From: a virus
Virus record (IMG/VR): IMGVR_UViG_3300042561_002062
Location: 21,525 to 85,524 of that record
Reading direction: 5' to 3' (one strand)
Length of the DNA stretch: 64,000 nt
Shown here: positions 1-64,000 of the stretch, one piece after another
Numbering within the stretch: the first letter of the stretch is position 1
How the letters are laid out: each line of letters begins with the position of its first letter
The notes under the pieces: model-generated
What the model was told of the DNA's origin: nothing
Database searches by the model: none
Seen by the model: the letters and a program-made list of their open reading frames with translations, nothing else
Translations under genes and position numbers: made by a program

Positions 1-259
1 AAGCATCTAAAAGTCCGGTTATTGTATTTGTGCTTCCACACCCTGTTGTTGGGATTACTACAGAAACATCATTAGTAACTTTAGTATAACCAACTGCTGC
101 CATAGCACATGCTTGTTCATGATGGCAGAATACAGGTTTAATATTACTTTGGGCAATAGCATCATTCAAAAACATAGCCCCACCTCCTGTTACTTCAAAT
201 ACATGTTTAATATTTTTTTGTTCTAAAAATGATGCTACATAATCGGCCACTCTTACCAT
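1..259 (-). CDS. ThDP-dependent enzyme, N-terminal part (cut by window edge)
   Basis: Reading leftward from an ATG at 259, about 86 residues are visible and the gene runs off the window. They match the pyrimidine-binding (Pyr) domain of thiamine-diphosphate enzymes of the acetolactate synthase type: VFEVTGGGAMF near the start, then CHHEQACAMAA, whose Glu is the expected cofactor-activating residue, then GYTKVTND and TTGCGSTN. The start overlaps the end of the upstream 4,6-dehydratase-like gene by 7 bases, so the two are probably co-transcribed. Sugar-cluster members of this family include YerE, which adds a two-carbon branch to a 3,6-dideoxy-4-keto sugar. That role is an inference from the neighbours; the substrate cannot be read from this fragment. 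Confidence 0.8.
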   Translation of the reverse strand, partial: MVRVADYVASFLEQKNIKHVFEVTGGGAMFLNDAIAQSNIKPVFCHHEQACAMAAVGYTKVTNDVSVVIPTTGCGSTNTITGLLDA

Positions 260-1218
260 ATAAACTTATTTTTATAATAATCGACAATCTGTGGAAGTTC
301 ATTATCAAATTCTTTTTTTGGTTTCCATCCTAACTTTTGTAATTTAGAATCATCTAAAGCGTATCTAACATCTTGTCCTTGTCTTATATAAGAAAAATCA
401 ATATAATTATCCAACTCTTCTAAATTTTTATTGTCTAATATACAAATTTTTTTCACAGTTTCCAAATTATTTTGCTCAAATCCGCCACAAATATTATAAA
501 TTTCGTTTTTAACTCCTGCGTTTACAATTGTGATTATCGCATCAGCAGTATCTTGTGCGTGCAACCAATTTCGTATTGGTGTCCCACCATTATGTAGTGG
601 AACTTTTCTACCTAACTTTAGATATTTGCAAGTTTTTGGTATTAACTTTTCAACATACTGGCCAATACCGTAATTATTTGTAGGCCTTACTATGATATAT
701 GGTAATCCATATGTTCTTCCCCACGCCATAATTAACATATCAGCGGCTGCCTTTGTAGCCGAGTATGGGTTTGATGGTTTTAATAAATCTGTTTCAATAT
801 GCTCACCCTTTTCAATATCACCATAAACTTCATCGGTACTAAAATGTAATAATGTTGGTTTACTTATATTTTCTCCTCTATGATTTTTAATTAGTTCTAA
901 CAAATTATGAACTCCATTTATATTGGAGTGAATAAAATCATCACTGTTTGCTACTGAATTACCGACATGAGTTTCTGCCGCGGTATTTATTAAATAATCA
1001 CAATCGTATAAAAATTTCAAATCATTTATGTCACATTGAACAAATGAAAAATTTGGATATTTTTTAAATTGTGTTAATAAATCTCTATTTGCTGCATAAG
1101 TTATTTTATCCACACCTTTAACATACCAACCCAAATCTAAACAAGTTTTAGTTACATATGAACCTATGAAACCTAGACAACCCGTCACGTATACGATCCT
1201 CATATTTATTCTATTCAC
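253..1218 (-). CDS. NAD-dependent sugar-nucleotide 4,6-dehydratase/epimerase (RmlB-like)
   Basis: Short-chain dehydrogenase of the extended type, about 320 residues, close to the usual 320-360 of dTDP-glucose 4,6-dehydratases. Visible features: the NAD-binding glycine motif GCLGFIG (residues 13-19), the FSTDEVYG segment with the Thr-Asp-Glu triad typical of dTDP-glucose 4,6-dehydratase (about 126-133), and the catalytic YSATK (152-156). It would produce an NDP-4-keto-6-deoxy-sugar in the cytoplasm. A start at 1203 (MRIVYVTG) is as plausible as 1218 because the Rossmann fold begins there. It overlaps the ThDP enzyme gene by 7 bases and shares the strand with a DegT-type dehydrase at 4.4 kb, suggesting a deoxysugar pathway. 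The exact nucleotide (dTDP, UDP or CDP) is not determined; a CDP-glucose enzyme would usually not carry TDE. Confidence 0.88.
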   Translation of the reverse strand: MNRINMRIVYVTGCLGFIGSYVTKTCLDLGWYVKGVDKITYAANRDLLTQFKKYPNFSFVQCDINDLKFLYDCDYLINTAAETHVGNSVANSDDFIHSNINGVHNLLELIKNHRGENISKPTLLHFSTDEVYGDIEKGEHIETDLLKPSNPYSATKAAADMLIMAWGRTYGLPYIIVRPTNNYGIGQYVEKLIPKTCKYLKLGRKVPLHNGGTPIRNWLHAQDTADAIITIVNAGVKNEIYNICGGFEQNNLETVKKICILDNKNLEELDNYIDFSYIRQGQDVRYALDDSKLQKLGWKPKKEFDNELPQIVDYYKNKFIW

Positions 1219-1256
1219 GAAAATTATATAAGTTTTACATTTTGTATCGTATATTT

Positions 1257-2012
1257 TCAGTAATCATGATAATGGATGTGTTTATCTATTTGTTCAAATT
1301 TTATTTGAGGATTCAACATCAAAGAATATCCGGAAACATTACTAGATGTGACAATTATCTCTTCACATCTAGATAGTGAAATAGCCTCTATCATAATTTC
1401 TTCTGCTAGTCCGTCGATATTTTCTAAATGTTTGTAGTGTATCGGATTTTCATCATCACTTCTATAAATATTTTCATTTAACATTATTAGATCTCCATAT
1501 TTTGATACAAATTCTTTTACTACTTTATTCTCATCGGTAATAAGTAAAATATTTTTATAATTATTTTCTTGAAGTTTATTATCAATTACTTTATAATAAA
1601 AATCGTTATCTAAAAATTCTCCGTGTAGATGATGATCTGTTCTTCTTACATGAACTCCTAGTGAATTTTCTCTAGATATACATAACTCACTACATTTTTT
1701 ACATACAGCATTGTCAAAATGACCATATTTTATTAATATTTTATTTAGTGTCTTGCATAATTCAATATTATGAATAAACTCATAGATATTCCCTACTTTC
1801 ATAGTATCTATATTAATAATATCTTCTGGATTGTGGTTGTCTATGGGTTTTTGGTTGAAAAAAAATTTGTCGAAAAGATTTTTATTATCAGTTTGGTATA
1901 ATATATTATTCCATTTTATGTAAAAATCAACTATTGAGTTATCTTCCAACCATTTAAGACAACCAACAATTATATTGAAACTGGAAAAATCCACATTCTC
2001 TATTTTGTTCAA
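1257..2012 (-). CDS. Putative fucosyltransferase-like glycosyltransferase (HxRRxD motif)
   Basis: A 251-residue protein whose best clue is GVHVRRTDHH at residues 119-128, matching the HxRRxD element that binds GDP-fucose in GT11/GT23/O-fucosyltransferase-type GT-B enzymes. Downstream, ILLITDE, a nucleotide-binding-type strand, and EEIIVTSSNVSGYSLML also fit this superfamily, in which a conserved Ser lies near the C terminus. It lies 38 bases upstream, in transcription order, of the 4,6-dehydratase gene and in line with other glycosyltransferases on the same strand. The donor could be GDP-fucose or another GDP-deoxysugar. It may instead be a divergent GT-B enzyme of another specificity. Confidence 0.6.
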   Translation of the reverse strand: MNKIENVDFSSFNIIVGCLKWLEDNSIVDFYIKWNNILYQTDNKNLFDKFFFNQKPIDNHNPEDIINIDTMKVGNIYEFIHNIELCKTLNKILIKYGHFDNAVCKKCSELCISRENSLGVHVRRTDHHLHGEFLDNDFYYKVIDNKLQENNYKNILLITDENKVVKEFVSKYGDLIMLNENIYRSDDENPIHYKHLENIDGLAEEIMIEAISLSRCEEIIVTSSNVSGYSLMLNPQIKFEQIDKHIHYHDY

Positions 2013-2025
2013 AAAAATATTTCAT

Positions 2026-2712
2026 TTAAAGTAAGAATTTTTGGAAATTATTAGTAATTATGTCGACTCTGTCTAGATTGGTGATGCCTGTAAAATGTGC
2101 TAAAAAAGAATTTTCGTTCCATGGAAAAGTAATCGACGGACGACCCTGCCAAATTCCAGTTTCACTAACATAATTAGGAACAGAATTCAAATATTTGTGT
2201 TCTAAAATTTTGAAGTATTTAGTAAACTCGGGTAGGGAAAACATGTCATTCAATACTCCCTGTTCTTGCACATCACTATTCAATTGGTTTTGTGAAATAT
2301 CTAGAAAGCTTTTTCTAAGAAATTCATTATCTTCGCTAGATTTCAATATAAAATTTCCAGAGCTGAAACATATATGATTATGCCCTGGTCCAGTGAACCA
2401 ATCATAAGAGAAGAAAAAATTTTCTTCACCTTTTACAAAATCATTTATATTATAACTGTCATTAGTAATTATGGAATCACCATCTATCCACATAACATAA
2501 TCATAATGACTGAGTAGTTCCATTGCGTGGAGGAATCTTGAAAATCCAATATGTCTATCGTCCATACCATACTGAGAGTAAACTTTGAATGAATTAATCA
2601 ATAAGAAGTCATAATTCCATTTTTTTGCGTAATTCAATTTAGAAGGAATCGTTAGATTGAAAACATCTTTCATTTTTTCATCAGCGCCCGTAAAGACCAA
2701 TACTTTTTTCAT
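2026..2712 (-). CDS. Putative GT-A glycosyltransferase (GT34/GMA12-like)
   Basis: A 228-residue soluble protein with the layout of galactosyltransferase GMA12/MNN10-type GT-A enzymes: N-terminal MKKVLVFTGADEK strand, NYDFLLIN, then YDYVMWIDGDSIITND (residues 70-85), where D77-G78-D79 is a DxD-type metal/nucleotide-sugar motif. A later FSSGNFILKSS and a C-terminal FLAHFTG with histidine fit the usual acceptor-side loop. It lies 22 bases from the neighbouring GT2-GT10 fusion gene and 13 from the HxRRxD gene, so these are almost certainly one transcript. Acceptor and donor are unknown. Confidence 0.65.
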   Translation of the reverse strand: MKKVLVFTGADEKMKDVFNLTIPSKLNYAKKWNYDFLLINSFKVYSQYGMDDRHIGFSRFLHAMELLSHYDYVMWIDGDSIITNDSYNINDFVKGEENFFFSYDWFTGPGHNHICFSSGNFILKSSEDNEFLRKSFLDISQNQLNSDVQEQGVLNDMFSLPEFTKYFKILEHKYLNSVPNYVSETGIWQGRPSITFPWNENSFLAHFTGITNLDRVDIITNNFQKFLL

Positions 2713-2734
2713 TTTTTGTTTTTATTATTTTTTT

Positions 2735-4408
2735 TTATTTGATTAAATGCCTCAAATACTTATCAAAATATATATCATTATTCCAATACCAAGACAATGC
2801 AGTATTGAAGTTATTTTCAATATACTCTTGTTTAGATCTGTAAAGATTATAGTCTAGACCTTTAATTATATCCAATAATTCTTCCAGAGTTTCAAAAATA
2901 ATTATTCCACGAATATCGAAAAATTCTTCTATATTTGGACAACCTTTGTATATGGGTATAGTTCCTGTGAGAAAACAATCTAAAATTTTTTCTGTAAATA
3001 AGTTTTTGTGTGAACCGTTTTCTATAGCAATTGAAAATGAGTAATCCTTCAATCCATCTAATTTAGCTCTAACTTCATTGTATCCAACACCGAATAAATC
3101 AACTTTCATATGGTTATCGGATAAAAAATTTACACAATTTACCCTAAATCTATGAAAATCAGTGTTTGATTTATTACTAGTAATAAAAGATACTAATTTG
3201 TTTTTAGAATATAGTGAATAAAGATTTTCATCAGCTAGATTTGGCCACCCATCTACATAATGAACACAGTGATTATAATACCAATGAATAGGCCACTCTG
3301 TTTTATGTACATTTTTGTTTAGAACTACTTCACCCCCTAAGTTCCTAAATTTTGCGTTTGGTAACTGGAGAAGACTTTCGTCATATGTCAATATCAAATC
3401 AAACTTTTTATAATTTTTCTTCACTAAATTATAAACTTCAAGTTGGTCAAATAGGTATGGTGGTTCGTGTATATCTGCAACTATTTTCCCTCTTTTGATG
3501 ATTATTTCTCCATTGAGATATTTGAGTATGTTAGAATCTTCTAATACAGTTAGATCAAACTCACCATCAGAGAGATTATATACATAAGAAAATTTTTTTG
3601 GAATACTATTAGCTTCTCTAAAAGTAAAGCTGTTAACTTGGGGAACTTTTTCCCCGGAAAAATCTTCTTTGTAGTGTTTTTTATTTCTGATCTCTAGTTC
3701 GTATACCATATTATCAGAAGTTTCTCTTTCTAGTGTTCTCTCATTTACATTTGGTAGTCGATTTAGCACATATGTGGGAAAATTAACAACACCTATCTTT
3801 TCTTTTTTACACATTTCTAAAAGTGGATAAACAATTGCTAAATCAATAGCGTGTGTGAACCATTTTCCGTTTTTTTTAGAAATCAGATCTACTAGGTTTA
3901 ATTTCTTTATTAGAAATCCTCTTGACGTAAATAGATGACTGGCTCGCCAAACATCTCTTCTATACAATTTATATTCGTGAACAAAATCTGGATAGCATGT
4001 ATTTTGAGGATGTCCCTCCTTCAGATCGTATGATTCATCCTGTATATAATATTTACCATATGTTAACCAATAATCATTAAGATTGTAAAAATTATTTAAG
4101 TTTTCTAATACTTTTTCATCATAAAGCCAATCATCTCCACATACAGCCATATAGATATCATTATCATCTAAATATTCAAAAAAACTTAAAATTCCATAAG
4201 GATATGTATTTTCTGTTTTTTTTATAATCGTGAACTTAGGATTGTTACCCACTAAATTTTTTACTATTTCATAAGTATTATCCGTAGATGCATCATCTAA
4301 ATAATAAACATGGTAGTTCTGATAGGTCTGTGAAATTAAACTAGACAAATTATATTCAACCCAATCTTGATTGTTATAGGATGGCACAAGTATTTTAAAA
4401 AAGTTCAT
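2735..4408 (-). CDS. Two-domain glycosyltransferase: GT2 N-terminal, GT10 (fucosyltransferase-like) C-terminal
   Basis: A 557-residue protein with two recognisable halves. Residues 1 to about 210 look like a GT2 (GT-A) transferase: FKILVPSYNNQDWVEYNL at the N terminus, YYLDDASTDNT, and a CGDDWLYDE DxD region. The C-terminal third carries the GT10 signature: YSFSIAIENGSHKNLFTEK followed by GTIPIYKGCPNIEEFF, the loop that binds GDP-fucose in alpha-1,3/4-fucosyltransferases. Each part is near the length of a minimal free-standing domain, suggesting a bifunctional enzyme that adds two sugars in succession. It sits 14 bases downstream of the DegT-type dehydrase gene. A second GT10-type protein is encoded at 60464-61447. 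Confidence 0.78.
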   Translation of the reverse strand: MNFFKILVPSYNNQDWVEYNLSSLISQTYQNYHVYYLDDASTDNTYEIVKNLVGNNPKFTIIKKTENTYPYGILSFFEYLDDNDIYMAVCGDDWLYDEKVLENLNNFYNLNDYWLTYGKYYIQDESYDLKEGHPQNTCYPDFVHEYKLYRRDVWRASHLFTSRGFLIKKLNLVDLISKKNGKWFTHAIDLAIVYPLLEMCKKEKIGVVNFPTYVLNRLPNVNERTLERETSDNMVYELEIRNKKHYKEDFSGEKVPQVNSFTFREANSIPKKFSYVYNLSDGEFDLTVLEDSNILKYLNGEIIIKRGKIVADIHEPPYLFDQLEVYNLVKKNYKKFDLILTYDESLLQLPNAKFRNLGGEVVLNKNVHKTEWPIHWYYNHCVHYVDGWPNLADENLYSLYSKNKLVSFITSNKSNTDFHRFRVNCVNFLSDNHMKVDLFGVGYNEVRAKLDGLKDYSFSIAIENGSHKNLFTEKILDCFLTGTIPIYKGCPNIEEFFDIRGIIIFETLEELLDIIKGLDYNLYRSKQEYIENNFNTALSWYWNNDIYFDKYLRHLIK

Positions 4409-4422
4409 TTCCTGTAAAATTT

Positions 4423-5571
4423 CTACTTAACAAAAAATTCTTTTATCTTATCACAAACATAATCTACATCTTCGGTTGTCATACCGTGATGTGCTCCCAA
4501 TAAAAATCCATTTTTCATAATAGTATCTGAATTTTGGAATGGTTGTAAATATTCTCTATAGACTGGATGGCGGGTTACATTCCCCGCAAAGGTTACTCTT
4601 GTTTGAATATTATTATCTTCTAAAAAGTGAAGCAACTCATATCTCTTTTCAGTTTGTAGCGGGATTGCTAACCAATTTGGTTTAATACTATCATCCGGTA
4701 GCAATATTTCCTCTACATCTTTCAGATTTTCCAAATATCTTTCAATATTATCTCTTCTGATTTTTTCAAACTCACTAAACCTATCTAATTGAACAAGTCC
4801 AAATGCAGCATTCATTTCTGATGATTTCATATTATAACCTAATACACCGTATAAAAATTTATAATCGTATGGTATTCCATCAACATTATGATTGAATCTA
4901 TCTGACATCTCTTCTGAGTTATCACCAATCCTGCCCCAATCTCTAAATTGTAAGCAAGTATTACGATGTTTTTCTTCATTAAACATCACCATACCACCTG
5001 ATCCTCCGGCAGTAATAACGTGTGACGCATAAAAGCTTGTAGTAGCAATATCCGTTTCTGGTGTGTGGGTAACTGTATCTGCTGAATCTTCAATTAAGAT
5101 AATATCCTCTCTACCCATAGCAATTAAACCTTCTTTGATTTTTTTCCAATCAGGCTTATTACCAATTAAATTAGGTAACATCAGAACTTTAACATCATCG
5201 GTTATTACACCTAACACCTCATCTACATTTACTACATAAGTATTCAAATCAACATCTACAAATACTGGCACTAAACCCAACTGGATTATTGGTGCAAGAG
5301 TTGTTGAAAAAGTACAAGCAGGTGTAACCACTTTAGTTCCTTTTGGAAGGAGTAAACTTGCCAAAGCAAGCAAACATGCTGATGAGCCTGAGTTTACAAA
5401 AACACCATATTTTTTTCCAAAATGTTTTGAAATCCGTTGTTCAAATTCAATTGACTTTGGACCAAATCCTGCTAACCAACCAGATCGTAGGCAATCAACT
5501 ACTGCTTGAATTTCTTGTTCCCCATACGATTCAAATTTGTTGGGTGCATACCATACTTTTTTCCTATTCAT
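4423..5571 (-). CDS. DegT/DnrJ-type PLP enzyme, 3-dehydrase subtype (Lys replaced by His)
   Basis: A 382-residue fold-type I PLP enzyme of the DegT/DnrJ/EryC1/StrS family with NSGSSACLLAL near residue 60, TPACTFSTTLAP, and EDSADT (161-166), where the Asp contacts the PLP pyridine. The residue that is Lys in the sugar aminotransferases is His184 in SFYASHVITAGGSGG (codon at 5020-5022). In known family members this change defines CDP-4-keto-6-deoxyglucose 3-dehydrase (RfbH/DdhC/E1) and GDP-4-keto-6-deoxymannose 3-dehydrase (ColD), which remove the 3-hydroxyl instead of transferring an amino group. The likely role is therefore making a 3,6-dideoxysugar. No Fe-S cysteine cluster typical of E1 is obvious, so it may be closer to ColD. 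Substrate nucleotide unknown. Confidence 0.85.
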   Translation of the reverse strand: MNRKKVWYAPNKFESYGEQEIQAVVDCLRSGWLAGFGPKSIEFEQRISKHFGKKYGVFVNSGSSACLLALASLLLPKGTKVVTPACTFSTTLAPIIQLGLVPVFVDVDLNTYVVNVDEVLGVITDDVKVLMLPNLIGNKPDWKKIKEGLIAMGREDIILIEDSADTVTHTPETDIATTSFYASHVITAGGSGGMVMFNEEKHRNTCLQFRDWGRIGDNSEEMSDRFNHNVDGIPYDYKFLYGVLGYNMKSSEMNAAFGLVQLDRFSEFEKIRRDNIERYLENLKDVEEILLPDDSIKPNWLAIPLQTEKRYELLHFLEDNNIQTRVTFAGNVTRHPVYREYLQPFQNSDTIMKNGFLLGAHHGMTTEDVDYVCDKIKEFFVK

Positions 5572-5587
5572 TTCATCATATTTATTT

Positions 5588-6148
5588 TCAATGTCTGACT
5601 TTATATAAAATCTCTTTGGCGACTGTGTAATTTTTAGTTAGATTTTTCATTTTTTCTAGAAAAAAATAGTCTTCTCCTCTGATACTATTATCAAAAAATA
5701 TTTTGCTTAATTTTTTTTGATTATAACAAAATGAAATTCCAACACGCTCCCAAATTATTTCATCACTTTCAAGAGGTGGCATTATAATACCATCAGAAAA
5801 AATCATTCGCCAAACAACAAAATCATAATCAAGATATTCATCAGATAAAGTTTGAACATAATTCCTATCTAGGGTATCATCATCATCTAAAAAACCAATC
5901 CAATCTGTATTACAGAGAGCAATTCCAATATTTCTGACTAGTCCTGATTCGCCACCATAGTTAGCCATACTACCTAATTTTTTAGAATCTATTGTTTGTA
6001 TACGTGGATCAGAAAAAGATATACCACTAACACCATCATAAACTATAATACATCTCCAATCTTCATTAGTTTGATTAAGTAGTGATTCTACAGAAGTAGA
6101 TAGAGTGTCTCTGTTTAGTGATGGTATTATAAAAGTGATTAGTGACAT
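5588..6148 (-). CDS. Short GT2-family glycosyltransferase
   Basis: A 186-residue GT-A glycosyltransferase. The start MSLITFIIPSLNRDTL and WRCIIVYDGVSG are the standard GT2 nucleotide-binding strands, and DWIGFLDDDDTLD supplies the DxD metal motif. It is shorter than the usual 230-300 residues and lacks an obvious C-terminal acceptor helix, so it may act with a partner or be trimmed. It lies 16 bases upstream, in transcription order, of the DegT-type gene and is the first gene of the leftward cluster; the next gene to the right runs the other way. Confidence 0.75.
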   Translation of the reverse strand: MSLITFIIPSLNRDTLSTSVESLLNQTNEDWRCIIVYDGVSGISFSDPRIQTIDSKKLGSMANYGGESGLVRNIGIALCNTDWIGFLDDDDTLDRNYVQTLSDEYLDYDFVVWRMIFSDGIIMPPLESDEIIWERVGISFCYNQKKLSKIFFDNSIRGEDYFFLEKMKNLTKNYTVAKEILYKVRH

Positions 6149-6235
6149 GTAGATTATATTGTTTTTTTGAGTTTTAGTTTTTCATTTCATTTTTTCATTC
6201 AAACAAAATCAACAAAAAATAATAAAATAGCACAG

Positions 6236-7318
6236 ATGAAATTCGCACTAATTTTAGATAGTTATCCCTCGCGCGAAGAGGATCAAGATATACTACTAAA
6301 AAATATAACTACATTAAAATCTCAAAATATTGACGTTTTTCTTACTAGTCATCATAGATGTAATAGCGAAATAATAGAAAAATGTGATTATTTTTTATTT
6401 GAGAAATGTAATCAGTATTATTTTCATGATTCGCACATTATAAATGAAAATATAGAAGGTATAACTGATCCTATTTTTCAAAAATATTTGAATATTTGGG
6501 ATCTAATTTTTTTAGACAGAGTAATTTTTACTGGTTGGTCGGTAAGTATATTTTCTCAATTTTCATCTGCTATAAATTTCTTGATGAATAAAGGGTATAA
6601 TTACGCCTTTTATTTGGTGGGTGATTGCTTAATACCAGAAAATTTCGGGGAAAAACTAGAAAAAATTTTAGAACAATCTATCGAATACGATAATTACTTC
6701 ATAAAAAATTCTTCACAATTTTCAAATTGGTTTTTACCACACTTCTTCGGATTTTCTATTACTCAAAAATTAGCTAGCAAAATACCTAAAGAGGATTTTT
6801 CAGATAATAAAATATTCCAAAAGTATTACCCAAATCATTCATTTGAGGATATTATCTTGAAGTTATTCGGCCAAGATAAAAATAATATACAAAATCATGA
6901 AGTGATGAATGAAATATTTGGCCCGGGGAATTGGAATTTTTCTTCTGGATCTCCAAAAACTGATGATTTTTGTATTCATTACTATACTACGTCGTCTATT
7001 TATTGCTCAGAATCAGCCGAACAATTAATTTTATTACTTTATGTTTTTGCAGATTGTCCATTTGATACTATAGATTTTACAATTAGCATCTCTGATAAAA
7101 ATAACGTAGTCATATATAACAAAAAAATTAACTTAAGTAAAGGCGTTTGGTATATGGAAAATCTAGATCATATATTTAACAATCTTGAATCTATTACCTT
7201 CGATAAAAAACTAGTGGTTGTAGACAATTCTACTATACCATACACAGACACATTCAACATAGAAAAGAAAAATATAGATAAATATTCCATCTTGAAAAGA
7301 TTTGTAAAAAATATCTGA
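6236..7318 (+). CDS. Unknown protein in glycan block, possible GT-A glycosyltransferase
   Basis: I choose the ATG at 6236 (MKFALILDSYPSREEDQ), giving about 360 residues; an upstream in-frame start would only add a low-complexity Phe/Thr/Lys segment that does not look like protein. The N terminus alternates strands and helices (FALILDSYP, NIDVFLTSHH, CDYFLFEK), and GYNYAFYLVGDCLIPENF resembles the central strand with an acidic metal site of GT-A transferases. The C-terminal 120 residues look like a separate beta-rich domain (FTISISDKNNVVIYNKKI). No family is recognised with confidence. It is followed 32 bases later by an FkbM methyltransferase gene in the same direction. Confidence 0.6.
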   Translation: MKFALILDSYPSREEDQDILLKNITTLKSQNIDVFLTSHHRCNSEIIEKCDYFLFEKCNQYYFHDSHIINENIEGITDPIFQKYLNIWDLIFLDRVIFTGWSVSIFSQFSSAINFLMNKGYNYAFYLVGDCLIPENFGEKLEKILEQSIEYDNYFIKNSSQFSNWFLPHFFGFSITQKLASKIPKEDFSDNKIFQKYYPNHSFEDIILKLFGQDKNNIQNHEVMNEIFGPGNWNFSSGSPKTDDFCIHYYTTSSIYCSESAEQLILLLYVFADCPFDTIDFTISISDKNNVVIYNKKINLSKGVWYMENLDHIFNNLESITFDKKLVVVDNSTIPYTDTFNIEKKNIDKYSILKRFVKNI

Positions 7319-7350
7319 GATTTATAAACCAAAATAAAAAAATTTATCTA

Positions 7351-8262
7351 ATGATTACACTCGATTTTATTTTTCCCGAAAAAAACGGAATACAGTTTAC
7401 AAGTCATTTTACCGAACCACGACAATTGACTGCAAAATTTATAGATACCTATACACAATTGTGTTTCTGGGCTACAGAAATGGAAGTATATCCTTATGGT
7501 TCTTTCTTCATTTCTTATCCTAGAACTACTCAAATTATGACTTTTTTAGTAGAAGATAGTTTAACACATGAAATCTTTCTAAAAATATGTGATTTTACTG
7601 GTAGTTTTCCAAACGATATCAAAAAACTAGATATTTTTGGGAAATTAGAAAATATAGGTAAAAAAATATCAAACACTGATCTCTGGTCAGGACTCACTTT
7701 GTATGAAATTTTTTTAGAAAATGCGTATGAACATCCACTCTGCAAAATAAGTGATGGTGATGTTGTGGTGGATATAGGCGCAAATTTAGGCCTATTTTCT
7801 TATTGGAGCATTCTCAGTGGCGCGTCTGTTGTGCATTCTTTCGAGCCTACACCATTTTTATCGAAAGTTATCAGAGAGACGTTTGAGGATTTACCCATTG
7901 ATAGTCACAATCTTGCAGTGTGGTCTAATGAGAAATTACTCACGCTCAATACTAGTAGAATTTCGATATTTAATTCAATCTATGTATCCGTAAATAATCA
8001 AGTTGAATCGATTGAATGTCAGGGTGTCATATTAGAAAATTGGGCTAGAGAATCAGATATAAAAATAGATTTTTTGAAAATAGATTGTGAGGGATGCGAA
8101 TGGGAAATTTTACCAACTATGAATCCTGAATTTTTACAATCTATCTCTAAAATAGTATTGGAATATCATATACACCAGCCCGATAAGTTACTGGAAATTT
8201 TTTCAGATAATGGTTTTACTACAGAACACAATCATAATATGATCTGGGCTTGGCGTGAATAA
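7351..8262 (+). CDS. FkbM-family methyltransferase with N-terminal extension
   Basis: A 303-residue protein. The C-terminal two thirds are a class I SAM-dependent methyltransferase of the FkbM type: DVVVDIGANLGLFSYW (motif I, about residues 131-146), VHSFEPTPFL with the acidic ribose-binding residue, and the family hallmark DFLKIDCEGCEWEIL near residue 237. The first 120 residues (beta-rich, FPEKNGIQFTSHFTEPRQL) are an added domain similar in style to the C-terminal domain of the preceding protein. FkbM enzymes commonly O-methylate sugars of surface glycans. Two more FkbM-type genes occur at 41877-42734 and 59145-59768. Confidence 0.85.
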   Translation: MITLDFIFPEKNGIQFTSHFTEPRQLTAKFIDTYTQLCFWATEMEVYPYGSFFISYPRTTQIMTFLVEDSLTHEIFLKICDFTGSFPNDIKKLDIFGKLENIGKKISNTDLWSGLTLYEIFLENAYEHPLCKISDGDVVVDIGANLGLFSYWSILSGASVVHSFEPTPFLSKVIRETFEDLPIDSHNLAVWSNEKLLTLNTSRISIFNSIYVSVNNQVESIECQGVILENWARESDIKIDFLKIDCEGCEWEILPTMNPEFLQSISKIVLEYHIHQPDKLLEIFSDNGFTTEHNHNMIWAWRE

Positions 8263-8345
8263 GAACTAATCAACTCCCTTCACATATAATGTTACACAAT
8301 AAGAGTAGATCACACACCGAAAGGTATAAATAATTGGTTGAATAC

Positions 8346-8810
8346 ATGAAAAAACATCAAATAATTCTATCAAAAAATCTTCTAAGAGAAATAACTAAAG
8401 ATGATCTAGATCTTTTGAGAACACAGAAAAACTTGAACAAAAAGTCTTTTTTCTATCAGGATGATATCACACCAGAGGATCAAATAAGTTGGTATGAAAA
8501 ATATTTAGAAAGACCGGAAGACTGGATGATGCTTTCTCATCATGAAAATAGTACTATTTGGGGTATTATGGGTTGTAGAAAATTAGACGAACAAACATTG
8601 GACTTTTATAATATTATCAGGGTTAAGAATATCGAAAAAACCTCTATGAAAAATGTTTTTTTAGAATTTGTTGAATATATGAAACTTCTGTATATAGATC
8701 ATAATATTCAAGTTGAAGTTTTGTCAAATAATCCAGCAATTAGTTGGTATGAAAAATGTGGATTCAAGAAAACAAAAATCTTAGAAAGTAGTGTTATCAT
8801 GAATTTTTAG
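8346..8810 (+). CDS. GNAT-family N-acetyltransferase
   Basis: About 154 residues from the ATG at 8346 (MKKHQIILSKN); a TTG at 8334 is possible but less likely. The fold order fits a RimJ/RimL-type GNAT domain: LREITKDDLDLLR at the start, a central strand TIWGIMGCRKLDEQTLDFY, and the C-terminal NNPAISWYEKCGFKK, which is the usual beta5-alpha4 segment of this family. The acetyl-CoA pyrophosphate loop (Q/RxxGxG/A) is weak. Following an FkbM gene in a glycan block, it may acylate an amino sugar, but protein acetylation cannot be excluded. Confidence 0.75.
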   Translation: MKKHQIILSKNLLREITKDDLDLLRTQKNLNKKSFFYQDDITPEDQISWYEKYLERPEDWMMLSHHENSTIWGIMGCRKLDEQTLDFYNIIRVKNIEKTSMKNVFLEFVEYMKLLYIDHNIQVEVLSNNPAISWYEKCGFKKTKILESSVIMNF

Positions 8811-8821
8811 ATATATAATTT

Positions 8822-9622
8822 ATGAGATTTACTTTACTTTTAACTTTATTGTTCTTATCTAGTTGTCAAGTTCTTCGTAGAATGAGAGATACTAAGAGTA
8901 TAATAAAAATAGATAATCAAGATAATAATTTTGTTTTTGATGCCATACAAAGAGATCCTATACACGAACAGACAAGAAATATTATTTACGACACTATATC
9001 TTCGATGCCCAGCTTTAGAAGATTGCAAATAGAAGATAATCATAATAATTCTGTAAATCTGATAAGACAAAAATCACTCGTTGTAGAAAATAAACAAAAT
9101 AAAAGAAATACCACTACATCAGGTGGCCAAATAATCTATTCTGTTCCTGATACTATGCAAGTTGCTAAAAACTATCAAGTATTGGTAAGAATCTCATCTT
9201 GTCAAAAAAATATAGAAATAGAAGAGAATATTTCGGGTAGGGTAGTTAGAAAATCAATCAAAACTTCTGCTAGAATGCAAGTGGAACTAGTAGATCCGAA
9301 CGAGGGTGTTTTCATAATAAAACCAATCACTACACAGAAACAAATTATTGATAGTTCTTTTACAGAGTGGAGATGGAGTGTCTTGCCGAAAAAATCAGGT
9401 GACTATAGCCTGGATCTAGTTGTATCAATAATAATCGGTGATGATGTGAAACAAACAGTTCTTTCTGATAGAATATGGATAAGATCGAATACCTCGGCTG
9501 TTGTAAAAAACTTCTGGTATGAAAATTGGAAGTGGTCTTTCGAAAAAATACTAATACCATTTATCGTATGGATCTCTGGGATATTCATTGGAAAAAAACT
9601 TAATGCTAAAAAAATAATATAA
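8822..9622 (+). CDS. Lipoprotein with C-terminal membrane anchor, candidate unimolecular spanin
   Basis: A 266-residue protein. The N terminus MRFTLLLTLLFLSSCQVL is a lipoprotein signal with the lipobox cysteine at residue 15. A periplasmic part follows: a charged linker with ionised helix-like sequence (about 20-95) and then a beta-rich domain (IIYSVPDTMQVAKNYQVLVR through WIRSNT). The C terminus has a clear transmembrane stretch ILIPFIVWISGIFIG followed by KKLNAKK. An outer-membrane lipid anchor at one end and an inner-membrane segment at the other is the u-spanin plan known from phage T1 gp11. However, the beta domain also resembles accessory domains in Bacteroidota host proteins, so a different envelope role is possible. 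No other lysis gene is adjacent. Confidence 0.5.
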   Translation: MRFTLLLTLLFLSSCQVLRRMRDTKSIIKIDNQDNNFVFDAIQRDPIHEQTRNIIYDTISSMPSFRRLQIEDNHNNSVNLIRQKSLVVENKQNKRNTTTSGGQIIYSVPDTMQVAKNYQVLVRISSCQKNIEIEENISGRVVRKSIKTSARMQVELVDPNEGVFIIKPITTQKQIIDSSFTEWRWSVLPKKSGDYSLDLVVSIIIGDDVKQTVLSDRIWIRSNTSAVVKNFWYENWKWSFEKILIPFIVWISGIFIGKKLNAKKII

Positions 9623-9628
9623 AAAAGA

Positions 9629-10300
9629 GTGAAAAAGATAAAACTAGTTCATATACTCACCGACATCTCCAGTGAAAGAGAAAGAGCTTCTATCGATCAC
9701 TTGATGTGTGTAGAAGATTATGGTATAAAATATAACCCTCGTGTAAATGAAATATACCAAGGTGATGAGTGGTTGGATGTAGTTCCGATAACTGGTGGAG
9801 ATCCATCTCTTTATAAAAAAGGTCATTACGGGGCTTTTCAATCATTCAAATCTGCTTTTTTAGAAGAATTTACCGAAGATTTAGATGCTATAGTATTATG
9901 TGAATGTGATTGTATCCTATCGGTATCAACTGAAGATTTTGTTGGGATTGTCAATAGAGGTATTGATTTTTGCAATAAACATTCAATCAAATATCTTTCA
10001 CTTGGAAATACGCATGTAGGGGGTGAAATACAATCAATTGTTTATGATCTAGATGATGAGTTTGAAGAGTTTCAAATAACTACAAAAGTTATATTAGCAC
10101 ACTGTGTTGTTATACCACGTCACGCACTTGAATATTTTACCTTCTGTTTTAATAACTATTCGTGGGAATCTCCCGATATATGGTTTAACGAGGCTATTTG
10201 GCGTTCAGGAGTTTCATCTCATGCTATAATAAAAAAACCCGTGGCTTTTCAGCACGCGGGTTTTTCTCTAATCGATCAAACTTGGAAAGATTTACAATAG
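9629..10300 (+). CDS. Unknown protein, possible GT-A-fold glycosyltransferase
   Basis: A 223-residue protein beginning at a GTG (9629), 6 bases after the preceding stop. MKKIKLVHILTD, then HYGAFQSFKSAF and DAIVLCECDCILSVS form a strand-helix-strand pattern with an acidic cluster that could be the metal site of a GT-A fold, as in GT25-like enzymes. AHCVVIPRHALEYF and VAFQHAGFS resemble the later acceptor-side segments. The family is not certain. Its last 20 codons contain a hairpin with flanking A and T tracts, so the terminator is embedded in the reading frame. It meets the next gene tail to tail with no gap. Confidence 0.55.
   Translation: MKKIKLVHILTDISSERERASIDHLMCVEDYGIKYNPRVNEIYQGDEWLDVVPITGGDPSLYKKGHYGAFQSFKSAFLEEFTEDLDAIVLCECDCILSVSTEDFVGIVNRGIDFCNKHSIKYLSLGNTHVGGEIQSIVYDLDDEFEEFQITTKVILAHCVVIPRHALEYFTFCFNNYSWESPDIWFNEAIWRSGVSSHAIIKKPVAFQHAGFSLIDQTWKDLQ
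10231..10265. terminator. Bidirectional terminator hairpin inside the 3' end of a coding region
   Basis: A seven-base A tract, arm CCCGTG (10238-10243), a nine-base loop, arm CACGCGGG (10253-10260, with a two-base bulge) and a T tract (10261-10265). Flanking A and T tracts let it work in both directions between the convergent genes ending at 10300 and 10301. It lies wholly within the rightward gene, about 35 bases before its stop. Confidence 0.7.
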
Positions 10301-11179
10301 TTATCTTTTAAGGTCTAGAGTTATTTTGTCACCAGCTACTTGAGCTACATCTCCTTTACCTGATTGGTTGGAAATTTTGTTCAAATGAGCTTTGATTGAT
10401 TCTCTTTCTTTAGTATCACTTCCTGCACTAGTTAAACCATCAGTTATTGTGCTGTTTAGGAAGTCTTGTAATCCACCCTCAATATTATCATCCAAGTCTA
10501 GAATATCAGAGTAATTTTGAAGTCCTTTGATACATTGAACTATCAAACCTTCATCTGGATTTATATTCATACCTTTAGCTTTTCTCAGTGAATTAGCTAA
10601 TTGATTTATAGTTTCTGTAGAGAGTCCATTTATAAGGAACTCGTTAACTTGTATTCTTCCATATCTTTCCCACCAATTTGGTTCTTTTTTGGTTGTATCT
10701 ATCCAATTTAAATCTGTTGTTGATGGTTTGTATTTTTGGTCATCAACAATCAACATAAGAGCTTTATCTTGTCTCAAATTACCACCAGCAGCAGTTTCAT
10801 TAAGTGTTTCAATAAGTAAATCTCTCATAGACTTCAATCTTCCCTCTGCTACTTGACGGTTGATGGTGCCACCACCTGTATGTGAAGTTCCAACTTCAAT
10901 TAAGAAAATTGGTGGAACTTTATTCGAATTAGAATCACCTAGAAATTTTATAAGTTGCCCGAAATTTTGAAATCTAGCGATCATCTTTTTAAGAGATTCT
11001 TTAAGACTTGTCTTCAAGTTTGCCGTAAGTTCAAATTTTCCTTCGCCGAACATAACGTCAATACCATGACCTTCACCAGTTAAAACTACTTCTTCACCAG
11101 GAACTGGTGCGGTTTCTGCTGATTGCACTTCTTCTTGAGCTTCCTTAATGAATCTCAAATAGTTTTTTATTCTTTTCAT
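10301..11179 (-). CDS. OmpA-like-domain protein with capsid-targeting-like N terminus
   Basis: A 292-residue protein without a signal peptide. It starts MKRIKNYLRFIKEAQ, a basic amphipathic peptide ending in FIKE, very like the T4 capsid-targeting sequence MKTYQEFIAE that gp21 protease cuts after IxE. Residues 35-130 resemble a divergent OmpA C-terminal peptidoglycan-binding domain: FGEGKFELTANLKTSLKE, then PIFLIEVGTSHTGGG and NRQVAEGRLKSM, matching the usual GHTDxxG...NxxLSxxRA layout. The second half is helical and unknown. It is the last gene of an eight-gene leftward series. The OmpA match is by eye and is moderate only. An AT element (11197-11206) lies 18 bases before the start codon. 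Confidence 0.55.
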   Translation of the reverse strand: MKRIKNYLRFIKEAQEEVQSAETAPVPGEEVVLTGEGHGIDVMFGEGKFELTANLKTSLKESLKKMIARFQNFGQLIKFLGDSNSNKVPPIFLIEVGTSHTGGGTINRQVAEGRLKSMRDLLIETLNETAAGGNLRQDKALMLIVDDQKYKPSTTDLNWIDTTKKEPNWWERYGRIQVNEFLINGLSTETINQLANSLRKAKGMNINPDEGLIVQCIKGLQNYSDILDLDDNIEGGLQDFLNSTITDGLTSAGSDTKERESIKAHLNKISNQSGKGDVAQVAGDKITLDLKR

Positions 11180-11196
11180 ATTATATGTTTTTTTTT

Positions 11197-11206
11197 GTAT
11201 ATATTA
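11197..11206 (-). promoter_or_regulatory. Putative late promoter element TAATATATAC
   Basis: Read on the minus strand as TAATATATAC inside a T-rich context, 18 bases before the ATG at 11179. The same ten bases with nearly the same flanks occur at 14005-14014, and close variants (TTATATATAC) precede many other genes here. It plays the part that TATAAATA plays in T4 late promoters; this is inference from recurrence. Confidence 0.5.
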
Positions 11207-11211
11207 TTTTT

Positions 11212-11907
11212 TTAACTTGTTTTTTCTACTTTAGTAGGTGATATAGGTTTCAATGTGATAAAATCATCTAACTTTTCTCTTTTCTGCACTCCGTGTGGTG
11301 GTATGTGATCTCCTAATTTTTTTGATAAAACTTCTGATGTTATAGGACCATAAACACCATCGGAAGGTTTGATGTTGTTGTCCCGTTGAAACTGTATAAT
11401 AGCCCCTAGAGTAGAGCAACCATATTGACCATCTATACCATCTTTATTTGGTCCAAAATTACCGAGTATCTTTTTATATTTCCCACCATCTACTTGTGAA
11501 AGAGCTCTCTGTATTGTTTTTATTGATTCTATATCTTTACCTTGTGGAATATATTTTGATTTTGGAATAACACAATCTGTATCAATTAGTTTTATTGATA
11601 GTTTTTTTGTTGTATTATCGTCATATTTAAGATCCAGAATTACAAGATTATTGGATTTTTGAGAATTAACAAGGGTTCCCATTTTGTTGGTATTCATTTC
11701 TTTGAATCTAGTAACACCCTTATCATTTTTTGTGTAAAAATACCCATCCCAGATATTTTCTATTACAACTTTTATAGCTGTTATTTTTCCACTACGAGTA
11801 GTCCAGGTTTCTATATGCGCTTTTTGGTTTTCGAGTAGATTAATTAGACCATCATCAAAATTATGATAATCTTGTGAAAAATATTCAAACAATTTTATGT
11901 ATTTCAT
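11212..11907 (-). CDS. Protein with C-terminal peptidoglycan-binding (PGBD) domain
   Basis: A 231-residue protein. N terminus MKYIKLFEYFSQDYH is another short Lys/Ile/Phe-rich leader of the kind shared by neighbouring proteins. The middle (25-115) is beta-rich and unknown (ITAIKVVIENIWDGYFY). The C-terminal 90 residues match the PG_binding_1 fold: IKTIQRALSQ, GIDGQYGCSTLGAIIQFQR, then GVYGPITSEVLSKKL, with the typical GxxG...T..A...FQ pattern. It has no secretion signal, so delivery to peptidoglycan would require packaging or injection with the virion, or host lysis. Upstream spacing to the next gene is 12 bases. Confidence 0.7.
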   Translation of the reverse strand: MKYIKLFEYFSQDYHNFDDGLINLLENQKAHIETWTTRSGKITAIKVVIENIWDGYFYTKNDKGVTRFKEMNTNKMGTLVNSQKSNNLVILDLKYDDNTTKKLSIKLIDTDCVIPKSKYIPQGKDIESIKTIQRALSQVDGGKYKKILGNFGPNKDGIDGQYGCSTLGAIIQFQRDNNIKPSDGVYGPITSEVLSKKLGDHIPPHGVQKREKLDDFITLKPISPTKVEKTS

Positions 11908-11919
11908 ATAATTATTTTT

Positions 11920-13989
11920 TTATTCTTCTTTACCTACGAGCCACCTAGCGTAAGATTTAATATTTTCTTTTCTCCTTTCTCTTCTCTCCTTTTTATCAGA
12001 TTTATTTTTTTCTTCTTCATCTTTAATTTCTTCTTCTGAATCTTGAGACTCATTTTCTGCAGGTAAAGTTTCTAGATAGCTCTCTAAATAATTCCTAAAA
12101 TCAGGATCTCCAGTTTTTTCATATAAAGCTTCTATCGTCTTTTGATCTAATCTTCCAGAATCTTTAAGGTTATTATTTCTCTGAAATTCAGAAAGTGGCC
12201 AACTATAATCAGCAAATTTCATATTTTCATCTGCCGGCAAATCTATTGATGAGTCTATACTATCTAGAATTTTCCAGACTACTGTATTTATATCAAGTTG
12301 TGAAGGCAGCAAAGAATTTCTGTCTATTTCAGTAGTTCTTACAACTTCTGCTATATCTGATCTCTCTTCACTAGTAAGGTCGCCATAGGTAGGATCATTT
12401 TCATCCATAAGATCTGAACCACTACCCTCTATATTATCCATCATTTCTTCTATTTGTTCATCTGTGAGATTGTCTAATTGTTTAGCATCTTCAATTGTCA
12501 TTTCCTCATCTTGTTCTGATGCATTTTCTTCACTATCCTTAGAATCAAATATTGGACCTAGAAGAAACTTATAGAGCGCGGCGAATGGTTTGAATAGTGC
12601 GGCATTTAGTTTGATAGCATTTTCATGTGTTTTATAAAAAGTTTGAACAAAATCTGATTTATCTATTTCTTTTATAAAACTATTATTAACTTGAGTATCG
12701 ACCCAATATCTTTTATAAGCATCTAGATCCGAACCACTTAATTCCCTACCTCTTAATGCTCCTGAAGGATAAACAGGTTTATCGTATTTACCAGAAGACA
12801 TAGCATCATCAAATTGTTTTTCCCAGAAAGTTTTTAATTCACCACGCATAGCCGAGTTTGTGCCAGGTCCAGAACCTCTACCAACTACAACACGAGCTTT
12901 ATTAGATCCTTTATTGAGATCCATCAAAACAAATTCATCTGAATTCATTTTTACACCCCCTGTTCTAAATAATTTATTACTTCCACCTCTACTAGATTTT
13001 ATTATACCTTTTTCTGATTGTAGTGCTGAAAATTTTTCAAAGAGATTATCAAACAATCCAATTTTTTTAGTTCTTGGAAAACCCGGGAGCCTACGAAGAA
13101 AGGCTTTATATAATCTACCTAATGTATTTTGAGAAACAAATTTTATGACTTTTAAAGGTATTTTTACACCATATTTTACAAAACTAGAACTACTTCCTGC
13201 TATTATTTGTTTCAATTTTCTGAATGGCCAAAGAGCCATGTCCAGCATACGTTTGAAAAAACCTTTAATATTCGACAATACTGTTTTCAAAAAAGGAAAC
13301 TTATCTACACGTTCTTTTAACCAGTCTTCAAATTTTCTCATCCAACTTTTAGAACCACCACTACTTATTTCATCACCTAATTCCTTCTCGACTGTATCGA
13401 AATTCTTTGACACCAAATCTACGAATTTTTTTAGCGATTGATTCTTGGAAAGGTACTCAGATATAACCTTTGCAGAAGCGCCTGAACTTAGCCTTTTCAA
13501 TAATTCTCTGAATGGCTTAGAAATAGCTTTGAACAGGAATTGAATTGGATTCAAAGCAGGATGTGCGAATAATAAAGTTATCATACCAAAGGTAACATAT
13601 TCACTTCTTTTTTCTGGGTCTTCAACAAAATATGATTGAAGAAAATAAACACCCGCATGAAAAATATCAATAGCGGCACCGACGCCGGGATAGATAAAAT
13701 CTCCAACAATACCTCCTACGTCAGCAACAGTATGTAAAATATTTTCCAAAGACCAATCACCATCCGATGTTGTTCCAGTAGCGGTTTTGAGACCATTCCA
13801 GAAACTACCTAATCCACCAGACAAATCATCCCAAGCTTCCCCTGCCCAACTCAAAACTGATTCGTTAATATCTTCAAATTGATATCTATTTTCCAGATAT
13901 TTGAGAGATGAAATGTTTTCTCTATAAGATGTTTGATTCTCAAAGATGTATCCTTCTCTAAACTGATCAAATCTTAAAATATTACTCAT
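11920..13989 (-). CDS. Large unknown virion-type protein with hydrophobic segments and C-terminal PGBD-like region
   Basis: A 689-residue protein. Start MSNILRFDQFREGYIFE contains an IFE triplet and resembles the capsid-targeting-like leaders nearby. Residues about 80-165 hold two hydrophobic stretches (GIVGDFIYPGVGAAIDIF and FGMITLLFAHPALNPIQFLF) that could cross or insert in a membrane. Basic helical segments follow to about 330. A strongly acidic linker (about 500-570) leads to residues about 585-650, where WPLSEFQRNNNLKDSG and DQKTIEALYE resemble a PG_binding_1 repeat. The tail is extremely charged (EEEIKDEEEKNKSDKKERR). A membrane-plus-peptidoglycan architecture fits an ejected protein. 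No enzyme motif was found. Confidence 0.55.
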   Translation of the reverse strand: MSNILRFDQFREGYIFENQTSYRENISSLKYLENRYQFEDINESVLSWAGEAWDDLSGGLGSFWNGLKTATGTTSDGDWSLENILHTVADVGGIVGDFIYPGVGAAIDIFHAGVYFLQSYFVEDPEKRSEYVTFGMITLLFAHPALNPIQFLFKAISKPFRELLKRLSSGASAKVISEYLSKNQSLKKFVDLVSKNFDTVEKELGDEISSGGSKSWMRKFEDWLKERVDKFPFLKTVLSNIKGFFKRMLDMALWPFRKLKQIIAGSSSSFVKYGVKIPLKVIKFVSQNTLGRLYKAFLRRLPGFPRTKKIGLFDNLFEKFSALQSEKGIIKSSRGGSNKLFRTGGVKMNSDEFVLMDLNKGSNKARVVVGRGSGPGTNSAMRGELKTFWEKQFDDAMSSGKYDKPVYPSGALRGRELSGSDLDAYKRYWVDTQVNNSFIKEIDKSDFVQTFYKTHENAIKLNAALFKPFAALYKFLLGPIFDSKDSEENASEQDEEMTIEDAKQLDNLTDEQIEEMMDNIEGSGSDLMDENDPTYGDLTSEERSDIAEVVRTTEIDRNSLLPSQLDINTVVWKILDSIDSSIDLPADENMKFADYSWPLSEFQRNNNLKDSGRLDQKTIEALYEKTGDPDFRNYLESYLETLPAENESQDSEEEIKDEEEKNKSDKKERRERRKENIKSYARWLVGKEE

Positions 13990-14004
13990 AAAAGTTTTTT
14001 TTTT

Positions 14005-14014
14005 GTATATATTA
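14005..14014 (-). promoter_or_regulatory. Putative late promoter element TAATATATAC
   Basis: Same ten bases as at 11197-11206, on the minus strand, 15 bases before the ATG at 13989 of the 689-residue protein gene. The T-rich flanks are also almost identical, making chance similarity unlikely. Confidence 0.5.
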
Positions 14015-14019
14015 TTTTT

Positions 14020-14352
14020 TCAATCTAACAATCCTTCAACTGCTATCAGATAGGCGTCTTCGTAGGTTGGGGCAATACCGTCTGAGCTTGCAAAAATGAA
14101 TTGTGGATGTCCATCTTCTCCTCTTAGAAAATATTCAATTGTTACTTGAATTTGACCTCTATTATTTTTGAATGATTTTATCTGACAATCTCTACTCATT
14201 AAGTAGTCTTCTTCATAGACAAGTAACTTATTTTCTCTATCAAATTTTCTAAAATCTGATTTAGTTCCTATACCTCTTGTTTTCGTATATTTTTCTTCGA
14301 AATCGCGCTGTGTAATATCTTCGTTGGTTGTGAATGGTTTGATGTGTTTCAT
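14020..14352 (-). CDS. Small unknown protein with capsid-targeting-like start
   Basis: A 110-residue protein starting MKHIKPFTTNEDITQ, which follows the MKxIKxF pattern of neighbours. The rest is a single small alpha/beta domain: a strand-rich centre (IKSFKNNRGQIQVTIEYFLRG) and a C-terminal helix (TYEDAYLIAVEGLL). No family recognised. It sits 3 bases after the stop of the next gene upstream, so is part of the same leftward transcript. Confidence 0.6.
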   Translation of the reverse strand: MKHIKPFTTNEDITQRDFEEKYTKTRGIGTKSDFRKFDRENKLLVYEEDYLMSRDCQIKSFKNNRGQIQVTIEYFLRGEDGHPQFIFASSDGIAPTYEDAYLIAVEGLLD

Positions 14353-14355
14353 AGT

Positions 14356-15168
14356 TTAATAAAATGACATTTTTCTAAGGTCGTTAAATGTTGTAAGAAG
14401 GTAACTAACTTCCTTTTTTGTTGATTTGAATAAAATATCAACGATGTAGCAGGTATAATGAGGTGTTGTGGGTGTTATCGGCACAATATTTCTAGTTGTT
14501 ATGTTTATCGGGGCCGATATCTTATAAATAGTAATGGTTTTACTTGAAGTAGTCCAATATTTGGAACCCTGGTTTCCGGGCAAACTATTAGGCCCCTTCA
14601 AACTGGGTGTTTCCTCTGAATACATTCTATCACTTATAATTCTAGTCATATGTGAGAGTTCATTTTCAATCATAGGTATAACTCTGGAAGCATATAAAAT
14701 CTCTTGTCTTTTTTCTTTTGAGATAATAAATTTATTCGAGGCATTGTTGTAAAATTCTGATTCCCAGTCTCCTTCCTCTTCTTGTGTGGATGAAGAAGGA
14801 TACGAAGGTGTTGTTGGTTTTGCTGTTTGCCAGGCGGTCGATGATGGTGAGTTCTTAGCGGTCGATGCTGCTGGATAGGTATAAGACCCCGGATTATAAC
14901 TATAAGAATAGGTTCTTGGGCTAAATTTAGCTAAAAGATAAAAAACATTCTTATCTTCTCGAATAGAAACTTTACAATCGTGATTTCTTAGAGAGCCAAA
15001 GCACATATCATCTAGAACCTTGAAAGTTTTTTCTAAATATTCAACATTCTCTTCTTCAAGAAAATAGATTTGTATCCACCATTCTTTATCAATAGCAATC
15101 ACATCGAATTCTTCTATATTAGCTCTTTCGAGATCTAATTTTATTTTATCTTCTATTTCTGTAGTCAT
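14356..15168 (-). CDS. Unknown protein with Ser/Thr/Pro-rich linker
   Basis: A 270-residue protein in two parts. Residues 1-95 form an alpha/beta domain (VIAIDKEWWIQIYFLEEENV, then DCKVSIREDKNVFYLLAKF). Residues 95-140 are a low-complexity Tyr/Ser/Thr/Pro linker (SYSYNPGSYTYPAAST). A second domain follows with RQEILYASRVIPMIENEL and TPHYTCYIVDILFKS. It lacks the MKxI leader that most neighbours carry. No family recognised; gene order suggests a virion-associated role with the proteins either side. Confidence 0.55.
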   Translation of the reverse strand: MTTEIEDKIKLDLERANIEEFDVIAIDKEWWIQIYFLEEENVEYLEKTFKVLDDMCFGSLRNHDCKVSIREDKNVFYLLAKFSPRTYSYSYNPGSYTYPAASTAKNSPSSTAWQTAKPTTPSYPSSSTQEEEGDWESEFYNNASNKFIISKEKRQEILYASRVIPMIENELSHMTRIISDRMYSEETPSLKGPNSLPGNQGSKYWTTSSKTITIYKISAPINITTRNIVPITPTTPHYTCYIVDILFKSTKKEVSYLLTTFNDLRKMSFY

Positions 15169-15184
15169 TTATAGTCTCTTTTCA

Positions 15185-15946
15185 TTATTTTTTTAATAAC
15201 TCCATAGCTTCTTTGTCTTTCTTTCTTATTTGGTTGAGAACATATAAAATTTTTGTGTATCTCACTTTTCCATCATCACCCTTAATTTCTTCACCACCTA
15301 ATATTTTGTATAGATTATCAACTTGACTTGGATAAATTAGTTTTAATACTTCTTTATTTTTATAATCTTTGAAAGTATTGACAAAACTCCAATCTTCTTC
15401 GATTAAATCGACAAATAACTTCATTTTTTTTATCCATTGTTTGGAATATTCGTTAGCCCAATTATTCAATTCAGAATTTCCTGCTTTTTTCCAAGCCTCT
15501 TGTAATATTCCTGGTCTTTGAGTTACATCTTGAATACATCTATCTAGAAGTGTAACATAATCCATAGACGAATAAACGATAGTCTTATAAAAAGATTTAC
15601 AGATCACATCTCCACTTTTACCACCTTCCCATTCATAATCAAATCTCTTCTTCCAATTCATTATACATTCAGAAGTTAAATCATCCCATTCACCATTGGA
15701 TAACCCATTATAACCAGTTACCCTAACTCTATTTCGCATATAGCTCTGTATTTCAGCTATAAGTGCTTCATAAATATTTGAAGATTTAGTTTCGGAACGT
15801 GTAATGGTAAGTTTATCATTATAAGAATTCTCCAATACTCTCCACCAAGAAATATTATCATTAGAGGCGTAATAATATTCTTCCTTAATTGATCTTAGTG
15901 GGGATTTAAGATTTTCGTTTTTGAAATTATTGAAATGTTTTATCAT
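15185..15946 (-). CDS. Unknown helical protein with capsid-targeting-like start
   Basis: A 253-residue, mostly helical protein starting MIKHFNNFKNENLK and reaching SIKE at residues 19-22, an IxE triplet like that cut by T4-type prohead proteases. The remainder is Trp-rich (WKKRFDYEWEGGKSGDV, AWKKAGNSELNNWANEY). Its start codon overlaps the end of the preceding gene by 4 bases, a sign of translational coupling. No family recognised. Confidence 0.58.
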   Translation of the reverse strand: MIKHFNNFKNENLKSPLRSIKEEYYYASNDNISWWRVLENSYNDKLTITRSETKSSNIYEALIAEIQSYMRNRVRVTGYNGLSNGEWDDLTSECIMNWKKRFDYEWEGGKSGDVICKSFYKTIVYSSMDYVTLLDRCIQDVTQRPGILQEAWKKAGNSELNNWANEYSKQWIKKMKLFVDLIEEDWSFVNTFKDYKNKEVLKLIYPSQVDNLYKILGGEEIKGDDGKVRYTKILYVLNQIRKKDKEAMELLKK

Positions 15947-17148
15947 ATATGATTAGTGAATTGTTTGAAACTATGAATTTTTTTGGATTCTTTAGTAAGT
16001 TCGTATTTGATCTCGTATCTATATTTTCCGTCTGGTAGCTGGTAAGCTTTTTGGTCAATAATTTTTTTAGTCCTACCATCTATACCATCAAGTTTATTAT
16101 ATTTCTGCATTGCTTTTCTTTGAGCTGCAGCTTGATCTTTTGATGTATCTTCTAAAGTTCCAACAGAAGAATTTTTATCTTCTTTTTTCTCTTGTTGCTG
16201 ACCTGGTTGATTATTTTGATTATCTGCTTTTTCTTTTTCTACATACTTTACTGCTGGTTTATAGATAAGTGCTTGTGCGAATTCTTCAACCTTTTTCAAA
16301 GTTTCGGGAGAGACTTCAACACCTTTCAATTTGAACCTTTTACCAAGTCCAAATAGTCCTCTTTTCTTTAGTTGACCAGCATAATAAAAGTGTAAAAAAT
16401 AACTTAAATGATTATTTTCTTTAAGTGGAACATCTTCTGTGCATTCATTTGACTCTGGAATAAATTTGTAGTAGTGAATTTTATCACCTCTTTTTATTTG
16501 ATTGTCCTTTTGATTTTTCAATGAGGGTGCCCCGGCTTCTAGACCAGCACCTTTAAAATATAATTCCAAAATTCTACTATCATTATCGCTGATAGGCAAT
16601 TTAGACTTAACTACTATATCTACTTTTTTGACGTATTTAGAATTTCTATCATCTCTGTAATTTAGGTAAATATCACCACTCTTCACCATTTCTAAAATAG
16701 TATTATCTACTGATTTTTCATCACCAGAAGAAAACATCTTAGATTCTTCAGTTTTTTGAGCTTGTGCTTTTGGTTTTTCAGATGAAGGTGTTGTTGGTGT
16801 GGTGGTTGTTGGTGTCGTGGTTGTTGGTGCGTTGTTGTTAGTTGCTGGTGTTGCCCCTGCTGTTTTTTCTTGAGCTTTTTCACCTGATTCTTGGCATTCT
16901 TTCCTTTTTGGCGCATCAGAAGTTCTGGCATTGGGAAACTCTTTATCTAATATACAGATAGATTTTTGATATTTTTCTATAAAATCTTCACCTGATATGT
17001 TGTACCATTTTTTTGTTCCTTTTCTTTTAGCGTGCCAATTATCTGAAACTACTTTATATTCGAAAGGGTCACCTGCTCTAGTGTATATTTTAGATTCTTC
17101 AACCTCTTCGTTTATAGATCTCAAGAAATCATTCCATTTACTTATCAT
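15943..17148 (-). CDS. Unknown protein with capsid-targeting-like start and Thr/Pro linkers
   Basis: A 401-residue protein starting MISKWNDFLRSINEEVE, with an INE triplet at residues 12-14. Residues 105-125 form a Pro/Thr repeat linker (several TTTTPTTP-type units) between two folded domains. The first (25-90) includes WHAKRKGTKKWYNISG; the second begins near 145 and includes NTILEMVKSGDIYLNYRDD and LPISDNDSRILELYF. A second Asn/Gln/Lys-rich linker (about 310-345) precedes the C-terminal domain ending in KYRYEIKYELTKESKK. No family recognised. The modular linkers suit an extended virion or injected protein. Confidence 0.57.
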   Translation of the reverse strand: MISKWNDFLRSINEEVEESKIYTRAGDPFEYKVVSDNWHAKRKGTKKWYNISGEDFIEKYQKSICILDKEFPNARTSDAPKRKECQESGEKAQEKTAGATPATNNNAPTTTTPTTTTPTTPSSEKPKAQAQKTEESKMFSSGDEKSVDNTILEMVKSGDIYLNYRDDRNSKYVKKVDIVVKSKLPISDNDSRILELYFKGAGLEAGAPSLKNQKDNQIKRGDKIHYYKFIPESNECTEDVPLKENNHLSYFLHFYYAGQLKKRGLFGLGKRFKLKGVEVSPETLKKVEEFAQALIYKPAVKYVEKEKADNQNNQPGQQQEKKEDKNSSVGTLEDTSKDQAAAQRKAMQKYNKLDGIDGRTKKIIDQKAYQLPDGKYRYEIKYELTKESKKIHSFKQFTNHI

Positions 17149-17183
17149 ATAGATTTATTTTTTTTTATATATTAAAATTTTTA

Positions 17184-18380
17184 TCAGAAATCTGTATCTA
17201 TTTCGACATCTATTTTGTACTTCTTCGATAAATCTTGTAATCTAAACTCAACAGTATCGTAAAGGTCAAAATTACCCCTCATTTTCTCGATAATTTTACC
17301 CAACAATTCTCTATCTATTCTGTCTATCTGATTTTTGTAATACTGCTTAGCTGATGGATTGGCATAATTATAACCATCGACTTTTGTCTTGAGTGGATCG
17401 AATATATTTTTTTTCATATAGATTCTTTGTGCTTCCAACCAATTGGCAGCTGCGGTGTCGTCATCATTGAGTGTACCTTCAAATGAGCTCCAAACATCTT
17501 TAGAACCATCTTTAAAAAGCCCATCAATTAATAAAACTATATTCTTCAGGGCTACAAATATATCTGATGGGTCTAATTCTTTTACGTCAGCAGCAGCCGC
17601 TTCTTTTGCTTTTTTCCACGCTTCTTTGTCTACGGAGATGTATTTATCTTCACTTGATGGTGGGTCTCCAACACCAAAGTCGGCATCAACATCAATTTCA
17701 TAACTAGTTTCCCCTGTTTTATCTAACCATAGATATCTGTTATCACCACTAAGTGTGGCTTTTCTTAGTTCTGGCCAGACTTCTGTCAATAATTTTATGC
17801 CTACCATTTGATGATTCTTATTTTTGGAATTTCCAGAATCTATTGCACTTTGTATAAATTTTAAATCTTTACCTTTTTCTTTAGCTTGTATTAGTCCGTA
17901 GTTTTCACCATCTATAGTTATTGTAATATGTTTTGATATCTTTTCAGTTACATTACCATACCACCAACTATTTTTATCAAATTGATTTTTTCCGAAAAAA
18001 GCTTCTACGGCCTCTTCTTCTTTATCATGACGTATAAGAAAAGTAAAAATACTTGTCCATGCGCTAACGGCATATGGTCTGAAAAAATATTCGGAACTCG
18101 ATTCGTCATAAGATTTATTTATACTAGAAAAAATCTCATTCAAAATAGTATCCAGACCTTCATTAGAGGGTTCAGTTTTTGTTTCATCACTCTTCTTATT
18201 ATCAGATTTACTGTTTTCTGAACTTGATTGAGTTTCTTTTGTTTCACCAGATACTTCTTTTTCTTCCTCTGCTGCTTTGTCTATCCAATCAGCAGGTTTA
18301 GGATCGAAAGCTGGAATTTCTCCTAAATTTTCACCTTCTATTTCTTCTAAGAAAAGTCTATATTTTGCAAGATATCTCAT
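17184..18380 (-). CDS. Unknown acidic protein with capsid-targeting-like start
   Basis: A 398-residue protein starting MRYLAKYRLFLEEIEGE, with an LEE triplet at residues 11-13. A low-complexity acidic Ser/Glu/Lys stretch (35-75) separates this leader from a mainly helical body. The body includes WTSIFTFLIRHDKEEEAVEA, ITITIDGENYGLIQAKEKG, and a C-terminal region rich in basic and acidic residues. No family recognised. Its start codon lies 9 bases after the stop of the MORN-like gene and has no AT promoter element of its own, so the two are probably co-transcribed. Confidence 0.57.
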   Translation of the reverse strand: MRYLAKYRLFLEEIEGENLGEIPAFDPKPADWIDKAAEEEKEVSGETKETQSSSENSKSDNKKSDETKTEPSNEGLDTILNEIFSSINKSYDESSSEYFFRPYAVSAWTSIFTFLIRHDKEEEAVEAFFGKNQFDKNSWWYGNVTEKISKHITITIDGENYGLIQAKEKGKDLKFIQSAIDSGNSKNKNHQMVGIKLLTEVWPELRKATLSGDNRYLWLDKTGETSYEIDVDADFGVGDPPSSEDKYISVDKEAWKKAKEAAAADVKELDPSDIFVALKNIVLLIDGLFKDGSKDVWSSFEGTLNDDDTAAANWLEAQRIYMKKNIFDPLKTKVDGYNYANPSAKQYYKNQIDRIDRELLGKIIEKMRGNFDLYDTVEFRLQDLSKKYKIDVEIDTDF

Positions 18381-18389
18381 AATTTTTTT

Positions 18390-19070
18390 TTATTTTTTTG
18401 GGATAGTTCCCTTTATTTTATTTCCAGATGGATCTTCTCCCCAACCTTTTGGTTGGCCCTGATAATAATACATACTCGATAAAAATTCTCCATTTTCATA
18501 CCATCTCCAAATTCCTTCTCTTTTTCCAGAATTAATTATACCTTCTTCTGAAATTTTACCTCTAGTATCAAACATACGAACTCGGTATTTATCAGGTTTC
18601 CCATCCTCAAATTCTTTACTCATCTTACGACCATCCCTATAAAAAGTATCTCTACGGATAATAGTTCCATCTTCCCAATCCTCAACTTCTTTCTCAATCG
18701 GTCCAGTTTCAAAAGTTGTTACTACCAATCCATCCAACTTATCATTTACATAATATTTTTTTGTTTGAGATTTATTTTCATAATTCCATTCCTGCCAAAG
18801 TAAAATTTTATTGTTATTTGCATCATATTTTCCCCTTTTTATCGGTAATTTATTGCCTTTAGAATCTACTATTGTTTTATGGTAAGTTGTTTCTACTCTT
18901 GTTTTTTTGTTAAATTCAACTGGATTGCCCTCACTATCTTTAGAATATTCAATATCCGGATTTGTAGTATTTGGGTCATTAGCTTCTGATTCTAGAACTG
19001 ATAATCTGGAGGTAGGTCTAGGTTCTCCAAAAGTTTTGTTCCAAATATACCAATTTGTTAAAAATTTCAT
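18390..19070 (-). CDS. MORN_2/YwqK-like repeat protein
   Basis: I choose the ATG at 19070 (MKFLTNWYIWNKTFGEP), about 226 residues, because the upstream in-frame extension is low-complexity and would overlap the hpt promoter, and because this start repeats the leader style of neighbours. The body is a series of short antiparallel beta units: GLVVTTFETGPIEKEV, DGTIIRRDTFYRDGRKM, YRVRMFDTRGKISEE and GIWRWYENGEFLSSMYYY, the pattern of MORN_2 repeats found in YwqK-type proteins. These are protein-surface or membrane-associated repeats with no catalytic role. An AATATATATC element lies 7 bases upstream. Confidence 0.7.
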   Translation of the reverse strand: MKFLTNWYIWNKTFGEPRPTSRLSVLESEANDPNTTNPDIEYSKDSEGNPVEFNKKTRVETTYHKTIVDSKGNKLPIKRGKYDANNNKILLWQEWNYENKSQTKKYYVNDKLDGLVVTTFETGPIEKEVEDWEDGTIIRRDTFYRDGRKMSKEFEDGKPDKYRVRMFDTRGKISEEGIINSGKREGIWRWYENGEFLSSMYYYQGQPKGWGEDPSGNKIKGTIPKK

Positions 19071-19076
19071 ACAATT

Positions 19077-19086
19077 GATATATATT
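19077..19086 (-). promoter_or_regulatory. Putative late promoter element AATATATATC
   Basis: Minus-strand variant of the recurring AT element, 7 bases before the ATG at 19070. It sits within 14 bases of the rightward TATATTTG box for hpt, so the two promoter types are back to back and may compete. Confidence 0.4.
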
Positions 19087-19099
19087 AAAAACTTTTTTG

Positions 19100-19107
19100 T
19101 ATATTTG
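19100..19107 (+). promoter_or_regulatory. Host-type promoter -7 box TATATTTG for hpt
   Basis: TATATTTG followed by C matches the Bacteroidota sigma-factor -7 consensus TAnnTTTG, 21 bases before the ATG at 19128. A TTG at 19075-19077 is 22 bases upstream and could be the -33 element. Confidence 0.6.
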
Positions 19108-19127
19108 CTTATAGAAAAAAAGAACCT

Positions 19128-19634
19128 ATGCAAACTCTATTCACCGAATCTGAAATCAAAAGAATAATCAATATTCTCTCTCAAAAGATCAAAGCACAAA
19201 AACATGATAGACCACCAATTATTATTTGTATCTTGAATAGTGCTGTATTTTTCTTTACTGATTTAGTTCGAGAACTTGGTGCTGTTGAGATTGATTTCGT
19301 CAGAGTATCCTATACAGATAAGAAAGATTTGAGTAGTTACTACCTCTCCCTAGCACCCTACGTGGATATAGAAAATAGAGATGTTTACCTAGTTGATGAT
19401 TTGATCAATACCGGTAGAACGATGAATTTTGCTCTATCTGAACTTTTCCAAAAGAATCCAAAGTCACTTACACCAGTTGCTCTTTTTGCAAAATATCCCC
19501 ACAATTTTACAGAGCTTCATCTTGGTCAGCCAATTCAAGATGAAATTATTATGGCTGGTTACGGTGTTGATGGTAGAGATGGAATCGGTAGAAATCTACG
19601 GGATATACACGGAGTGCATATCGAGGTGGATTGA
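19128..19634 (+). CDS. hpt: Hypoxanthine phosphoribosyltransferase-like enzyme
   Basis: A 168-residue type I phosphoribosyltransferase, near the 175-180 residues of bacterial Hpt. PPIIICILNSAVFFFTDLVR is the first substrate strand and loop, EIDFVRVSYTDKK the flexible-loop region, and DVYLVDDLINTGRTM is the PRPP-binding signature (VDDxxxTGxT). The C-terminal DEIIMAGYGVDGRDG matches the purine-binding end, with the Asp that is typical of hypoxanthine/guanine enzymes. It would convert hypoxanthine or guanine plus PRPP to IMP or GMP. It is under a host-type promoter, consistent with early expression; purM at 39 kb also serves purine supply. Confidence 0.85.
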   Translation: MQTLFTESEIKRIINILSQKIKAQKHDRPPIIICILNSAVFFFTDLVRELGAVEIDFVRVSYTDKKDLSSYYLSLAPYVDIENRDVYLVDDLINTGRTMNFALSELFQKNPKSLTPVALFAKYPHNFTELHLGQPIQDEIIMAGYGVDGRDGIGRNLRDIHGVHIEVD

Positions 19635-19688
19635 TATTTTGAAAAATGATATATAAGATAGAAACTCTATCAAAAAAATATCATTTTT

Positions 19689-20000
19689 ATGAAATCTATA
19701 CAAAAAACTAAATACTTTTTCGGTTGGGAAAACTGGAAATGGCTTATCAAAGAACTAGTTCATATCTATACAAATAAATCTAGTTTTTTCTCTAAAAAAA
19801 GAATTGAATCCAGTATTGCTTTTATTATTGGTCAGGTTGGTATGTTGTGGTTTTTATACGAACATATCCCCCAGTTAACTATATCAGATATTGTTTTATG
19901 GTCAGGTGTTGAATTTGCGATGGCTGGGTATATTGTAAATCAAATACAGAAAGAGAAAAAAACTGAAACTGTGGAAGAACCAAAACCAGAAGATATTTAA
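19689..20000 (+). CDS. Small membrane protein of unknown function
   Basis: A 103-residue protein starting MKSIQKTKYFFGWENWKW. Two hydrophobic segments (about residues 41-61, IESSIAFIIGQVGMLWFLYE, and 67-86, ISDIVLWSGVEFAMAGYIV) are separated by a short loop, and the C terminus is charged (QKEKKTETVEEPKPED). The hairpin topology would place both ends in the cytoplasm. A holin is conceivable from this shape, but no lysis gene directly follows in the same direction, so no function is claimed. Its stop codon overlaps the stop of the convergent peptidase gene. Confidence 0.6.
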   Translation: MKSIQKTKYFFGWENWKWLIKELVHIYTNKSSFFSKKRIESSIAFIIGQVGMLWFLYEHIPQLTISDIVLWSGVEFAMAGYIVNQIQKEKKTETVEEPKPEDI

Positions 20001-20950
20001 GTATTCGGTCTAGATGGTTGCTGTTTGAGTTTAGGTAAAAGTGTTGAACTATTAAGATTTCTAAATCTAGAGATGTTAGGTGCAGTTGGTTTTGAAATTA
20101 TTTTAGATGGTTGAACTCCGGTAGTTGTGGGCCCAGGGGGTTTTGTTAAGTATTCACTACTTTCAAAAGTGCCACCACTATCTAAAATATTCTGTAAATC
20201 TTCTTTTGTAAAATCACCTAAATATCGAGCAGGGAGAGGTTTGTCCTGAACTACTGGACCCGATGAAGATTTTACAGGTCGGTATTCCCAGTGCCACCAC
20301 TCATCGGTTGATTTGAAATCTCTAAGAACACTCGGGTTTACCCATCCACATTTTGGAGCGTTTTCAAAAAACCATCTATATACTGGATGTTTAAAAGCCG
20401 AGGCAATCAAAGAACGATTTCTATTCATCGAAGGTGGAACCCCCCAATGTATATCAACGGCTAAACCCCAACCATGATTCGATCGGCCAGCTCTTGCTGC
20501 ATTTCTAGTTTTTTTTCTAAGTGCTACCTGTCTTTCTAGACTTCGATAGGCATCTGTAAAAAAAAGTGGTTGCTTACCATCAAACTTAGCTTCTTCATAT
20601 AACTTCATGAGTTTATCCAACGCCTTTGAAGCGTCGAGCATTAGATAGGGAGCATCCCCTCCTAGATCTTTTGAAAGATGTTCATTTTTGACCATTTTAT
20701 CAAGTGGAACTCTTCCATTTCTAAAGTTTCCTACTGTTAGTGTTTTTATGCCATTTTCATTGATAGTATCCAAAATATAGTTCACGGGTATCTTATCGTT
20801 TGTGTATTCTGGGATGCCTGTTACTGATCTCTTTTTCAATTTGAATTTTGGGGGAGAGATCTTCGTAAGTGGATTCTTTAGAGTGATATTTGGTTTGAGA
20901 CCACCGAGAGCTTTTGTCGGATCAAAAGAATTAACGAGATTTTGTATCAT
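19997..20950 (-). CDS. M15/VanY-type peptidoglycan peptidase in the baseplate cluster
   Basis: About 317 residues from the ATG at 20950; an in-frame ATG at 20989 would overlap the previous gene more. The C-terminal half is a zinc peptidase of family M15 (D,D- or L,D-carboxypeptidase/endopeptidase). Zinc ligands are His159 and Asp166 in SNHGWGLAVD and His220 in DEWWHWEY, with Glu217 as the likely catalytic base, plus FFTDAYRSLERQ as the substrate-side segment. Residues 1-50 are basic and Pro-rich, perhaps a tether; the C-terminal 90 residues are a Pro/Ser/Thr-rich tail. It follows the gp5-like OB gene directly, where T4 has a lysozyme domain fused into gp5, so it is probably the tail-associated cell-wall enzyme. 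Confidence 0.85.
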   Translation of the reverse strand: MIQNLVNSFDPTKALGGLKPNITLKNPLTKISPPKFKLKKRSVTGIPEYTNDKIPVNYILDTINENGIKTLTVGNFRNGRVPLDKMVKNEHLSKDLGGDAPYLMLDASKALDKLMKLYEEAKFDGKQPLFFTDAYRSLERQVALRKKTRNAARAGRSNHGWGLAVDIHWGVPPSMNRNRSLIASAFKHPVYRWFFENAPKCGWVNPSVLRDFKSTDEWWHWEYRPVKSSSGPVVQDKPLPARYLGDFTKEDLQNILDSGGTFESSEYLTKPPGPTTTGVQPSKIISKPTAPNISRFRNLNSSTLLPKLKQQPSRPNT

Positions 20951-21701
20951 TCGGATTATTCTTTTTTTGTGTAGTTGACCAATTGTCACCCTTCTGATCT
21001 AAACTTTCTCTTTGCTGCTCTTTTATCGTTCTATTTGTTGGAACTCTCACGTGGTTGGATAAAAACTTATCTAATCGTAATGCTTGATATTTTAATAATA
21101 CTTCAACAATATTTGGTAGAGGAACCACTGGACCAGCAGCGTTTGAATAGGGGCTAGACAAAAGTGCGTTAACCAAACTATCCATCCAATCCATAAAATC
21201 AGTTCCTAATACAACTTGTTGATCGGCATCAGGGCTTCCAAGATTGAGTTTAGCTAAGTTATCTCTAAGATTGACATTGATATTTCCATTTTTTGTAATA
21301 TTAATATTTGAGAATTCATGATCTATTTTAAGACCCTCTGACTCACTTCGATAGATTTGTGTTTTATCATCTAAAAAAAGAGCCTTGAATGTAGGATAAT
21401 CTGATTGCTTCAGACTTTTGAGTTTATTTTCTAGATTGATATTGAAGTGCTCGGCATAGATATATTCAGGTAAGTAGGGATTACCCTGATCGAATACAAC
21501 CGACACTATTTTACCCACATCTGGGGCTGAAAATTCATTACCATTCAGATCTTTCCAAGGTGTAGCCCAGGGTATATTTTCGGTAGCTATATTTTCAAAA
21601 TAGAGTGGTATTCTTACTTTAACTCGACCAAGTCTTTTGGGATCGTTGTTGTCTTCTACAACACCTAAAAAAATCTTATTTGATATCTCTGGATTATGCA
21701 T
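20931..21701 (-). CDS. Baseplate hub gp5-like protein (OB-fold domain)
   Basis: A 256-residue protein whose first 110 residues match the N-terminal OB-fold domain of T4 gp5 and VgrG/Gp5 hub proteins: KIFLGVVEDNNDPKRLGRVK, then IPWATPWKD, GKIVSVVFDQGNPYLPEY. The following region (GLKIDHEFSNINITKNGNIN) is short and beta-rich, as at the start of the spike. T4 gp5 is 575 residues with a central lysozyme and a long triple beta-helix; here the lysozyme is missing and the helix is absent or very short, with the M15 peptidase gene overlapping its 3' end by 20 bases. It would form the hub interface with the gp27-like protein. Confidence 0.82.
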   Translation of the reverse strand: MHNPEISNKIFLGVVEDNNDPKRLGRVKVRIPLYFENIATENIPWATPWKDLNGNEFSAPDVGKIVSVVFDQGNPYLPEYIYAEHFNINLENKLKSLKQSDYPTFKALFLDDKTQIYRSESEGLKIDHEFSNINITKNGNINVNLRDNLAKLNLGSPDADQQVVLGTDFMDWMDSLVNALLSSPYSNAAGPVVPLPNIVEVLLKYQALRLDKFLSNHVRVPTNRTIKEQQRESLDQKGDNWSTTQKKNNPNDTKSR

Positions 21702-21717
21702 TTGTTTCCATATCTAT

Positions 21718-23994
21718 TTATAGAGATGTTCCCCTTTGTGAAGATGAAGAACTTGGTGTAAGATTTGAAACAAAAGGATTGACCCTTGTTGAAGAATTAG
21801 CTGATTGTGGTATTCTAGATGCTGGAATTTGGCGTGAATTTGTATTACCTAAAAAAGAACCTATTCTTCTTCTTACATAAATATTTCTTGGAGCTGTAAT
21901 TTGTGAAGCTCTTAGACGACTAATTGTTCTAGATGCAGTTGGTCGATAAATACTAGTTTTTCTGAAAGGACCTCCTTGTCTTTGCGGTAGAAAACCATTA
22001 TTCGCTTCTGAGGTATTGACTGGTCTTGAGAAAAATCTACCTAGACTTCTACCAACGAATCCTCGAACTGCATTTGAGAGTTCGTTTCGAAGTCGATTAC
22101 CAGGATTATAGACATTTCTGGGATTTTGAATAGTATTCAAAGAAATTTGAAGTTCTGATCTACTCAACCTTTCATTTATAGCTTTATTCACTAAATTGAA
22201 TCTTGATGATATTTCTCTGTTTATGGCATCTGCTCCTGCTCTTACAACATTACCAACTAAATTTCTTACCAATCCACCAACAAAACTATTAGCCAAGTTT
22301 CCTAAATTTGCTCTACCCAAAGGACTTCTATCTCGATCATTGAGTGGATACCCCGATTTTGGATACTTATCAATTTCTATAGTAGTTTGTATAGGATCCA
22401 AAAAAGATATACTCGAAAGTCTTCTAAGAGACTCTGGTGTTTGTTCAGTATTTTCAAAACTTTCATTTAGGGTATCTTGACTTGCGATCAAAGCTCTACC
22501 AGTATCAAGAGATCTAAGTCGTTTTGGATCTATAAATTCATCGTTGTATCTTGTCTTTGTGAAATAGGGATCTTTATTTCCATTGAAATTAAATTTATGA
22601 AACTCAGAGCTAACAAATTTATAGTTGAATGATATAGAAAAATTTGATACCGGAGTTAGTTGATCATTCATTCTAATCCCATTTCCATGAGTTAGTTTAT
22701 TGAATGAAAACTCACATTCATATAAGTTATATTCTTTTTTTGAAATTAAATCATTTAAAACTTTATACTGGTCATCTCTTAGTGGAATTCTCGGAGGAAC
22801 AACACGATTGTAGTTTCTAACCTCGGATATAATAATTCTACAATTGAATCTAAGTAGATTTTGTGGAATAATTCTTCTACCTTCTATTCTTGATCTTGAT
22901 AATGTATTATAAAGATACGAAAGATAGGATATATTCTGCTCAACATCTTCATTCATAAATAATTCTATTTTATCACTAGGAAAATTTGTGAATAGTTTTG
23001 GCCCCTCTGAACCTGTTTCTTCTCCTTTTACATGACCAAATTTATCTAAACCTGTTATTTGTGTAATATAATAATTTTTAATGGAATTATTGCTCTCTGT
23101 GTTTTGAAGAAAATTAACGTTTGTTTGAAAAAATTTCTTAAACTGAGCAACGAATTCTTCGTATATTTCTTTTCTTGAAGAAATCTCTGAAATACTATTA
23201 TCTCCTGAACCATATTTGTTTATGAAATCAAGTATAGAACCATTGAATAGTGGTGATGTTACCTCGTCTATTTCGATGTCAAATCCTAGAATTGTTGGAT
23301 CTTCATTTCCGGTTATAGTCTTTGTAAAACTTTGTAGAGGTATAACACCTTTTGGACTTTGAAGTCCAGCATGTGTTTCTAAATCATTATCACTTATTTT
23401 TTTGAATACATGATCTATCTCTAAAACTTTTGAATTTTCATTTAGACCGAAACTGAATTTTTTAGTTCTAGGATCTCTTCTACCAAGAATATCCTTTCGA
23501 TAATCGAGAGCATTTGGAATAGTAAGAAGATAGTTATCACCGAAACTTTCTGGTCTAAAAGCCATGGGTTGCTGGCCTCTAGTTATTTCTATTTCTGTAT
23601 TGATTCCGTATTTTTCGAAAGGTCTCCAAGTTTTGGATCTTTCACCATTTTTTTTATTCAAAAAAGCGTAAGGTGGTGTAAAACCAGGTGGGTGACTTTT
23701 GGATGAATATTTTGTATTTTCGTAAGGCCACTTTTTTACTGAAATAGCATCGATAGAATCACCACCAAATAGACGACCTCTGAAAAGATTGTTAAATGTT
23801 CTAACACCCTCTCCAACAACCTGCCCAGCGGATCCAGGATGACCTTTGCGCTCTCCACGACCAGTGAAAAGCCCACCAATAGTTCGAGCTAATCTCGAAT
23901 TGCCGAAGTTGATACCTACACGAGGTAGAATACCACGATTATTACCAAAAAGATTTAGAGAATTGGTGTTACGATTGAATTGAAATACCGGCAT
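21718..23994 (-). CDS. Large baseplate-cluster structural protein
   Basis: A 758-residue protein with no enzyme motif. The first 80 residues and the last 200 are rich in Arg, Asn, Gly and Ser and look disordered (NTNSLNLFGNNRG, RNVYNPGNRLRNEL). The centre (about 170-480) has the mixed alpha/beta texture of baseplate or tail-tube-like proteins, for example ILGFDIEIDEVTSPLFNGSI and RFNCRIIISEVRN followed by YKVLNDLISKKEYNLYECEF. It sits between the gp27-like and gp5-like genes. Its centre resembles the 606-residue protein encoded at 26086-27906 in style. A role as a tube-initiator (gp48/gp54-like) or hub component is inferred from position. Confidence 0.62.
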   Translation of the reverse strand: MPVFQFNRNTNSLNLFGNNRGILPRVGINFGNSRLARTIGGLFTGRGERKGHPGSAGQVVGEGVRTFNNLFRGRLFGGDSIDAISVKKWPYENTKYSSKSHPPGFTPPYAFLNKKNGERSKTWRPFEKYGINTEIEITRGQQPMAFRPESFGDNYLLTIPNALDYRKDILGRRDPRTKKFSFGLNENSKVLEIDHVFKKISDNDLETHAGLQSPKGVIPLQSFTKTITGNEDPTILGFDIEIDEVTSPLFNGSILDFINKYGSGDNSISEISSRKEIYEEFVAQFKKFFQTNVNFLQNTESNNSIKNYYITQITGLDKFGHVKGEETGSEGPKLFTNFPSDKIELFMNEDVEQNISYLSYLYNTLSRSRIEGRRIIPQNLLRFNCRIIISEVRNYNRVVPPRIPLRDDQYKVLNDLISKKEYNLYECEFSFNKLTHGNGIRMNDQLTPVSNFSISFNYKFVSSEFHKFNFNGNKDPYFTKTRYNDEFIDPKRLRSLDTGRALIASQDTLNESFENTEQTPESLRRLSSISFLDPIQTTIEIDKYPKSGYPLNDRDRSPLGRANLGNLANSFVGGLVRNLVGNVVRAGADAINREISSRFNLVNKAINERLSRSELQISLNTIQNPRNVYNPGNRLRNELSNAVRGFVGRSLGRFFSRPVNTSEANNGFLPQRQGGPFRKTSIYRPTASRTISRLRASQITAPRNIYVRRRIGSFLGNTNSRQIPASRIPQSANSSTRVNPFVSNLTPSSSSSQRGTSL

Positions 23995-24007
23995 AGTTTT
24001 ATTACTA

Positions 24008-24017
24008 TTATATATTT
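24008..24017 (-). promoter_or_regulatory. Putative late promoter element AAATATATAA
   Basis: Minus-strand variant of the recurring AT element 14 bases before the ATG at 23994. The neighbouring upstream gene ends at 24041, so it is also close enough to be internal to a longer transcript. Confidence 0.35.
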
Positions 24018-24040
24018 AGATTCTAATCATTCAGTTAAAA

Positions 24041-25360
24041 TTATCTACTTTCTAAATCTGATAAAGTAAGATCTCTTCTTGATAGATGAATTATTTGTAT
24101 CATTCTACCGGACGAGTATTCGAATTTTATATTTGTTATTAAATAATTACCAGTAAGTCTTTCGTTCAAAATACTATTGAAAGCGTCCGATGTTAAGTTT
24201 ATAAATACAACCTTTATTTTTTGAAATACATACAAAGAAAAATTTGGATTAGGTAGGTTAGCAATTACGGTAATTTTTTCTAATTCTTGTAGATTTCTAT
24301 TATTTAGAAAATCAGCGTAATTATAATTTGGATGCATATTATCAATATCTAATTTACCAATATATTCTTGAGTAAAATTACTCTTATAAAATTCTTTACC
24401 ACCAGGTCCAGGACTTTTAAGTGATACTAGATTTTTTTGATTGGTATTATCTGTTAGGGTATCTAATTCAAATATTAATTTTTCTTTCTTTTGATTATCG
24501 TAATAAAAAACGGTTTTAAGATACCCCTCTTGTATAGATATACTTGTTGAATTATTCAATATAGAAAAATCTTCGATGTATAGATTACTATGACTAATTG
24601 ATTTATCGGTAGTTAATTGTGCTGGTATTTTCAGAGGTGGTGATTTTTGATCAACAACAGCTTCTGGCAAAAAATTATCTTGAATTACTTCATCATTTGT
24701 AACATCTCGTAATAATTCTTTTTGAATATTAACATAATTTAAATTATAGTAATAATCAATATAATAAGAGCAAAAATCATTATCTGAAATATAACCATTG
24801 TTCGCAACATATTTAAGAAATTGATAGACTTTTCTACCATAATTCAACCAATTCATTCTATCGTTAGTAACATTGATGTTTGAGCTGAATCCTAGTCCTA
24901 GTTGTTTTGATACTTTTTTAAGAACATCGATAGATGAAGATTTAGGAAAAGATTCATAGTTTAACGTGTAAAGATCATCTATATCTATAGCACCTTTCAA
25001 TGTAAAAACCAATCCAGACTCTCTTTTTACGTTAATTATTTTAAATTGAATAAAAATAGTTCGAGATTCATCAGATCTACTATTGATAAAAACTTTAAGT
25101 TTTGTATTATCAATTGGAAATCCTCTCTGGCCGATAACACCGGTTGTATCGTTAAAAGTTATTTTAACTTGTGGTATGTTTTCCTTGAGAAATAATTGAA
25201 AATAAATTAGATCTTTTTGACCAATTTGAAGTTCGTTATAATATACCAGGGGAATATATCCTAAATGTTGAATAAATTCTTTTCGAACACCCCCATCTAC
25301 TGGAAAAGGTAGTTCGATTTCTTTTGGTCGATTGGTGCTTCTAAAAATATTTGTAAACAT
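24041..25360 (-). CDS. Baseplate hub gp27-like protein
   Basis: A 439-residue protein with the size and texture of gp27/gpD-type hub proteins. FFEATURES visible are the tube-like beta domain with PQVKITFNDTTGVIGQRG and TKLKVFINSRSDESRTIFIQF, then FTLKGAIDIDDLYTLNYE. A helical insertion follows with DVLKKVSKQLGLGFSSN, the hallmark 'N-terminal ... reduced-rate helper' helix of hub proteins, and MNWLNYGRKVYQFLKYVAN with DNDFCSYYIDYYYNLNYV. The position between a LysM/gp53-like gene and the gp5-like gene supports the call. It would form the trimeric ring to which the gp5-like spike attaches. Confidence 0.72.
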   Translation of the reverse strand: MFTNIFRSTNRPKEIELPFPVDGGVRKEFIQHLGYIPLVYYNELQIGQKDLIYFQLFLKENIPQVKITFNDTTGVIGQRGFPIDNTKLKVFINSRSDESRTIFIQFKIINVKRESGLVFTLKGAIDIDDLYTLNYESFPKSSSIDVLKKVSKQLGLGFSSNINVTNDRMNWLNYGRKVYQFLKYVANNGYISDNDFCSYYIDYYYNLNYVNIQKELLRDVTNDEVIQDNFLPEAVVDQKSPPLKIPAQLTTDKSISHSNLYIEDFSILNNSTSISIQEGYLKTVFYYDNQKKEKLIFELDTLTDNTNQKNLVSLKSPGPGGKEFYKSNFTQEYIGKLDIDNMHPNYNYADFLNNRNLQELEKITVIANLPNPNFSLYVFQKIKVVFINLTSDAFNSILNERLTGNYLITNIKFEYSSGRMIQIIHLSRRDLTLSDLESR

Positions 25361-25362
25361 AT

Positions 25363-25806
25363 TTATTCTCTATTTCCTATTACAATTACACCATCACGAT
25401 CAACAACTTGTTGAACAGGTCTCGTATTAAAGGTTGGATTAGTTGATTTATTGAGATAATCAAGTCTATTGGAATCTGGTCTAGTTCCACGATTGAGATT
25501 TTGTAGAAATTCAATTCTTGTTCTATCATCAGCTGAAATTTTTAAACTATCTACCAGAGATATATCCACATATTTAATTCTATCACCTGATTTAATATTG
25601 AGAGGGTTATCAATGTTATTAAAATACATTAAAAAACCTACCTGATCTACATTATTATAAATAGAATTACAAACCAAATCGATTCTCATTTCTTCTGTTC
25701 TATCAACTATGTATTCAAAAAAAGGAACATCTGGACCGTAATCAAAAGTTCTCTGATCGAGATCATATTCATCTCCTGTTTTTTGTAAAATACTAAGATC
25801 GTAAAT
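25363..25806 (-). CDS. Baseplate LysM/gp53-like protein
   Basis: About 147 residues from the ATG at 25806 (MNIYDLSILQKTGDEYD is reached from the second Met; 25818 is a second possible start). Residues 40-85 (EEMRIDLVCNSIYNNVDQVG, FLMYFNNIDNPLNIKSGDRI) match the LysM-like fold of T4 gp53 and P2 gpX tail proteins: Asp-Leu-x-x-x-x-x-Tyr, a Phe/Ile-Asn-N-I-x-N-P motif and a Gly-Asp turn. The C terminus is a polar tail. It fits a baseplate wedge or hub-associated role. The gene ends 2 bases before the gp27-like start. Confidence 0.65.
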   Translation of the reverse strand: MYDLSILQKTGDEYDLDQRTFDYGPDVPFFEYIVDRTEEMRIDLVCNSIYNNVDQVGFLMYFNNIDNPLNIKSGDRIKYVDISLVDSLKISADDRTRIEFLQNLNRGTRPDSNRLDYLNKSTNPTFNTRPVQQVVDRDGVIVIGNRE

Positions 25807-26071
25807 ATTCATCTCCAACTAATATTTTTTTTCTACTAGGCCTAGAAGATACTGGTTGAACATATTCTCCTGTTTTCGGATAGAATATTCCATTTCTATA
25901 TATGCCTGTTGAGTTGAGTCTATTTTTTATTCCTGAAAGTTCTTGTTCGACCGAAGATTTATTTGAGTATATTTCTATAATTTCTTGCTGTCCGAAATTA
26001 TTTCTTACTACAATTCTAATATCATCAGGATTTGTTACTACCTCATAAAAATATACAACTTGAATTAGCAT
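25793..26071 (-). CDS. Small unknown baseplate-cluster protein
   Basis: A 92-residue protein with an N-terminal beta unit (MLIQVVYFYEVVTNPDDIRI then VVRNNFGQQEIIEIYSNKSS) and a basic C-terminal tail (SSRPSRKKILVGDEYL). It overlaps the downstream gp53-like gene by about 14-26 bases and follows the 606-residue gene by 14 bases, so it belongs to the baseplate transcript. No family recognised. Confidence 0.55.
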   Translation of the reverse strand: MLIQVVYFYEVVTNPDDIRIVVRNNFGQQEIIEIYSNKSSVEQELSGIKNRLNSTGIYRNGIFYPKTGEYVQPVSSRPSRKKILVGDEYLRS

Positions 26072-26085
26072 AATCTGGATTTAAT

Positions 26086-27906
26086 TTATGGAATTATACC
26101 ACTCAAAAAATTAGGGACCGGAACTGGACTTGATGTTGTTGTTCTTGGTCTATTGATATTTGATGAGAGTATAAGATTTTTTTCCTCACGAAGATAGTCT
26201 GTATCTATGTTAAACTTATCTTCAGCTTGGCGTATCGGAGCGGGACTGAATTTTTTATATATTTCTTGAAGACCACAGGGTCTAGCATTTTTCAATTTAC
26301 AAGAAAATTTTATTGTAGTAGGTAGATTATTATATCCTAGTTCAGGACCTAGTGTTATTTTCATCGGGCCCTCGGGTACCAAATCACCAGAGGCAAAAAG
26401 AGGCCTCAGTGGATTTCCAATAGTTACATGATAAATACCGGATGGAGATCCCGTAAGGGCATTGATAATTCCTAAAAATTTTATTCTATATTTTTTTATT
26501 TGAGAACTTAAAAGCGCTTCGGTTCTTGTTGGAGAATTACCACCAACACCAGAACCTAGGGTGCCCAGAACAAAATCTTTTACGGTATCCGCGATTGATG
26601 CGGTTGTTTTTAAAAGACCACCTAAAAGGTCACCTAATTGCTGCATGACTGTAGTGAAATCTCCACTGGATAGGTTATCTATTATTTCCCTAGCTTTTTG
26701 ACTAAATCTTCCATCGAACTGAAATTGACTTTCAGAAGTTCCGAAACTCAGCAAATTTGAAATAATATCAAAATATATCAGAGTTGGATCAACTCCATCG
26801 ATATACTTGATTTCATACTCATTATTAATATCTATTGTAAAAGTATAATTAAGACCACTAAATTCTGCGCCCGATTCGAAAACTGGACGGGTCATACTTT
26901 TTCTAATAATGTTTGGATTTCCAGTTGGTAGGAGTTTAAGATTGTTCGGATCTGTAATCTTTATCTCCTTAAATAGATAATATTGTAACCATTCGGTAAA
27001 ACCAGGTAGAGTAAATATACCCGCGCCTGTCTCCAACATATTTTTTACTGCATCGCTTTTAAAATTCCAACTCTCAAGACCTTTACCGGTTGTACCTGCA
27101 AGATCGACGCTAGTAACGGGATTCCATACTTCATTAAAAGTGATATCAACAAAATTTTTCCCATCTTCTATCCAAGAAGGAACTACTGATAGAGGACTGT
27201 TTTTATAGGATAAAAGATCATCACCCACCCCAACTGGAAATCTTCTAGCTACTATCATTCTGTTTGAAGGATAAACACCTAATTTTTTAAGGTAAGCAAA
27301 ATCTGAATATTTCAATTTTATCGAATCTAAACTAAAACTTTGAGCACCACCAGTTCCTTTTTGCTCAACCATTTGGTTGATACGTCCAATAATAGCAGTA
27401 ATAGAGCTATATTGATCGATATAATTTGAATTATAATATTTTGTATCTGTACTTGTAATGTAATCTATCAAAGAAATCTTACCATCTTCATCTTCACCTT
27501 CACCGTGTCCCTTGTGCTTCTCTCTATTATAGTAGGCATAAAAGGTTCTTGGCATTTTATCATTATCGGTAAAAATTGTTCTTTTATCACCAAATGTTTG
27601 ATAACCTAAACCAAAATCAAGAGTTAATTTTTTTACAGTGTCACCAGGCTGTGTAGGTTCCTGTGCTCCTCCTGTGGGAGCTGTGAAGTTAGTTTTGCTG
27701 AAAACTTTTCTGTTTTTATCTACTGCCACACTCTCATCGACATCTTTGCTTGTGAAATTCTCATGTGGTTTTATAAATCTTGCATTACCACCACCACCAG
27801 TTGAGGGTTGTTGCGCACCACCACTATTTTGTGTTGAACTAGATGTATTCGCACCTCCAGAAAAAAAGGCAAGACCTAAAGGAGAAGAACCAAGTAATTT
27901 AGACAT
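26086..27906 (-). CDS. Large structural protein at the head of the baseplate cluster
   Basis: A 606-residue protein with a Ser/Gly/Gln-rich N terminus (SGGAQQPSTGGGGNAR). The middle contains FGLGYQTFGDKRTIFTD, a long alpha/beta domain with LKYSDFAYLKKLGVYPSNRM and WIEDGKNFVDITFNEVWNPV. The C-terminal 90 residues form a beta-rich unit (IYHVTIGNPLRPLFASGDLV, LPTTIKFSCKLKNARPCGLQ) reminiscent of tail-tube-type domains. It is the first gene of the leftward baseplate run and is preceded by an AT-rich element at 27912-27925. A gp48/gp54-like tube-initiator or wedge role is inferred from position; no sequence family is certain. Confidence 0.6.
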   Translation of the reverse strand: MSKLLGSSPLGLAFFSGGANTSSSTQNSGGAQQPSTGGGGNARFIKPHENFTSKDVDESVAVDKNRKVFSKTNFTAPTGGAQEPTQPGDTVKKLTLDFGLGYQTFGDKRTIFTDNDKMPRTFYAYYNREKHKGHGEGEDEDGKISLIDYITSTDTKYYNSNYIDQYSSITAIIGRINQMVEQKGTGGAQSFSLDSIKLKYSDFAYLKKLGVYPSNRMIVARRFPVGVGDDLLSYKNSPLSVVPSWIEDGKNFVDITFNEVWNPVTSVDLAGTTGKGLESWNFKSDAVKNMLETGAGIFTLPGFTEWLQYYLFKEIKITDPNNLKLLPTGNPNIIRKSMTRPVFESGAEFSGLNYTFTIDINNEYEIKYIDGVDPTLIYFDIISNLLSFGTSESQFQFDGRFSQKAREIIDNLSSGDFTTVMQQLGDLLGGLLKTTASIADTVKDFVLGTLGSGVGGNSPTRTEALLSSQIKKYRIKFLGIINALTGSPSGIYHVTIGNPLRPLFASGDLVPEGPMKITLGPELGYNNLPTTIKFSCKLKNARPCGLQEIYKKFSPAPIRQAEDKFNIDTDYLREEKNLILSSNINRPRTTTSSPVPVPNFLSGIIP

Positions 27907-27911
27907 AACAG

Positions 27912-27925
27912 AAATATATATAAAA
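27912..27925 (-). promoter_or_regulatory. Putative late promoter of the baseplate cluster
   Basis: On the minus strand this reads TTTTATATATATTT, 5 bases before the ATG at 27906. The short distance means a -10-type element here would give a nearly leaderless transcript. It heads the whole 20.0-27.9 kb baseplate run. Confidence 0.4.
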
Positions 27926-28005
27926 CATACCTCTTTTCTAGGTTTCTAGAAGGAGCAACTACTTTTACTATAAATAACTTAAATAACAAATTTTTACACC
28001 ACTTG

Positions 28006-28401
28006 ATGAATTTCTTTTGTGTTTATACGAAAACTAGAAAAAAAATTGATAAATTTTTTAAAGTTAATAATATCAAAAACAAATATGTTATTGATATACC
28101 TAAACTTGTATCAGAAGAAGAGATTGAAAATTACGAAGACGAGAAAACATTCCTCAAAATATTAATCTTTCAGAAAGTTCAATCAGCTATTGAAAGAGGT
28201 AAAGATGTTTATTATATTCCTGATTTTGATAGAGAGTTTTCGATTGAAAAACTTTTCAATCTAAAAAAACTTCTAGGTTCTGAAAATAACTTTAATATCT
28301 TGATATTCTATAATGAGTTCAGAAGAGATCCCCAGATACTAGATGATATTCTCGAAAATCTTTCTAAATTCTCAAATTCACAAATAATCAAAGATTATTA
28401 G
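28006..28401 (+). CDS. Unknown small protein, possible P-loop-like fold without Walker A
   Basis: 131 residues from ATG 28006 (MNFFCVYTKTRKK); an in-frame TTG just upstream is less likely. Alternating strands and helices (KYVIDIPKLVSEEE, GKDVYYIPDFDREFSIEKL, NFNILIFYNEFRRDPQILDD) give the look of a truncated kinase-like or Rossmann domain, with an FNILIFYNEFR strand placed like a Walker B. No GxxxxGK motif is present, so nucleotide binding is not claimed. It is the first rightward gene after the baseplate run and is followed by the DHH gene. Confidence 0.5.
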   Translation: MNFFCVYTKTRKKIDKFFKVNNIKNKYVIDIPKLVSEEEIENYEDEKTFLKILIFQKVQSAIERGKDVYYIPDFDREFSIEKLFNLKKLLGSENNFNILIFYNEFRRDPQILDDILENLSKFSNSQIIKDY

Positions 28402-28410
28402 GAAATATTT

Positions 28411-28420
28411 TTATATATAC
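28411..28420 (+). promoter_or_regulatory. Putative late promoter element TTATATATAC
   Basis: Exact copy of the commonest form of the recurring AT element, 20 bases before the ATG of the DHH phosphoesterase gene. Other exact TTATATATAC copies in genes' upstream regions are at 31313-31322 (minus), 33032-33041 (minus), 42738-42747 and 45644-45653. Confidence 0.5.
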
Positions 28421-28440
28421 CTAAAAAAATAGGTTATTCA

Positions 28441-29910
28441 ATGAAAAAATTACGAAGATTAAACGAGGAATATGCAAGTCCTAAAATTCCAGTATCAGAA
28501 AGTTATTGGCTAAAAAGAGGAAAAATTGGAAAAGTCGTAGCTCTTTACACACACGACGATATGGATGGTATATTCTCAGCTATAGAAGTAAAGAAATATC
28601 TTTTAGATAAAGGATTTGAGATAAAAAAATACGGAATCCTAAATTATTCTGAAGGTTGGAGATATACTACACTCGATCCGGCGCTTATAAATATTGTTCT
28701 GGATTTTGCTAATATGCCTGGTGATGATAGAGATGATTTGATTGATTATTATCTAGATCACCATGGACTCTTTTCTGAAGAGCAGCTACAAAGATATAAA
28801 AAATCACCGGTTCAGAAAAAGAAAACTGGTTCAGCCTACGAGGCTATTTGTGATGCGCTAGGTGTTCGTAAAGATGAAATGATATTATCTGTTATTGATA
28901 TGATAGATTCGGCTAAATACCAAGATTATGGTATATCCTGGCAAAGACTACTAGACTATAATGTTCAAGATATGATAGCTTCTCCTAAAAGAAGACTTGA
29001 GTTTGCAGCTGCTTTTAATCAATTCTTGAAAAGATCCGATACCCAAACTCTTATTGAGGTTATTCATAATACAAAAGATTGCTCGATTTTTGGAATTTTC
29101 CAAATGATGAAAAGACTATACCCCGAAAATAATACTCACACTTCAGGCACTAGAAGAGGCCAAGGTAAAGATTTTGTTGAAGATTCTATTGAAAGACAAT
29201 CTATTATGAAGGGAAGAACCAGAGGATCGAGTAATATTAAAAAAGTTTATACAGATTATAGAGATTTTCGTAGAGATTGGGCCCCTGATGGAACCGTCAC
29301 TAGAATAGATGGTTACCAAGCTATTGGTAATCTAGTTTTTGTGCCATCAGGAACCTGGGCAAACACCCTGAAAGCTCGTTCAATCATTCAAAAAGATTCA
29401 ACAGAATCACGTTTTGATCTTGAAAATTACGCGCCGAAATTCATACTTATTCAATACGGTGCTACTCTTCAAGTTTGTGCCTACAACAAAATAGAAGAAA
29501 CCGAAGATTTACCCATTCTCAAATCCGGTCAAAAAGTAGATAATCTAGGAAAGTATATGACTGATCTATTGAAGAATTTCCAAAAAGTTTTAGGGTATTA
29601 TGACCCTGATACTTCAACAGGCCAAGATGAAATCACCGTATCAGGTGGTCACGGTGGTATTGGAACTATCTCAAATATTTTTGGCCGTTGTAAAAACGGT
29701 GGTCCATTTGACGGTATGAAATGGCTCGATTTATTTAAGAATAAAATAATCTCTGATCTATCGGGAGTTCCCTTTGATATGAACTTGATCTGGAGTGGTG
29801 AAGATTCTAAAAACCTTCGTGAGCCAGAGATGGATAACAAGGTAAGGAATATTGAAGACGTGAAAAGAGTATCACCAGAAGGTCGTATTTTACGTTACGG
29901 TGAATTTTAA
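28441..29910 (+). CDS. DHH-family phosphoesterase
   Basis: A 489-residue protein of the DHH superfamily. THDDMDGIFSA (residues 37-47) supplies the first metal-binding motif (H-x-D-x-D-G), VLDFANMPGDD the second, and YLDHHGLF (104-111) the DHH motif itself. GGHGGIGTISNIF near residue 400 is the C-terminal DHHA1 substrate-binding signature. Members include RecJ, NrnA nanoRNases and c-di-AMP phosphodiesterases; without a RecJ OB domain, an oligonucleotide or cyclic-dinucleotide phosphodiesterase is more likely. The first residues, MKKLRRLNEEY, match the leader shared with the head-type proteins, including an LNE triplet at 7-9. That raises the possibility that the enzyme is packaged. Substrate unknown. 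Confidence 0.85.
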   Translation: MKKLRRLNEEYASPKIPVSESYWLKRGKIGKVVALYTHDDMDGIFSAIEVKKYLLDKGFEIKKYGILNYSEGWRYTTLDPALINIVLDFANMPGDDRDDLIDYYLDHHGLFSEEQLQRYKKSPVQKKKTGSAYEAICDALGVRKDEMILSVIDMIDSAKYQDYGISWQRLLDYNVQDMIASPKRRLEFAAAFNQFLKRSDTQTLIEVIHNTKDCSIFGIFQMMKRLYPENNTHTSGTRRGQGKDFVEDSIERQSIMKGRTRGSSNIKKVYTDYRDFRRDWAPDGTVTRIDGYQAIGNLVFVPSGTWANTLKARSIIQKDSTESRFDLENYAPKFILIQYGATLQVCAYNKIEETEDLPILKSGQKVDNLGKYMTDLLKNFQKVLGYYDPDTSTGQDEITVSGGHGGIGTISNIFGRCKNGGPFDGMKWLDLFKNKIISDLSGVPFDMNLIWSGEDSKNLREPEMDNKVRNIEDVKRVSPEGRILRYGEF

Positions 29911-31304
29911 GGAGTCTTCTTGAAGACTTTAACACTTCTTGCCATTTTAGTATCTTTATAATACTGATCATCATCAAACTCAGTATCGAAGAAATTATCC
30001 GATTGAGAAATAATTTTTGTTTCTGGTGATATTTGTGAGTTGGGTCCAAGTCTACCTGAGCGAAATACACCACCAGTCATTTGACTATCTAAAAGACCAC
30101 CCATAAAAAAGCACCCGTCGAGATTCGAAGCTTCACAAGTGGTATTGAGAACTTTTGAACCTTTTATCTGACATCCCCACATCTTACTACGAATGATCTG
30201 TGAGTTTGTAATGTTGGTATTAATAAAGTTACAATCTTCAAAAATACCCTCGCTAATAGTTGAGTTGATAAAATCAAAACCTGAAATATTAAGTTGTGGT
30301 ATAATACTACCACCAACCACTTCGATGCGGTGTTCTTTCGTTACGAAATTAACAATACAATCTTTCAAATCTTTAGTAGAATCTACCAGTGTAAAAATTT
30401 TGTCCTTGATCTTGGGAAAATAAGCCGACACAACATCGTAGTGGTTTATTTGATCGACCTGGATAACTACGCCTGGATATTCAACGATAAAACTATCGTA
30501 ATTCGAGAAGTTTTTCATGTTATCGATGTTCTGTGAAAGATAATCGTTCAATACACTAATATCACGACTATCAAAATCAGTATCAATACATTCCCAGGCG
30601 TCGATAATAAACTTATCCATGAAATAAAGTAATCTTCCAACATTTTGTGGATAATCTTTACCACCGATATACCGGTATTCTAATCTTTGCTCTTCGTGTG
30701 GTTTGTTGATATGTAAAAAGTTGATACCATAGTATTTATCTGAAGGTAATCTCAGATTATTTTTAATCGAATAAACAGAAATATCCTTGAAGTCGTAATC
30801 TTTGAAAGGTATTATTTTTTTAATAGATTTAGCATAAACATTACCTTTTCTTCCAGGGAAAGCTCTGAATATTTCATCTTCGTCAGTTCTCAAGATAAGC
30901 TTTAAAATGTTAAGATCATTGAGGTCTTTTTCACCTTCGTTGGCAAAAGAAATATTAAAGTGAATAGCGGCCTTTGAGGTCGCGTATCCGAAATCGTTGA
31001 TGAACTTTACTATCTTGATTAAGTAGTATTTCGCTGAAAAATAATCAAGTGGCCCAGTAATAATCTCACAACCATTCGATCCAAGAGAGAGATCCGGTTC
31101 AAGCTTGAAATTTTTTTCATCTGGTGCAAAATCCGAGTGGTATTGACGAAATCCCCAGACTTTTACCGGTGAAAGAACTTGGTTAAGTAATTCAAGGGTT
31201 TTATAATAAGAAAGATCCTTCATATAGAGCTCGAACTCAAAACCAATTTTAGCTCCTGCTAAAATAGAAGACTTTTGTATAAATCTTTCAGAATATTTTC
31301 TCAT
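29907..31304 (-). CDS. Amidoligase fused to pentapeptide repeats
   Basis: A 465-residue protein. Residues 15-250 match the Amidoligase_2 family (glutamine-synthetase/GCS-like COOH-NH2 ligases): GAKIGFEFELY with the metal-binding acidic pair, FKLEPDLSLGSNGCEIITGP, AAIHFNISF, and EQRLEYRYIGGKDYP. The C-terminal third, about 335-430, is a series of pentapeptide-like repeats (FEDCNFINTNITNSQI, then SKVLNTTCEASNLDGCFF), predicted to form a right-handed beta helix. Amidoligases in phage genomes have been proposed to modify peptidoglycan or proteins by adding amino acids. The repeat domain could be the protein- or DNA-surface docking part. Its stop overlaps the end of the DHH gene. Confidence 0.8.
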   Translation of the reverse strand: MRKYSERFIQKSSILAGAKIGFEFELYMKDLSYYKTLELLNQVLSPVKVWGFRQYHSDFAPDEKNFKLEPDLSLGSNGCEIITGPLDYFSAKYYLIKIVKFINDFGYATSKAAIHFNISFANEGEKDLNDLNILKLILRTDEDEIFRAFPGRKGNVYAKSIKKIIPFKDYDFKDISVYSIKNNLRLPSDKYYGINFLHINKPHEEQRLEYRYIGGKDYPQNVGRLLYFMDKFIIDAWECIDTDFDSRDISVLNDYLSQNIDNMKNFSNYDSFIVEYPGVVIQVDQINHYDVVSAYFPKIKDKIFTLVDSTKDLKDCIVNFVTKEHRIEVVGGSIIPQLNISGFDFINSTISEGIFEDCNFINTNITNSQIIRSKMWGCQIKGSKVLNTTCEASNLDGCFFMGGLLDSQMTGGVFRSGRLGPNSQISPETKIISQSDNFFDTEFDDDQYYKDTKMARSVKVFKKTP

Positions 31305-31312
31305 ACAACATT

Positions 31313-31322
31313 GTATATATAA
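31313..31322 (-). promoter_or_regulatory. Putative late promoter element TTATATATAC
   Basis: Exact minus-strand copy, 9 bases before the amidoligase ATG at 31304. The same AT run lies 8 bases before the rightward ATG at 31330, so it could serve both divergent genes. Confidence 0.45.
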
Positions 31323-31329
31323 AAACTAA

Positions 31330-31779
31330 ATGATCCTAAATAGTATTATCGACCAAACAATAGATAACTACCTCTCTGATTCTGAGCAATACTCAAAAGC
31401 TACTATTGAACTAGAGCAGTTTTTGGATAGTATTCTTTTTGATACAAAAACCTACAGTCGTTTTACAAGATTTATTATGAGTGAAGGTATATTTTTGAAA
31501 ATACTTGTAACTAGTGATTATTTTACAAGAAGTATTGGGGATGTTTCAATCAATACTAAAATCAGAGTAGGTTTTTATAAACGAATTATGGTTTTAGTAG
31601 ATATTATGCAAGAAGACCATATTCTTATTTTCAAGAACTCCAAAAAAAGAATGCGTGATAATAAAATAGATCAGATAATATCAAATACAACACCTATACC
31701 ACCAGTTTTTGTTCTCGATCTCAAAAAAGTGTTTCAAAGCTCAAGTGACGATACTTCACCACAAGACACAAAGGAATAA
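31330..31779 (+). CDS. Unknown small protein
   Basis: A 149-residue protein, mostly helical at the N terminus (ILNSIIDQTIDNYLSDSEQY) and then a compact alpha/beta domain with KILVTSDYFTRSIGDVSINTK and YKRIMVLVDIMQEDHILIF. It lacks the capsid-targeting-like leader. Its last 46 bases overlap the end of the convergent gene at 31734-32492, an unusual tail-to-tail overlap in coding sequence on both strands. No family recognised. Confidence 0.55.
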   Translation: MILNSIIDQTIDNYLSDSEQYSKATIELEQFLDSILFDTKTYSRFTRFIMSEGIFLKILVTSDYFTRSIGDVSINTKIRVGFYKRIMVLVDIMQEDHILIFKNSKKRMRDNKIDQIISNTTPIPPVFVLDLKKVFQSSSDDTSPQDTKE

Positions 31780-32492
31780 TCCACTCCTATAGAAAAACTA
31801 CCGGAATCACCCTGTATTTTTTTAATATCGAACTTCTTTTTTAGAAGAAGATGAACCGAGTCTTGATTACCGAAGTATAGTTTATTTTCTTCTATTTCAG
31901 TAGAAGTATAAACTCTGATTGAAAAGTTATCCATCTTTATGAAACCTCTATGGATAACACCACAGCAATCGTTTCCGATTTCAGAGAAAAAGAAAGTAGA
32001 TTTTTCAATTTTTTTAAACACATCCTCGTGCATAATAGTCCAATCCCATTTAACTCCGGTCTCTATTATTTTTTTCATAAGAGTTTTTGGGTTCCTTCCC
32101 AGTAAAGTTCTTGCTAATTTTGATCTATCGTGATAGGACCACTTACAAATATTGGATTTATTTTCTGAGAGATGCCCTAAAAACTGACGATTTAATCTCT
32201 CTGATACATATTCACAGATTTTTTTATCTAATAAAATTGTATCTCCACCAGTTTCATCTGTTATAATAATTGAGTATTTGCTTGTATCTTTATAGATAAT
32301 TTGTGTTTTTTTAAGGTGTATCTGATGATCGACCGTCTTTGAGGTCTCGATTCCCTCTATCTTTTTTGTTTCGCGAAGTTTTATTAAACTCTCATCGCCT
32401 GATATAAAGGTTGTCGAGACGAGCTCATCAATAAGTGAAAGTTTTTTGATTCTATCAATAAGACCTCTTTCTATACCAGTGATTGTTGCCAT
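31734..32492 (-). CDS. Unknown protein
   Basis: A 252-residue protein. The N-terminal half is charged (GIERGLIDRIKKLSLIDELV, KTVDHQIHLKKTQIIYKDTS). The second half has FKKIEKSTFFFSEIGNDCCG, MDNFSIRVYTSTEIEENKLY and SFSIGVDYSFV, an alternating strand texture that resembles the peripheral domain of capsid or other virion proteins, but the resemblance is not enough to name a family. Downstream on the strand is nothing but the tail overlap with the convergent gene; upstream is the 172-residue gene, 8 bases away. Confidence 0.5.
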   Translation of the reverse strand: MATITGIERGLIDRIKKLSLIDELVSTTFISGDESLIKLRETKKIEGIETSKTVDHQIHLKKTQIIYKDTSKYSIIITDETGGDTILLDKKICEYVSERLNRQFLGHLSENKSNICKWSYHDRSKLARTLLGRNPKTLMKKIIETGVKWDWTIMHEDVFKKIEKSTFFFSEIGNDCCGVIHRGFIKMDNFSIRVYTSTEIEENKLYFGNQDSVHLLLKKKFDIKKIQGDSGSFSIGVDYSFVSCGEVSSLEL

Positions 32493-32499
32493 AAAAATC

Positions 32500-33018
32500 T
32501 TACGAGTTCTTTAATCTATCAAGATAATTAGTCTTGAGGTTTTGTAGTTGAAGTTTAATGCCTTCCCATTTTTGGGAACTTATCATTAAATCAAGAGTGT
32601 GTAGTCTTTTATTTAGTTCTTCACCGCTTAGATTGCCTAGTTTAAGTTTAATGCCAACTTCTTTTGACTCGTAAATTTTTACAATATTTAGTATTTTGGA
32701 TATTTGATTTTTGTATTCACTTTCTAAAAGTGTTTCCCTGATATCTCTATCGCCTGTTTGAGATTTATCTTTTGGATTTTCTCCTTGTAGAATCAAATTC
32801 ACAATTGCTGAGGCTAGATCTTCTTTTCCATCGATTATAACATGGGGTAATATGGATTTTCTAGCAGCTCCAACTGAACGAATTCTCAAAAAGTCATCTA
32901 TCATAGAGAGGACTTTTGTCTGTAAAACCTCTTGGTGAGATGGTCCAGTGAAATCAGTTTCGTTGGTATCCTTTTCACCAACTTGAACTCCTGTTATTTT
33001 AGAGAATTTTTTCAACAT
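32500..33018 (-). CDS. Unknown small helical protein
   Basis: A 172-residue, mainly helical protein starting MLKKFSKITGVQVGEKD. Helical segments include HQEVLQTKVLSMIDDFLRI and LASAIVNLILQGENPKD, with a C-terminal helical pair LNKRLHTLDLMISSQKWEG. No family recognised. An exact TTATATATAC element (33032-33041, minus) lies 14 bases upstream of the ATG. Confidence 0.52.
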   Translation of the reverse strand: MLKKFSKITGVQVGEKDTNETDFTGPSHQEVLQTKVLSMIDDFLRIRSVGAARKSILPHVIIDGKEDLASAIVNLILQGENPKDKSQTGDRDIRETLLESEYKNQISKILNIVKIYESKEVGIKLKLGNLSGEELNKRLHTLDLMISSQKWEGIKLQLQNLKTNYLDRLKNS

Positions 33019-33031
33019 TTTTTTATTTTAT

Positions 33032-33041
33032 GTATATATAA
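33032..33041 (-). promoter_or_regulatory. Putative late promoter element TTATATATAC
   Basis: Exact minus-strand copy, 14 bases before the ATG at 33018. The gene upstream on the same strand ends at 33048, so transcripts could also start upstream of both. Confidence 0.45.
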
Positions 33042-33047
33042 ATTTTT

Positions 33048-33677
33048 TTATATTATTTTTACCAAAAGACCTTTAGTTTTGATTAAATTTTCTAAATCGT
33101 CTTTCTTTAGAACTTTTTTAAAATCTTTATCTAACTTATCAAGATTTTGTAAATACCACTCATTTGCATTGGATGTATAATAAATCCACCTCGAATCGGT
33201 ATTTGAGAGCTCGATAGTTTTAGAGGTTAGCTTATCATAAAACTTTTTTACTTCATTTTGAAGTTTTCTTAATCGAACTTCATCCCATTTTTCGAGAGGT
33301 TCGTTCCAAACCTGGTAGATAATATAGAGAGGTTCTTCGAGATCGGTTGATTCTATTGGATAAATAAAACAAAATCTCATCGTTCTTTTCAAGAAAGTTT
33401 GATAATCGTCTGTATTTTGTAGTTGTGATTTTTTCAATCCTATCGAACGAAGAGAATTAAGAAAGAAAGGATCATCTAGAAGATTTTCTAAATTATCAGT
33501 AGATATTTGTGATTCTATAAGGTTAAACGTTTCAATCAGGTCAATATCTTCTTTCGAAAGCGCGTCAAGAACCAATTCATGCAGAACAGAAAGACTTTCA
33601 TTTAGATCGATAATATCAGTAGAAAGGTTTATTTCTAAACTTTCTAAAAAATCTTGGTAGCCGAGTAATGTTTTCAT
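33048..33677 (-). CDS. Unknown protein with capsid-targeting-like start
   Basis: A 209-residue protein starting MKTLLGYQDFLESLE, closely parallel to the start of its divergent neighbour (MLSNFELFLESLSQ) and to the T4 leader MKTYQEFIAE in length and order of Lys, aromatic, acidic residues. The rest is mostly helical with LSVLHELVLDALSKEDIDLI and a C-terminal KLDKDFKKVLKKDD. No family recognised. The starts of the two divergent genes are 27 bases apart. Confidence 0.55.
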   Translation of the reverse strand: MKTLLGYQDFLESLEINLSTDIIDLNESLSVLHELVLDALSKEDIDLIETFNLIESQISTDNLENLLDDPFFLNSLRSIGLKKSQLQNTDDYQTFLKRTMRFCFIYPIESTDLEEPLYIIYQVWNEPLEKWDEVRLRKLQNEVKKFYDKLTSKTIELSNTDSRWIYYTSNANEWYLQNLDKLDKDFKKVLKKDDLENLIKTKGLLVKII

Positions 33678-33687
33678 AAATAGATTT

Positions 33688-33697
33688 AATATATATA
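33688..33697. promoter_or_regulatory. Shared AT element between divergent genes
   Basis: AATATATATA lies in the 27-base gap between the leftward ATG at 33677 and the rightward ATG at 33705. It is nearly self-complementary, so it could direct transcription both ways. Confidence 0.4.
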
Positions 33698-33704
33698 TTC
33701 TATT

Positions 33705-35072
33705 ATGCTTAGCAACTTTGAACTTTTTTTAGAATCTCTATCCCAAACTACCTATACGAATAAGAATATCGTGAAGGAAATATCGGTTGCGATGTGTATT
33801 ATCAACCCAGAATTCCTAGATAAAATCCTTGATCTAGGTCTTAGAGCTCGATATACTGAAAATTCATCGATTTATCTTACAGACTTGAAATCTTTACTTC
33901 TAAATAAAAACAGATTGAAACTAGGAAAATTTGTTGAAGATAAATGTCAAGAAGATACCGAAATATCCAAAATAAACTCTCTTTTTGAGGGTGTAGATTT
34001 TTCTTTCGAGAATGATTTCGGTGTGATATCTGATTCTAGGACTTGTAGTAGAAATATTTGTGATAAACTTATTCTACCTGACAAGCTAACGCCCCAGATG
34101 GTCTCTTGTGTTTATTGGATTGGACCTAATAAAACAAAAGATTTCTCAGAAGATCTAGTAGTAGAGTTAGTAGATGGTCGTCAGTTTTCACTCTTTTTAG
34201 ATAAAAACTTTTCAGCTACCAAAAGTTCTTCTTTTCAGACCTTTACAGATCAAATTATACCTAAAGAAGTAAGTAATCTTTATTCAGAGAGTTATATCGC
34301 AGGATGGAATAAACTTGTTCAAACACTTGTTGGTATTATCTACAAATACGCCACCTCAAATAACAAAGCTCATATACAGAAGTTTATCGCGCCTGATAGA
34401 ATACCCACTCTTGATTGGTTTGGATATTTCAATATCAAACATTCTGATAAGAGATATCAAATTTTAGGTGAATATCTTCGTGAGTTCGATAAAAATGTAG
34501 TATGGTTTTCTGATCTTATCAACTTGATATGGAAAAACGGAGAAAGTGCTCTTTCTGATTACAAATCTGCCAGATCTGAATGGATACGTGCAAAATCAAT
34601 CATCTTAAACTCAAGAATACTCGAACATACCTTAACACAATCCTTAACTCGTCATAATCGTCAAGATATCTCAAGACTCAAATCAGGCATGAAACTCGCT
34701 AAAGGGGTAGCAAAAATGAAGTTTGTTAAAACAATAGTTGAAAAACTAGGATGTCTTGAAAGAGATGTTATCTTTGTTGGAAAAAAAGGTGATGATTTTA
34801 CTCACGTTCCAAGTAGATCTTTCTTTAGAGAGCGTTACGAAGATCTAGATATTAAGTTTGATTACCACGTTAATCTTACTTCACTCGATACACAGACAGA
34901 TGGTGATTTCAAGTTTTTAGTTCAACTTTTCTTAAAAAGAAAAAAACTTCTTGATCTAGAGATAAGTATAGGATTCACCGGATATCTTTCAGAAAAACTA
35001 AGAGCTCGTTTTTCATTCACACCAGTAAGTGATTTCAACCTTAAAGTTTCATCCAATCCATCAGAAGATTGA
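33705..35072 (+). CDS. Unknown 455-residue protein with capsid-targeting-like start
   Basis: Starts MLSNFELFLESLSQTTY, similar to the leader of the divergent neighbour. The body has no recognised domain. Notable segments are VSCVYWIGPNKTKDFSEDL, a charged middle with SLTRHNRQDISRLKSGMKLA, and a C-terminal beta-rich end (YHVNLTSLDTQTDGDFKFLV, LEISIGFTGYLSEKLRARF). The last, DLEISIGFTGYL to FSFTPVSDFNLKV, resembles a small beta sandwich. A virion-associated or injected role is inferred from the leader only. Confidence 0.52.
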   Translation: MLSNFELFLESLSQTTYTNKNIVKEISVAMCIINPEFLDKILDLGLRARYTENSSIYLTDLKSLLLNKNRLKLGKFVEDKCQEDTEISKINSLFEGVDFSFENDFGVISDSRTCSRNICDKLILPDKLTPQMVSCVYWIGPNKTKDFSEDLVVELVDGRQFSLFLDKNFSATKSSSFQTFTDQIIPKEVSNLYSESYIAGWNKLVQTLVGIIYKYATSNNKAHIQKFIAPDRIPTLDWFGYFNIKHSDKRYQILGEYLREFDKNVVWFSDLINLIWKNGESALSDYKSARSEWIRAKSIILNSRILEHTLTQSLTRHNRQDISRLKSGMKLAKGVAKMKFVKTIVEKLGCLERDVIFVGKKGDDFTHVPSRSFFRERYEDLDIKFDYHVNLTSLDTQTDGDFKFLVQLFLKRKKLLDLEISIGFTGYLSEKLRARFSFTPVSDFNLKVSSNPSED

Positions 35073-35111
35073 ACTTTTTCTCTGTTTTTCTTATAATCAA
35101 GAAAAATATTT

Positions 35112-35330
35112 ATGGGAAAGAAAGCCAAAGAACATCGTAAAAAAGTTCAGAAAAGAAATCAAAAAATTGCAGAAGCTAAAAATCAGTTTCAGAAGGTGCA
35201 AAAAAACTTCCTAGAACAAATGATTGAAAATCAAAAGCTTCAAGGTCAGGATCCTCATACACTTCCCTCTGAAGCGATGCCACAAAAAGTAGAAGTGAAT
35301 CCATTTGAAATACAAGGACCACAGATCTAA
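35112..35330 (+). CDS. Small basic helical protein
   Basis: A 72-residue protein starting MGKKAKEHRKKVQKRNQ. It is strongly basic with a likely single amphipathic helix or coiled coil (residues 5-45) and a Pro-rich, acidic end (SEAMPQKVEVNPFEI). Such short Lys-rich proteins are common between phage genes. It ends 2 bases before the P-loop ATPase gene, so the two are co-transcribed. Function unknown. Confidence 0.55.
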   Translation: MGKKAKEHRKKVQKRNQKIAEAKNQFQKVQKNFLEQMIENQKLQGQDPHTLPSEAMPQKVEVNPFEIQGPQI

Positions 35331-35332
35331 TA

Positions 35333-36394
35333 ATGACCTATATAAATACACCACTCAACTTAAACTTTCCTTCAGAAGATTACCTTACTAACGAGAGTAT
35401 GTTAGTTTGGAATTTTCTAGGGAAAAAACCTCTTAAAAAAGGTTATAGCGGATTGTTTTCTATTGAACCTATCGAAGAACTTCTATCTAAATATAATATA
35501 TTTATAGTATCAGATGAAAAGTTTTTCGATACTACTGAAGAAGAAAATCACGTAAAAAGAGTTGTTAGATTGGATGAATCACTTGTTCTTGGTTATCAAT
35601 ACCTTGAAAAAAAGGATCAAGAAACTCTAGTTCCAATATTTACTTTTTATTATCTTGATAGATCGGAAGAGAGTATAGAAGAGCTTTGTAGTAGTATTTT
35701 AAAATCTTCAACCCAGCAAGATATCGAGCTAGAAGAACCGGTAAAGAGAGCTTGTTTTTTATCACTTTCACCTGCTACTGGATTCACACTCGAAGATATT
35801 GAAATACCAAAAGTTGATTGGAAAAACCTTTGGAAGTTTTATTCAACATCTGTAGAATCTGGTTACAGGAATCTTCTTGAATTATTATCTCAAAAGAATC
35901 AAACCGTTTCTATGATTGTTGGAGGTCCAAGTAGTGGTAAAACGAATCTATCTAGATCTTTGTGGGAAAAGTTTGATGGAGATACTATTTATCTACCACC
36001 TTCTATAGTTGAATTATGTCTATCGAGTCCTGAGTTTCCTAGTTTTTGTAATACACTTGAATCTTCACTAATAATTTTAGACCGTTTAGATACTTTATTT
36101 GATTCTCCAGGTAGAAATCCATCTCTACTACTTTCTACTATACAGAATCTTACATCTGGTTTTTTCAAAGGGATTTTAGATATTCACTTTTTAATTATTT
36201 TAGAAGATTCAAGATTGATTCATCAAATAGAAAAACATTTGCATGTTGATTTTATTCTTGAGCTAGAAGATCTAGAGCCAAAAAGAGCAACAAACTTAGC
36301 AAAAATTCTAGGTAAGACTTCTAAATTCACTCGACCAACACCTCTATCTACTATTATCCGCAATAAGAACTATGAAAAATCCATGGGATTTTAA
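35333..36394 (+). CDS. P-loop NTPase of AAA type, N-terminal unknown domain
   Basis: A 353-residue protein. A Walker A motif GGPSSGKT is at residues 197-204 (SMIVGGPSSGKTNLSRSLW), and SLIILDRLDTLFDS, near 245-260, is in the Walker B position but lacks the usual second acidic residue (D-R-L-D). FLIILEDSRLIHQ could be the sensor strand. The first 190 residues are unknown. It may be a clamp-loader-like, packaging or partition-type ATPase. It is not obviously a helicase. Genes with coiled-coil and membrane products follow. Confidence 0.68.
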   Translation: MTYINTPLNLNFPSEDYLTNESMLVWNFLGKKPLKKGYSGLFSIEPIEELLSKYNIFIVSDEKFFDTTEEENHVKRVVRLDESLVLGYQYLEKKDQETLVPIFTFYYLDRSEESIEELCSSILKSSTQQDIELEEPVKRACFLSLSPATGFTLEDIEIPKVDWKNLWKFYSTSVESGYRNLLELLSQKNQTVSMIVGGPSSGKTNLSRSLWEKFDGDTIYLPPSIVELCLSSPEFPSFCNTLESSLIILDRLDTLFDSPGRNPSLLLSTIQNLTSGFFKGILDIHFLIILEDSRLIHQIEKHLHVDFILELEDLEPKRATNLAKILGKTSKFTRPTPLSTIIRNKNYEKSMGF

Positions 36395-36400
36395 AAAAGA

Positions 36401-36410
36401 ATATATATAA
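36401..36410 (+). promoter_or_regulatory. AT element directly before a start codon
   Basis: ATATATATAA ends one base before the ATG at 36411. A promoter this close would give a leaderless mRNA, so this copy may instead act in translation initiation or in transcription of something further on. Confidence 0.3.
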
Positions 36411-36743
36411 ATGATATTTGGAAATACCCGAGAAGAAGTTCTTGATTTTCTTATGTGGTCTGACTTTGAAGAAGGTCTATCCAGAGAAGAGTTCAAGTTT
36501 TTACTCAAAAGGATGCAGTATCATCTTAAAGAGGAAAAACTTAAAAGAGAAGGTCTTCGTAGGGTATTAGAAGAAAAAGAAAACGAAATCGAAAAACTAA
36601 AAATGATCACTATAGAAAATAGGGAACATTCACAGAGATGTGACCAAAGACTATCTCAAGTGGAGGATGATCTGAAAAATCTTAGAGCAAGAAGACTTAC
36701 TCTAGGTGAAAGAATCTTTGGAAAAATTAAAACAAAATCATGA
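36411..36743 (+). CDS. Coiled-coil protein of unknown function
   Basis: A 110-residue protein whose residues 30-95 form a long coiled coil (LKREGLRRVLEEKENEIEKL, then LSQVEDDLKNLRARRLTLGE). The N terminus MIFGNTREEVLDFLMWSDFE is acidic and hydrophobic. Its stop overlaps the start of the membrane coiled-coil gene by 4 bases, so they are translationally coupled and the products may interact. Confidence 0.6.
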   Translation: MIFGNTREEVLDFLMWSDFEEGLSREEFKFLLKRMQYHLKEEKLKREGLRRVLEEKENEIEKLKMITIENREHSQRCDQRLSQVEDDLKNLRARRLTLGERIFGKIKTKS

Positions 36744-37861
36744 AAATATCAGAATACAAAGAACTTGAAGAAAAAGTAAAAAACAACGATTTTTACAAAA
36801 ACTACCAAAACATCAATAAATTGATGTTTTTTATGAGTATTTTCGGGCATATCTCATCTATTTTTTTAGCCTACTTCTTGCTTGTAAAGATTATATCTTC
36901 AACGGTGATTAGTAGCCTATTTTTCGCCGGTGCGGCCTCGGTGGTAATGCTTATCGGTCTTGAGCTTCTTAAAAGAGAAGTTTTTGATAAATTTACAATA
37001 GCCTATCTCAAAGAAAAAATAATATCAAACAAAATTTTACCACTACTTATTTTTAGTCTTTCTCTTTTCGGTATGTCTTTTTACGCTACTATCAATGGTG
37101 CTAAAGAGTTTTCATCAAAAGAAAAAGAGATCGTTCAACTTGAAGAAACGAAAGTTCAGAGTGTAGAAGATTCACTCACTACTCTTTATTCAACTAAAAT
37201 ATCTAAAATTGAGAGTGAGATTGATAGTCTCAAAGGTATATCAGCTGAAAAAGATAGAGAGCAAACTGATTTAGCTGCTATTCCACAAAATCGTTCAACT
37301 CGTCAGCGTATAGGTGACTTGAAAGGTGAAAAAGCTGCTATTCGTTCAGAAATTGTATCTACAGAAGCCAAACTCAAAGAAACAAAGTTAGAAAGAGATT
37401 CAGAAATACAAAAGTTAAAAGATAGAATACTTTCTAAAACCGGTGAAGAGAAAAAGCAGAATAAATCCAATACATTATTCTTTATTATTCTTTCTACAAT
37501 TATTGAGCTCCTGATTATTACAGGTGTTTATTTCAACGAGTATTATAAGTTTAGAAGCTATAATGAATATCGTCAAAGACTTGAAAAAGATCCAAATTTC
37601 CAAAGATGGTATCTTTACAACTCTATTTTAGATGCGATGATAACTCCAGAAGCTAAAATGAATGATAAACTTGATAATATTAAGAATATCACGGCTCTTT
37701 GTAAGCTACAGGGCATCAATCTTCTTCAGAAAGACTTGACCGAGATGCTCAAACTCTATACCAGTCTTGGTATTTTAAGAACTTCAGGTTCAGTTAAATA
37801 CGTAGCTAAGACTAAAGAAGCAGCACAAGAACTATTAAAGAAACATTTCGGTGTTGAGTAA
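36740..37861 (+). CDS. Membrane protein with central coiled coil
   Basis: A 373-residue protein. Four hydrophobic segments are visible: about 27-50 (LMFFMSIFGHISSIFLAYFL), 52-75 (STVISSLFFAGAASVVMLIG), 98-118 (ILPLLIFSLSLFGMSFYATI), and 247-266 (NTLFFIILSTIIELLIITGV). Between the third and fourth is a long coiled coil (about 130-235, heptad-like, rich in Lys/Glu), which would be on one side of the membrane. The C-terminal 100 residues are charged and alpha/beta. It could be an infection-vesicle, lysis-control or exclusion protein, but no family is recognised. Confidence 0.62.
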   Translation: MKISEYKELEEKVKNNDFYKNYQNINKLMFFMSIFGHISSIFLAYFLLVKIISSTVISSLFFAGAASVVMLIGLELLKREVFDKFTIAYLKEKIISNKILPLLIFSLSLFGMSFYATINGAKEFSSKEKEIVQLEETKVQSVEDSLTTLYSTKISKIESEIDSLKGISAEKDREQTDLAAIPQNRSTRQRIGDLKGEKAAIRSEIVSTEAKLKETKLERDSEIQKLKDRILSKTGEEKKQNKSNTLFFIILSTIIELLIITGVYFNEYYKFRSYNEYRQRLEKDPNFQRWYLYNSILDAMITPEAKMNDKLDNIKNITALCKLQGINLLQKDLTEMLKLYTSLGILRTSGSVKYVAKTKEAAQELLKKHFGVE

Positions 37862-37890
37862 AAAAACTTTCTTTTTCACCAAAATTCTAT

Positions 37891-37898
37891 TATCTTTG
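37891..37898 (+). promoter_or_regulatory. Host-type promoter -7 box TATCTTTG
   Basis: TATCTTTG followed by C is a good match to the Bacteroidota -7 consensus, 23 bases before the ATG at 37922. It would start the run of genes that includes the metallophosphoesterase and purM. Confidence 0.6.
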
Positions 37899-37921
37899 CT
37901 ACACTAAACAAAGAAATATAT

Positions 37922-38107
37922 ATGAATCTAGCTAAGGTGTCCCGTGCGGTTGAACTTCAAAAAAGAATTGATCTTCAACTACTTCATTTTGGTCAAATCG
38001 ATGGATTTAGCCTTGAAATGCTAACTGATTTGATGAATACTCTTTCTGATGAAGAGTTACAGAAAATCGATGAGTTTTACTTCAATGAAACAATCCCTGT
38101 AAATTGA
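37922..38107 (+). CDS. Small unknown protein
   Basis: A 61-residue protein starting MNLAKVSRAVELQKRI. It is helical with a basic N terminus and ends acidic (MNTLSDEELQKIDEFYFNE). No family recognised. It is the first gene after the host-type promoter at 37891, and the next gene starts 3 bases later. Confidence 0.5.
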   Translation: MNLAKVSRAVELQKRIDLQLLHFGQIDGFSLEMLTDLMNTLSDEELQKIDEFYFNETIPVN

Positions 38108-38110
38108 AAT

Positions 38111-38314
38111 ATGGAAGAAAACTATTATTTAGTTTCAGAAATCACCAATTGCCTTTCAGCTTCGCTAATTGAGAAGGCGAACTTTTTTCTTACTTCGCAT
38201 GTTGATATTACAGGTCGAGAATTTTTTTCAGAGACAAAATTGAAAACTATTCTACCAAAAGATATTTTTCACGTAATTGAAACAACTTGTAATAAGCACA
38301 CACTAAACTACTAA
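38111..38314 (+). CDS. Small unknown protein
   Basis: A 67-residue protein starting MEENYYLVSEITNCLSAS, a mixed alpha/beta sequence containing NFFLTSHVDITGREFFSETK. No family recognised. It is tightly packed between the previous gene and the metallophosphoesterase gene (4-base gap), suggesting an early operon. Confidence 0.48.
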   Translation: MEENYYLVSEITNCLSASLIEKANFFLTSHVDITGREFFSETKLKTILPKDIFHVIETTCNKHTLNY

Positions 38315-38318
38315 AAAT

Positions 38319-39038
38319 ATGAAAACGATTATAATCGGTGATATACACGGAAGAAATATTTGGAAAGAAATTGTTTCTAAAGAATCTTACGATCGCGTTA
38401 TTTTCGTAGGTGATTACTTTGATAGTTTTGATATACCGGGTATTGATCAAATCCATAACTTTAAGGAGATCTGTAATTTTGCTAAAAGTTCCGAAAAAGA
38501 AGTAGTTCTACTAGTTGGAAATCACGATCTTCATTATATGAATATTGGTCAAAAATATTCTGGTTTTCAACCTGGTTTTCAGTTTGATATATCCAGTATT
38601 CTATCTGAAAATAATAATCTCCTTCAAATGATCTATCGTTTTGATAATGTCATAGCGACTCACGCTGGGGTGTCACCCGTATGGATGGATGAAAATTTTG
38701 GTGATAGTTGGTCTTTTGATGATTTGGCAGATAAGATAAATGAACTTTTTAGATATAGGCCTAGAAGTTTTAGATTTTCGGGATTCGATCCTTATGGTGA
38801 TGATCCTAGACAATCACCTGTTTGGATAAGACCGTCATCACTACTAAAGTCTAATACTCGAAATAAATCTCTTATCAAAGATCACTTTATACAAGTTTTC
38901 GGACATACATCGATGTCTCAAGAACAAATATCGAATCGTGATAAATGGTTAGGTCCAAGATTTTTTGGTGTAGATACTTTAGAAATTGGTTATTATTTGA
39001 TACATCAAAATCAAAATTTTGAGTATAATAAAGTATGA
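38319..39038 (+). CDS. Calcineurin-like metallophosphoesterase
   Basis: A 239-residue protein with the metallophosphoesterase core: IIIGDIHGRNIW (D8, H10), VIFVGDYFDSFD, VVLLVGNHDLHY and ATHAGVSPVW, and later FGHTSMSQ. These are the five metal-ligand blocks of the calcineurin-like/Ser-Thr-phosphatase superfamily. The GDIHGR start is shared by lambda-type protein phosphatase and Ap4A hydrolase relatives. A second, distantly related enzyme is encoded at 41247-41840. The reaction could be protein phosphatase or nucleotide hydrolase. The next gene, purM, overlaps by 4 bases. Confidence 0.85.
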   Translation: MKTIIIGDIHGRNIWKEIVSKESYDRVIFVGDYFDSFDIPGIDQIHNFKEICNFAKSSEKEVVLLVGNHDLHYMNIGQKYSGFQPGFQFDISSILSENNNLLQMIYRFDNVIATHAGVSPVWMDENFGDSWSFDDLADKINELFRYRPRSFRFSGFDPYGDDPRQSPVWIRPSSLLKSNTRNKSLIKDHFIQVFGHTSMSQEQISNRDKWLGPRFFGVDTLEIGYYLIHQNQNFEYNKV

Positions 39039-40207
39039 GTGAATATCTACGACGCGGTGTTTCCCCCACAAAAGACGAAGTTCATCGAGCTATCAAGGGG
39101 TTAGATAAGGGTTTATATCCTAAATCATTTTGTAAGATCTTACCCGATTATCTCGGGCAAGATCCCCAGTGGTGTTCTATAATCCACGCAGATGGCGCGG
39201 GAAGTAAAACTTCCCTTGCCTATGCTTATTGGCGAGAGACCGGAGATCTGAGTGTTTGGAGAAACATCGCCGTAGATGCACTTGTGATGAATCTAGATGA
39301 TCTTCTTTGTGTTGGATCGACCGGACCGTTTCTTCTTTCATCTACTATTTGTAGGAACTCCAGGCTAATACCCGGAGAAGTTCTCGAAGCTATTATAGGT
39401 GGAACTCTTGATTTTATTGAACATATGAAAAGTTTCGGCATCGAAATTATTCACGGTGGTGGTGAAACAGCAGATTTAGGTGATCTCGTTAGAACCGTAG
39501 TAGTTGATGCGACTTTCACAACTCGTATGCCAAAGAAAGATCTTATTACGAATGAAAAAATTAACGAAGGTGACGTAGTTGTAGGTCTTTGTTCTTTTGG
39601 TCAATCTTCTTACGAAGGGGAATACAACGGTGGTATGGGCTCAAACGGATTGACATCTGCTAGACACGATATCTTCAATCGAACAATCAAAAGAGATTAT
39701 CCTGAAACTTTCGATCCGCAAATGCCTGAAGACTTGGTTTATAGAGGTGAAATGAACTTGTTGGACCAAGTAGAAGATACACCACTCAACGCCGGAAAAC
39801 TTGTGCTCTCTCCAACAAGAACTTACGCTCCAGTTTTAGCACCTATTCTAAGAGAAAAAAGTTTAGATATCCACGGTATGATACACTGCACTGGTGGTGG
39901 TCAAACAAAAGTATTAAACTTTTTAGAAGGACTTCAGGTAGTAAAAGATAATCTTTTTCCACTTCCGCCCCTGTTCAGATTAATAAAAACTCTATCGGGT
40001 AGTAGTGAAATGGAGCTCTATCAAGTTTTCAACATGGGTCACCGCCTAGAGGTTTATCTTCCAGATTCAGATAGTGAGATACTGATTGATAGGGCGTTAT
40101 CTTTAGGTGTTGATGCTAGAAAAATAGGTCGAGTCGAAAAATCACCAAGACCACAAGTTCTTATTCAAACAGAGGATCAAAATTTTCTCTGCTATAATAA
40201 GGATTAA
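39035..40207 (+). CDS. purM: Phosphoribosylformylglycinamidine cyclo-ligase (AIR synthetase)
   Basis: A 390-residue PurM-type enzyme, slightly longer than the usual 340-350. Visible motifs: HADGAGSKTSLAYAY (residues 51-65), AVDALVMNLDDLLCVG, IIHGGGETADLGDLV, VVVGLCSFGQSSYEGEY with the SNGLTSARHDIF loop, LVLSPTRTYAPVL and MIHCTGGGQTKVLNF. It converts FGAM to AIR with ATP, step five of purine synthesis. It overlaps the metallophosphoesterase gene by 4 bases. Phage purM genes are known from marine T4-like phages; with the hpt gene at 19 kb it suggests the phage boosts the purine supply. Confidence 0.88.
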   Translation: MSEYLRRGVSPTKDEVHRAIKGLDKGLYPKSFCKILPDYLGQDPQWCSIIHADGAGSKTSLAYAYWRETGDLSVWRNIAVDALVMNLDDLLCVGSTGPFLLSSTICRNSRLIPGEVLEAIIGGTLDFIEHMKSFGIEIIHGGGETADLGDLVRTVVVDATFTTRMPKKDLITNEKINEGDVVVGLCSFGQSSYEGEYNGGMGSNGLTSARHDIFNRTIKRDYPETFDPQMPEDLVYRGEMNLLDQVEDTPLNAGKLVLSPTRTYAPVLAPILREKSLDIHGMIHCTGGGQTKVLNFLEGLQVVKDNLFPLPPLFRLIKTLSGSSEMELYQVFNMGHRLEVYLPDSDSEILIDRALSLGVDARKIGRVEKSPRPQVLIQTEDQNFLCYNKD

Positions 40208-40213
40208 GTAGAT

Positions 40214-40576
40214 ATGGATTCTCAAGAAAAAAATCCAGCACTTCTACCCTACGGAAATAGTGTTTCGGCTCCAAGAATAGAGCCTATTGATCTAACAAGT
40301 TGGAAATCTCAAAACATTCATAAAGCTAATAAAGAAATATCAGCTAAGTGGGAAGAAATAAAAAGGGAATACCTTAAACTTTTAGAAGAAACCGAATGGA
40401 CTCAACAGGTCTATCAATCACATTTCAACTTTGAGCCTATTGTCGGTGAGATTTATCATCTTTATCTATCAAGAGAAGAAAAACCATTTCTTTCTCTTAT
40501 TTCACCAGACCAGTGGAATAAACCTTATTTAGGTAGTTTTCGCCTGGAAACAGGTAGGAAATGGATAAAAATTTAA
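40214..40576 (+). CDS. Unknown small protein
   Basis: A 120-residue protein starting MDSQEKNPALLPYGNSV. A helical middle (KANKEISAKWEEIKREYLKL) leads to a strand-rich end with GEIYHLYLSREEKPFLSLIS. No family recognised. It follows purM by 6 bases; it is acidic and soluble. The C-terminal half has the look of a phage 'gene 2.5 linker-type' small beta domain, but nothing more can be said. Confidence 0.48.
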   Translation: MDSQEKNPALLPYGNSVSAPRIEPIDLTSWKSQNIHKANKEISAKWEEIKREYLKLLEETEWTQQVYQSHFNFEPIVGEIYHLYLSREEKPFLSLISPDQWNKPYLGSFRLETGRKWIKI

Positions 40577-40589
40577 ATAAAAAAAATAC

Positions 40590-40600
40590 TAATATATAGA
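40590..40600 (+). promoter_or_regulatory. Putative AT promoter element
   Basis: TAATATATAGA just before the ATG at 40603 (2-base gap) resembles the other late-type AT elements, but the closeness to the start codon makes its role uncertain. Confidence 0.3.
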
Positions 40601-40602
40601 GT

Positions 40603-40905
40603 ATGATCTATTTATTAGTATTTTTATCACAAATGTTTTTCAATGTAGGTAAAGTTTTAGAGATTAAACTTACCTATGAAAACAAAACACGTGGTCTAAT
40701 TATCAATACCATTCTAATAAACTTAGTTAGTTTAATTTCGGTGTATTACTCTATTGAAAACCTTCTCAAAGGTGATACTCTTATTATATTGTTTTATGTA
40801 GCTGGTTCAGTTGTAGGTAAATGGTTTGCTATGACGCAAATCGAAAACTATCGACATAAAATTTTATCAATTTTCAAAAGTGGAAATAAGAACTACGAAG
40901 TTTGA
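40603..40905 (+). CDS. Small membrane protein
   Basis: A 100-residue protein with about three hydrophobic segments (MIYLLVFLSQMFFNVGKV, IINTILINLVSLISVYYS, TLIILFYVAGSVVGKWFAM). The pattern resembles the small DUF2179/YebE-like membrane family in style, with a conserved FNVGK and GKW, but the match is not certain. Its last 26 bases overlap the start of the next GNAT gene. Confidence 0.52.
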   Translation: MIYLLVFLSQMFFNVGKVLEIKLTYENKTRGLIINTILINLVSLISVYYSIENLLKGDTLIILFYVAGSVVGKWFAMTQIENYRHKILSIFKSGNKNYEV

Positions 40906-41233
40906 AGAAGTTGAAAGAGAACTTTCACATCTCAAACCCGATATACTCGATGTATCGGCTACTTACCAAGGTGCTTATTTCAGAGATAAGCTCGTTGGTG
41001 TGGTTTCGTATGTTGAACACCCAAACCACATCTATCTAGGACACGCCTATGTAGTTGAAGAGCACAGAGGTAAAGGCATCTACAAGTTACTTTGGGAATA
41101 CAGAAATATGAAAGTAAAGGAACTCGGAAAACCACTCATAGCTCATTGTAATGTTTCTAGTCTAAAACATTTCCTAAACAACGGTTTCACCCTAGATAAA
41201 GGTCTATTCATGGTGATAAAAGAAAACGACTAG
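40880..41233 (+). CDS. GNAT-family acetyltransferase
   Basis: 117 residues from a GTG (40880), giving MEIRTTKFEEVERELS; this is short for a GNAT but includes YLGHAYVVEEHRGKGIYKLL, a good copy of the acetyl-CoA loop (R-G-x-G-x), and the C-terminal HCNVSSLKHFLNNGF. The overlap of 26 bases with the preceding membrane protein is unusual. It differs from the GNAT at 8346 in having a clear acetyl-CoA motif. The substrate is unknown. The gene ends in a perfect hairpin shared with the convergent metallophosphoesterase gene. Confidence 0.75.
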   Translation: MEIRTTKFEEVERELSHLKPDILDVSATYQGAYFRDKLVGVVSYVEHPNHIYLGHAYVVEEHRGKGIYKLLWEYRNMKVKELGKPLIAHCNVSSLKHFLNNGFTLDKGLFMVIKEND

Positions 41234-41248
41234 ATTCAGTCGTTTTCT
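41221..41248. terminator. Bidirectional terminator overlapping both stop codons
   Basis: A perfect 11-bp inverted repeat (41221-41231 and 41238-41248) with a 6-base loop. The stop codons of the convergent genes at 41231-41233 and 41247-41249 are within the arms. T-runs in the arms (AAAA/TTTT) let it act both ways. Confidence 0.7.
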
Positions 41249-41840
41249 AGTGGTGGTGATAAGATGATCTTTCTCTCATAATCTCTGATACCTGATTGAA
41301 TGATATTGGAGTATAATCAATCAAGTTACATCCAACGTCCATAACCCTTCCTCTGTAATAATCAGGATTTGTTCTAAGTAGATTTCCGTGGCAGTGACCG
41401 TGTAGGTGAAAACTTCCGTGGTGAGCTCTATTCCAACTTAAGATAGGATAGTGTGAAAGAACGACGTGTCGGTAACCCTGATTTCTTCTGAGCTCTGGAG
41501 AATTATCATCCCGAATATCGATACCTACACCATAGGGATAGATATTCTCGAATCTTCTTAGTCTTCGTATTTGATCTTCTCTATCGTGATTGCCAAGAAC
41601 ACAGGATATTCTACCACGAACATTGTTTAGGAACCACACCGCAGTATCTATTCTAGAGAAAAAAAGGTCACCCAAAAAATACACGATATCGTCATCACCT
41701 ACTACAGAGTTCCATCTTTCTACAAGAGTGCTGTGCATTTCATCCACATTCGCAAATGGTCGGTTATCGTAACGTAGAACATTCGTGTGACCTAAGTGAA
41801 GATCACTTATGAAGAAAATATTTTGTGATTCGTGTCTCAT
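41247..41840 (-). CDS. Metallophosphoesterase (YfcE-like)
   Basis: A 197-residue calcineurin-like phosphoesterase: NIFFISDLHLGHTNVLRY, DIVYFLGDLFFSRID, ISCVLGNHDRED, HVVLSHYPILSW and HLHGHCHGN give metal ligands D, H, D, N-H, H, H-H. The SDLHLGHTN start is typical of small single-domain phosphodiesterases in phages and bacteria. Substrate unknown. It is preceded by a host-type promoter 9 bases from its ATG. Confidence 0.85.
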   Translation of the reverse strand: MRHESQNIFFISDLHLGHTNVLRYDNRPFANVDEMHSTLVERWNSVVGDDDIVYFLGDLFFSRIDTAVWFLNNVRGRISCVLGNHDREDQIRRLRRFENIYPYGVGIDIRDDNSPELRRNQGYRHVVLSHYPILSWNRAHHGSFHLHGHCHGNLLRTNPDYYRGRVMDVGCNLIDYTPISFNQVSEIMRERSSYHHH

Positions 41841-41848
41841 ATCTTTAG

Positions 41849-41856
41849 CAAAGATA
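41849..41856 (-). promoter_or_regulatory. Host-type promoter -7 box TATCTTTG
   Basis: Minus-strand TATCTTTG followed by C, 8 bases before the ATG at 41840. With a start site about 7 bases downstream of the box, the transcript would be almost leaderless. Confidence 0.5.
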
Positions 41857-41876
41857 GAAATTATTTTTCAAATTTT

Positions 41877-42734
41877 CTAATTATTTTTCAAGCAGATTGT
41901 ATCTATACCAAAATTCAAAAAATTATTGAAACCATGATTTTTTAATCTTTCATTTATTTGGAAAATTTGTTCAGATGTTATATTCATATTTTCATAAACC
42001 ATCATTTTCAATCTTATTAAAATATCCGGTCTGATCGACATAATAACATCGTGATCACTTCCTTCAATATCAATTCTGATCCAATCCAAATCATTATCAA
42101 AATGCTTATCTATTATAGAATTTATAGAAAAGGACGGAACATATATTGGATTTATATCAACACCCGGAAAAAACTTTTCTACAACTTTTTTATCCATAGA
42201 ACTCACCTGGTTGAAGGGTGCTATCCAAAAATTAACAAGACCATCAGTTGATGATACAACACAATTTTCTATTTTAACATTTTTCCTGTCTTTGTGTGTT
42301 TTTAATAATATTTCTTGATTGATGGGGTCTCCTTCTACTAGTACTACAAAACATTCATTATTAAAAACTGGCAAAAGCCACTCACCCCATCTTCCAGTGC
42401 CTGCTCCTAGAACTAGTCCATTTGATCTAGATTTTGATTTAACCCAAATATTAAAAAACTCTTCTATATCCCCACCATCTACATCCGGTCTGAACGTAAA
42501 TTCTTTCAAAAGTTTGCCGGATTTTGTATATACATAAGTATTTTTAAAAGAGTAGTTATCATAAAAACTCCACCAGTTACCCCATAGTTCTGATTGATAT
42601 GAAATCTCACCACTAATCCAATCTCTAATAACAAAACTGAGTGGAAATTCACTTCGATCTAATATATAGTTTATAGATTCTGATATTTCTACTTTGATAC
42701 CATCAGAAGTTCTCAAAAAATTTATTATAGACAT
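41877..42734 (-). CDS. FkbM-type methyltransferase
   Basis: A 285-residue SAM-dependent methyltransferase. LVLGAGTGRWGEWLLPV is motif I with a G-x-G-x-G loop, FVVLVEGDPINQEILL supplies the acidic ribose-binding residue, and DLDWIRIDIEGSDHDVI is the FkbM hallmark. The first 95 residues are an added domain (SINYILDRSEFPLSFVIRDW) with a coiled look. It is divergent from the small basic gene at 42753. Its presence outside the main glycan blocks suggests sugar-modifying genes are scattered. Confidence 0.82.
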   Translation of the reverse strand: MSIINFLRTSDGIKVEISESINYILDRSEFPLSFVIRDWISGEISYQSELWGNWWSFYDNYSFKNTYVYTKSGKLLKEFTFRPDVDGGDIEEFFNIWVKSKSRSNGLVLGAGTGRWGEWLLPVFNNECFVVLVEGDPINQEILLKTHKDRKNVKIENCVVSSTDGLVNFWIAPFNQVSSMDKKVVEKFFPGVDINPIYVPSFSINSIIDKHFDNDLDWIRIDIEGSDHDVIMSIRPDILIRLKMMVYENMNITSEQIFQINERLKNHGFNNFLNFGIDTICLKNN

Positions 42735-42737
42735 AAT

Positions 42738-42747
42738 TTATATATAC
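42738..42747 (+). promoter_or_regulatory. Putative late promoter element TTATATATAC
   Basis: Exact copy, ending 5 bases before the ATG at 42753; the leftward FkbM start at 42734 is 3 bases away on the other side. The spacing for the rightward gene implies a nearly leaderless mRNA if this is the -10 element. Confidence 0.42.
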
Positions 42748-42752
42748 GTATT

Positions 42753-42923
42753 ATGCAAAATGTTTATCTACTCAATTGGGAATCTTTTCTAGAAAAATGG
42801 ACGATGAAATATAAAAAATCCATCGATTGTAAAAATCCAAAAGGTTTCTCTCAAAAAGCTCACTGTCAGGCTAGAAAAAAGAGAAAAAGAGGATTGAAAA
42901 CCCTATCCAAAAAAGTTAGATGA
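42753..42923 (+). CDS. Small basic protein with Cys/His KGFSQKAHC motif
   Basis: A 56-residue protein, MQNVYLLNWESFLEKW at the start and a strongly basic end. The core CKNPKGFSQKAHCQARKKR (residues 26-44) has two Cys and one His spaced C-x11-HC and then a basic cluster. A KGFSQ(K/R)AHC motif of this shape recurs in small proteins or C-terminal ends of many tailed-phage proteins, as I recall from family patterns; its role is not established. The N terminus also loosely follows the MKxxxxFxExF leader style. The next gene starts 1 base after its stop. Confidence 0.65.
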   Translation: MQNVYLLNWESFLEKWTMKYKKSIDCKNPKGFSQKAHCQARKKRKRGLKTLSKKVR

Positions 42924-42924
42924 T

Positions 42925-43335
42925 ATGAAAAGTTATCCTCATGGATTTTGGGAAGACGGAGAAGGTAAATATTCCGTAGATAGTCTTTTTAGAGTAGTTC
43001 AAGATAGAGAGCCATCTTTTGTGTCGATCAAAAAAATAATAGACAAAAACAAAGATCTTGAAACCAAAGAGGGAAACTTTCTTAAGAACTTAGAAAATCC
43101 AACTATTCGTTTTACAAAAAGAGTAGGAAAATCAAATACATCCTATCCTATTTTGCTAAGTGAAGAGGGATGGATAATCGATGGCTCTCATAGAGTTGCT
43201 AAACTGAAATGGCAAGGTAGAAGAAAAATTCTAGCTCATATAATAAGAGAAGAAGATTTGAAAAGTGCTCGTGTTGATATAAACGAAAGCTTAATTCTAA
43301 AATTTGAGTTGTGGAAAAAAATTGGTATGTTTTAA
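42925..43335 (+). CDS. ParB/sulfiredoxin-like-fold protein
   Basis: A 136-residue protein, with YPILLSEEGWIIDGSHRVAK (residues 72-91) matching the ParB/Srx-fold signature (strand, then D-G-x-H-R). WQGRRKILAHIIREEDL continues the fold. The fold occurs in ParB, sulfiredoxin and phage kinases. No DNA-binding HTH domain follows, so it is not a plasmid-type ParB. It could be an ATP/nucleotide-acting or nucleic-acid-acting small enzyme. It starts 1 base after the previous stop. Confidence 0.7.
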   Translation: MKSYPHGFWEDGEGKYSVDSLFRVVQDREPSFVSIKKIIDKNKDLETKEGNFLKNLENPTIRFTKRVGKSNTSYPILLSEEGWIIDGSHRVAKLKWQGRRKILAHIIREEDLKSARVDINESLILKFELWKKIGMF

Positions 43336-43351
43336 AACATCAAGAGCTAGG

Positions 43352-43361
43352 ACATATATAA
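43352..43361 (+). promoter_or_regulatory. AT promoter-like element
   Basis: ACATATATAA is 7 bases before the ATG at 43369 and resembles the recurring element, with C in place of the first T. Confidence 0.3.
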
Positions 43362-43368
43362 TCCATCT

Positions 43369-43611
43369 ATGACTATATTAATTAGACCAGAAGAGTTTGA
43401 AGCAGATCTTGGACCAAATTGGAGAAATGGAATGCTCATTAAGCCTAGTATAGACTACGCTACTAATTCAATACATTCTTGGATAGGAAATGAAGAGGTG
43501 ATTGTTTTTAGATTTAAAAATTACGGATTCATCAACGACAACAGATGCAGTACTTATGATATTTCGGTCGGATCGGCAGGTATAATGATAGAAATAACTA
43601 AAACTCTCTAA
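43369..43611 (+). CDS. Small unknown protein
   Basis: An 80-residue beta-rich protein starting MTILIRPEEFEADLGPNWRN and containing VIVFRFKNYGFINDNRCSTY and a C-terminal strand VGSAGIMIEITKTL. No family recognised. It is compact and soluble, with two isolated features typical of a small SH3-like or beta-barrel fold. The short membrane-protein gene begins 16 bases after its stop. Confidence 0.48.
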   Translation: MTILIRPEEFEADLGPNWRNGMLIKPSIDYATNSIHSWIGNEEVIVFRFKNYGFINDNRCSTYDISVGSAGIMIEITKTL

Positions 43612-43627
43612 AAAAATATACCAAAAA

Positions 43628-43723
43628 ATGGCAGGTGGTGACGATAAAGTATCCAAAACCGAATCAATAATAGTTTCTAGTATTTTAGTGATATTATTGA
43701 TTTATATTATACTTGGTTTATAA
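43628..43723 (+). CDS. Very small single-span membrane protein
   Basis: A 31-residue reading frame, MAGGDDKVSKTESIIV followed by the hydrophobic SSILVILLIYIILGL. It is one charged head plus one transmembrane segment to the C terminus. It fits the tight gene packing (16 bases after the preceding gene, 1 base before the next). Its expression is inferred from context; chance is possible at this length. Confidence 0.45.
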   Translation: MAGGDDKVSKTESIIVSSILVILLIYIILGL

Positions 43724-43724
43724 T

Positions 43725-44009
43725 ATGAAAATAATCCAATGGTTTCATAAACCTAAAGGATTTTTTTATATACAATCAGAAGTAATATTTATGATAAATT
43801 ATTTCTTTTTTGAATTTAGAGAAGGAAAAGCAAAAATAAATTTCTCATCTAATTTTTACGAAATTAGTAGAAGAAACACAATAGATATAGTATTGAGAAA
43901 ATTTTTTACCAGAAAAAATAGCCAGACATCACATAAAAATTATAAAAAACCTGTTCACTCGGGATTTTTATTTTTCCACAAAGACAAATACCTAGATCAA
44001 TGCAAATAA
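43725..44009 (+). CDS. Small unknown protein
   Basis: A 94-residue basic, aromatic-rich protein starting MKIIQWFHKPKGFFYIQ from the ATG at 43725, 1 base after the previous stop; a TTG further upstream is unlikely. The segment FFFEFREGKAKINFSSNFYE and a basic end RKNSQTSHKNYKKPVH are visible. It overlaps the SGNH-like gene by 10 bases. No family recognised. Confidence 0.45.
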   Translation: MKIIQWFHKPKGFFYIQSEVIFMINYFFFEFREGKAKINFSSNFYEISRRNTIDIVLRKFFTRKNSQTSHKNYKKPVHSGFLFFHKDKYLDQCK

Positions 44010-45019
44010 ATATATTACGTATAGATTTTGAGAAAGCTTATCAAGCAGACGAGTTGTTTGTGGAATTTTCGATCAGTGAGGGTTTTGCTGAACTTAGACC
44101 TATAAGGTTGAGGCTATTAGATCCTTTTTTTAGAAGACCATTTGCTTTTGTAGATCCAATCGAGCTTGGATGTAATTCAGAAAATAGTTACTGGGTTAAT
44201 TTCTGGTTGAAAGGTCACACAAGGGATCCAGTTCTAGGATTACAGGGTGGGTTTATTATTCAATTTGAAGATGTTGTAACTCAAAAAATAATAGAGGAAA
44301 AAGAATTCAGAAATGATGGAAAGCATTGGTCAAAAAGAGGAATTCAGAAAAATTTCCCGTGGAATGATCCTAGGTTTTATTTGATCGGGGATTCACACTC
44401 ATGGACTAATTTTGGAGATCATTCACATAATATAGACTCAGTAGCTGGTCTTAAATTTGTAAGACACGCACATTATGGTGTTAGTTCTCATACTTTCTGG
44501 TCTGGGGATTTTTATGGTTATATAAATTTACTTCCGGTCGAAAAAAATGATATTTTGGGTTTCAATTTTGGAACTTATGATTTTAGAGAGGGTGTCTTCA
44601 AAGCATCAGACACTAAAAATATTCCTATCGAAGAATGTATTTATGCTACACTTTTTCAGACTTTTTACAAATTAAAACAGCTCAGAGAAGTATATAGAGA
44701 CAATCATTTTATGATTTGTTCGATTGTTCCGCCTTTTAGAGAGCATAACATAAAACCAGAAAATAGGCGGGAAGTTTTTTGGAATTCAACCGATGAACAA
44801 AGATTGAAAGTTTTTTCTATTTACAATAATTTCTGGTCTAGACACATTCATTTCTTGGAAAATGCTTCTTTTTTAGACTGGACTGGGCCTTATCTTGATA
44901 GTGAAGGTTTCTTAATTGATGATTATATGTATTTAGAAGATATACACATAGAAAAATATGAGAAATCTTTTGAAATTTTGGAAAATCATATAAGAAAGAT
45001 ACTAGGTAAAAATGTCTAG
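44000..45019 (+). CDS. SGNH-hydrolase-like protein with N-terminal beta domain
   Basis: A 339-residue protein. After a beta-rich N-terminal domain (1-115, with FSISEGFAELRPIRLRLLD), PRFYLIGDSHSWTN (about 129-142) matches block I (GDSH) of SGNH/GDSL hydrolases. VEKNDILGFNFGTYDFREG is in the block III (G-x-N-like) position, here FGTYD. The end segment DDYMYLEDIHIEKYEKS supplies the block V D-x-x-H pair. These enzymes remove or move acyl groups on glycans. Related proteins acetylate or deacetylate polysaccharides. It fits the surrounding glycan genes. Confidence 0.7.
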   Translation: MQINILRIDFEKAYQADELFVEFSISEGFAELRPIRLRLLDPFFRRPFAFVDPIELGCNSENSYWVNFWLKGHTRDPVLGLQGGFIIQFEDVVTQKIIEEKEFRNDGKHWSKRGIQKNFPWNDPRFYLIGDSHSWTNFGDHSHNIDSVAGLKFVRHAHYGVSSHTFWSGDFYGYINLLPVEKNDILGFNFGTYDFREGVFKASDTKNIPIEECIYATLFQTFYKLKQLREVYRDNHFMICSIVPPFREHNIKPENRREVFWNSTDEQRLKVFSIYNNFWSRHIHFLENASFLDWTGPYLDSEGFLIDDYMYLEDIHIEKYEKSFEILENHIRKILGKNV

Positions 45020-45064
45020 TCTCTATACTAAATCTCAATTTTTTTACAAAAATCCTTCTAACTG

Positions 45065-45137
45065 AGCGGGAGACGAGGTTCGAACTCGCGGCCTGCAGCT
45101 TGGAAGGCTGCCGCTCTACCAACTGAGCTACTCCCGC
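45065..45137 (-). tRNA. tRNA-Gly (anticodon TCC)
   Basis: The reverse strand folds into a 72-base cloverleaf plus discriminator: acceptor GCGGGAG/CTCCCGC, D arm GCTC...GAGC with AGTTGGTA loop, anticodon stem GCAGC with loop CTTCCAA (anticodon TCC), and T arm GCGAG-TTCGAAC-CTCGT. CCA is not encoded. The TCC anticodon reads GGA/GGG codons. Confidence 0.93.
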
Positions 45138-45149
45138 TTAAAAACTTAG

Positions 45150-45157
45150 CAAATATA
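45150..45157 (-). promoter_or_regulatory. Host-type promoter -7 box TATATTTG for tRNA-Gly
   Basis: Minus-strand TATATTTG followed by C, 12 bases before the tRNA 5' end. It matches the Bacteroidota -7 consensus and would allow transcription by unmodified host polymerase. Confidence 0.6.
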
Positions 45158-45170
45158 GGTAATTTATCTA

Positions 45171-45479
45171 TTATTTTCCACTCTTCTGTTTAGAAATATT
45201 ATCAAAATTTTTCTGACACCAGTTGAATTGTTTATCTATTTTTGAATCGATGTAAGAATACATCTCTTCTGATTTTTTTCCTATTAAGGTATGAAGTTTG
45301 TCGAACTCCTTTGATCTTTCTGAAAACTCATGGTATATTTTTTCAGACAACACATTTTCTATTTTTAAAATCTGATCACTCACCATTTTTTTCATTTCAA
45401 CTCTAATCCTAACGACACCAACAACCGAAGCAATTGTTATAACTGAAAGCGCCCCTAGAACAAAATAAGTTATTTCCAT
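45171..45479 (-). CDS. Small membrane-anchored helical protein
   Basis: A 102-residue protein with an N-terminal hydrophobic stretch ([20 protein letters not shown], about 2-21) followed by [10 protein letters not shown] and a helical, coiled-coil-prone domain ([40 protein letters not shown]). It is probably a type II/N-in inner-membrane anchor with a cytoplasmic or periplasmic helix. No family recognised. It lies between the two tRNAs on the same strand. Confidence 0.58.
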
Positions 45480-45521
45480 ATTTTTTTATTTTTTTTGGCC
45501 TAAACCTGCTAAGTTTTTTTG

Positions 45522-45606
45522 CGGAGAGAGAGGGATTCGAACCCCCGGTACCTTTCGGTACAACTGTTTTCAAGACAGCCGATTTTAACCACTCACCCAT
45601 CTCTCC
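45522..45606 (-). tRNA. tRNA-Ser (anticodon TGA)
   Basis: An 85-base class II cloverleaf on the minus strand: acceptor GGAGAGA/TCTCTCC, anticodon loop CTTGAAA (anticodon TGA), a long variable arm (GTACCGAAAGGTAC), and T arm GGGGG-TTCGAAT-CCCTC. The discriminator is G; CCA is not encoded. It reads UCA codons, common in this AT-rich sequence. Confidence 0.93.
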
Positions 45607-45624
45607 TGGTTGTATTTGTTGTAT

Positions 45625-45632
45625 CAAAGATA
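45625..45632 (-). promoter_or_regulatory. Host-type promoter -7 box TATCTTTG for tRNA-Ser
   Basis: Minus-strand TATCTTTG, 18 bases before the tRNA 5' end at 45606. It sits within the short palindrome GTATCTTTGATAC. Confidence 0.55.
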
Positions 45633-45643
45633 CGGAACTAAGT

Positions 45644-45653
45644 TTATATATAC
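45644..45653 (+). promoter_or_regulatory. Putative late promoter element TTATATATAC
   Basis: Exact copy, 18 bases before the ATG at 45672 on the plus strand. It sits back to back with the minus-strand host-type box for tRNA-Ser. Confidence 0.5.
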
Positions 45654-45671
45654 AAAAAAAAATTCATCATC

Positions 45672-46049
45672 ATGGCAAACTTAGAAGAAACTTGGTTTTA
45701 CGAGCCACCGATTGATTTTGAGCACAAAAATTACCTGCTCTTACAGTATTTAAGTGATATCGATAAAAGTTATTCACTTTTTAGACTGAGTCCTTATTTA
45801 CTTAGAACAGAGAGACTTATCGGATCTATGAAAATTTTTCGTGAAGATCTAAAAAAAAAAAAAAGTCTTATTGTGGGAAGAATGATTGGATTTTCTTTTC
45901 AAAGAGGTATCATTCGTGAAGATGTTGAAGATATACCAGAAATGGAAGAAATATCGGAAATTGTTGACTACTCTATACCACTACTGGATTCAAAAGTAAA
46001 AATGGGATATAAACTTCTAAAAAAATATCCTCAAGTTCTTTTTATTTAG
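45672..46049 (+). CDS. Unknown small protein with an A14 run in its coding sequence
   Basis: A 125-residue protein starting [17 protein letters not shown]; mostly helical, with [20 protein letters not shown] and a C-terminal end [17 protein letters not shown] run of fourteen A bases (45851-45864) encodes a Lys cluster in the middle of the gene; frameshifting or sequencing error there would break or rescue the frame. No family recognised. Confidence 0.5.
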
Positions 46050-46061
46050 AAAATAGTTTCA

Positions 46062-46069
46062 TATATTTG
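46062..46069 (+). promoter_or_regulatory. Host-type promoter -7 box TATATTTG before the umuD-like gene
   Basis: TATATTTG, 23 bases before the ATG at 46093. It is the only promoter motif seen between the unknown gene and the umuD-like/umuC pair, so the pair may be read from it. Confidence 0.55.
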
Positions 46070-46092
46070 TCTTTTCTATACAAAAACAAATT

Positions 46093-46419
46093 ATGGAAAT
46101 AGAAGACAAGCTAAAAATATCAACACAAACAACCGGATTTAGCTCACCGGCTAGAGATTATGTAGATAAGCGTCTCGATCTCAACGAACTAATGGTTAAA
46201 AATATTTATTCTACTTTTTATTTTTTATGGCAAGGTGAAGATAAACTTGGCCTAAAAAAAGGAGACTATCTTTTAATAGATAAAAGCGTAGAACCAAAAG
46301 AAGATAGTCTTGTGGTTTATACAGATGAGGATAAACTTGGAGTTGATCAATTTATGAATATTAATCCTGAAAAATTATGGGGAACAATCTTATGGAAAAT
46401 AACAAATCTAGAAAGGTAG
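46093..46419 (+). CDS. UmuD-like protein lacking the catalytic Ser-Lys pair
   Basis: A 108-residue protein aligned by eye to UmuD: TGFSSPARDYVDKRLDLNEL (14-33) matches the UmuD segment around its Cys24-Gly25 cleavage site, and LKKGDYLLIDKSVEPKEDSL and ending KLWGTILWKI follow the C-terminal fold. In UmuD the catalytic Ser60 is in GDSM; here the equivalent is GEDK (48-51, at 46234-46245). The catalytic Lys97, in FTVKKL, corresponds to Asp85 in LGVDQF. The N-terminal part before the cleavage region is about 11 residues shorter than in E. coli. It therefore looks like a non-self-cleaving UmuD, close to UmuD' in form. It overlaps umuC by 28 or 43 bases. Confidence 0.75.
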   Translation: MEIEDKLKISTQTTGFSSPARDYVDKRLDLNELMVKNIYSTFYFLWQGEDKLGLKKGDYLLIDKSVEPKEDSLVVYTDEDKLGVDQFMNINPEKLWGTILWKITNLER

Positions 46420-47585
46420 CTATTGTAGATGCTAATAACTTTTATGTTTCTTGTGAAAGAGTATTTAATCCTTCACTAGAAGGAAAAAAAACCGTTGTGC
46501 TTTCCAACAACGACGGGTGTATTATCGCAAGATCTCAAGAGGTAAAAGATATTGGTATTAAAATGGGTCAGCCTCTTTTTTTATTAGACGAAGAGGTAAA
46601 AAATAATATTCATAAGTATTCTTCTAACTACAATCTTTACGGAGATATCTCAGATAGAATAGCTAATATTCTTCTTCAATTTTCACCACTAGTTGAAAAC
46701 TATTCTATTGACGAGAGTTTTATTGATCTTTCTCATGTTGATGACAGAGATATTTTAGATTATCTTAAAGTAATAAAAAAGACTATTCAAAGGTGGGTAG
46801 GAATACCGGTATCTATTGGTTGTGGTCAAAATAAAACTCTAGCTAAACTTTGTAACTTTATTTCCAAGAATGTTAAAGAATATGGTGGTGTTTATTATCA
46901 AGGATCTAACTTAACTGATTTAGACAATTTACCGATTGATGAAGTTTGGGGTATAGGAAGAAAATGGTCTAAAAAATTAAACTCTTGTGATATTTTTCTA
47001 GTCAAAGATTTTAAGAAACTATCAAATCTTCAAGCTCAGGGAATACTCAATATTACTGGTCTAAAGACTCTTCTCGAACTTAAGGGAGAATATATTCACC
47101 CAGTTACAAATAAGTTCAAAAGACCAAAGATGGTTACCTACTCTAGAAGTTTTGGAACAAGTGTTTGGAGAAAATCAGAGATTTTTGATAGTTTATCCCT
47201 CTTTTTAGAAGGTTCATGTAAAGTTTTATCTAGAGAAAATCTTCAAACTAAACGAGTGTCGGTTTTTGTATCTACCAATCGTTTTGACGAGGATTATTTT
47301 ACCTGGCACCGTGATATTCGTCTTGATGTTCCATCGAATAATCCGGAAATTATTTGGTCACAAATAGAAGAATTTCTAGAAGAAATACCTCTTAAACTTT
47401 GGTCAAAAGCCGGCGTCTGTTTAAAGGATCTTATACCAGATAATATAAAGGTACAAAATATTTTCGTAGATAACGTTCAACCTACACCTCTCCCTAAAAT
47501 TGAACGAAGAAACTGGCAAACAAAAATGGAGTTTCTTTCACCTAGATACACAACCAAATGGGAAGATATACCACAAATATATTAA
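46392..47585 (+). CDS. umuC: UmuC, Y-family DNA polymerase V catalytic subunit
   Basis: About 397 residues from the ATG at 46392 (MENNKSRKVAIVDANN); an ATG at 46377 is also possible. KVAIVDANNFYVSCERVF holds the first catalytic Asp and the steric-gate Tyr/Phe region, VLSNNDGCIIARSQEVKD the fingers, VENYSIDESFIDLS the catalytic Asp-Glu pair, GIPVSIGCGQNKTLAKLCN the palm, and NLPIDEVWGIGRKWSKKL the thumb HhH. MEFLSPRYTTKWEDIP ends like E. coli UmuC. QNIFVD near residue 355 could be a sliding-clamp-binding motif. Translesion synthesis or phage genome mutagenesis is likely. It is coupled by overlap to the umuD-like gene. Confidence 0.92.
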   Translation: MENNKSRKVAIVDANNFYVSCERVFNPSLEGKKTVVLSNNDGCIIARSQEVKDIGIKMGQPLFLLDEEVKNNIHKYSSNYNLYGDISDRIANILLQFSPLVENYSIDESFIDLSHVDDRDILDYLKVIKKTIQRWVGIPVSIGCGQNKTLAKLCNFISKNVKEYGGVYYQGSNLTDLDNLPIDEVWGIGRKWSKKLNSCDIFLVKDFKKLSNLQAQGILNITGLKTLLELKGEYIHPVTNKFKRPKMVTYSRSFGTSVWRKSEIFDSLSLFLEGSCKVLSRENLQTKRVSVFVSTNRFDEDYFTWHRDIRLDVPSNNPEIIWSQIEEFLEEIPLKLWSKAGVCLKDLIPDNIKVQNIFVDNVQPTPLPKIERRNWQTKMEFLSPRYTTKWEDIPQIY

Positions 47586-47592
47586 TATATAA
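47583..47592 (+). promoter_or_regulatory. AT promoter-like element
   Basis: TAATATATAA begins three bases before the umuC stop at 47585 and lies 19 bases before the ATG at 47612; variant of the recurring element. Confidence 0.3.
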
Positions 47593-47611
47593 CTAAAAAA
47601 ATTATTTTGTT

Positions 47612-47737
47612 ATGGTCATTCTTCCACTAACTCTCATTCTTTTAGGAGTTTCAACAATTATACTTACTTTACTTAGTCAAAGGAGAGAACTAAAAGGTGG
47701 TTGTTGTGGAGATAAATGTATTTGTAAAAATAACTGA
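47612..47737 (+). CDS. Very small membrane protein with Cys-rich tail
   Basis: A 41-residue protein: a hydrophobic stretch VILPLTLILLGVSTIILTLL (about 2-21), a basic link SQRRELKGG, then the Cys-rich end CCGDKCICKNN. The topology is one N-terminal transmembrane segment and a short tail with four Cys, suited to binding metal or forming disulfides. A second small protein with a similar tail is encoded at 52985-53155. Its ATG start and the spacing after umuC support it being a real gene. Confidence 0.55.
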   Translation: MVILPLTLILLGVSTIILTLLSQRRELKGGCCGDKCICKNN

Positions 47738-47743
47738 ATTTAC

Positions 47744-48547
47744 TTACCAAATTTCACCATTTACAAATTGTTGTAACCAAGGAGTTCTGTTTGTATCAAT
47801 GTTCCGCTCTTCAATAAATTGTTGAATTGTTTGCCTACCGGTTGATTGTGGAAGTGCACATCCTCCTTCTAATAAAAATCCTGATTCATCAAGACCCGTA
47901 TAAAAAATTTTCTCGGGAATCTCATTTGAAATTATTCTAGCAAATCTTTGTTCTAGAATACCTGATGGATCATCATCACACCATTCACGCCAACCTTGTC
48001 TTGAGATTATTTGTGACATTTCATCTGGCCTACATCCAAAAATACGAGTAGATCTTTCGTATCCACCTATATTTGCTCTATGCCAAGTGACTACACTATG
48101 TCTTTCTAACATATTAGGTAGTTGGCTTAATATATCTTGCTTAAGAATAGATGTTCCAGTCAATTTTAAACAAAAGTTCTGATTGTTGGTTTGTTGTCTA
48201 TTACCCATAAGAGAAGCTTGCATCAAACCCAAACCAATTAATGTGGATTCACCTCTTTGTTTAATAAGTCTAGGTGTAGTATGTATAACTTTGAATTCTT
48301 CTATTTCTGGAAAATATTGACTAGCAGAGTAGAGCAATTCTACATCAGCGCAATAATTATGTGGTTTTACTACATTATAGGGATCATCCCAATCGTGTAT
48401 TCTACACATTTCCTCAGCTGATTGTGCTGGTGTTGAATTATCGGCAATTACAACACTAAATTTTTCTTGAATAATTTGCGCATTTATAGAAAGAGAAAGT
48501 AGAACTTGTTTTATTCTATTACATGAGGTTAATAATAGTATATTCAT
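47744..48547 (-). CDS. Putative glycosyltransferase
   Basis: A 267-residue protein starting MNILLLTSCNRIKQVLLSL. The N-terminal half looks like a GT-A Rossmann-type fold (FSVVIADNSTPAQSAEEM, VELLYSASQYFPEIEEF, FKVIHTTPRLIKQRGES). The usual DxD is not clear; FCLKLTGTSILKQDIL stands in its place. The second half is Arg/Trp-rich. The last 4 bases of the next gene overlap its start. It is the last gene of a four-gene leftward cassette with GT32 and two methyltransferases. Confidence 0.58.
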   Translation of the reverse strand: MNILLLTSCNRIKQVLLSLSINAQIIQEKFSVVIADNSTPAQSAEEMCRIHDWDDPYNVVKPHNYCADVELLYSASQYFPEIEEFKVIHTTPRLIKQRGESTLIGLGLMQASLMGNRQQTNNQNFCLKLTGTSILKQDILSQLPNMLERHSVVTWHRANIGGYERSTRIFGCRPDEMSQIISRQGWREWCDDDPSGILEQRFARIISNEIPEKIFYTGLDESGFLLEGGCALPQSTGRQTIQQFIEERNIDTNRTPWLQQFVNGEIW

Positions 48548-49260
48548 TTGATTAAGCCTTGTTCGAATTTAATTTTATTTTCATGTGACCAAGCATATAG
48601 GGCATGATGAGTTGCTATTTTAGGATTAAACGTATTATAATCCCCATATTCGATATTATGTTCATCTAATTTTTTCTGCATGGTGTGATGATATTCCCAG
48701 ACGTCATCGGTAAAATGAAAGGGTAATCCTAGGTATTTTTTTATTAATTCACCAGTCCAATGTGGTGAGTAGGGAGGATTGAGATAGTTCAAATCAACAT
48801 AAATATTCTCTACTACAAATTGGACCATAGGATGATTTTTTTTGAAACCAAATACGTTGTTTGTTACTGTATGATCTATACCCGTCCATCCCACACCTAT
48901 TTTGTGGTTTAACCATTGTTCGCCACCACCAAAATGTCCGAAAACAATACCATCTCTTTCAGGTAAAACGCAGGTATCCAAACTTTGAATGGCTTCCCAA
49001 TCTATATCTAAATACCAACCACCATATTCCAACACAACCAACCATCTAATCATGTCCGCACAATAAACATAATCTTTTTTATTATACATGGTTTCATACA
49101 TGACCTTCAAATGATCCGGTATTTTTGGTAAATTATCGTCTGACCAAAAATAATATTCCCAATCCGGATGTGCACTTCTGAAATCCTGAGATAATTTTTT
49201 TTCTTTTTGAGGTATATCATAATGACCAACCCAGATTTGATGTATAATTTTTTCTATCAT
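48544..49260 (-). CDS. GT32-family glycosyltransferase
   Basis: A 238-residue protein of the Gly_transf_sug (GT32) family: KIIHQIWVGHYDIPQKEKKL (4-23), FRSAHPDWEYYFWSDDN (27-43), and CADMIRWLVVLEYGGWYLDI with the DID metal motif at residues 85-87. VGWTGIDHTVTNNVFGFKKN and a C-terminal HHALYAWSHE also fit. Family members transfer hexoses onto glycans. It overlaps the downstream gene by 4 bases, suggesting coupling. Substrate unknown. Confidence 0.85.
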   Translation of the reverse strand: MIEKIIHQIWVGHYDIPQKEKKLSQDFRSAHPDWEYYFWSDDNLPKIPDHLKVMYETMYNKKDYVYCADMIRWLVVLEYGGWYLDIDWEAIQSLDTCVLPERDGIVFGHFGGGEQWLNHKIGVGWTGIDHTVTNNVFGFKKNHPMVQFVVENIYVDLNYLNPPYSPHWTGELIKKYLGLPFHFTDDVWEYHHTMQKKLDEHNIEYGDYNTFNPKIATHHALYAWSHENKIKFEQGLIK

Positions 49261-49265
49261 AAAAC

Positions 49266-50063
49266 TTATATTTTTTCAATGAACCAAGTAGGACAGCATC
49301 CAGAATCACAAACATTTACCTTCATATTCTTTTCCCTGAAAAAATTGGTGACCGCTGATTTTACACCGAAAGCCACATCTCTATCAACAAAATCATGACC
49401 AGCCATCATACCACCTGGTTTGAGTTTTGGCCACCAATTTTCTAGTTCTTGAAGAACAAACTCATACGTGTGGTTCGAATCAAGATATATGAAATCAAAC
49501 AACTCATCCTTAAAAAAAGTATGAGATACTTGAGAAAGTCCTCTCATCAGGGTAAACCTACCCTCGTGCTCACTCTGTAGAGCTGAAAGAGTTTCATTTA
49601 AATATATTAAGTGCTGATGGTCTTGTACATTACCCCCTTCTGGATATCCTGTTTCAAAGTGTCTCCAGGCATCTAATACAACAAGATGTAAATTCGAATT
49701 ATCTAAAATAAATTTGGAAAATCTACCTTGCTGTACACCTATTTCTATACCCAAACCATTGAGATTCAGTCTTTTTATAAACTCTTCACGAGAGATATAC
49801 ATCAAATCTATCTTGGTGTTTAAATCTTCTAAATCATGAGGCAGTTCACAAATTAATCCTTCAGGTAGTTCCAAAAGATGGATTTGATTTTCGTAGTTTA
49901 TCTCTAGTTTCAATTTCTTTATACCACCCGGACTCGGATCCGTGAATAAGTCGTTACTAACAGTGATATTAAGCGTATCAGAACTCGTTAGTAGATTCTC
50001 CAAAATAGATTTAACATCTAGAGTATCATAAAAAGCAGAAATGATACTAAGTTTATTTGTCAT
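49266..50063 (-). CDS. Class I SAM-dependent methyltransferase
   Basis: A 265-residue protein. GLGIEIGVQQGRFSKFIL (about 105-122) is motif I, LHLVVLDAWRHFETGYPEGG follows the ribose-binding Asp, and LFDFIYLDSNHTYEFVLQEL is the region around motif IV; GGMMAGHDFVDRDVAFGVKS continues it. The match is to Methyltransf_24-type enzymes. The first 95 residues are an unassigned beta domain. The C-terminal MKVNVCDSGCCPTWF carries three Cys that could bind metal or be structural. It lies in a glycan cassette, so O-methylation of a sugar is plausible. Confidence 0.75.
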   Translation of the reverse strand: MTNKLSIISAFYDTLDVKSILENLLTSSDTLNITVSNDLFTDPSPGGIKKLKLEINYENQIHLLELPEGLICELPHDLEDLNTKIDLMYISREEFIKRLNLNGLGIEIGVQQGRFSKFILDNSNLHLVVLDAWRHFETGYPEGGNVQDHQHLIYLNETLSALQSEHEGRFTLMRGLSQVSHTFFKDELFDFIYLDSNHTYEFVLQELENWWPKLKPGGMMAGHDFVDRDVAFGVKSAVTNFFREKNMKVNVCDSGCCPTWFIEKI

Positions 50064-50104
50064 GAGGCTGATTTTTTTTTATTTTCATAGATTTATGCTG
50101 TTCA

Positions 50105-50794
50105 TCATTTGAACTTTATAAGTTGAGAGCCTCTGAATGTGGGTATATATGCGTTCCATTCGATATGTTCTGCGTAATTAGATAGAAAAAAATCAGTTGA
50201 TCTTCTTACTTCTGAGTGGTAATCATAATCATCTAAGATTACATATCCACAACGACCTATACATAATTTCAAATCATGTATTTTACATTCGTAGTCGTGA
50301 CACCCATCTATAGAAACTAAATCAAAAAAATCAGGAAGTTCTGTTTCTAGTTGAGAATCGAGATGTTGGATTTCCCACTTTGCCGAACCGGTATAGTATC
50401 TTGAAATATTATCGTTCGCTATTTGATTATTACCATAGGTTTCTAAATCCCAACCTAGCGCATATTCTAGATTAGAACTGGTTTGTATGGTAGGTAAAAA
50501 GCTAAATCCAAAACGAACACCTATTTCTAGGAACTTTTTAGGATTAATAACTTTCCCTAAAGCCCAATACCATTCGAAACAATTTCTTGACCACACATAG
50601 TCATAGCTATCATAACGAGTGAAAAATTCACTCGGTATCACATCGTGTATAGAGTGTGGTTTGTTTTGATATATTTGATAGAGAATCTCATCTTTTTGTG
50701 AATCGGCAGATTGTAAAAGATGTTTATCTGAGTATTCTCTTAAGATATCATCTAAATTTTCAGTTATGTCCATATTTTTTAATATTTTATACAT
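50105..50794 (-). CDS. SAM methyltransferase-like protein
   Basis: A 229-residue protein. KKFLEIGVRFGFSFLPTI (motif I) with NLEYALGWDLETYGN and LPDFFDLVSIDGCHDYECKI match the motif I, acidic and motif IV strands of class I methyltransferases. CGYVILDDYDYHSEVRRSTD is the end of the core. The N-terminal part is a helical leader (MDITENLDDILREYSDKHLL). It is the first gene of the leftward glycan cassette. Confidence 0.68.
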   Translation of the reverse strand: MYKILKNMDITENLDDILREYSDKHLLQSADSQKDEILYQIYQNKPHSIHDVIPSEFFTRYDSYDYVWSRNCFEWYWALGKVINPKKFLEIGVRFGFSFLPTIQTSSNLEYALGWDLETYGNNQIANDNISRYYTGSAKWEIQHLDSQLETELPDFFDLVSIDGCHDYECKIHDLKLCIGRCGYVILDDYDYHSEVRRSTDFFLSNYAEHIEWNAYIPTFRGSQLIKFK

Positions 50795-50853
50795 TTATCG
50801 ATTAAAGTTTTTTAAATATGAGGGATTTGAGCACTTTTTATAGACTTTTCTTC

Positions 50854-50861
50854 TATCTTTG
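50854..50861 (+). promoter_or_regulatory. Host-type promoter -7 box TATCTTTG
   Basis: TATCTTTG followed by C, 25 bases before the ATG at 50887. It is a good match to the Bacteroidota consensus and the only promoter motif seen before the heme-c-type lipoprotein gene. Confidence 0.6.
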
Positions 50862-50886
50862 CATAAAATAAATAAAAAAAATCTAT

Positions 50887-52266
50887 ATGAAACAAAAAAC
50901 TCTAATCATCATTTCACTGATTGTCTCGTTTGTATGTGTTTTTTCTTGTCAAAGAAATAATACGATTACACCGGTAGATTTCCCACAAAATCTAGGAATA
51001 GAAGGATTCAACTTTCCTGAAGATTCGATGAATATCTACGGATGGCTTGAAAATCGTGATACTATTGCGATCACCGAACACGCTTGGGGTATTTGGGCGG
51101 GTCTAACACAACCTACCAATCAAACCTATCAAGGTCAAAAACTTTTAGTCTTTGAAACTTGGCACGGGGTTCAAGAACTAGCTGCTATGTCAGCACAAGG
51201 GCAGGTTGCTGATGAAACATCGGTGAAAACCTCAAGAACAGATCTTCAAGTTCCAAGACAATTCACACACGCCGCTCTTCTTACGTCTGCCTCTGGAGTA
51301 GATACAAACTTTCAAGTTTTAGAAACTGTTTGCTACGATCCATCAGCTAGTAAGTTTGTAACCCAAAATAAACTTTTCAATCAATCTACTCTTCAGAGTT
51401 TCACGGTCGAAAATGGTTTTGGTAGTATTCCGGATTTTCCTAATTCAGCTATTACCCTAAAACCTACCTACTACGCCGGGGTTCCAGGAAAAGGTGGTCT
51501 TATTCGTGTTCCTGTTTGGCAAGAACCATCACCAGCTAAAGCTTACAGATACAACCAATGGCAGTCTTGGGTTTATGTAGATCCCTCAAACTCACAAAAA
51601 TCAAGAAACATAGTTCCTGTAACTAGTGATACCGCAACACCCGAGCAAATCACACAAGCTACTTGCAATCTCTCTGATTTTATTCATCACAAAATAGACA
51701 GAGAGGCTGCAGATTATCTTAACTCACACCAAGATGTTGGAACCACACCATCTAGACAATTTGTTGAAGGTGATTATATTCTCTTGGTGGCGATGCACGT
51801 AACAACGAAAGAGTTTAAGAATTGGACTTGGCAAACTTATTTCTGGGCACCAGATCCATCAAATCCCCCAAAACCTAGTTCTAAATTTGAAGCTAGTTTG
51901 AAACCATCCTCGCTTCGTGGAGCAGCCGCTCACTACGCAGTATCCACCGCCTATGCTATGGTCTGGCCTAATCAACCAGTTACAGGTGGTTCAGATAAGG
52001 GTTGTGTGCCAATCATTTCGTATAACCCATATCTCGAAGGTGGATTTGGGCCAAAAGTATTTAAACAAGCTAATAAATTTCGTCCGGATTTTGTTTATGG
52101 TATGCAAACCAACTGTATGTCCTGCCACGCACTGTCTACTCTAAGTGGTAAAAACGGATATACTACTAATCAGTATATTGATATGATGGATAGCAGTCTA
52201 TTTTTATCGGATGTAAAACTAGATTTTGCCTGGTCTATTCAAGGTAATATCAACACAGATAAGTAA
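50887..52266 (+). CDS. Lipoprotein with a heme c binding motif
   Basis: A 459-residue protein. MKQKTLIIISLIVSFVCVFS and Cys21 form a lipoprotein-type signal (lipobox VFSC). The extracytoplasmic part is beta-rich and Trp-rich (AWGIWAGLTQPTN, WQSWVYVDPSN, WTWQTYFWAPDPS). Near the C terminus is one heme c site, NCMSCHALST (CMSCH at 410-414, codons from 52114). Such a large single-heme lipoprotein resembles Bacteroidota cytochrome c-like proteins of unknown role. It is not a known phage family that I can name. Cytochrome maturation would need host enzymes. It is convergent with the nitroreductase gene, sharing a long perfect hairpin. Confidence 0.8.
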   Translation: MKQKTLIIISLIVSFVCVFSCQRNNTITPVDFPQNLGIEGFNFPEDSMNIYGWLENRDTIAITEHAWGIWAGLTQPTNQTYQGQKLLVFETWHGVQELAAMSAQGQVADETSVKTSRTDLQVPRQFTHAALLTSASGVDTNFQVLETVCYDPSASKFVTQNKLFNQSTLQSFTVENGFGSIPDFPNSAITLKPTYYAGVPGKGGLIRVPVWQEPSPAKAYRYNQWQSWVYVDPSNSQKSRNIVPVTSDTATPEQITQATCNLSDFIHHKIDREAADYLNSHQDVGTTPSRQFVEGDYILLVAMHVTTKEFKNWTWQTYFWAPDPSNPPKPSSKFEASLKPSSLRGAAAHYAVSTAYAMVWPNQPVTGGSDKGCVPIISYNPYLEGGFGPKVFKQANKFRPDFVYGMQTNCMSCHALSTLSGKNGYTTNQYIDMMDSSLFLSDVKLDFAWSIQGNINTDK

Positions 52267-52278
52267 AAAAAATTACAG

Positions 52279-52321
52279 GCATAAAAAAAACCACAACTTT
52301 TGGTTGTGGTTTTTTTTATGC
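52279..52321. terminator. Perfect bidirectional terminator hairpin
   Basis: A 19-bp perfect inverted repeat (52279-52297 and 52303-52321) around a 5-base loop, with GC-rich core CCACAAC/GTTGTGG and A8/T8 tracts. It separates the convergent heme-c-type and nitroreductase genes. Confidence 0.88.
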
Positions 52322-52334
52322 TCTGAGTTTGAGA

Positions 52335-52964
52335 TTAGATAGTCACGAAAAGTTCTTCTTGTGGAAATCTAAACTTAGGGACCGATACAAGATAATCTTC
52401 TTCGGGTTTTCTATATCCTAGAGCCAAAATACAACTAGAAGTTAGATTTCTTGAAGATAGATCAAGTGCTTGGTCAACCATTTGTGGGTTGAATCCTTCC
52501 ATTGGTGTAGAATCAACACCCATTTGAGATGAAGCTACTAAACCGAATCCAAGAGCGATATAGCACTGACGATGAGCCCAATTAACACGAGCCTCTTTTG
52601 ACATACCATTAATAGCACCTGATACAGCCTGGCGATAGCCCGAGAGACTTTCAAGTTCTACCTCACGAAAAGAAGATAATGATCTAATGAAGTGATCAAC
52701 TGTATTATCATCGATATTCGTTTTAGCACAAAATACAAGAAGAGACGAGCAATCGGTAATCTGTGATTGACCATAACAACCTGGTAATAACTTTGACTTT
52801 GTTTCACTATCTTGAATATGAAGAATCTGGTAAGGTGTAAGACCATACGAACTTGGCGCAAGTCTTACGGCCTCTAAAATTTTATCAGTTGTTTCCCTGT
52901 CAATCTTTTGACCATTCATTTTTTTGGTGGCATATCTCCACCGTAGGCTTTCTAAAAGTTCCAT
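52335..52964 (-). CDS. NfsB/Frp-like NAD(P)H nitroreductase
   Basis: A 209-residue protein, length typical of the NfsB group (E. coli NfsB is 217). MELLESLRWRYATKKMNGQK with Arg and Lys of the FMN phosphate site, EAVRLAPSSYGLTPYQIL for the FMN isoalloxazine contact, and VASSQMGVDSTPMEGFNPQ plus ILALGYRKPEEDY at the C-terminal end are visible. It uses FMN to reduce nitro, quinone or flavin substrates. Its role in a phage is unclear; it could be a redox helper or gene carried from the host. It shares its terminator with the heme-c gene. Confidence 0.88.
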   Translation of the reverse strand: MELLESLRWRYATKKMNGQKIDRETTDKILEAVRLAPSSYGLTPYQILHIQDSETKSKLLPGCYGQSQITDCSSLLVFCAKTNIDDNTVDHFIRSLSSFREVELESLSGYRQAVSGAINGMSKEARVNWAHRQCYIALGFGLVASSQMGVDSTPMEGFNPQMVDQALDLSSRNLTSSCILALGYRKPEEDYLVSVPKFRFPQEELFVTI

Positions 52965-52984
52965 AATTTATATTTTTTTATTTT

Positions 52985-53155
52985 TTAGTTTTGAGGATTA
53001 CACTTGCAGTTTGGACCACAAGGTTGTTTTTTCATCGGAGCTTGTTCGATGATTTCTTCTCTTGATTTCTTAGAAGGAAATAGGGATAGAAACAGGAGAG
53101 ATACTCCGATTTTCAATTCTATCCAAAGGTTTTTGATTATATTTAGTAGTTTCAT
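52985..53155 (-). CDS. Small membrane protein with Cys-rich tail
   Basis: A 56-residue frame on the minus strand, MKLLNIIKNLWIELKIG then a hydrophobic stretch VSLLFLSLFP, a charged linker KKSREEIIEQAP and the Cys-rich end CGPNCKCNPQN. It shares its plan with the 41-residue protein at 47612-47737 (membrane segment, basic/charged linker, CG-x-x-C-x-C end). It is 20 bases upstream, in transcription order, of the nitroreductase gene and could be co-transcribed with it. It is opposite in strand to a longer but less convincing frame. Confidence 0.55.
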   Translation of the reverse strand: MKLLNIIKNLWIELKIGVSLLFLSLFPSKKSREEIIEQAPMKKQPCGPNCKCNPQN

Positions 53156-53193
53156 CAACATTATATACTATTTTCTCTATAAGGTTGAAAAAT

Positions 53194-53574
53194 ATGTGGG
53201 ACAAAGCGTTCGATCTTATTAAATGGTCTGTTGATCTTTTTCAAAGAGATCAAGTAGAAAAAACTCAAAAGTTAGATCATCTATCCAAAATAATCTTAGA
53301 AATATCCGAGGTTATATTCGACACATCTGAAAAACTCAAAAGAGATGAATATCCACATCAAAATTGTGGAGTTCTTACCATGCACTCACAAAATCTTTGT
53401 AAACTTTTGGAAGGTTCTGTCGATGAAAAAATTTTGGTTCAACTTAAAGAAGTTTTAGACCACGCCTCTCAAATAGAATTAATGTTTAGTAAAAGGGGTG
53501 AACCCGGTCTGATACATTCACTAGAAGAGATATCGGGAAAACTTAAAGCTTTATCTACTCTTATTAAATTGTAA
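53194..53574 (+). CDS. Unknown helical protein
   Basis: A 126-residue protein from the ATG at 53194 (MWDKAFDLIKWSVDLFQRD), almost entirely helical, perhaps a four-helix bundle: LDHLSKIILEISEVIFDTSE, NLCKLLEGSVDEKILVQLKE, SLEEISGKLKALSTLIKL. No family recognised. The upstream in-frame TTG is less likely because it lies 9 bases before a clear ATG. Confidence 0.5.
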   Translation: MWDKAFDLIKWSVDLFQRDQVEKTQKLDHLSKIILEISEVIFDTSEKLKRDEYPHQNCGVLTMHSQNLCKLLEGSVDEKILVQLKEVLDHASQIELMFSKRGEPGLIHSLEEISGKLKALSTLIKL

Positions 53575-53615
53575 AGTTTTTTTTAGGAGGTAGTTGATCT
53601 TATTAGAAACTTCCG

Positions 53616-53623
53616 TATATTTG
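53616..53623 (+). promoter_or_regulatory. Host-type promoter with -33 TTG and -7 TATATTTG
   Basis: GTTG at 53593-53596, 19 bases, then TATATTTG followed by C, the best-spaced example in the window of the Bacteroidota promoter (TTG-N19-21-TAnnTTTG). The AAA+ ATPase ATG is 52 bases downstream. Confidence 0.68.
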
Positions 53624-53675
53624 CATAGATCTAGAAAAAATAAACTTTTTTTACAAATACTATACAACATCGACT

Positions 53676-54662
53676 ATGGATAATAATTATACTCTTCAAG
53701 AAGCCGAAACCATATTGGATTTTGGTTTTAGTGAACCAGTTTACTCACCACTTAACCCTAGAGTTTCTTGGGATAACACAGAGACCAAATCAAATTCTTT
53801 TTCTCAATGGGCTGTTACGACTGGTAACAAATTTTCTCCTACGACACCTACCACTGAATCACTTCCACCTGGTTTCTATGAACTAGGATACGATCCTTCA
53901 ATTGGTATTTATCTTGAGAAAAAAGTAGTCAACACTGATGAACTTTTTCAGCTACCAAGTGCCGAGCTAAGTGATATTATTGAAGATATCGAAAAGTTTT
54001 GGCAAAGATCAGAAGTATATAAAAGTTATGGTTTTCTTCACAAACGAGGCATTCTTCTTTACGGAGATCCCGGCGCAGGTAAAAGTGGAATCATTCAACT
54101 TTGCACTCGTTATCTGATTGAAAAAATGGGGGGTATCGTTATTAATATCTCAAAAGAAGAGCAAGTAGAAATGTATGATAAGATGCTAAGTTCATTTCGT
54201 GTTATTGAAAGAAATCGACCTCTTATTGTTATTTTCGAAGATATCGACGCGATTGCCGGTGAAGGTGGTTACTCGACCTCGATGATACTGAATATTTTAG
54301 ATGGTGTAAAACAAATAGATAATGTTGTTTATATCGCCACGACTAACTATCCAGAGAAATTAGAAGATCGTATCACCAATCGCCCATCACGATTTGATAG
54401 AAGGTATGAAATTTCAATGCCAGACGACGACGTGAGACGTAGCTATATAGTGAATAAGCTTACTGAAGAAGATCTCAAAGGAATTGATCTTGATAAATGG
54501 GTTAGAGAGACCAAAGGTCTCAGCCTAGCTCATATGAGAGAGCTTGTAGTTTCTGTAATCGCTATGGGAAATAGCTTTGAAGATACTCTAAATCGTCTCA
54601 ACGGTCTTAAGGTAAAGCCAAAGATTAAATCAAGATCAAAGAAAATCGGATTTTCCTCTTAA
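53676..54662 (+). CDS. AAA+ ATPase
   Basis: A 328-residue AAA+ protein. Residues 1-100 are a leader with LPPGFYELGYDPSIGIYLEK. Walker A is GDPGAGKS (130-137, in GILLYGDPGAGKS), Walker B IVIFEDID (184-191), sensor 1 IATTNYPE and the second-region Arg RPSRFDRRYEI for the Arg finger. The order resembles BCS1/FtsH-type ATPases with a short C-terminal lid. It could be a protein-unfolding or DNA-remodelling enzyme; no protease partner is adjacent. Strong host-type promoter upstream suggests early expression. Confidence 0.85.
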   Translation: MDNNYTLQEAETILDFGFSEPVYSPLNPRVSWDNTETKSNSFSQWAVTTGNKFSPTTPTTESLPPGFYELGYDPSIGIYLEKKVVNTDELFQLPSAELSDIIEDIEKFWQRSEVYKSYGFLHKRGILLYGDPGAGKSGIIQLCTRYLIEKMGGIVINISKEEQVEMYDKMLSSFRVIERNRPLIVIFEDIDAIAGEGGYSTSMILNILDGVKQIDNVVYIATTNYPEKLEDRITNRPSRFDRRYEISMPDDDVRRSYIVNKLTEEDLKGIDLDKWVRETKGLSLAHMRELVVSVIAMGNSFEDTLNRLNGLKVKPKIKSRSKKIGFSS

Positions 54663-54669
54663 AAAAAAA

Positions 54670-54858
54670 ATGAATAACTCTATGAAAAACTCTCTTAAAT
54701 CTACCTTTATCTTCGCTCTTTGTTTTTACTTTTGTTTAAGCTTCGTTCGTATGCAGTTCAATCCAATGGACTGGGGAAATCCAGCTAGACTTGTTTTCGT
54801 AATATCTTGCCTACTTTTTTGGTCTTCTAGAAAAGATACCAAAATCTCAGAATCTTGA
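54670..54858 (+). CDS. Small membrane protein
   Basis: A 62-residue protein, MNNSMKNSLKSTFIFAL at the start, two hydrophobic stretches (FIFALCFYFCLSFV and LVFVISCLLFWSS) and a charged end RKDTKISES. The second Met (MKNSLKS) is another possible start. It is 7 bases after the ATPase gene and so part of its transcript. No family recognised. Confidence 0.5.
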   Translation: MNNSMKNSLKSTFIFALCFYFCLSFVRMQFNPMDWGNPARLVFVISCLLFWSSRKDTKISES

Positions 54859-54865
54859 AATAATA

Positions 54866-54873
54866 TATATTTG
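54866..54873 (+). promoter_or_regulatory. Possible host-type -7 box TATATTTG
   Basis: TATATTTG followed by G, 20 bases before the ATG at 54894. The bases around it also look like the AT element (AATATATAT), so the assignment to either class is uncertain. Confidence 0.35.
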
Positions 54874-54893
54874 GACAAAATAAACCAAATAAC

Positions 54894-55184
54894 ATGAAAA
54901 AGATTAAAAGATTAGACTTTTCTAAACCTCTAAACGAAAGCGAGGACTATAGCTTGGATGTTACAAGAGAAAGGATTAAGACCATACTTACAAGAATGAT
55001 AGAGGATATCGGCCAAGTAGGTGAAAGTGCAGATATATTGAATAAATACACCGAAGAGCTTAGTGAGTGTTTTAATCTTTGCTCGAACAATAAGTGGAAA
55101 TCTCTTGAAAGAGACCTTACACGAATGTTCGATTCAGATGTAAGAGTTGGCCTAGCTCTTTTGGATACGATCAGGAAGCATTGA
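54894..55184 (+). CDS. Unknown helical protein with capsid-targeting-like start
   Basis: A 96-residue, mostly helical protein whose start MKKIKRLDFSKPLNESEDY resembles the leaders at 10-19 kb and 28 kb, with an LNE triplet at residues 13-15. The helical part has RIKTILTRMIEDIGQVGESA and FNLCSNNKWKSLERDLTRMF. It lies far from the main head-type block, suggesting the leader marks proteins scattered over the genome. Confidence 0.52.
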   Translation: MKKIKRLDFSKPLNESEDYSLDVTRERIKTILTRMIEDIGQVGESADILNKYTEELSECFNLCSNNKWKSLERDLTRMFDSDVRVGLALLDTIRKH

Positions 55185-55192
55185 AATTACAC

Positions 55193-55507
55193 TTAAGCTG
55201 AAGGTGTAGGAGTTCTGGTTGGTGTAGGTGTTATAGTTGGTGTAATTGACGATGTAATCGTTATAGTAGGTGTAACTGAAGGTGTTGGTGTAGTAGTAGC
55301 AGTTATTGAAGGTGTGGGTGTAGGTGTTGGTAAGCTTCCACCAGCGGCTGCTCCTGCAACTGGATTATTTCCAGGTGATACAGCTTCGAATAAGATATTA
55401 TTATGTTGTACCCATGCCCTTCTTCTAGCCTCATCTTCTGTTATAGATGAATTTTGTCTTTTAATTTGATCAATTAATCTTTCATAATTTTGTTTGTAAG
55501 GGTTCAT
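55193..55507 (-). CDS. Thr/Pro-rich small protein
   Basis: 104 residues from the ATG at 55507 (MNPYKQNYERLIDQIKRQ), preferred over an upstream in-frame start because the extra residues would overlap the terminator of the upstream gene. Residues 1-60 are charged and helical; from about 61 onward, low-complexity Thr/Pro/Ile/Ser repeats (TPTPTPSITATTTPTP and similar) run to the end. Such linkers or stalks occur in virion fibre or decoration proteins. The repeats contain many Thr that could be O-glycosylated, which would fit the glycosyltransferases around it. Function not established. Confidence 0.58.
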   Translation of the reverse strand: MNPYKQNYERLIDQIKRQNSSITEDEARRRAWVQHNNILFEAVSPGNNPVAGAAAGGSLPTPTPTPSITATTTPTPSVTPTITITSSITPTITPTPTRTPTPSA

Positions 55508-55524
55508 AAAATTTGTTTTTTTTT

Positions 55525-55535
55525 CTATATATAAA
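55525..55535 (-). promoter_or_regulatory. Putative late promoter element TTTATATATAG
   Basis: Minus-strand variant of the AT element, 17 bases before the ATG at 55507 of the Thr/Pro-rich gene and downstream of the terminator of the aaRS-like gene, so this gene probably has its own promoter. Confidence 0.45.
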
Positions 55536-55556
55536 TATTCATATGCAAAAAAAATA

Positions 55557-55586
55557 AAAAAGTGCTCCATTTCGGGAGCACTTTTT
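55557..55586 (-). terminator. Terminator of the aaRS-like gene
   Basis: A 12-bp hairpin (55557-55568 and 55575-55586; GC core AGTGCTCC/GGAGCACT) followed, on the minus strand, by a long T-rich tract (complement of the A-rich 55547-55560). It is 10 bases after the stop of the gene at 55596. Confidence 0.8.
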
Positions 55587-55595
55587 AGAATAAAT

Positions 55596-56444
55596 TTAAA
55601 CTAACTCAGTTTCTAAGCTTTTTTCAACTTTTGTTTCACCCATAAGATAGATGTAAGCTCTTGCTAATCTGGTCATGCCAATACCACCACCGAATCTTTG
55701 GAAGAAATTATGTGATAAAAATTCTTCCAACTCTTTTTCAACTCTTTCTCTTCCAAAAAGCTCAAAAAGTTTTTTGGCGTATCCACCCCCTTCGATAGTA
55801 TAGAACATCTCTCTCATTCTGTCAGGGTCTGAACTTCTTTCAGCAGATCCGATTGTTTCTTGACCATAGAGTATAACATCAACTTTATTGAATAGATCGT
55901 TTTGACCTGGTTGCATATTCCAAAAAGGATTGGTTCTCAATGGAAAATTTTGAAGAGATACACAAGAACTTTTTTCGTGCCACATTTTAGATTCATGTTC
56001 GTTTTCTAAAATTTTGGTATCATATTCACTACAAGCCTCTTCGTATTGAAGTTCATAAGGCTTTCCAAAACCAAGAGATTCTAAAAGTTCTTCTTCTAAT
56101 CGAAGTAGCTCTTTCATACCACCATGAGATTCAAATTCAAACATCGGAAAAATAAGATCGTGCCTACCCGGTATTGGATTTTTCTCTTCTCTGTAGGAAG
56201 TTGAAATGCAAAATACACCAGGCCATTCTGGATTTTGGAGTAGTTCGTATTCTAACCACATTTGACCGGTCTGCGGAAGAGGATAAATTTCACCACCGTA
56301 TTCAAAAGTTTTGATGGAATGTGGATTTTCACACGCGGCTAATATCGAAAGCCTGCTCTGAACAGGAACTTCGATGAATCCTTTTCCTAAAAAGAAACCT
56401 CTCATTTTTTGAACAAGTTCGTGATAAATTTTTGTGTTTTTCAT
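55596..56444 (-). CDS. Class II aminoacyl-tRNA synthetase-like protein (AsnRS/AsnA type, no anticodon domain)
   Basis: A 282-residue protein with only the catalytic core of a class II aaRS. Motif 2 is FCISTSYREEKNPIPGRHDL (78-97) leading into FPMFEFE, and motif 3 is FGGGIGMTRLARAYI near residue 258. QTGQMWLEYELLQ supplies the motif 1 side. No N-terminal OB anticodon-binding domain of AspRS/AsnRS is present. It resembles the archaeal-type asparagine synthetase related to AsnRS, or a similar paralogue that aminoacylates something other than tRNA, for example making amide bonds. Substrate unknown. The leader contains a second terminator-like hairpin (56485-56506). Confidence 0.78.
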   Translation of the reverse strand: MKNTKIYHELVQKMRGFFLGKGFIEVPVQSRLSILAACENPHSIKTFEYGGEIYPLPQTGQMWLEYELLQNPEWPGVFCISTSYREEKNPIPGRHDLIFPMFEFESHGGMKELLRLEEELLESLGFGKPYELQYEEACSEYDTKILENEHESKMWHEKSSCVSLQNFPLRTNPFWNMQPGQNDLFNKVDVILYGQETIGSAERSSDPDRMREMFYTIEGGGYAKKLFELFGRERVEKELEEFLSHNFFQRFGGGIGMTRLARAYIYLMGETKVEKSLETELV

Positions 56445-56478
56445 AAGTTTATTACTTTATTTTTTTTTTGGACCGGGC

Positions 56479-56506
56479 AAAAAAAAATCTTCCCGAAGGA
56501 AGATTT
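56479..56506 (-). terminator. Terminator-like hairpin with UUCG loop in the leader of the aaRS-like gene
   Basis: On the minus strand, AAATCTTCC, loop TTCG, GGAAGATTT (56485-56506), then nine T. It lies 35 bases before the ATG at 56444. It is either a terminator for antisense transcripts or an attenuator in this gene's leader. The 211-base intergenic region also contains AT elements for the rightward gene. Confidence 0.6.
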
Positions 56507-56656
56507 CCAAAAAGACCAGACTGTTATTTATTTTTGGCATTTCGATATATATACAAAATAATGTGTTATGTTTGAATATTTTTGAGAATATTTTTTATAT
56601 CTTAAATAACAAACTACACACTGAAAATTCGTATAATTTATAAAAAAAAAGATTAT

Positions 56657-57937
56657 ATGATCCTAGAAAATCCAACAATATTTGTGCAAATCGCCTCTTA
56701 TAGAGATCCAGAATTAGAGAAAACTGTAAGAGATATGATAGAAAATTCTAAAAACCCCCAAAATCTAAGAATAGGTATTTGTAGGCAGTATCACGAAGAT
56801 GATGGGTTTGATAAGCTAGACGAGTGGAGAGGAGATGATAGATTTCGTATATTAGATGTTCCGTGTTTAGAAAGTAGGGGAACTTGTTGGGCTAGAAATA
56901 AAATTCAACAAGAATATAGAGGAGAAGATTATACACTACAAATAGATTCTCATATGAGATTTGAAAAGGATTGGGATATCTCTCTAATAGAAATGATCGA
57001 ATCTCTTCAGATGAGTGGTGTAGAAAAACCACTACTTACTGGGTATGTTTCGTCATTCAACCCAGAAAACGATCCAGAAGGAAGAATTCGTGAGCCTTGG
57101 AGAATGGTCTTTGATAGGTTCATACCTGAAGGTGCAGTGTTTTTCTTACCTGAAACTATACCTGGATGGCGTGATTTAGATAGACCAGTTACTGCTAGAT
57201 TTTACTCTGCTCACTTTTGTTTTACACTTGGAAGTTTTGCTAGAGAAGTTCAGCATAATCCAGAGTATTATTTTCACGGTGAAGAAATTTCAATAGCAGC
57301 CAGAGCCTATACTTGGGGATATGATCTATTTCATCCACATAGAGTAGTTATTTGGCACGAATATACTAGAAAAGGTAGAACCAAACAGTGGGATGATGAT
57401 AAAAAATGGGGTGATAAAAACTCACACTCACATCTTACAAATCGTAAGTTATTTGGAATGGATGGTCTTGTCCAAGAAGGTCACGATGGTCCATATGGAT
57501 TTGGACCGGTAAGAACACTTCGTGACTATGAAAAATATTCAGGACTTCTTTTTGAAAAACGCGCAGTTCAGCAGTATACTCTTGATAAAAAGTATCCACC
57601 AAATCCATATAATTACGAAAGTGAAGAGAAATGGAAAGAAGATTTTGCACAGATTTTCAAACATTGTATTGATATCGGATATTCACAAGTTCCTGAAAAA
57701 GACTATGATTTTTGGGTAGTTGCATTTCACGCATCAGACGATGAAACTATTTTCAGAAAAGATGCCGATAAAGCCGAGATAGAAAGAATGATGAACGATC
57801 CTGATAAATATTGTAAAGTATGGAGAGAATTTCAAACTGCTAGAACACCATCTTATTGGGTTGTCTGGCCACATTCTGAATCTAAAGGCTGGTGTGATAG
57901 AATAACTGGAAAATTGAATCTAGGCATCGTGTCATAA
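56657..57937 (+). CDS. GlcNAc-type glycosyltransferase (GT60-like)
   Basis: A 426-residue protein of the 'glycosyltransferase (GlcNAc)' family: TIFVQIASYRDPELEKTVRD (8-27), then RIGICRQYHEDDG, LESRGTCWARNKIQQEYRGE and YTLQIDSHMRFEKDWDI with the DSH metal motif near residue 97. VSSFNPENDPEGRIREPWRM and YFHGEEISIAARAYTWGYDL are acceptor-side motifs of this family. Eukaryotic members glycosylate Skp1 hydroxyproline; phage and bacterial members likely transfer sugars to protein or glycan. It opens the rightward glycan block. Confidence 0.85.
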   Translation: MILENPTIFVQIASYRDPELEKTVRDMIENSKNPQNLRIGICRQYHEDDGFDKLDEWRGDDRFRILDVPCLESRGTCWARNKIQQEYRGEDYTLQIDSHMRFEKDWDISLIEMIESLQMSGVEKPLLTGYVSSFNPENDPEGRIREPWRMVFDRFIPEGAVFFLPETIPGWRDLDRPVTARFYSAHFCFTLGSFAREVQHNPEYYFHGEEISIAARAYTWGYDLFHPHRVVIWHEYTRKGRTKQWDDDKKWGDKNSHSHLTNRKLFGMDGLVQEGHDGPYGFGPVRTLRDYEKYSGLLFEKRAVQQYTLDKKYPPNPYNYESEEKWKEDFAQIFKHCIDIGYSQVPEKDYDFWVVAFHASDDETIFRKDADKAEIERMMNDPDKYCKVWREFQTARTPSYWVVWPHSESKGWCDRITGKLNLGIVS

Positions 57938-57943
57938 TATATA
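57935..57943 (+). promoter_or_regulatory. AT promoter-like element TAATATATA
   Basis: It overlaps the stop codon of the previous gene and is 2 bases before the ATG at 57946; a variant of the AT element, whose closeness makes the role uncertain. Confidence 0.25.
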
Positions 57944-57945
57944 AA

Positions 57946-58512
57946 ATGTCTCTTATGAACTTTTCAGAACTTACTAACAAAACACTAGATGATTTGGATC
58001 TACACACACTATCTACCAAAATAAATTCTCAAGAATACAGAGACTATTTTATATCTGAGTCTGGTAAAGAACACTATAGATTATTAAAATGGATTTCACT
58101 TAATAATCAAGGGAGATTATTTTTAGATATAGGAACGCTTAAGGGTTGCTCTGCTCTGGCACTTTCATCAAATAAGAATAACAGTGTGAAATCTTTCAAT
58201 CTAGCCGATCAGTTGGATTTGAATGATATACCAGAAAATATAGAATTCATAGTTGGTAATATTCTTGATCCTCAATATAAATCTGTTGTTATTTCATCTA
58301 GTTATATTTTATTAGATACTTTTCATGATGGAACTTTTGAGAAAGAATTTGTTGAATATTTAGAAACTATAAGATGGTCTGGATATCTTCTACTTGATGA
58401 TATATATCTAAATAAAGAAATGAAAGAATTTTGGAACTCAATAATTAGAGATAAAAAAGATATCACGAACTTGGGACATCTTACTGGAACAGGTCTCGTA
58501 TTTTTTAATTAA
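57946..58512 (+). CDS. Class I SAM methyltransferase-like protein
   Basis: A 188-residue protein with FLDIGTLKGCSALALSS (motif I, about 62-78), FNLADQLDLNDIPENIEFIV with an acidic strand, and GYLLLDDIYLNKEMKEFWNS. FHDGTFEKEFVEYLETIRWS is a helical cap. It lacks a clear motif IV (D/NPPY), as expected for the O-methyltransferase type. It follows the GT60-like gene by 8 bases and precedes a second methyltransferase-like gene by 1 base. Confidence 0.65.
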   Translation: MSLMNFSELTNKTLDDLDLHTLSTKINSQEYRDYFISESGKEHYRLLKWISLNNQGRLFLDIGTLKGCSALALSSNKNNSVKSFNLADQLDLNDIPENIEFIVGNILDPQYKSVVISSSYILLDTFHDGTFEKEFVEYLETIRWSGYLLLDDIYLNKEMKEFWNSIIRDKKDITNLGHLTGTGLVFFN

Positions 58513-58513
58513 A

Positions 58514-59143
58514 ATGATAGAAAAATGGGAATATAATAGTTTGGGTGGAAGAAGAGACTTCATCAAGAGATACATTTCAGATAATAATCTCAATTCCATA
58601 GATGTAGGAGCATCTTATATGTTTTGGTCGTATCCAGAGTGTAAATTTGTTGCGGATATAGTAGAACCTGCAATTGAAGATATTAATTTTTTTAAAATAA
58701 ATTTAGAAGATAAAAAAACCTGGAAGATTCTAATTGAAGAAGTAGAACTTAATGGAAAATTTGACTTCTCAATTTGTTCTCATACTCTAGAGGATATTTT
58801 CAATCCGATAGATTTATTAGAGTTGCTACAAAAAATTTCTAAATCTGGATTTATAGCAATCCCGTCAAAATGGAATGAATTTTCATTTTTATATGAAAAT
58901 GAATACCGTGGAAATGCACATCACAAACAATTTTTTGATATAAAAGATGAAGAATTGGTTATTTATCCAAAATTTTCTTGGATTGAAAATAATCCTAAAA
59001 GTGATGAACTTCTTCTATCAAATTCAGGTGGTGAATTAAGTTTAATGTGGCATGATACCATACCATACAGAGTATTTGGCAAAGATCGTCCTTTCAGTTC
59101 TGATGGTGAACTGATAAATGAATTCTATAAAAATTTATACTAA
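58514..59143 (+). CDS. Methyltransferase-like protein
   Basis: A 209-residue protein. NNLNSIDVGASYMFWSYPEC resembles a motif I with a degenerate glycine loop, and FDFSICSHTLEDIFNPIDLL looks like the Methyltransf_11/25 type strand (H-x-L-E-D). FIAIPSKWNEFSFLYENEYR follows. It may therefore be a SAM methyltransferase with altered cofactor site, or a decayed one. It is packed between two related genes. Confidence 0.58.
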   Translation: MIEKWEYNSLGGRRDFIKRYISDNNLNSIDVGASYMFWSYPECKFVADIVEPAIEDINFFKINLEDKKTWKILIEEVELNGKFDFSICSHTLEDIFNPIDLLELLQKISKSGFIAIPSKWNEFSFLYENEYRGNAHHKQFFDIKDEELVIYPKFSWIENNPKSDELLLSNSGGELSLMWHDTIPYRVFGKDRPFSSDGELINEFYKNLY

Positions 59144-59144
59144 G

Positions 59145-59768
59145 ATGTCCTTGGAGAAAATAAAAAAACATTTCCAGCCTCAAAACATTCTTGATATCGG
59201 ATCGAATGTTGGTCAATTCTATCGCGAGGCCAAATCAATATTTCCTAATGCTTATTTTTATCTTATAGAGGGCAATGAGAGTTGTAGAGAAGCCCTGAAA
59301 GACTTGAATGTAGATTTTTCTATAACACTATTGAGTGATATTGAAAAAGATGTTGATTTCTACATAAGAAAGTTTGAACCTAGATGTACAGGAAATTCAA
59401 TCTACAGAGAGCAGACATCCTTCTACGATGATGACCAAATTATAGTAGAAAAAAGAAAAACACAAACTATTTCACAATTACTTGGCAACAAAATTTTTGA
59501 TCTAATTAAGATTGATGTACAAGGTTCAGAAATAGATATTATAAATGGTGGTAGAGAAATTTTTGAGAACTCAAAAGGTATTCTAATGGAAGTATCATTG
59601 GTTGAATATAACAAGAATGCACCATTGAAAGATTATGTTGTTGAATTCATGAATGACCTAGGATTTATAGTTACAGAACATATAGGCAATATCAATCATC
59701 CACTTACCTATCAACTTATTCAAGAAGATTTGTTTTTTTTGAATAAAAAATTAATTACACAAAAATAG
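59145..59768 (+). CDS. FkbM-type methyltransferase
   Basis: 207 residues from the ATG at 59145, 1 base after the preceding stop; the in-frame Met at 59118 would overlap the upstream gene. QNILDIGSNVGQFYREAKSI is motif I, YFYLIEGNESCREALKDL the acidic strand, and FDLIKIDVQGSEIDIINGG the FkbM hallmark. The C-terminal NHPLTYQLIQEDLFFLNKK ends the core. Compared with the other FkbM genes (7351, 41877) it has no N-terminal extension. Confidence 0.82.
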   Translation: MSLEKIKKHFQPQNILDIGSNVGQFYREAKSIFPNAYFYLIEGNESCREALKDLNVDFSITLLSDIEKDVDFYIRKFEPRCTGNSIYREQTSFYDDDQIIVEKRKTQTISQLLGNKIFDLIKIDVQGSEIDIINGGREIFENSKGILMEVSLVEYNKNAPLKDYVVEFMNDLGFIVTEHIGNINHPLTYQLIQEDLFFLNKKLITQK

Positions 59769-59769
59769 A

Positions 59770-60477
59770 ATGTTTAAAGATATAGCTGTCGTCACATCAC
59801 TATTTGATTATCCAGAATATTACCTACCTACTTTCTATAAGAATGCGACTCGATGGTTTGATCCTAACGACATACATATCATAAGAAATTCAGGACTAAT
59901 TAGTGAAGGATCCTATTATGATAAATTATATTTTTATAAAACAGTAAAAGTTTTAGAATATATAAAATCACATATAGATTCTATGTATGAATACATTTTA
60001 TTTTTAGATGCAACAGATACTAATTTCATAAAATGTCCAATCAATATTATAGAAAAATTCAAATCCTTGAATTGTAGTATTATTATGGGCGCTGAAAAAG
60101 GTCTCTGGCCACCAACAAGCTTTACACATCTCTACCAAAATAAAAGAGCAATAAATGATTCGAAATACTTGAATTCTGGAACTTATTTTGGATACACTAG
60201 TAAAATAATTTATCATCTTGAAGATTTAATACAAAAAGAGCATCAAACGGGTATAGATGATCAAGGCCGATGGACTATACAATATTTATTGAACGATGAC
60301 ATTATAATAGATCAAGAACGAAATTTCTTTTTTTCAACTTTAGATACTAAAGATAGTGTGATTTTCAATGATGGAAAACCTTCTCTTGTGAATCTTGATG
60401 CATTCATAATACACGATAACGGACCACATACAGAGAATACTATAAAATTAACAGATATATTAAATGAAAACAATTAG
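59770..60477 (+). CDS. PLOD/procollagen galactosyltransferase-like enzyme
   Basis: A 235-residue GT-A enzyme. IAVVTSLFDYPEYYLPTFYK opens the fold, YEYILFLDATDTNFIKCPIN contains the DATD metal/nucleotide motif, and KYLNSGTYFGYTSKIIYHLE matches the usual 'NSG' acceptor loop of the PLOD (lysyl hydroxylase glucosyltransferase) type. GIDDQGRWTIQYLLNDDIII (a D-D-Q motif) and DAFIIHDNG near the C terminus complete it. It overlaps the GT10-type gene by 14 bases. Confidence 0.75.
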   Translation: MFKDIAVVTSLFDYPEYYLPTFYKNATRWFDPNDIHIIRNSGLISEGSYYDKLYFYKTVKVLEYIKSHIDSMYEYILFLDATDTNFIKCPINIIEKFKSLNCSIIMGAEKGLWPPTSFTHLYQNKRAINDSKYLNSGTYFGYTSKIIYHLEDLIQKEHQTGIDDQGRWTIQYLLNDDIIIDQERNFFFSTLDTKDSVIFNDGKPSLVNLDAFIIHDNGPHTENTIKLTDILNENN

Positions 60478-61447
60478 GATAACTAGGCAAGGATTTCCCA
60501 ACATAGGACAACATAGTTGGATGAAATATTTTGAATTTATTTTATCAAAGAAATATAATGTGATTATTGATTCCAAGAATCCTGATCTCATCATTCATTC
60601 CGACCTAAACTATAACGAAAATCAACACGATACCTATACCGGTGCAATACCCACTCAATTTCATCCTACTAATTGTGATAAAAAGTTTCTATATGTTTCA
60701 GGTGAAGTTGCAGATTTTTCAACACCTATAAATAAATTTGAAAATCAGTGGGCTCTTGGCTATAACAAATTCGAACATCCTAGATATTTAAGACAGCCTT
60801 CTGGTGTTTTTGATGTTTGGACTCTTTTTAATGAATCTAGATTGGTGGATAGTCCTTTGAATTGGCTAACAAACAAAAGAGATTTTAATAAAATTTCAAA
60901 AAGAAATTTAGGGTTCTGCTCTATTACTCAAGCATCAAGTAATGATGTAAGATCCAGAGTATTTGACAAACTCTCAGAATACAGAGAGGTAAGTTCATCT
61001 GGTCCTTGGCGTCAAAATATTCACGGACCAGAAGGTCTTAATAAATATCAATGGCAAAATATGGATTATATAGGGCGTATAGATGGACTAACATACAGAG
61101 AAAAAATAGGTTTTTTTCAAAAGTATAAATTCAATATCTCTATACACTACACAAATACAGATTATATTCTTCAAGAAAAATTATACCACGCCTATTTTAG
61201 TGGTGCGATACCTATATTCTATGGTAATAAATATATTTTAGAAGAGGGCTTCAACCCAGAAAGTTTTATAAATTTGCATGATTATGAGGATTTCGATCAG
61301 TTTTTAGAAATTGTTAAAGATATAGATAGAAATGAATCTCTTTGGCAAAAGAAAATCTCGGAACCGATTTTTCTAGATAATAAATTACCGGAGTATTATG
61401 ATTTTGATTTTACATTAAATTTTTTAGAAAAAATAATAGAATCCTAA
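60464..61447 (+). CDS. GT10-type glycosyltransferase
   Basis: A 327-residue protein. The C-terminal half has the GT10 loop FNISIHYTNTDYILQEKLYH and AYFSGAIPIFYGNKYILEEG, with FFQKYKFNIS before it. The N-terminal half (about 1-190) is a Rossmann-like GT-B domain (NPDLIIHSDLNYNENQHDT, then KKFLYVSGEVADFSTP). It shares the GT10 fold with the C-terminal part of the protein encoded at 2735-4408 but is a complete single enzyme, and the two loops differ in detail. Fucosylation or related sugar transfer is likely. Confidence 0.8.
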   Translation: MKTIRITRQGFPNIGQHSWMKYFEFILSKKYNVIIDSKNPDLIIHSDLNYNENQHDTYTGAIPTQFHPTNCDKKFLYVSGEVADFSTPINKFENQWALGYNKFEHPRYLRQPSGVFDVWTLFNESRLVDSPLNWLTNKRDFNKISKRNLGFCSITQASSNDVRSRVFDKLSEYREVSSSGPWRQNIHGPEGLNKYQWQNMDYIGRIDGLTYREKIGFFQKYKFNISIHYTNTDYILQEKLYHAYFSGAIPIFYGNKYILEEGFNPESFINLHDYEDFDQFLEIVKDIDRNESLWQKKISEPIFLDNKLPEYYDFDFTLNFLEKIIES

Positions 61448-62160
61448 TGAATTATATTTTCACAACACTAGCTATTGGTGATTCTTATCTCCATAATGCT
61501 GCAAGTTGCTACACAAAATATAGCGAAAAATGTAGTGGTGATTTCAATATAACAACAAACGAAATAGTAAATGTTGGACCGAGAGTAAATTTGGATCAAA
61601 TTAGGTTGGATAGATATGAAGATGGAAACCCAGGATTTGCTTTTTTTTTGAATCTCAAAGTATTATCCCTAAAGTATTGTTTGGATAAAGGATATGACTT
61701 CATAATTTACAATGATGCTGATTGGAGAATTACCGAGGGTTTCAATGAAGATAAATTAGTGAATACTTTTAATTTTATGGAAGACAATGACTTAGATTTT
61801 CTTTTTGAACGACCAGCTAAAATTGGAGATCATAAAAAAAACTTAGATCATTGTTTTTTTGAAAGAAAACTCAAAGATTACCACGTTTTTGAACATGATA
61901 AATGGGATGAAGCTCATGTAGTCAATGAACAATTCATGGTTTTCAAAAATTCTTGGAAATTTCGATATTTTGTTAGGAGATGGGAAGAGTTCTTGTGGTA
62001 TTCTATACATAACAACATAAGAAATTATCCAGATGGATTCGAAATAGGTGTATCTGCTCTAGAGGCAGAAATGAAATGGGATTGGAATAGTTTCAGATAT
62101 CTTCTGCCGAATTGTTTTGAATTTCATGACAAAGCAGGTAATTTACATATAAGATTTTAA
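61447..62160 (+). CDS. Putative GT-A glycosyltransferase
   Basis: A 237-residue protein. NYIFTTLAIGDSYLHNAASC at the start, YDFIIYNDADWRITEGF with a N-D-A-D metal-type motif, and FLFERPAKIGDHKKNLDH. AHVVNEQFMVFKNSWKFRYF and SALEAEMKWDWNSFRYLLPN look like the acceptor-side loops of nucleotide-sugar transferases. Its start shares one base with the stop of the GT10 gene. No CAZy family assigned. Confidence 0.65.
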   Translation: MNYIFTTLAIGDSYLHNAASCYTKYSEKCSGDFNITTNEIVNVGPRVNLDQIRLDRYEDGNPGFAFFLNLKVLSLKYCLDKGYDFIIYNDADWRITEGFNEDKLVNTFNFMEDNDLDFLFERPAKIGDHKKNLDHCFFERKLKDYHVFEHDKWDEAHVVNEQFMVFKNSWKFRYFVRRWEEFLWYSIHNNIRNYPDGFEIGVSALEAEMKWDWNSFRYLLPNCFEFHDKAGNLHIRF

Positions 62161-62175
62161 AAATAAAAATAATAA

Positions 62176-62805
62176 ATGAATATACAGGAAAACATAACAA
62201 AATTTACTGACCTATCAAAAAACGATAGTTTATCATCTTTCATGAATCATACAGCACAACAAAGTCACAATGCTTATCAAATTTTTTTTGATTTCCTTTC
62301 AGAAGTGAGACCCAGTAGAATTTTAGAAATAGGAACCGCACAGGGTGGATTCACAGAGTTCTTGAAAATAACTGTTGATCATCTAGGTCTAGATACAGAA
62401 ATATTATCTTATGATATTGCTGAAAGACCTTGGTATCACCAGATGGTTGAAAAGGGCATTGATGTGAGAGTAGAAAATATTTTCAATGAAGATTGGAGTG
62501 ATGTAATCGATTACGTAAAACAATATGTAACATCACCAGGAATAACAATAGTTCTTTGTGATGGTGGATGGAAAATAGGTGAATTCAAAATATTTTCAAG
62601 GATTATCAAACCAGGTGATTATATTTTAGCTCACGATTATTCTTTAAATAAAGAGGTCTTTGAGAGAGAAATAAAGGATAGAATATGGAACTGGTGTGAG
62701 ATAACTGAAGATGATATTTGGCAATCAGTATCGGATAATAACTTAGAATCTTATCAGCCGGAGGTTTTTTCACAAGCTGTCTGGGTTTGTAAAATAAAAA
62801 AATAA
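62176..62805 (+). CDS. Class I SAM methyltransferase (CmcI-like)
   Basis: A 209-residue protein. PSRILEIGTAQGGFTEFLKI (about 47-66) is motif I, TEILSYDIAERPWYHQMVEK gives the acidic ribose-binding strand, and GITIVLCDGGWKIGEFKIFS with IKPGDYILAHDYSLNKEVFE matches the CmcI/rhamnosyl O-methyltransferase group, which carries conserved DGG and AHDY motifs. O-methylation of a terminal sugar is likely. Confidence 0.78.
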   Translation: MNIQENITKFTDLSKNDSLSSFMNHTAQQSHNAYQIFFDFLSEVRPSRILEIGTAQGGFTEFLKITVDHLGLDTEILSYDIAERPWYHQMVEKGIDVRVENIFNEDWSDVIDYVKQYVTSPGITIVLCDGGWKIGEFKIFSRIIKPGDYILAHDYSLNKEVFEREIKDRIWNWCEITEDDIWQSVSDNNLESYQPEVFSQAVWVCKIKK

Positions 62806-62808
62806 TTT

Positions 62809-64000
62809 ATGTCATTTACATTTGTTACAGGACTTTGGAATATTAAAAGAGAAGAACTAACCGAGGGTTGGTCGAGATCTTACGAAGACCACTATCTAAA
62901 AAAGTTCGACCAACTATTACAAATAGATGCAAACCTTATTGTATTCGGAGATAAAGAGCTCGAAAGTTTTGTGTTCCAAAGAAGAAATACTAGTAATACC
63001 CAATTTATCACAAGAGAACTTAGCTGGTTTCAAAACGAATTCTACCAAAAAATACAAGATATAAGAACCTCTGAGTCGTGGCTCTCACAAGCTGGTTGGC
63101 TAAGAGAATCCACACAAGCTAGACTCGAAGGTTATAATCCACTGGTAATGAGTAAAATGTTTCTTTTAAATGACGCTCGAATAATGGATAAGTTTGGTTC
63201 GAGGTATATGTTTTGGATAGACGCGGGACTTACCAATACCGTCCATCCCGGATATTTCACTCATGATAAAGTTCAGGATAATCTAGTGAAGTGGATAAAA
63301 AAATTCAGTTTTGTTTGTTTTCCCTACGAAGCTAATACAGAAATACACGGATTTTCATATCCAAAAATAAACGAATATGCCGGGGATGATGTTAAACTTG
63401 TAGCTCGTGGTGGTTTTTTTGGTGGGCCAAAACATACCATATCACAAATGAATAATCTTTATTACGATCTCATGAGAACTACTCTTAGCGATGGACTCAT
63501 GGGAACGGAAGAATCACTTTTTTCTATACTACTTTATAGAAACAAAGAACTCATCAACTATTTTGAAATAGAAGGAAATGGTCTTATGGGTAAATTTTTC
63601 GAAGATCTTAAAAACGATACACTAGAAATAAAAACAAAAGGAACTTCACCTAACAAAATGACAGATACGAATAAAACATCTCTTTATGTAATTGGCTTTA
63701 ATAGTCCAAACCAACTAAGAACACTCATTCAATCGATGATTGAGTATGATAGAAACTACATTGACCAACCAAAAAAATATCTACTTAATAATTCTACAGA
63801 TAGATCCACCGATAAAGAATATCAAGACCTGTGTGAAGAGTGGGGATTCGAAATTATTGGAACCGGTGAGAATTTAGGTATTTGTGGTGGACGTCAGTAT
63901 ATCGCTGAACATTTCGAGAAAACAGAGCAAGATTTTATGCTCTTTTTTGAAGACGATATGTTTTTTTATCCAAAAGAGGGAGAGTTTTGTAGAAATGGAT
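62809..64000 (+). CDS. HtrL/YibB-like plus GT2-like glycosyltransferase, cut by window edge
   Basis: About 397 codons are open to the window's end without a stop. Residues 1-280 match the HtrL_YibB/WlaTC glycosyltransferase fold: FTFVTGLWNIKREEL, ARLEGYNPLVMSKMFLLNDA, YMFWIDAGLTNTVHPGYFT, VARGGFFGGPKHTISQM and TEESLFSILLYRN. A second domain begins near 290 with SLYVIGFNSPNQLRTLIQSM, a GT2-like start, and reaches DFMLFFEDDMFFYPKEGE, a DxD-type motif. So this is probably a two-domain transferase like that at 2735-4408, with different parts. Its C terminus is unknown. Confidence 0.72.
   Translation, partial: MSFTFVTGLWNIKREELTEGWSRSYEDHYLKKFDQLLQIDANLIVFGDKELESFVFQRRNTSNTQFITRELSWFQNEFYQKIQDIRTSESWLSQAGWLRESTQARLEGYNPLVMSKMFLLNDARIMDKFGSRYMFWIDAGLTNTVHPGYFTHDKVQDNLVKWIKKFSFVCFPYEANTEIHGFSYPKINEYAGDDVKLVARGGFFGGPKHTISQMNNLYYDLMRTTLSDGLMGTEESLFSILLYRNKELINYFEIEGNGLMGKFFEDLKNDTLEIKTKGTSPNKMTDTNKTSLYVIGFNSPNQLRTLIQSMIEYDRNYIDQPKKYLLNNSTDRSTDKEYQDLCEEWGFEIIGTGENLGICGGRQYIAEHFEKTEQDFMLFFEDDMFFYPKEGEFCRNG

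Follow-up and report, generated by a model that had tools for sequence, protein, structure and literature searches.

A single short N-terminal leader is common to otherwise unrelated proteins of huge Bacteroidetes-type phages. It is probably, with roughly three chances in four, a capsid-targeting sequence of the T4 type, through which its bearers would dock in the prohead, be cut by a gp21-type protease and be injected as cargo together with the DNA. We analyzed a stretch of 64,000 nucleotides (the window) from IMG/VR record IMGVR_UViG_3300042561_002062, which lies on a 150-kb contig (G000), itself a fragment, and compared it with related genomes.

A common N-terminal leader in huge phages

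The leader motif model was trained only on the two closest complete relatives, W01 (LR756502, 642 kb) and W02 (LR745206, 635 kb), and its threshold of 5.15 was set at 99% of internal-Met controls. Unsupervised EM placed the leader component in 150 genes of W01 and 117 genes of W02, compared with 0/557 and 0/509 internal-Met controls. Transferred to genomes outside the training set, the model marked 17 genes on the window's contig, 35 in W03 and 61 in W04, where 0.7, 3.4 and 8.3 were expected. The genome-wide leader set suspected by the sequence-only reading was recovered by a genome-wide motif search: 17 of the 190 ATG genes on the contig carry the leader versus 2 of 528 internal-Met controls. 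Further leaders are found beyond the window, at G000 positions 4939, 99247, 110587, 115440, 120016 and 139558. Among IMG/VR loci, with the bait left out, 42 of 220 genes were tagged (control, 2 of 817), and 7–20% of all genes are marked in the relatives. The leader is real, lies far above chance and is a property of a group of huge phages rather than of this one cassette.

The consensus here is MK[HY][LI]Kx[YF]..FE. Its conserved positions show synonymous codon variation, indicating that selection acts on the protein, and orthologues at ∼45% identity keep the leader. We found no description of a leader of this kind in huge phages in the literature searched. We also asked whether the leader is the element already reported as a basic/aromatic N-terminal extension of rpS21 in huge phages, and rejected this, rpS21 being untagged in W01–W04. 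The phages Lak, PTm1 and MA9V were likewise rejected as carriers: they have the protease, and the model detected no comparable leader set in them.

The leader ends at a hydrophobic-x-Glu site

The first two-block EM fell back to a single 10-mer, and the end site was therefore tested separately. A search for the strict T4 triplet (L/I)xE within residues 10–45 revealed no clear enrichment in W01 (0.41 vs. 0.34) or W02 (0.39 vs. 0.39). Only after the end had been anchored to the leader and position P3 widened (to F/Y/V/M) did (L/I)xE enrichment emerge, with [LI]xE at the leader end above shuffles in all five genomes (W01–W04 and the window's contig). The widened site, hydrophobic-x-E[SNDAGT], occurs in W01 at a frequency of 0.55 compared with 0.21 in shuffled sequences (z 12.6), and is also enriched in W02 (z 10.2), W04 (z 6.8), W03 (z 3.5) and the window's contig (z 2.6). 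It is specific for Glu, as substituting Asp, Lys or Ser gave no comparable enrichment. The dominant ends in W01 and W02 are FNE, YNE, IFE and LFE, which match strict (L/I)xE only in part, and hydrophobic-x-E is the better description. In an orthologous family of 2H phosphoesterases (42 N-terminal regions), this site is conserved in 93% compared with 33% after shuffling (0 of 500 shuffles reached the observed value), and [LI]xE in 81% compared with 22%.

Protease, capsid and proteins without the leader

If the leader is cut during head assembly, a prohead protease should be encoded by the same phages. A search for a gp21-like enzyme, as proposed by the sequence-only reading, returned a gp21-type (S77) match in 8/8 relatives searched, four of them above the Pfam cut-off and W01 with a PHROG head maturation protease match of 6e-28; the fragmentary 150-kb contig has no recognizable protease or portal gene. 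A gp23-type capsid match was likewise obtained in 8/8 relatives, while the window's own contig holds only a partial gp23-like protein. The capsid propeptides of relatives are predicted from sequence to end in INE↓N (three times), MNE↓N, IHE↓N and LNE↓D, the same site as in the leader. Moreover, in two tagged proteins of 81–84 amino acids (MCP-arm mimics), the mature capsid N-arm directly follows the leader, which places the leader end at the position of the capsid cut site. DnaB, terminase, portal, sheath, protease and capsid all score below the threshold.

These observations bear on a different use of the leader, as an address for a phage-made compartment, a membrane or a replication factory, with the terminal Glu serving as a binding surface instead of a cut site. 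Aromatic/basic amphipathic N-termini could presumably bind many partners, and some leaders are found on enzymes able to work late in infection. However, the end site is Glu-specific and matches the capsid propeptide ends, the MCP-arm mimics are joined exactly at the capsid cut site, and no tag is present on DnaB, a protein that one would look for in a replication compartment. We regard such an address as unlikely.

A leader-rich cassette and further tagged genes in the window

The region 10301–19070 comprises nine leftward ORFs, one more than first described (Table 1). Six of the nine are tagged according to the model, compared with 11 of 191 genes in the rest of the contig (p=1.1e-5, Fisher test), and a seventh leader, at 15943, was recognized by eye. 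The (L/I)xE triplet noticed in these proteins was borne out as a clean hydrophobic-x-E site in five of them. Strong hydrophobic signal stretches were not seen at the cassette N-termini; for three of the proteins, the lack of a secretion signal had been noted before. All four leaders noticed elsewhere in the window, at 28441, 33048, 33705 and 54894, are real.

Table 1. Leader-bearing genes of the window and the two untagged genes of the cassette. Arrows mark predicted leader ends; scores are from the leader model.
Position	Strand	Product	Leader (position)	Score	End site
10301..11179	-	292-aa cargo candidate	MKRIKNYLRFIKE↓A (11141-11179)	7.5	FIKE↓A
11212..11907	-	231-aa cargo candidate, peptidoglycan-binding domain	MKYIKLFEYF	9.6	not clean
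11920..13989	-	689-aa cargo candidate	MSNILRFDQFRE↓GYIFE↓N (13939-13989)	7.3	clean, FRE↓G or IFE↓N
14020..14352	-	110-aa cargo candidate	leader-like, MKHIKPFTTNE	7.5	atypical, not clean
14356..15168	-	270-aa cassette protein	none	-11.1	
15185..15946	-	253-aa cargo candidate	MIKHFNNFKNENLKSPLRSIKE↓E	5.3 (barely above threshold)	IKE↓E
15943..17148	-	401-aa cargo candidate	MISKWNDFLRSINE↓E (17107-17148), by eye	3.4 (under threshold)	INE↓E
17184..18380	-	398-aa cargo candidate	MRYLAKYRLFLE↓E (18345-18380)	8.0	FLE/LEE
18390..19070	-	226-aa cassette protein	none	-0.5	
28441..29910	+	489-aa protein, DHH-like DMDG motif	MKKLRRLNE↓E (28441-28467)		LNE↓E
33048..33677	-	209-aa cargo candidate	MKTLLGYQDFLE↓S (33642-33677)		FLE↓S
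33705..35072	+	455-aa cargo candidate	MLSNFELFLE↓S (33705-33734)		FLE↓S
54894..55184	+	96-aa protein	MKKIKRLDFSKPLNE↓S (54894-54938), by eye		LNE↓S

Searches with the cassette proteins gave no informative homologues, and IMG/VR yielded only a near-identical contig. Three of them had been described as PGBD- or OmpA-like. For the protein at 11212, this assignment is solid (Pfam PG_binding_1, 6.6e-8), whereas the match of the 689-aa protein at 11920, which has no homologue in the phage collection, is marginal and under the cut-off (PG_binding_1, 0.0054). The protein at 10301 has neither an OmpA match in Pfam nor any other Pfam or PHROG family nor a PDB match, and its single-sequence AlphaFold model is unusable (pLDDT 38). 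These matches at most hint that three cassette proteins bind peptidoglycan and, hence, that they are delivered to the envelope.

The tagged genes outside the cassette can be followed into other genomes. The 28441 protein has a counterpart in LR756501 at 40% identity, and proteins with the DHH-like motif in W01 and W02 carry leaders ending in FINE↓E. The leader of 33048 is retained in its W01 and W02 orthologues, with E12 and S13 invariant. In the 33705 family, 18 of 18 distinct homologues start with a leader whose final E precedes A, S, K or T.

Predicted cargo functions

Tagged proteins include a T4-Rnl1-type RNA ligase, a CCA-adding enzyme, a PNK-like kinase, an Acb1-like 2H phosphoesterase and a lysozyme. 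The tagged 2H protein of the window's contig matches the Acb1 profile PF23474 above the cut-off (4e-7) and is about equally similar to the 2′-5′ RNA ligase profile (2.5e-6); both HxT motifs are invariant. By Pfam, it shares its fold family, together with both HxT motifs, with Acb1 (T4 57B, anti-CBASS) and differs from it in bearing a capsid-targeting-type leader and in its similarity to the 2′-5′ RNA ligase family. In Molly, a cultured phage of Maribacter, the 2H protein is present without the leader; the main text of the paper describing Molly contains no mass-spectrometry data.

The nature of the cargo also matters for a related explanation, in which prohead targeting and cutting of the leader do take place, but its bearers serve in the assembly core or as structural factors. 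Like gp22, gp67, gp68 and gp24 of T4, they would then be degraded or remain in the head and would not be injected effectors. Short leaders with an xE end are also present at the start of T4 core proteins (gp22, MLKEQLIAE; gp24, MAKINELLRE), and the MCP-arm mimics look structural. Against this, at least 100 proteins are tagged per genome, many of them enzymes, and between W01 and W02 a homologue is found for a fraction of only 0.27–0.31 of tagged genes compared with 0.51–0.52 of untagged ones. Because the tagged genes are numerous, poorly conserved and often encode enzymes, they fit the pattern of accessory effectors better than that of core factors, an identity that we consider quite improbable. 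Least credible of all is that the leader reflects chance, a gene-start artefact or a nucleotide-level 5′ element such as a translation signal or recombination seam: gene calling here was simple and short N-terminal motifs are easily over-read, but controls lay 10–100 times lower, and both the codon variation and the conservation in distant orthologues described above speak against it.

A model for packaging and delivery

Because the leader is enriched, ends at a Glu-specific site shared with capsid propeptides, is conserved among orthologues, is accompanied by gp21-type protease and gp23-type capsid matches in all relatives searched and is absent from replication and structural proteins, the central idea of the sequence-only reading stands up to these sequence tests: a set of proteins from across the genome is marked by a capsid-targeting leader of the T4 type that ends in a gp21-type site. 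Packaging in the head followed by injection is well supported by sequence. We infer the following course of docking, cutting, packaging and injection. During head assembly, the leader would allow a large number of proteins, not otherwise related, to dock in the core of the prohead, where the gp21-type protease would cut after the hydrophobic-x-Glu site. The mature proteins would stay inside the head alongside the DNA, pass into the host cell upon infection and be active ahead of any phage gene expression. The cassette at 10301–18380 would be one cluster of such cargo; other cargo would comprise the RNA-repair and likely counter-defence enzymes named above and some cell-wall-active proteins.

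Several points count against this model. We found no virion proteomics for any of these phages in the literature searched. The model trained on W01 and W02 misses T4 ipI (MKTFKEF), which is similar in style and scores 2.45 against the threshold of 5.15. A clean site is missing from some leaders, among them those at 11212 and 14020, functions are not assigned for many tagged proteins, and the capsid cut site is itself a prediction. More than 100 different packed proteins would far exceed known T4 practice, and Lak, PTm1 and MA9V possess the protease without a comparable leader set.

In its broadest form, the proposal is that huge Bacteroidetes-type phages carry a pre-made head proteome of ∼7–20% of their genes (>100 proteins in the 635–642-kb phages), sharing one cleavable leader and injected with the DNA, and that the RNA-repair and anti-CBASS-type enzymes in this set would be at work by the time the host mounts its defence; we lean towards this wider view, with less confidence than we have in the targeting function of the leader. 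If correct, a simple N-terminal rule would predict which proteins of the largest known phages arrive on entry, and long lists of hypothetical genes would become testable effector candidates. What in T4 is confined to a few injected proteins would here be a systematic strategy of delivery. RNA repair and anti-CBASS activity may then arrive pre-made with the genome, and the leaders would be candidates for compact tags with which large phage heads could be loaded with proteins.

Comparison with known systems

The ejection proteins of SPN3US and phiKZ resemble the system predicted here from sequence in that many proteins occupy a large head, are processed after x-x-Glu by a gp21 relative and are ejected. 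In SPN3US, cutting occurs at AxE, the propeptides are mostly long, from about 20 to >250 residues, and no more than eight proteins are processed (PMC5694885); these phages differ in that no large protein set shares a short leader.

The closer parallel is provided by Ip1, Ip2, Ip3 and Alt of T4 (Tequatrovirus), otherwise unrelated proteins with a short N-terminal leader ending in hydrophobic-x-Glu. They are accessory, fast-turnover cargo, as the candidate cargo here would be, and are accompanied by a gp21-type protease and a gp23-type capsid, for which the relatives searched have matches. In T4, such a leader suffices to encapsidate foreign proteins (PMC3012670); it is the sole part shared by the injected Ip1–3, and at least 10 internal proteins are reported for T4 relatives (PMC12373910). 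The two systems differ in consensus (MKT[YF]xEF in T4), in number, with few cargoes in T4 and tens to >150 tagged genes here, and in phage type and content, with huge Bacteroidetes-type phages whose cargo would include RNA-repair enzymes and an Acb1-like enzyme. We class the leader system as T4 capsid targeting in a greatly expanded form.

The contig and its relatives

Simple longest-ORF calling on the 149,524-bp IMG/VR virus contig, of which the window spans bases 21,525-85,524, yielded no recognisable terminase, portal or polymerase; the contig is therefore a fragment. The best matches of a tail protein encoded on it come from the largest known phages, LR745206 (635 kb), LR756502 (642 kb), LR756504 (636 kb) and LR756501/503 (735 kb), followed by Chryseobacterium, Tenacibaculum and Prevotella Lak phages. 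Al-Shayeb et al. (PMC7162821) assign the phages of 634-735 kb to the Mahaphage clade, with Bacteroidetes as predicted hosts.

A leader peptide shared by many proteins

Unsupervised two-component EM on N-termini, run separately in LR756502 and LR745206, recovered the same component in both, M-[KR]-[HY]-[LI]-K-x-[YF]-x-x-F-E. At p>0.9 it comprised 150 and 117 genes, respectively, compared with 0/557 and 0/509 internal-methionine controls. A leader model was trained on these two genomes only, and our contig, LR756501/503, LR756504 and the IMG/VR loci served as independent sets. Our contig is thus an independent test, in which 17/190 ATG genes were tagged with the leader versus 2/528 internal methionines; the leader is a genome-wide trait. 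The transferred model tagged 35 genes in LR756501/503 (3.4 expected) and 61 in LR756504 (8.3 expected; 400 kb each). A DNA-pattern scan of IMG/VR gave 30 further stretches; these were picked by the leader pattern, and with the bait gene left out, 42/220 other genes were tagged versus 2/817 controls. Lak-C1 (10/409, control 1.6%), PTm1 (5/275) and MA9V-2 (3/192) were near background, and T4 ipI falls outside the model's calls. Because codons at the conserved residues vary synonymously, the signal lies in the protein and not in the DNA.

DnaB, terminase, portal, sheath, protease and capsid are without leader. Among proteins of at least 230 aa, 81 tagged ones matched 25 Pfam families versus 130 for 81 untagged ones, and a homologue in the other genome (LR756502 versus LR745206) was found for 0.27-0.31 of tagged versus 0.51-0.52 of untagged proteins: the tagged set looks accessory. 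Among those of its members that could be recognised are a T4-Rnl1-type RNA ligase in both genomes, a CCA-adding enzyme, DHH and RNase_T proteins, PPK2 and a phage lysozyme. Our contig adds an Acb1-like 2H phosphoesterase (PF23474 4e-7, PDB Acb1 0.0012, both HxT motifs present) and a PNK-like P-loop kinase, whose relatives in LR756502 and LR745206 are untagged.

Leader ends resemble a head protease site

Beyond the aromatic anchor, 0.55 of LR756502 leaders contain hydrophobic-x-E with a small or polar residue next to it, versus 0.21 in composition-preserving shuffles (z 12.6). The enrichment recurs in LR745206 (z 10.2), LR756504 (6.8), LR756501/503 (3.5) and our contig (2.6), and for strict [LI]xE (z 9.6 in LR756502, then 6.5, 7.0, 3.8 and 3.3 in the same order); Asp, Lys or Ser in place of Glu gave no comparable enrichment over shuffles. 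In the 455-aa family of w33705, the 18 distinct leaders differ in length and sequence, yet all of them end in E and the next residue is A, S, K or T. Among 42 distinct N-regions of the 2H phosphoesterase family (contig position 110587), [LIVMF]xE is present in 93% versus 33% shuffled (0/500) and [LI]xE in 81% versus 22%. Since a few members have no leader at all (MSEKQT-YDYGC), the leader is modular.

For the gp21-like prohead protease that the sequence-only reading called for, gp21 (S77) matches were found in 8/8 relatives searched, four above the Pfam cut-off, and none on our contig, a fragment; that of LR756502 also matches the PHROG head maturation protease (6e-28). All eight encode gp23-type capsid proteins. 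Judged by sequence, the capsid propeptide ends are the same kind of site as the leader ends (slash, presumed cut): HQINE/N in LR756502, HSINE/N in LR745206, HQMNE/N in LR756501/503, HQIHE/N in LR756504, INE/N in PTm1 and LNE/D in Lak. The proteases carry similar sites near their own N-termini (LIRE/G, LIRE/N, KINE/A, KVNE/S).

Two tagged proteins of 81-84 aa place the mature capsid N-arm directly after the leader: MKHLKNYKSFNE/DATANASTAGMGGVSPAQPGVLPGTTG..GSGDV, compared with HQINE/NAYVNASNVAGMGQVIAAGPSILPGATIG..GSGDV in the capsid (phmmer 7e-6 to 9e-7). The presumed capsid cut site and leader end coincide in position, which is the most telling single observation. In these and two further small copies, the arm immediately follows a leader or ILE site; such proteins are possibly internal proteins docking in the capsid lattice.

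The cassette

Eight leftward proteins, most with a leader, had been described at w10301-19070; we count nine ORFs. Six exceed the threshold (the value reached by 1% of internal methionines), 15943 shows the motif by eye only, and two have no leader. Elsewhere on the contig only 11/191 genes are tagged, which makes the leader enriched in the cassette (Fisher p=1.1e-5). The leaders of 11212 and 14020 are among those without a clean end site. Of three proposed PGBD- or OmpA-like proteins, one solid PGBD stood and OmpA was not confirmed; it is on this single domain that envelope delivery of cassette proteins would rest.

Positions of features in the window (w), its contig and related genomes
Feature	Position (locus label)	Remarks
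VanY/M15-type peptidase gene adjoining gp5-like OB-fold baseplate hub	w19997-21701	next to cassette; probable tail-associated wall-cutting pair
Tail protein	w26086-27906	
465-aa protein	w29907-31304	strongly conserved in LR756502, LR745206, LR756501/503 (1e-179 to 1e-109); weak pentapeptide-repeat C-terminus; no clean leader end
300-aa protein	contig C1 127474-128376 (L005:4975-5877)	outside window; partial-length match to major head protein family (PHROG 1.2e-7, PF07068 1.5e-8); no other recognised head genes on contig
Expanded tagged family	LR756502 20000-40000 (L034)	24/37 genes tagged; D-I-L-L-x-L-x-D-D-G-F segment recurs in many
Tagged capsid-arm mimics	LR756502 80294-80539 (L037:294-539); LR745206 93266-93520	
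Further capsid-arm copies	LR756502 542908-543423; LR745206 554784-555284	small proteins
Proteins resembling capsid N-terminal part	LR745206 291407-291880; LR756502 315773-316270; LR756501 276342-276932	157-196 aa; possible capsid-derived paralogues
gp21-type protease ORFs	LR756502 225272-227371; LR745206 198546-200669; LR756501 73913-76336	699-807 aa; long acidic C-terminal part; perhaps protease-scaffold fusions

Comparison with T4

In T4, the capsid-targeting sequence is used by all internal head proteins (PMC5694885); it puts proteins into the precursor core and can bring about the encapsidation of foreign ones (PMC3012670). The injected Ip1-3, which share only this leader, block Type IV restriction (PMC12373910). 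By analogy, the parsimonious reading is that tagged proteins of these huge phages would dock in the prohead, be cut, packaged and injected: the same capsid-targeting principle as in T4, at a much larger scale.
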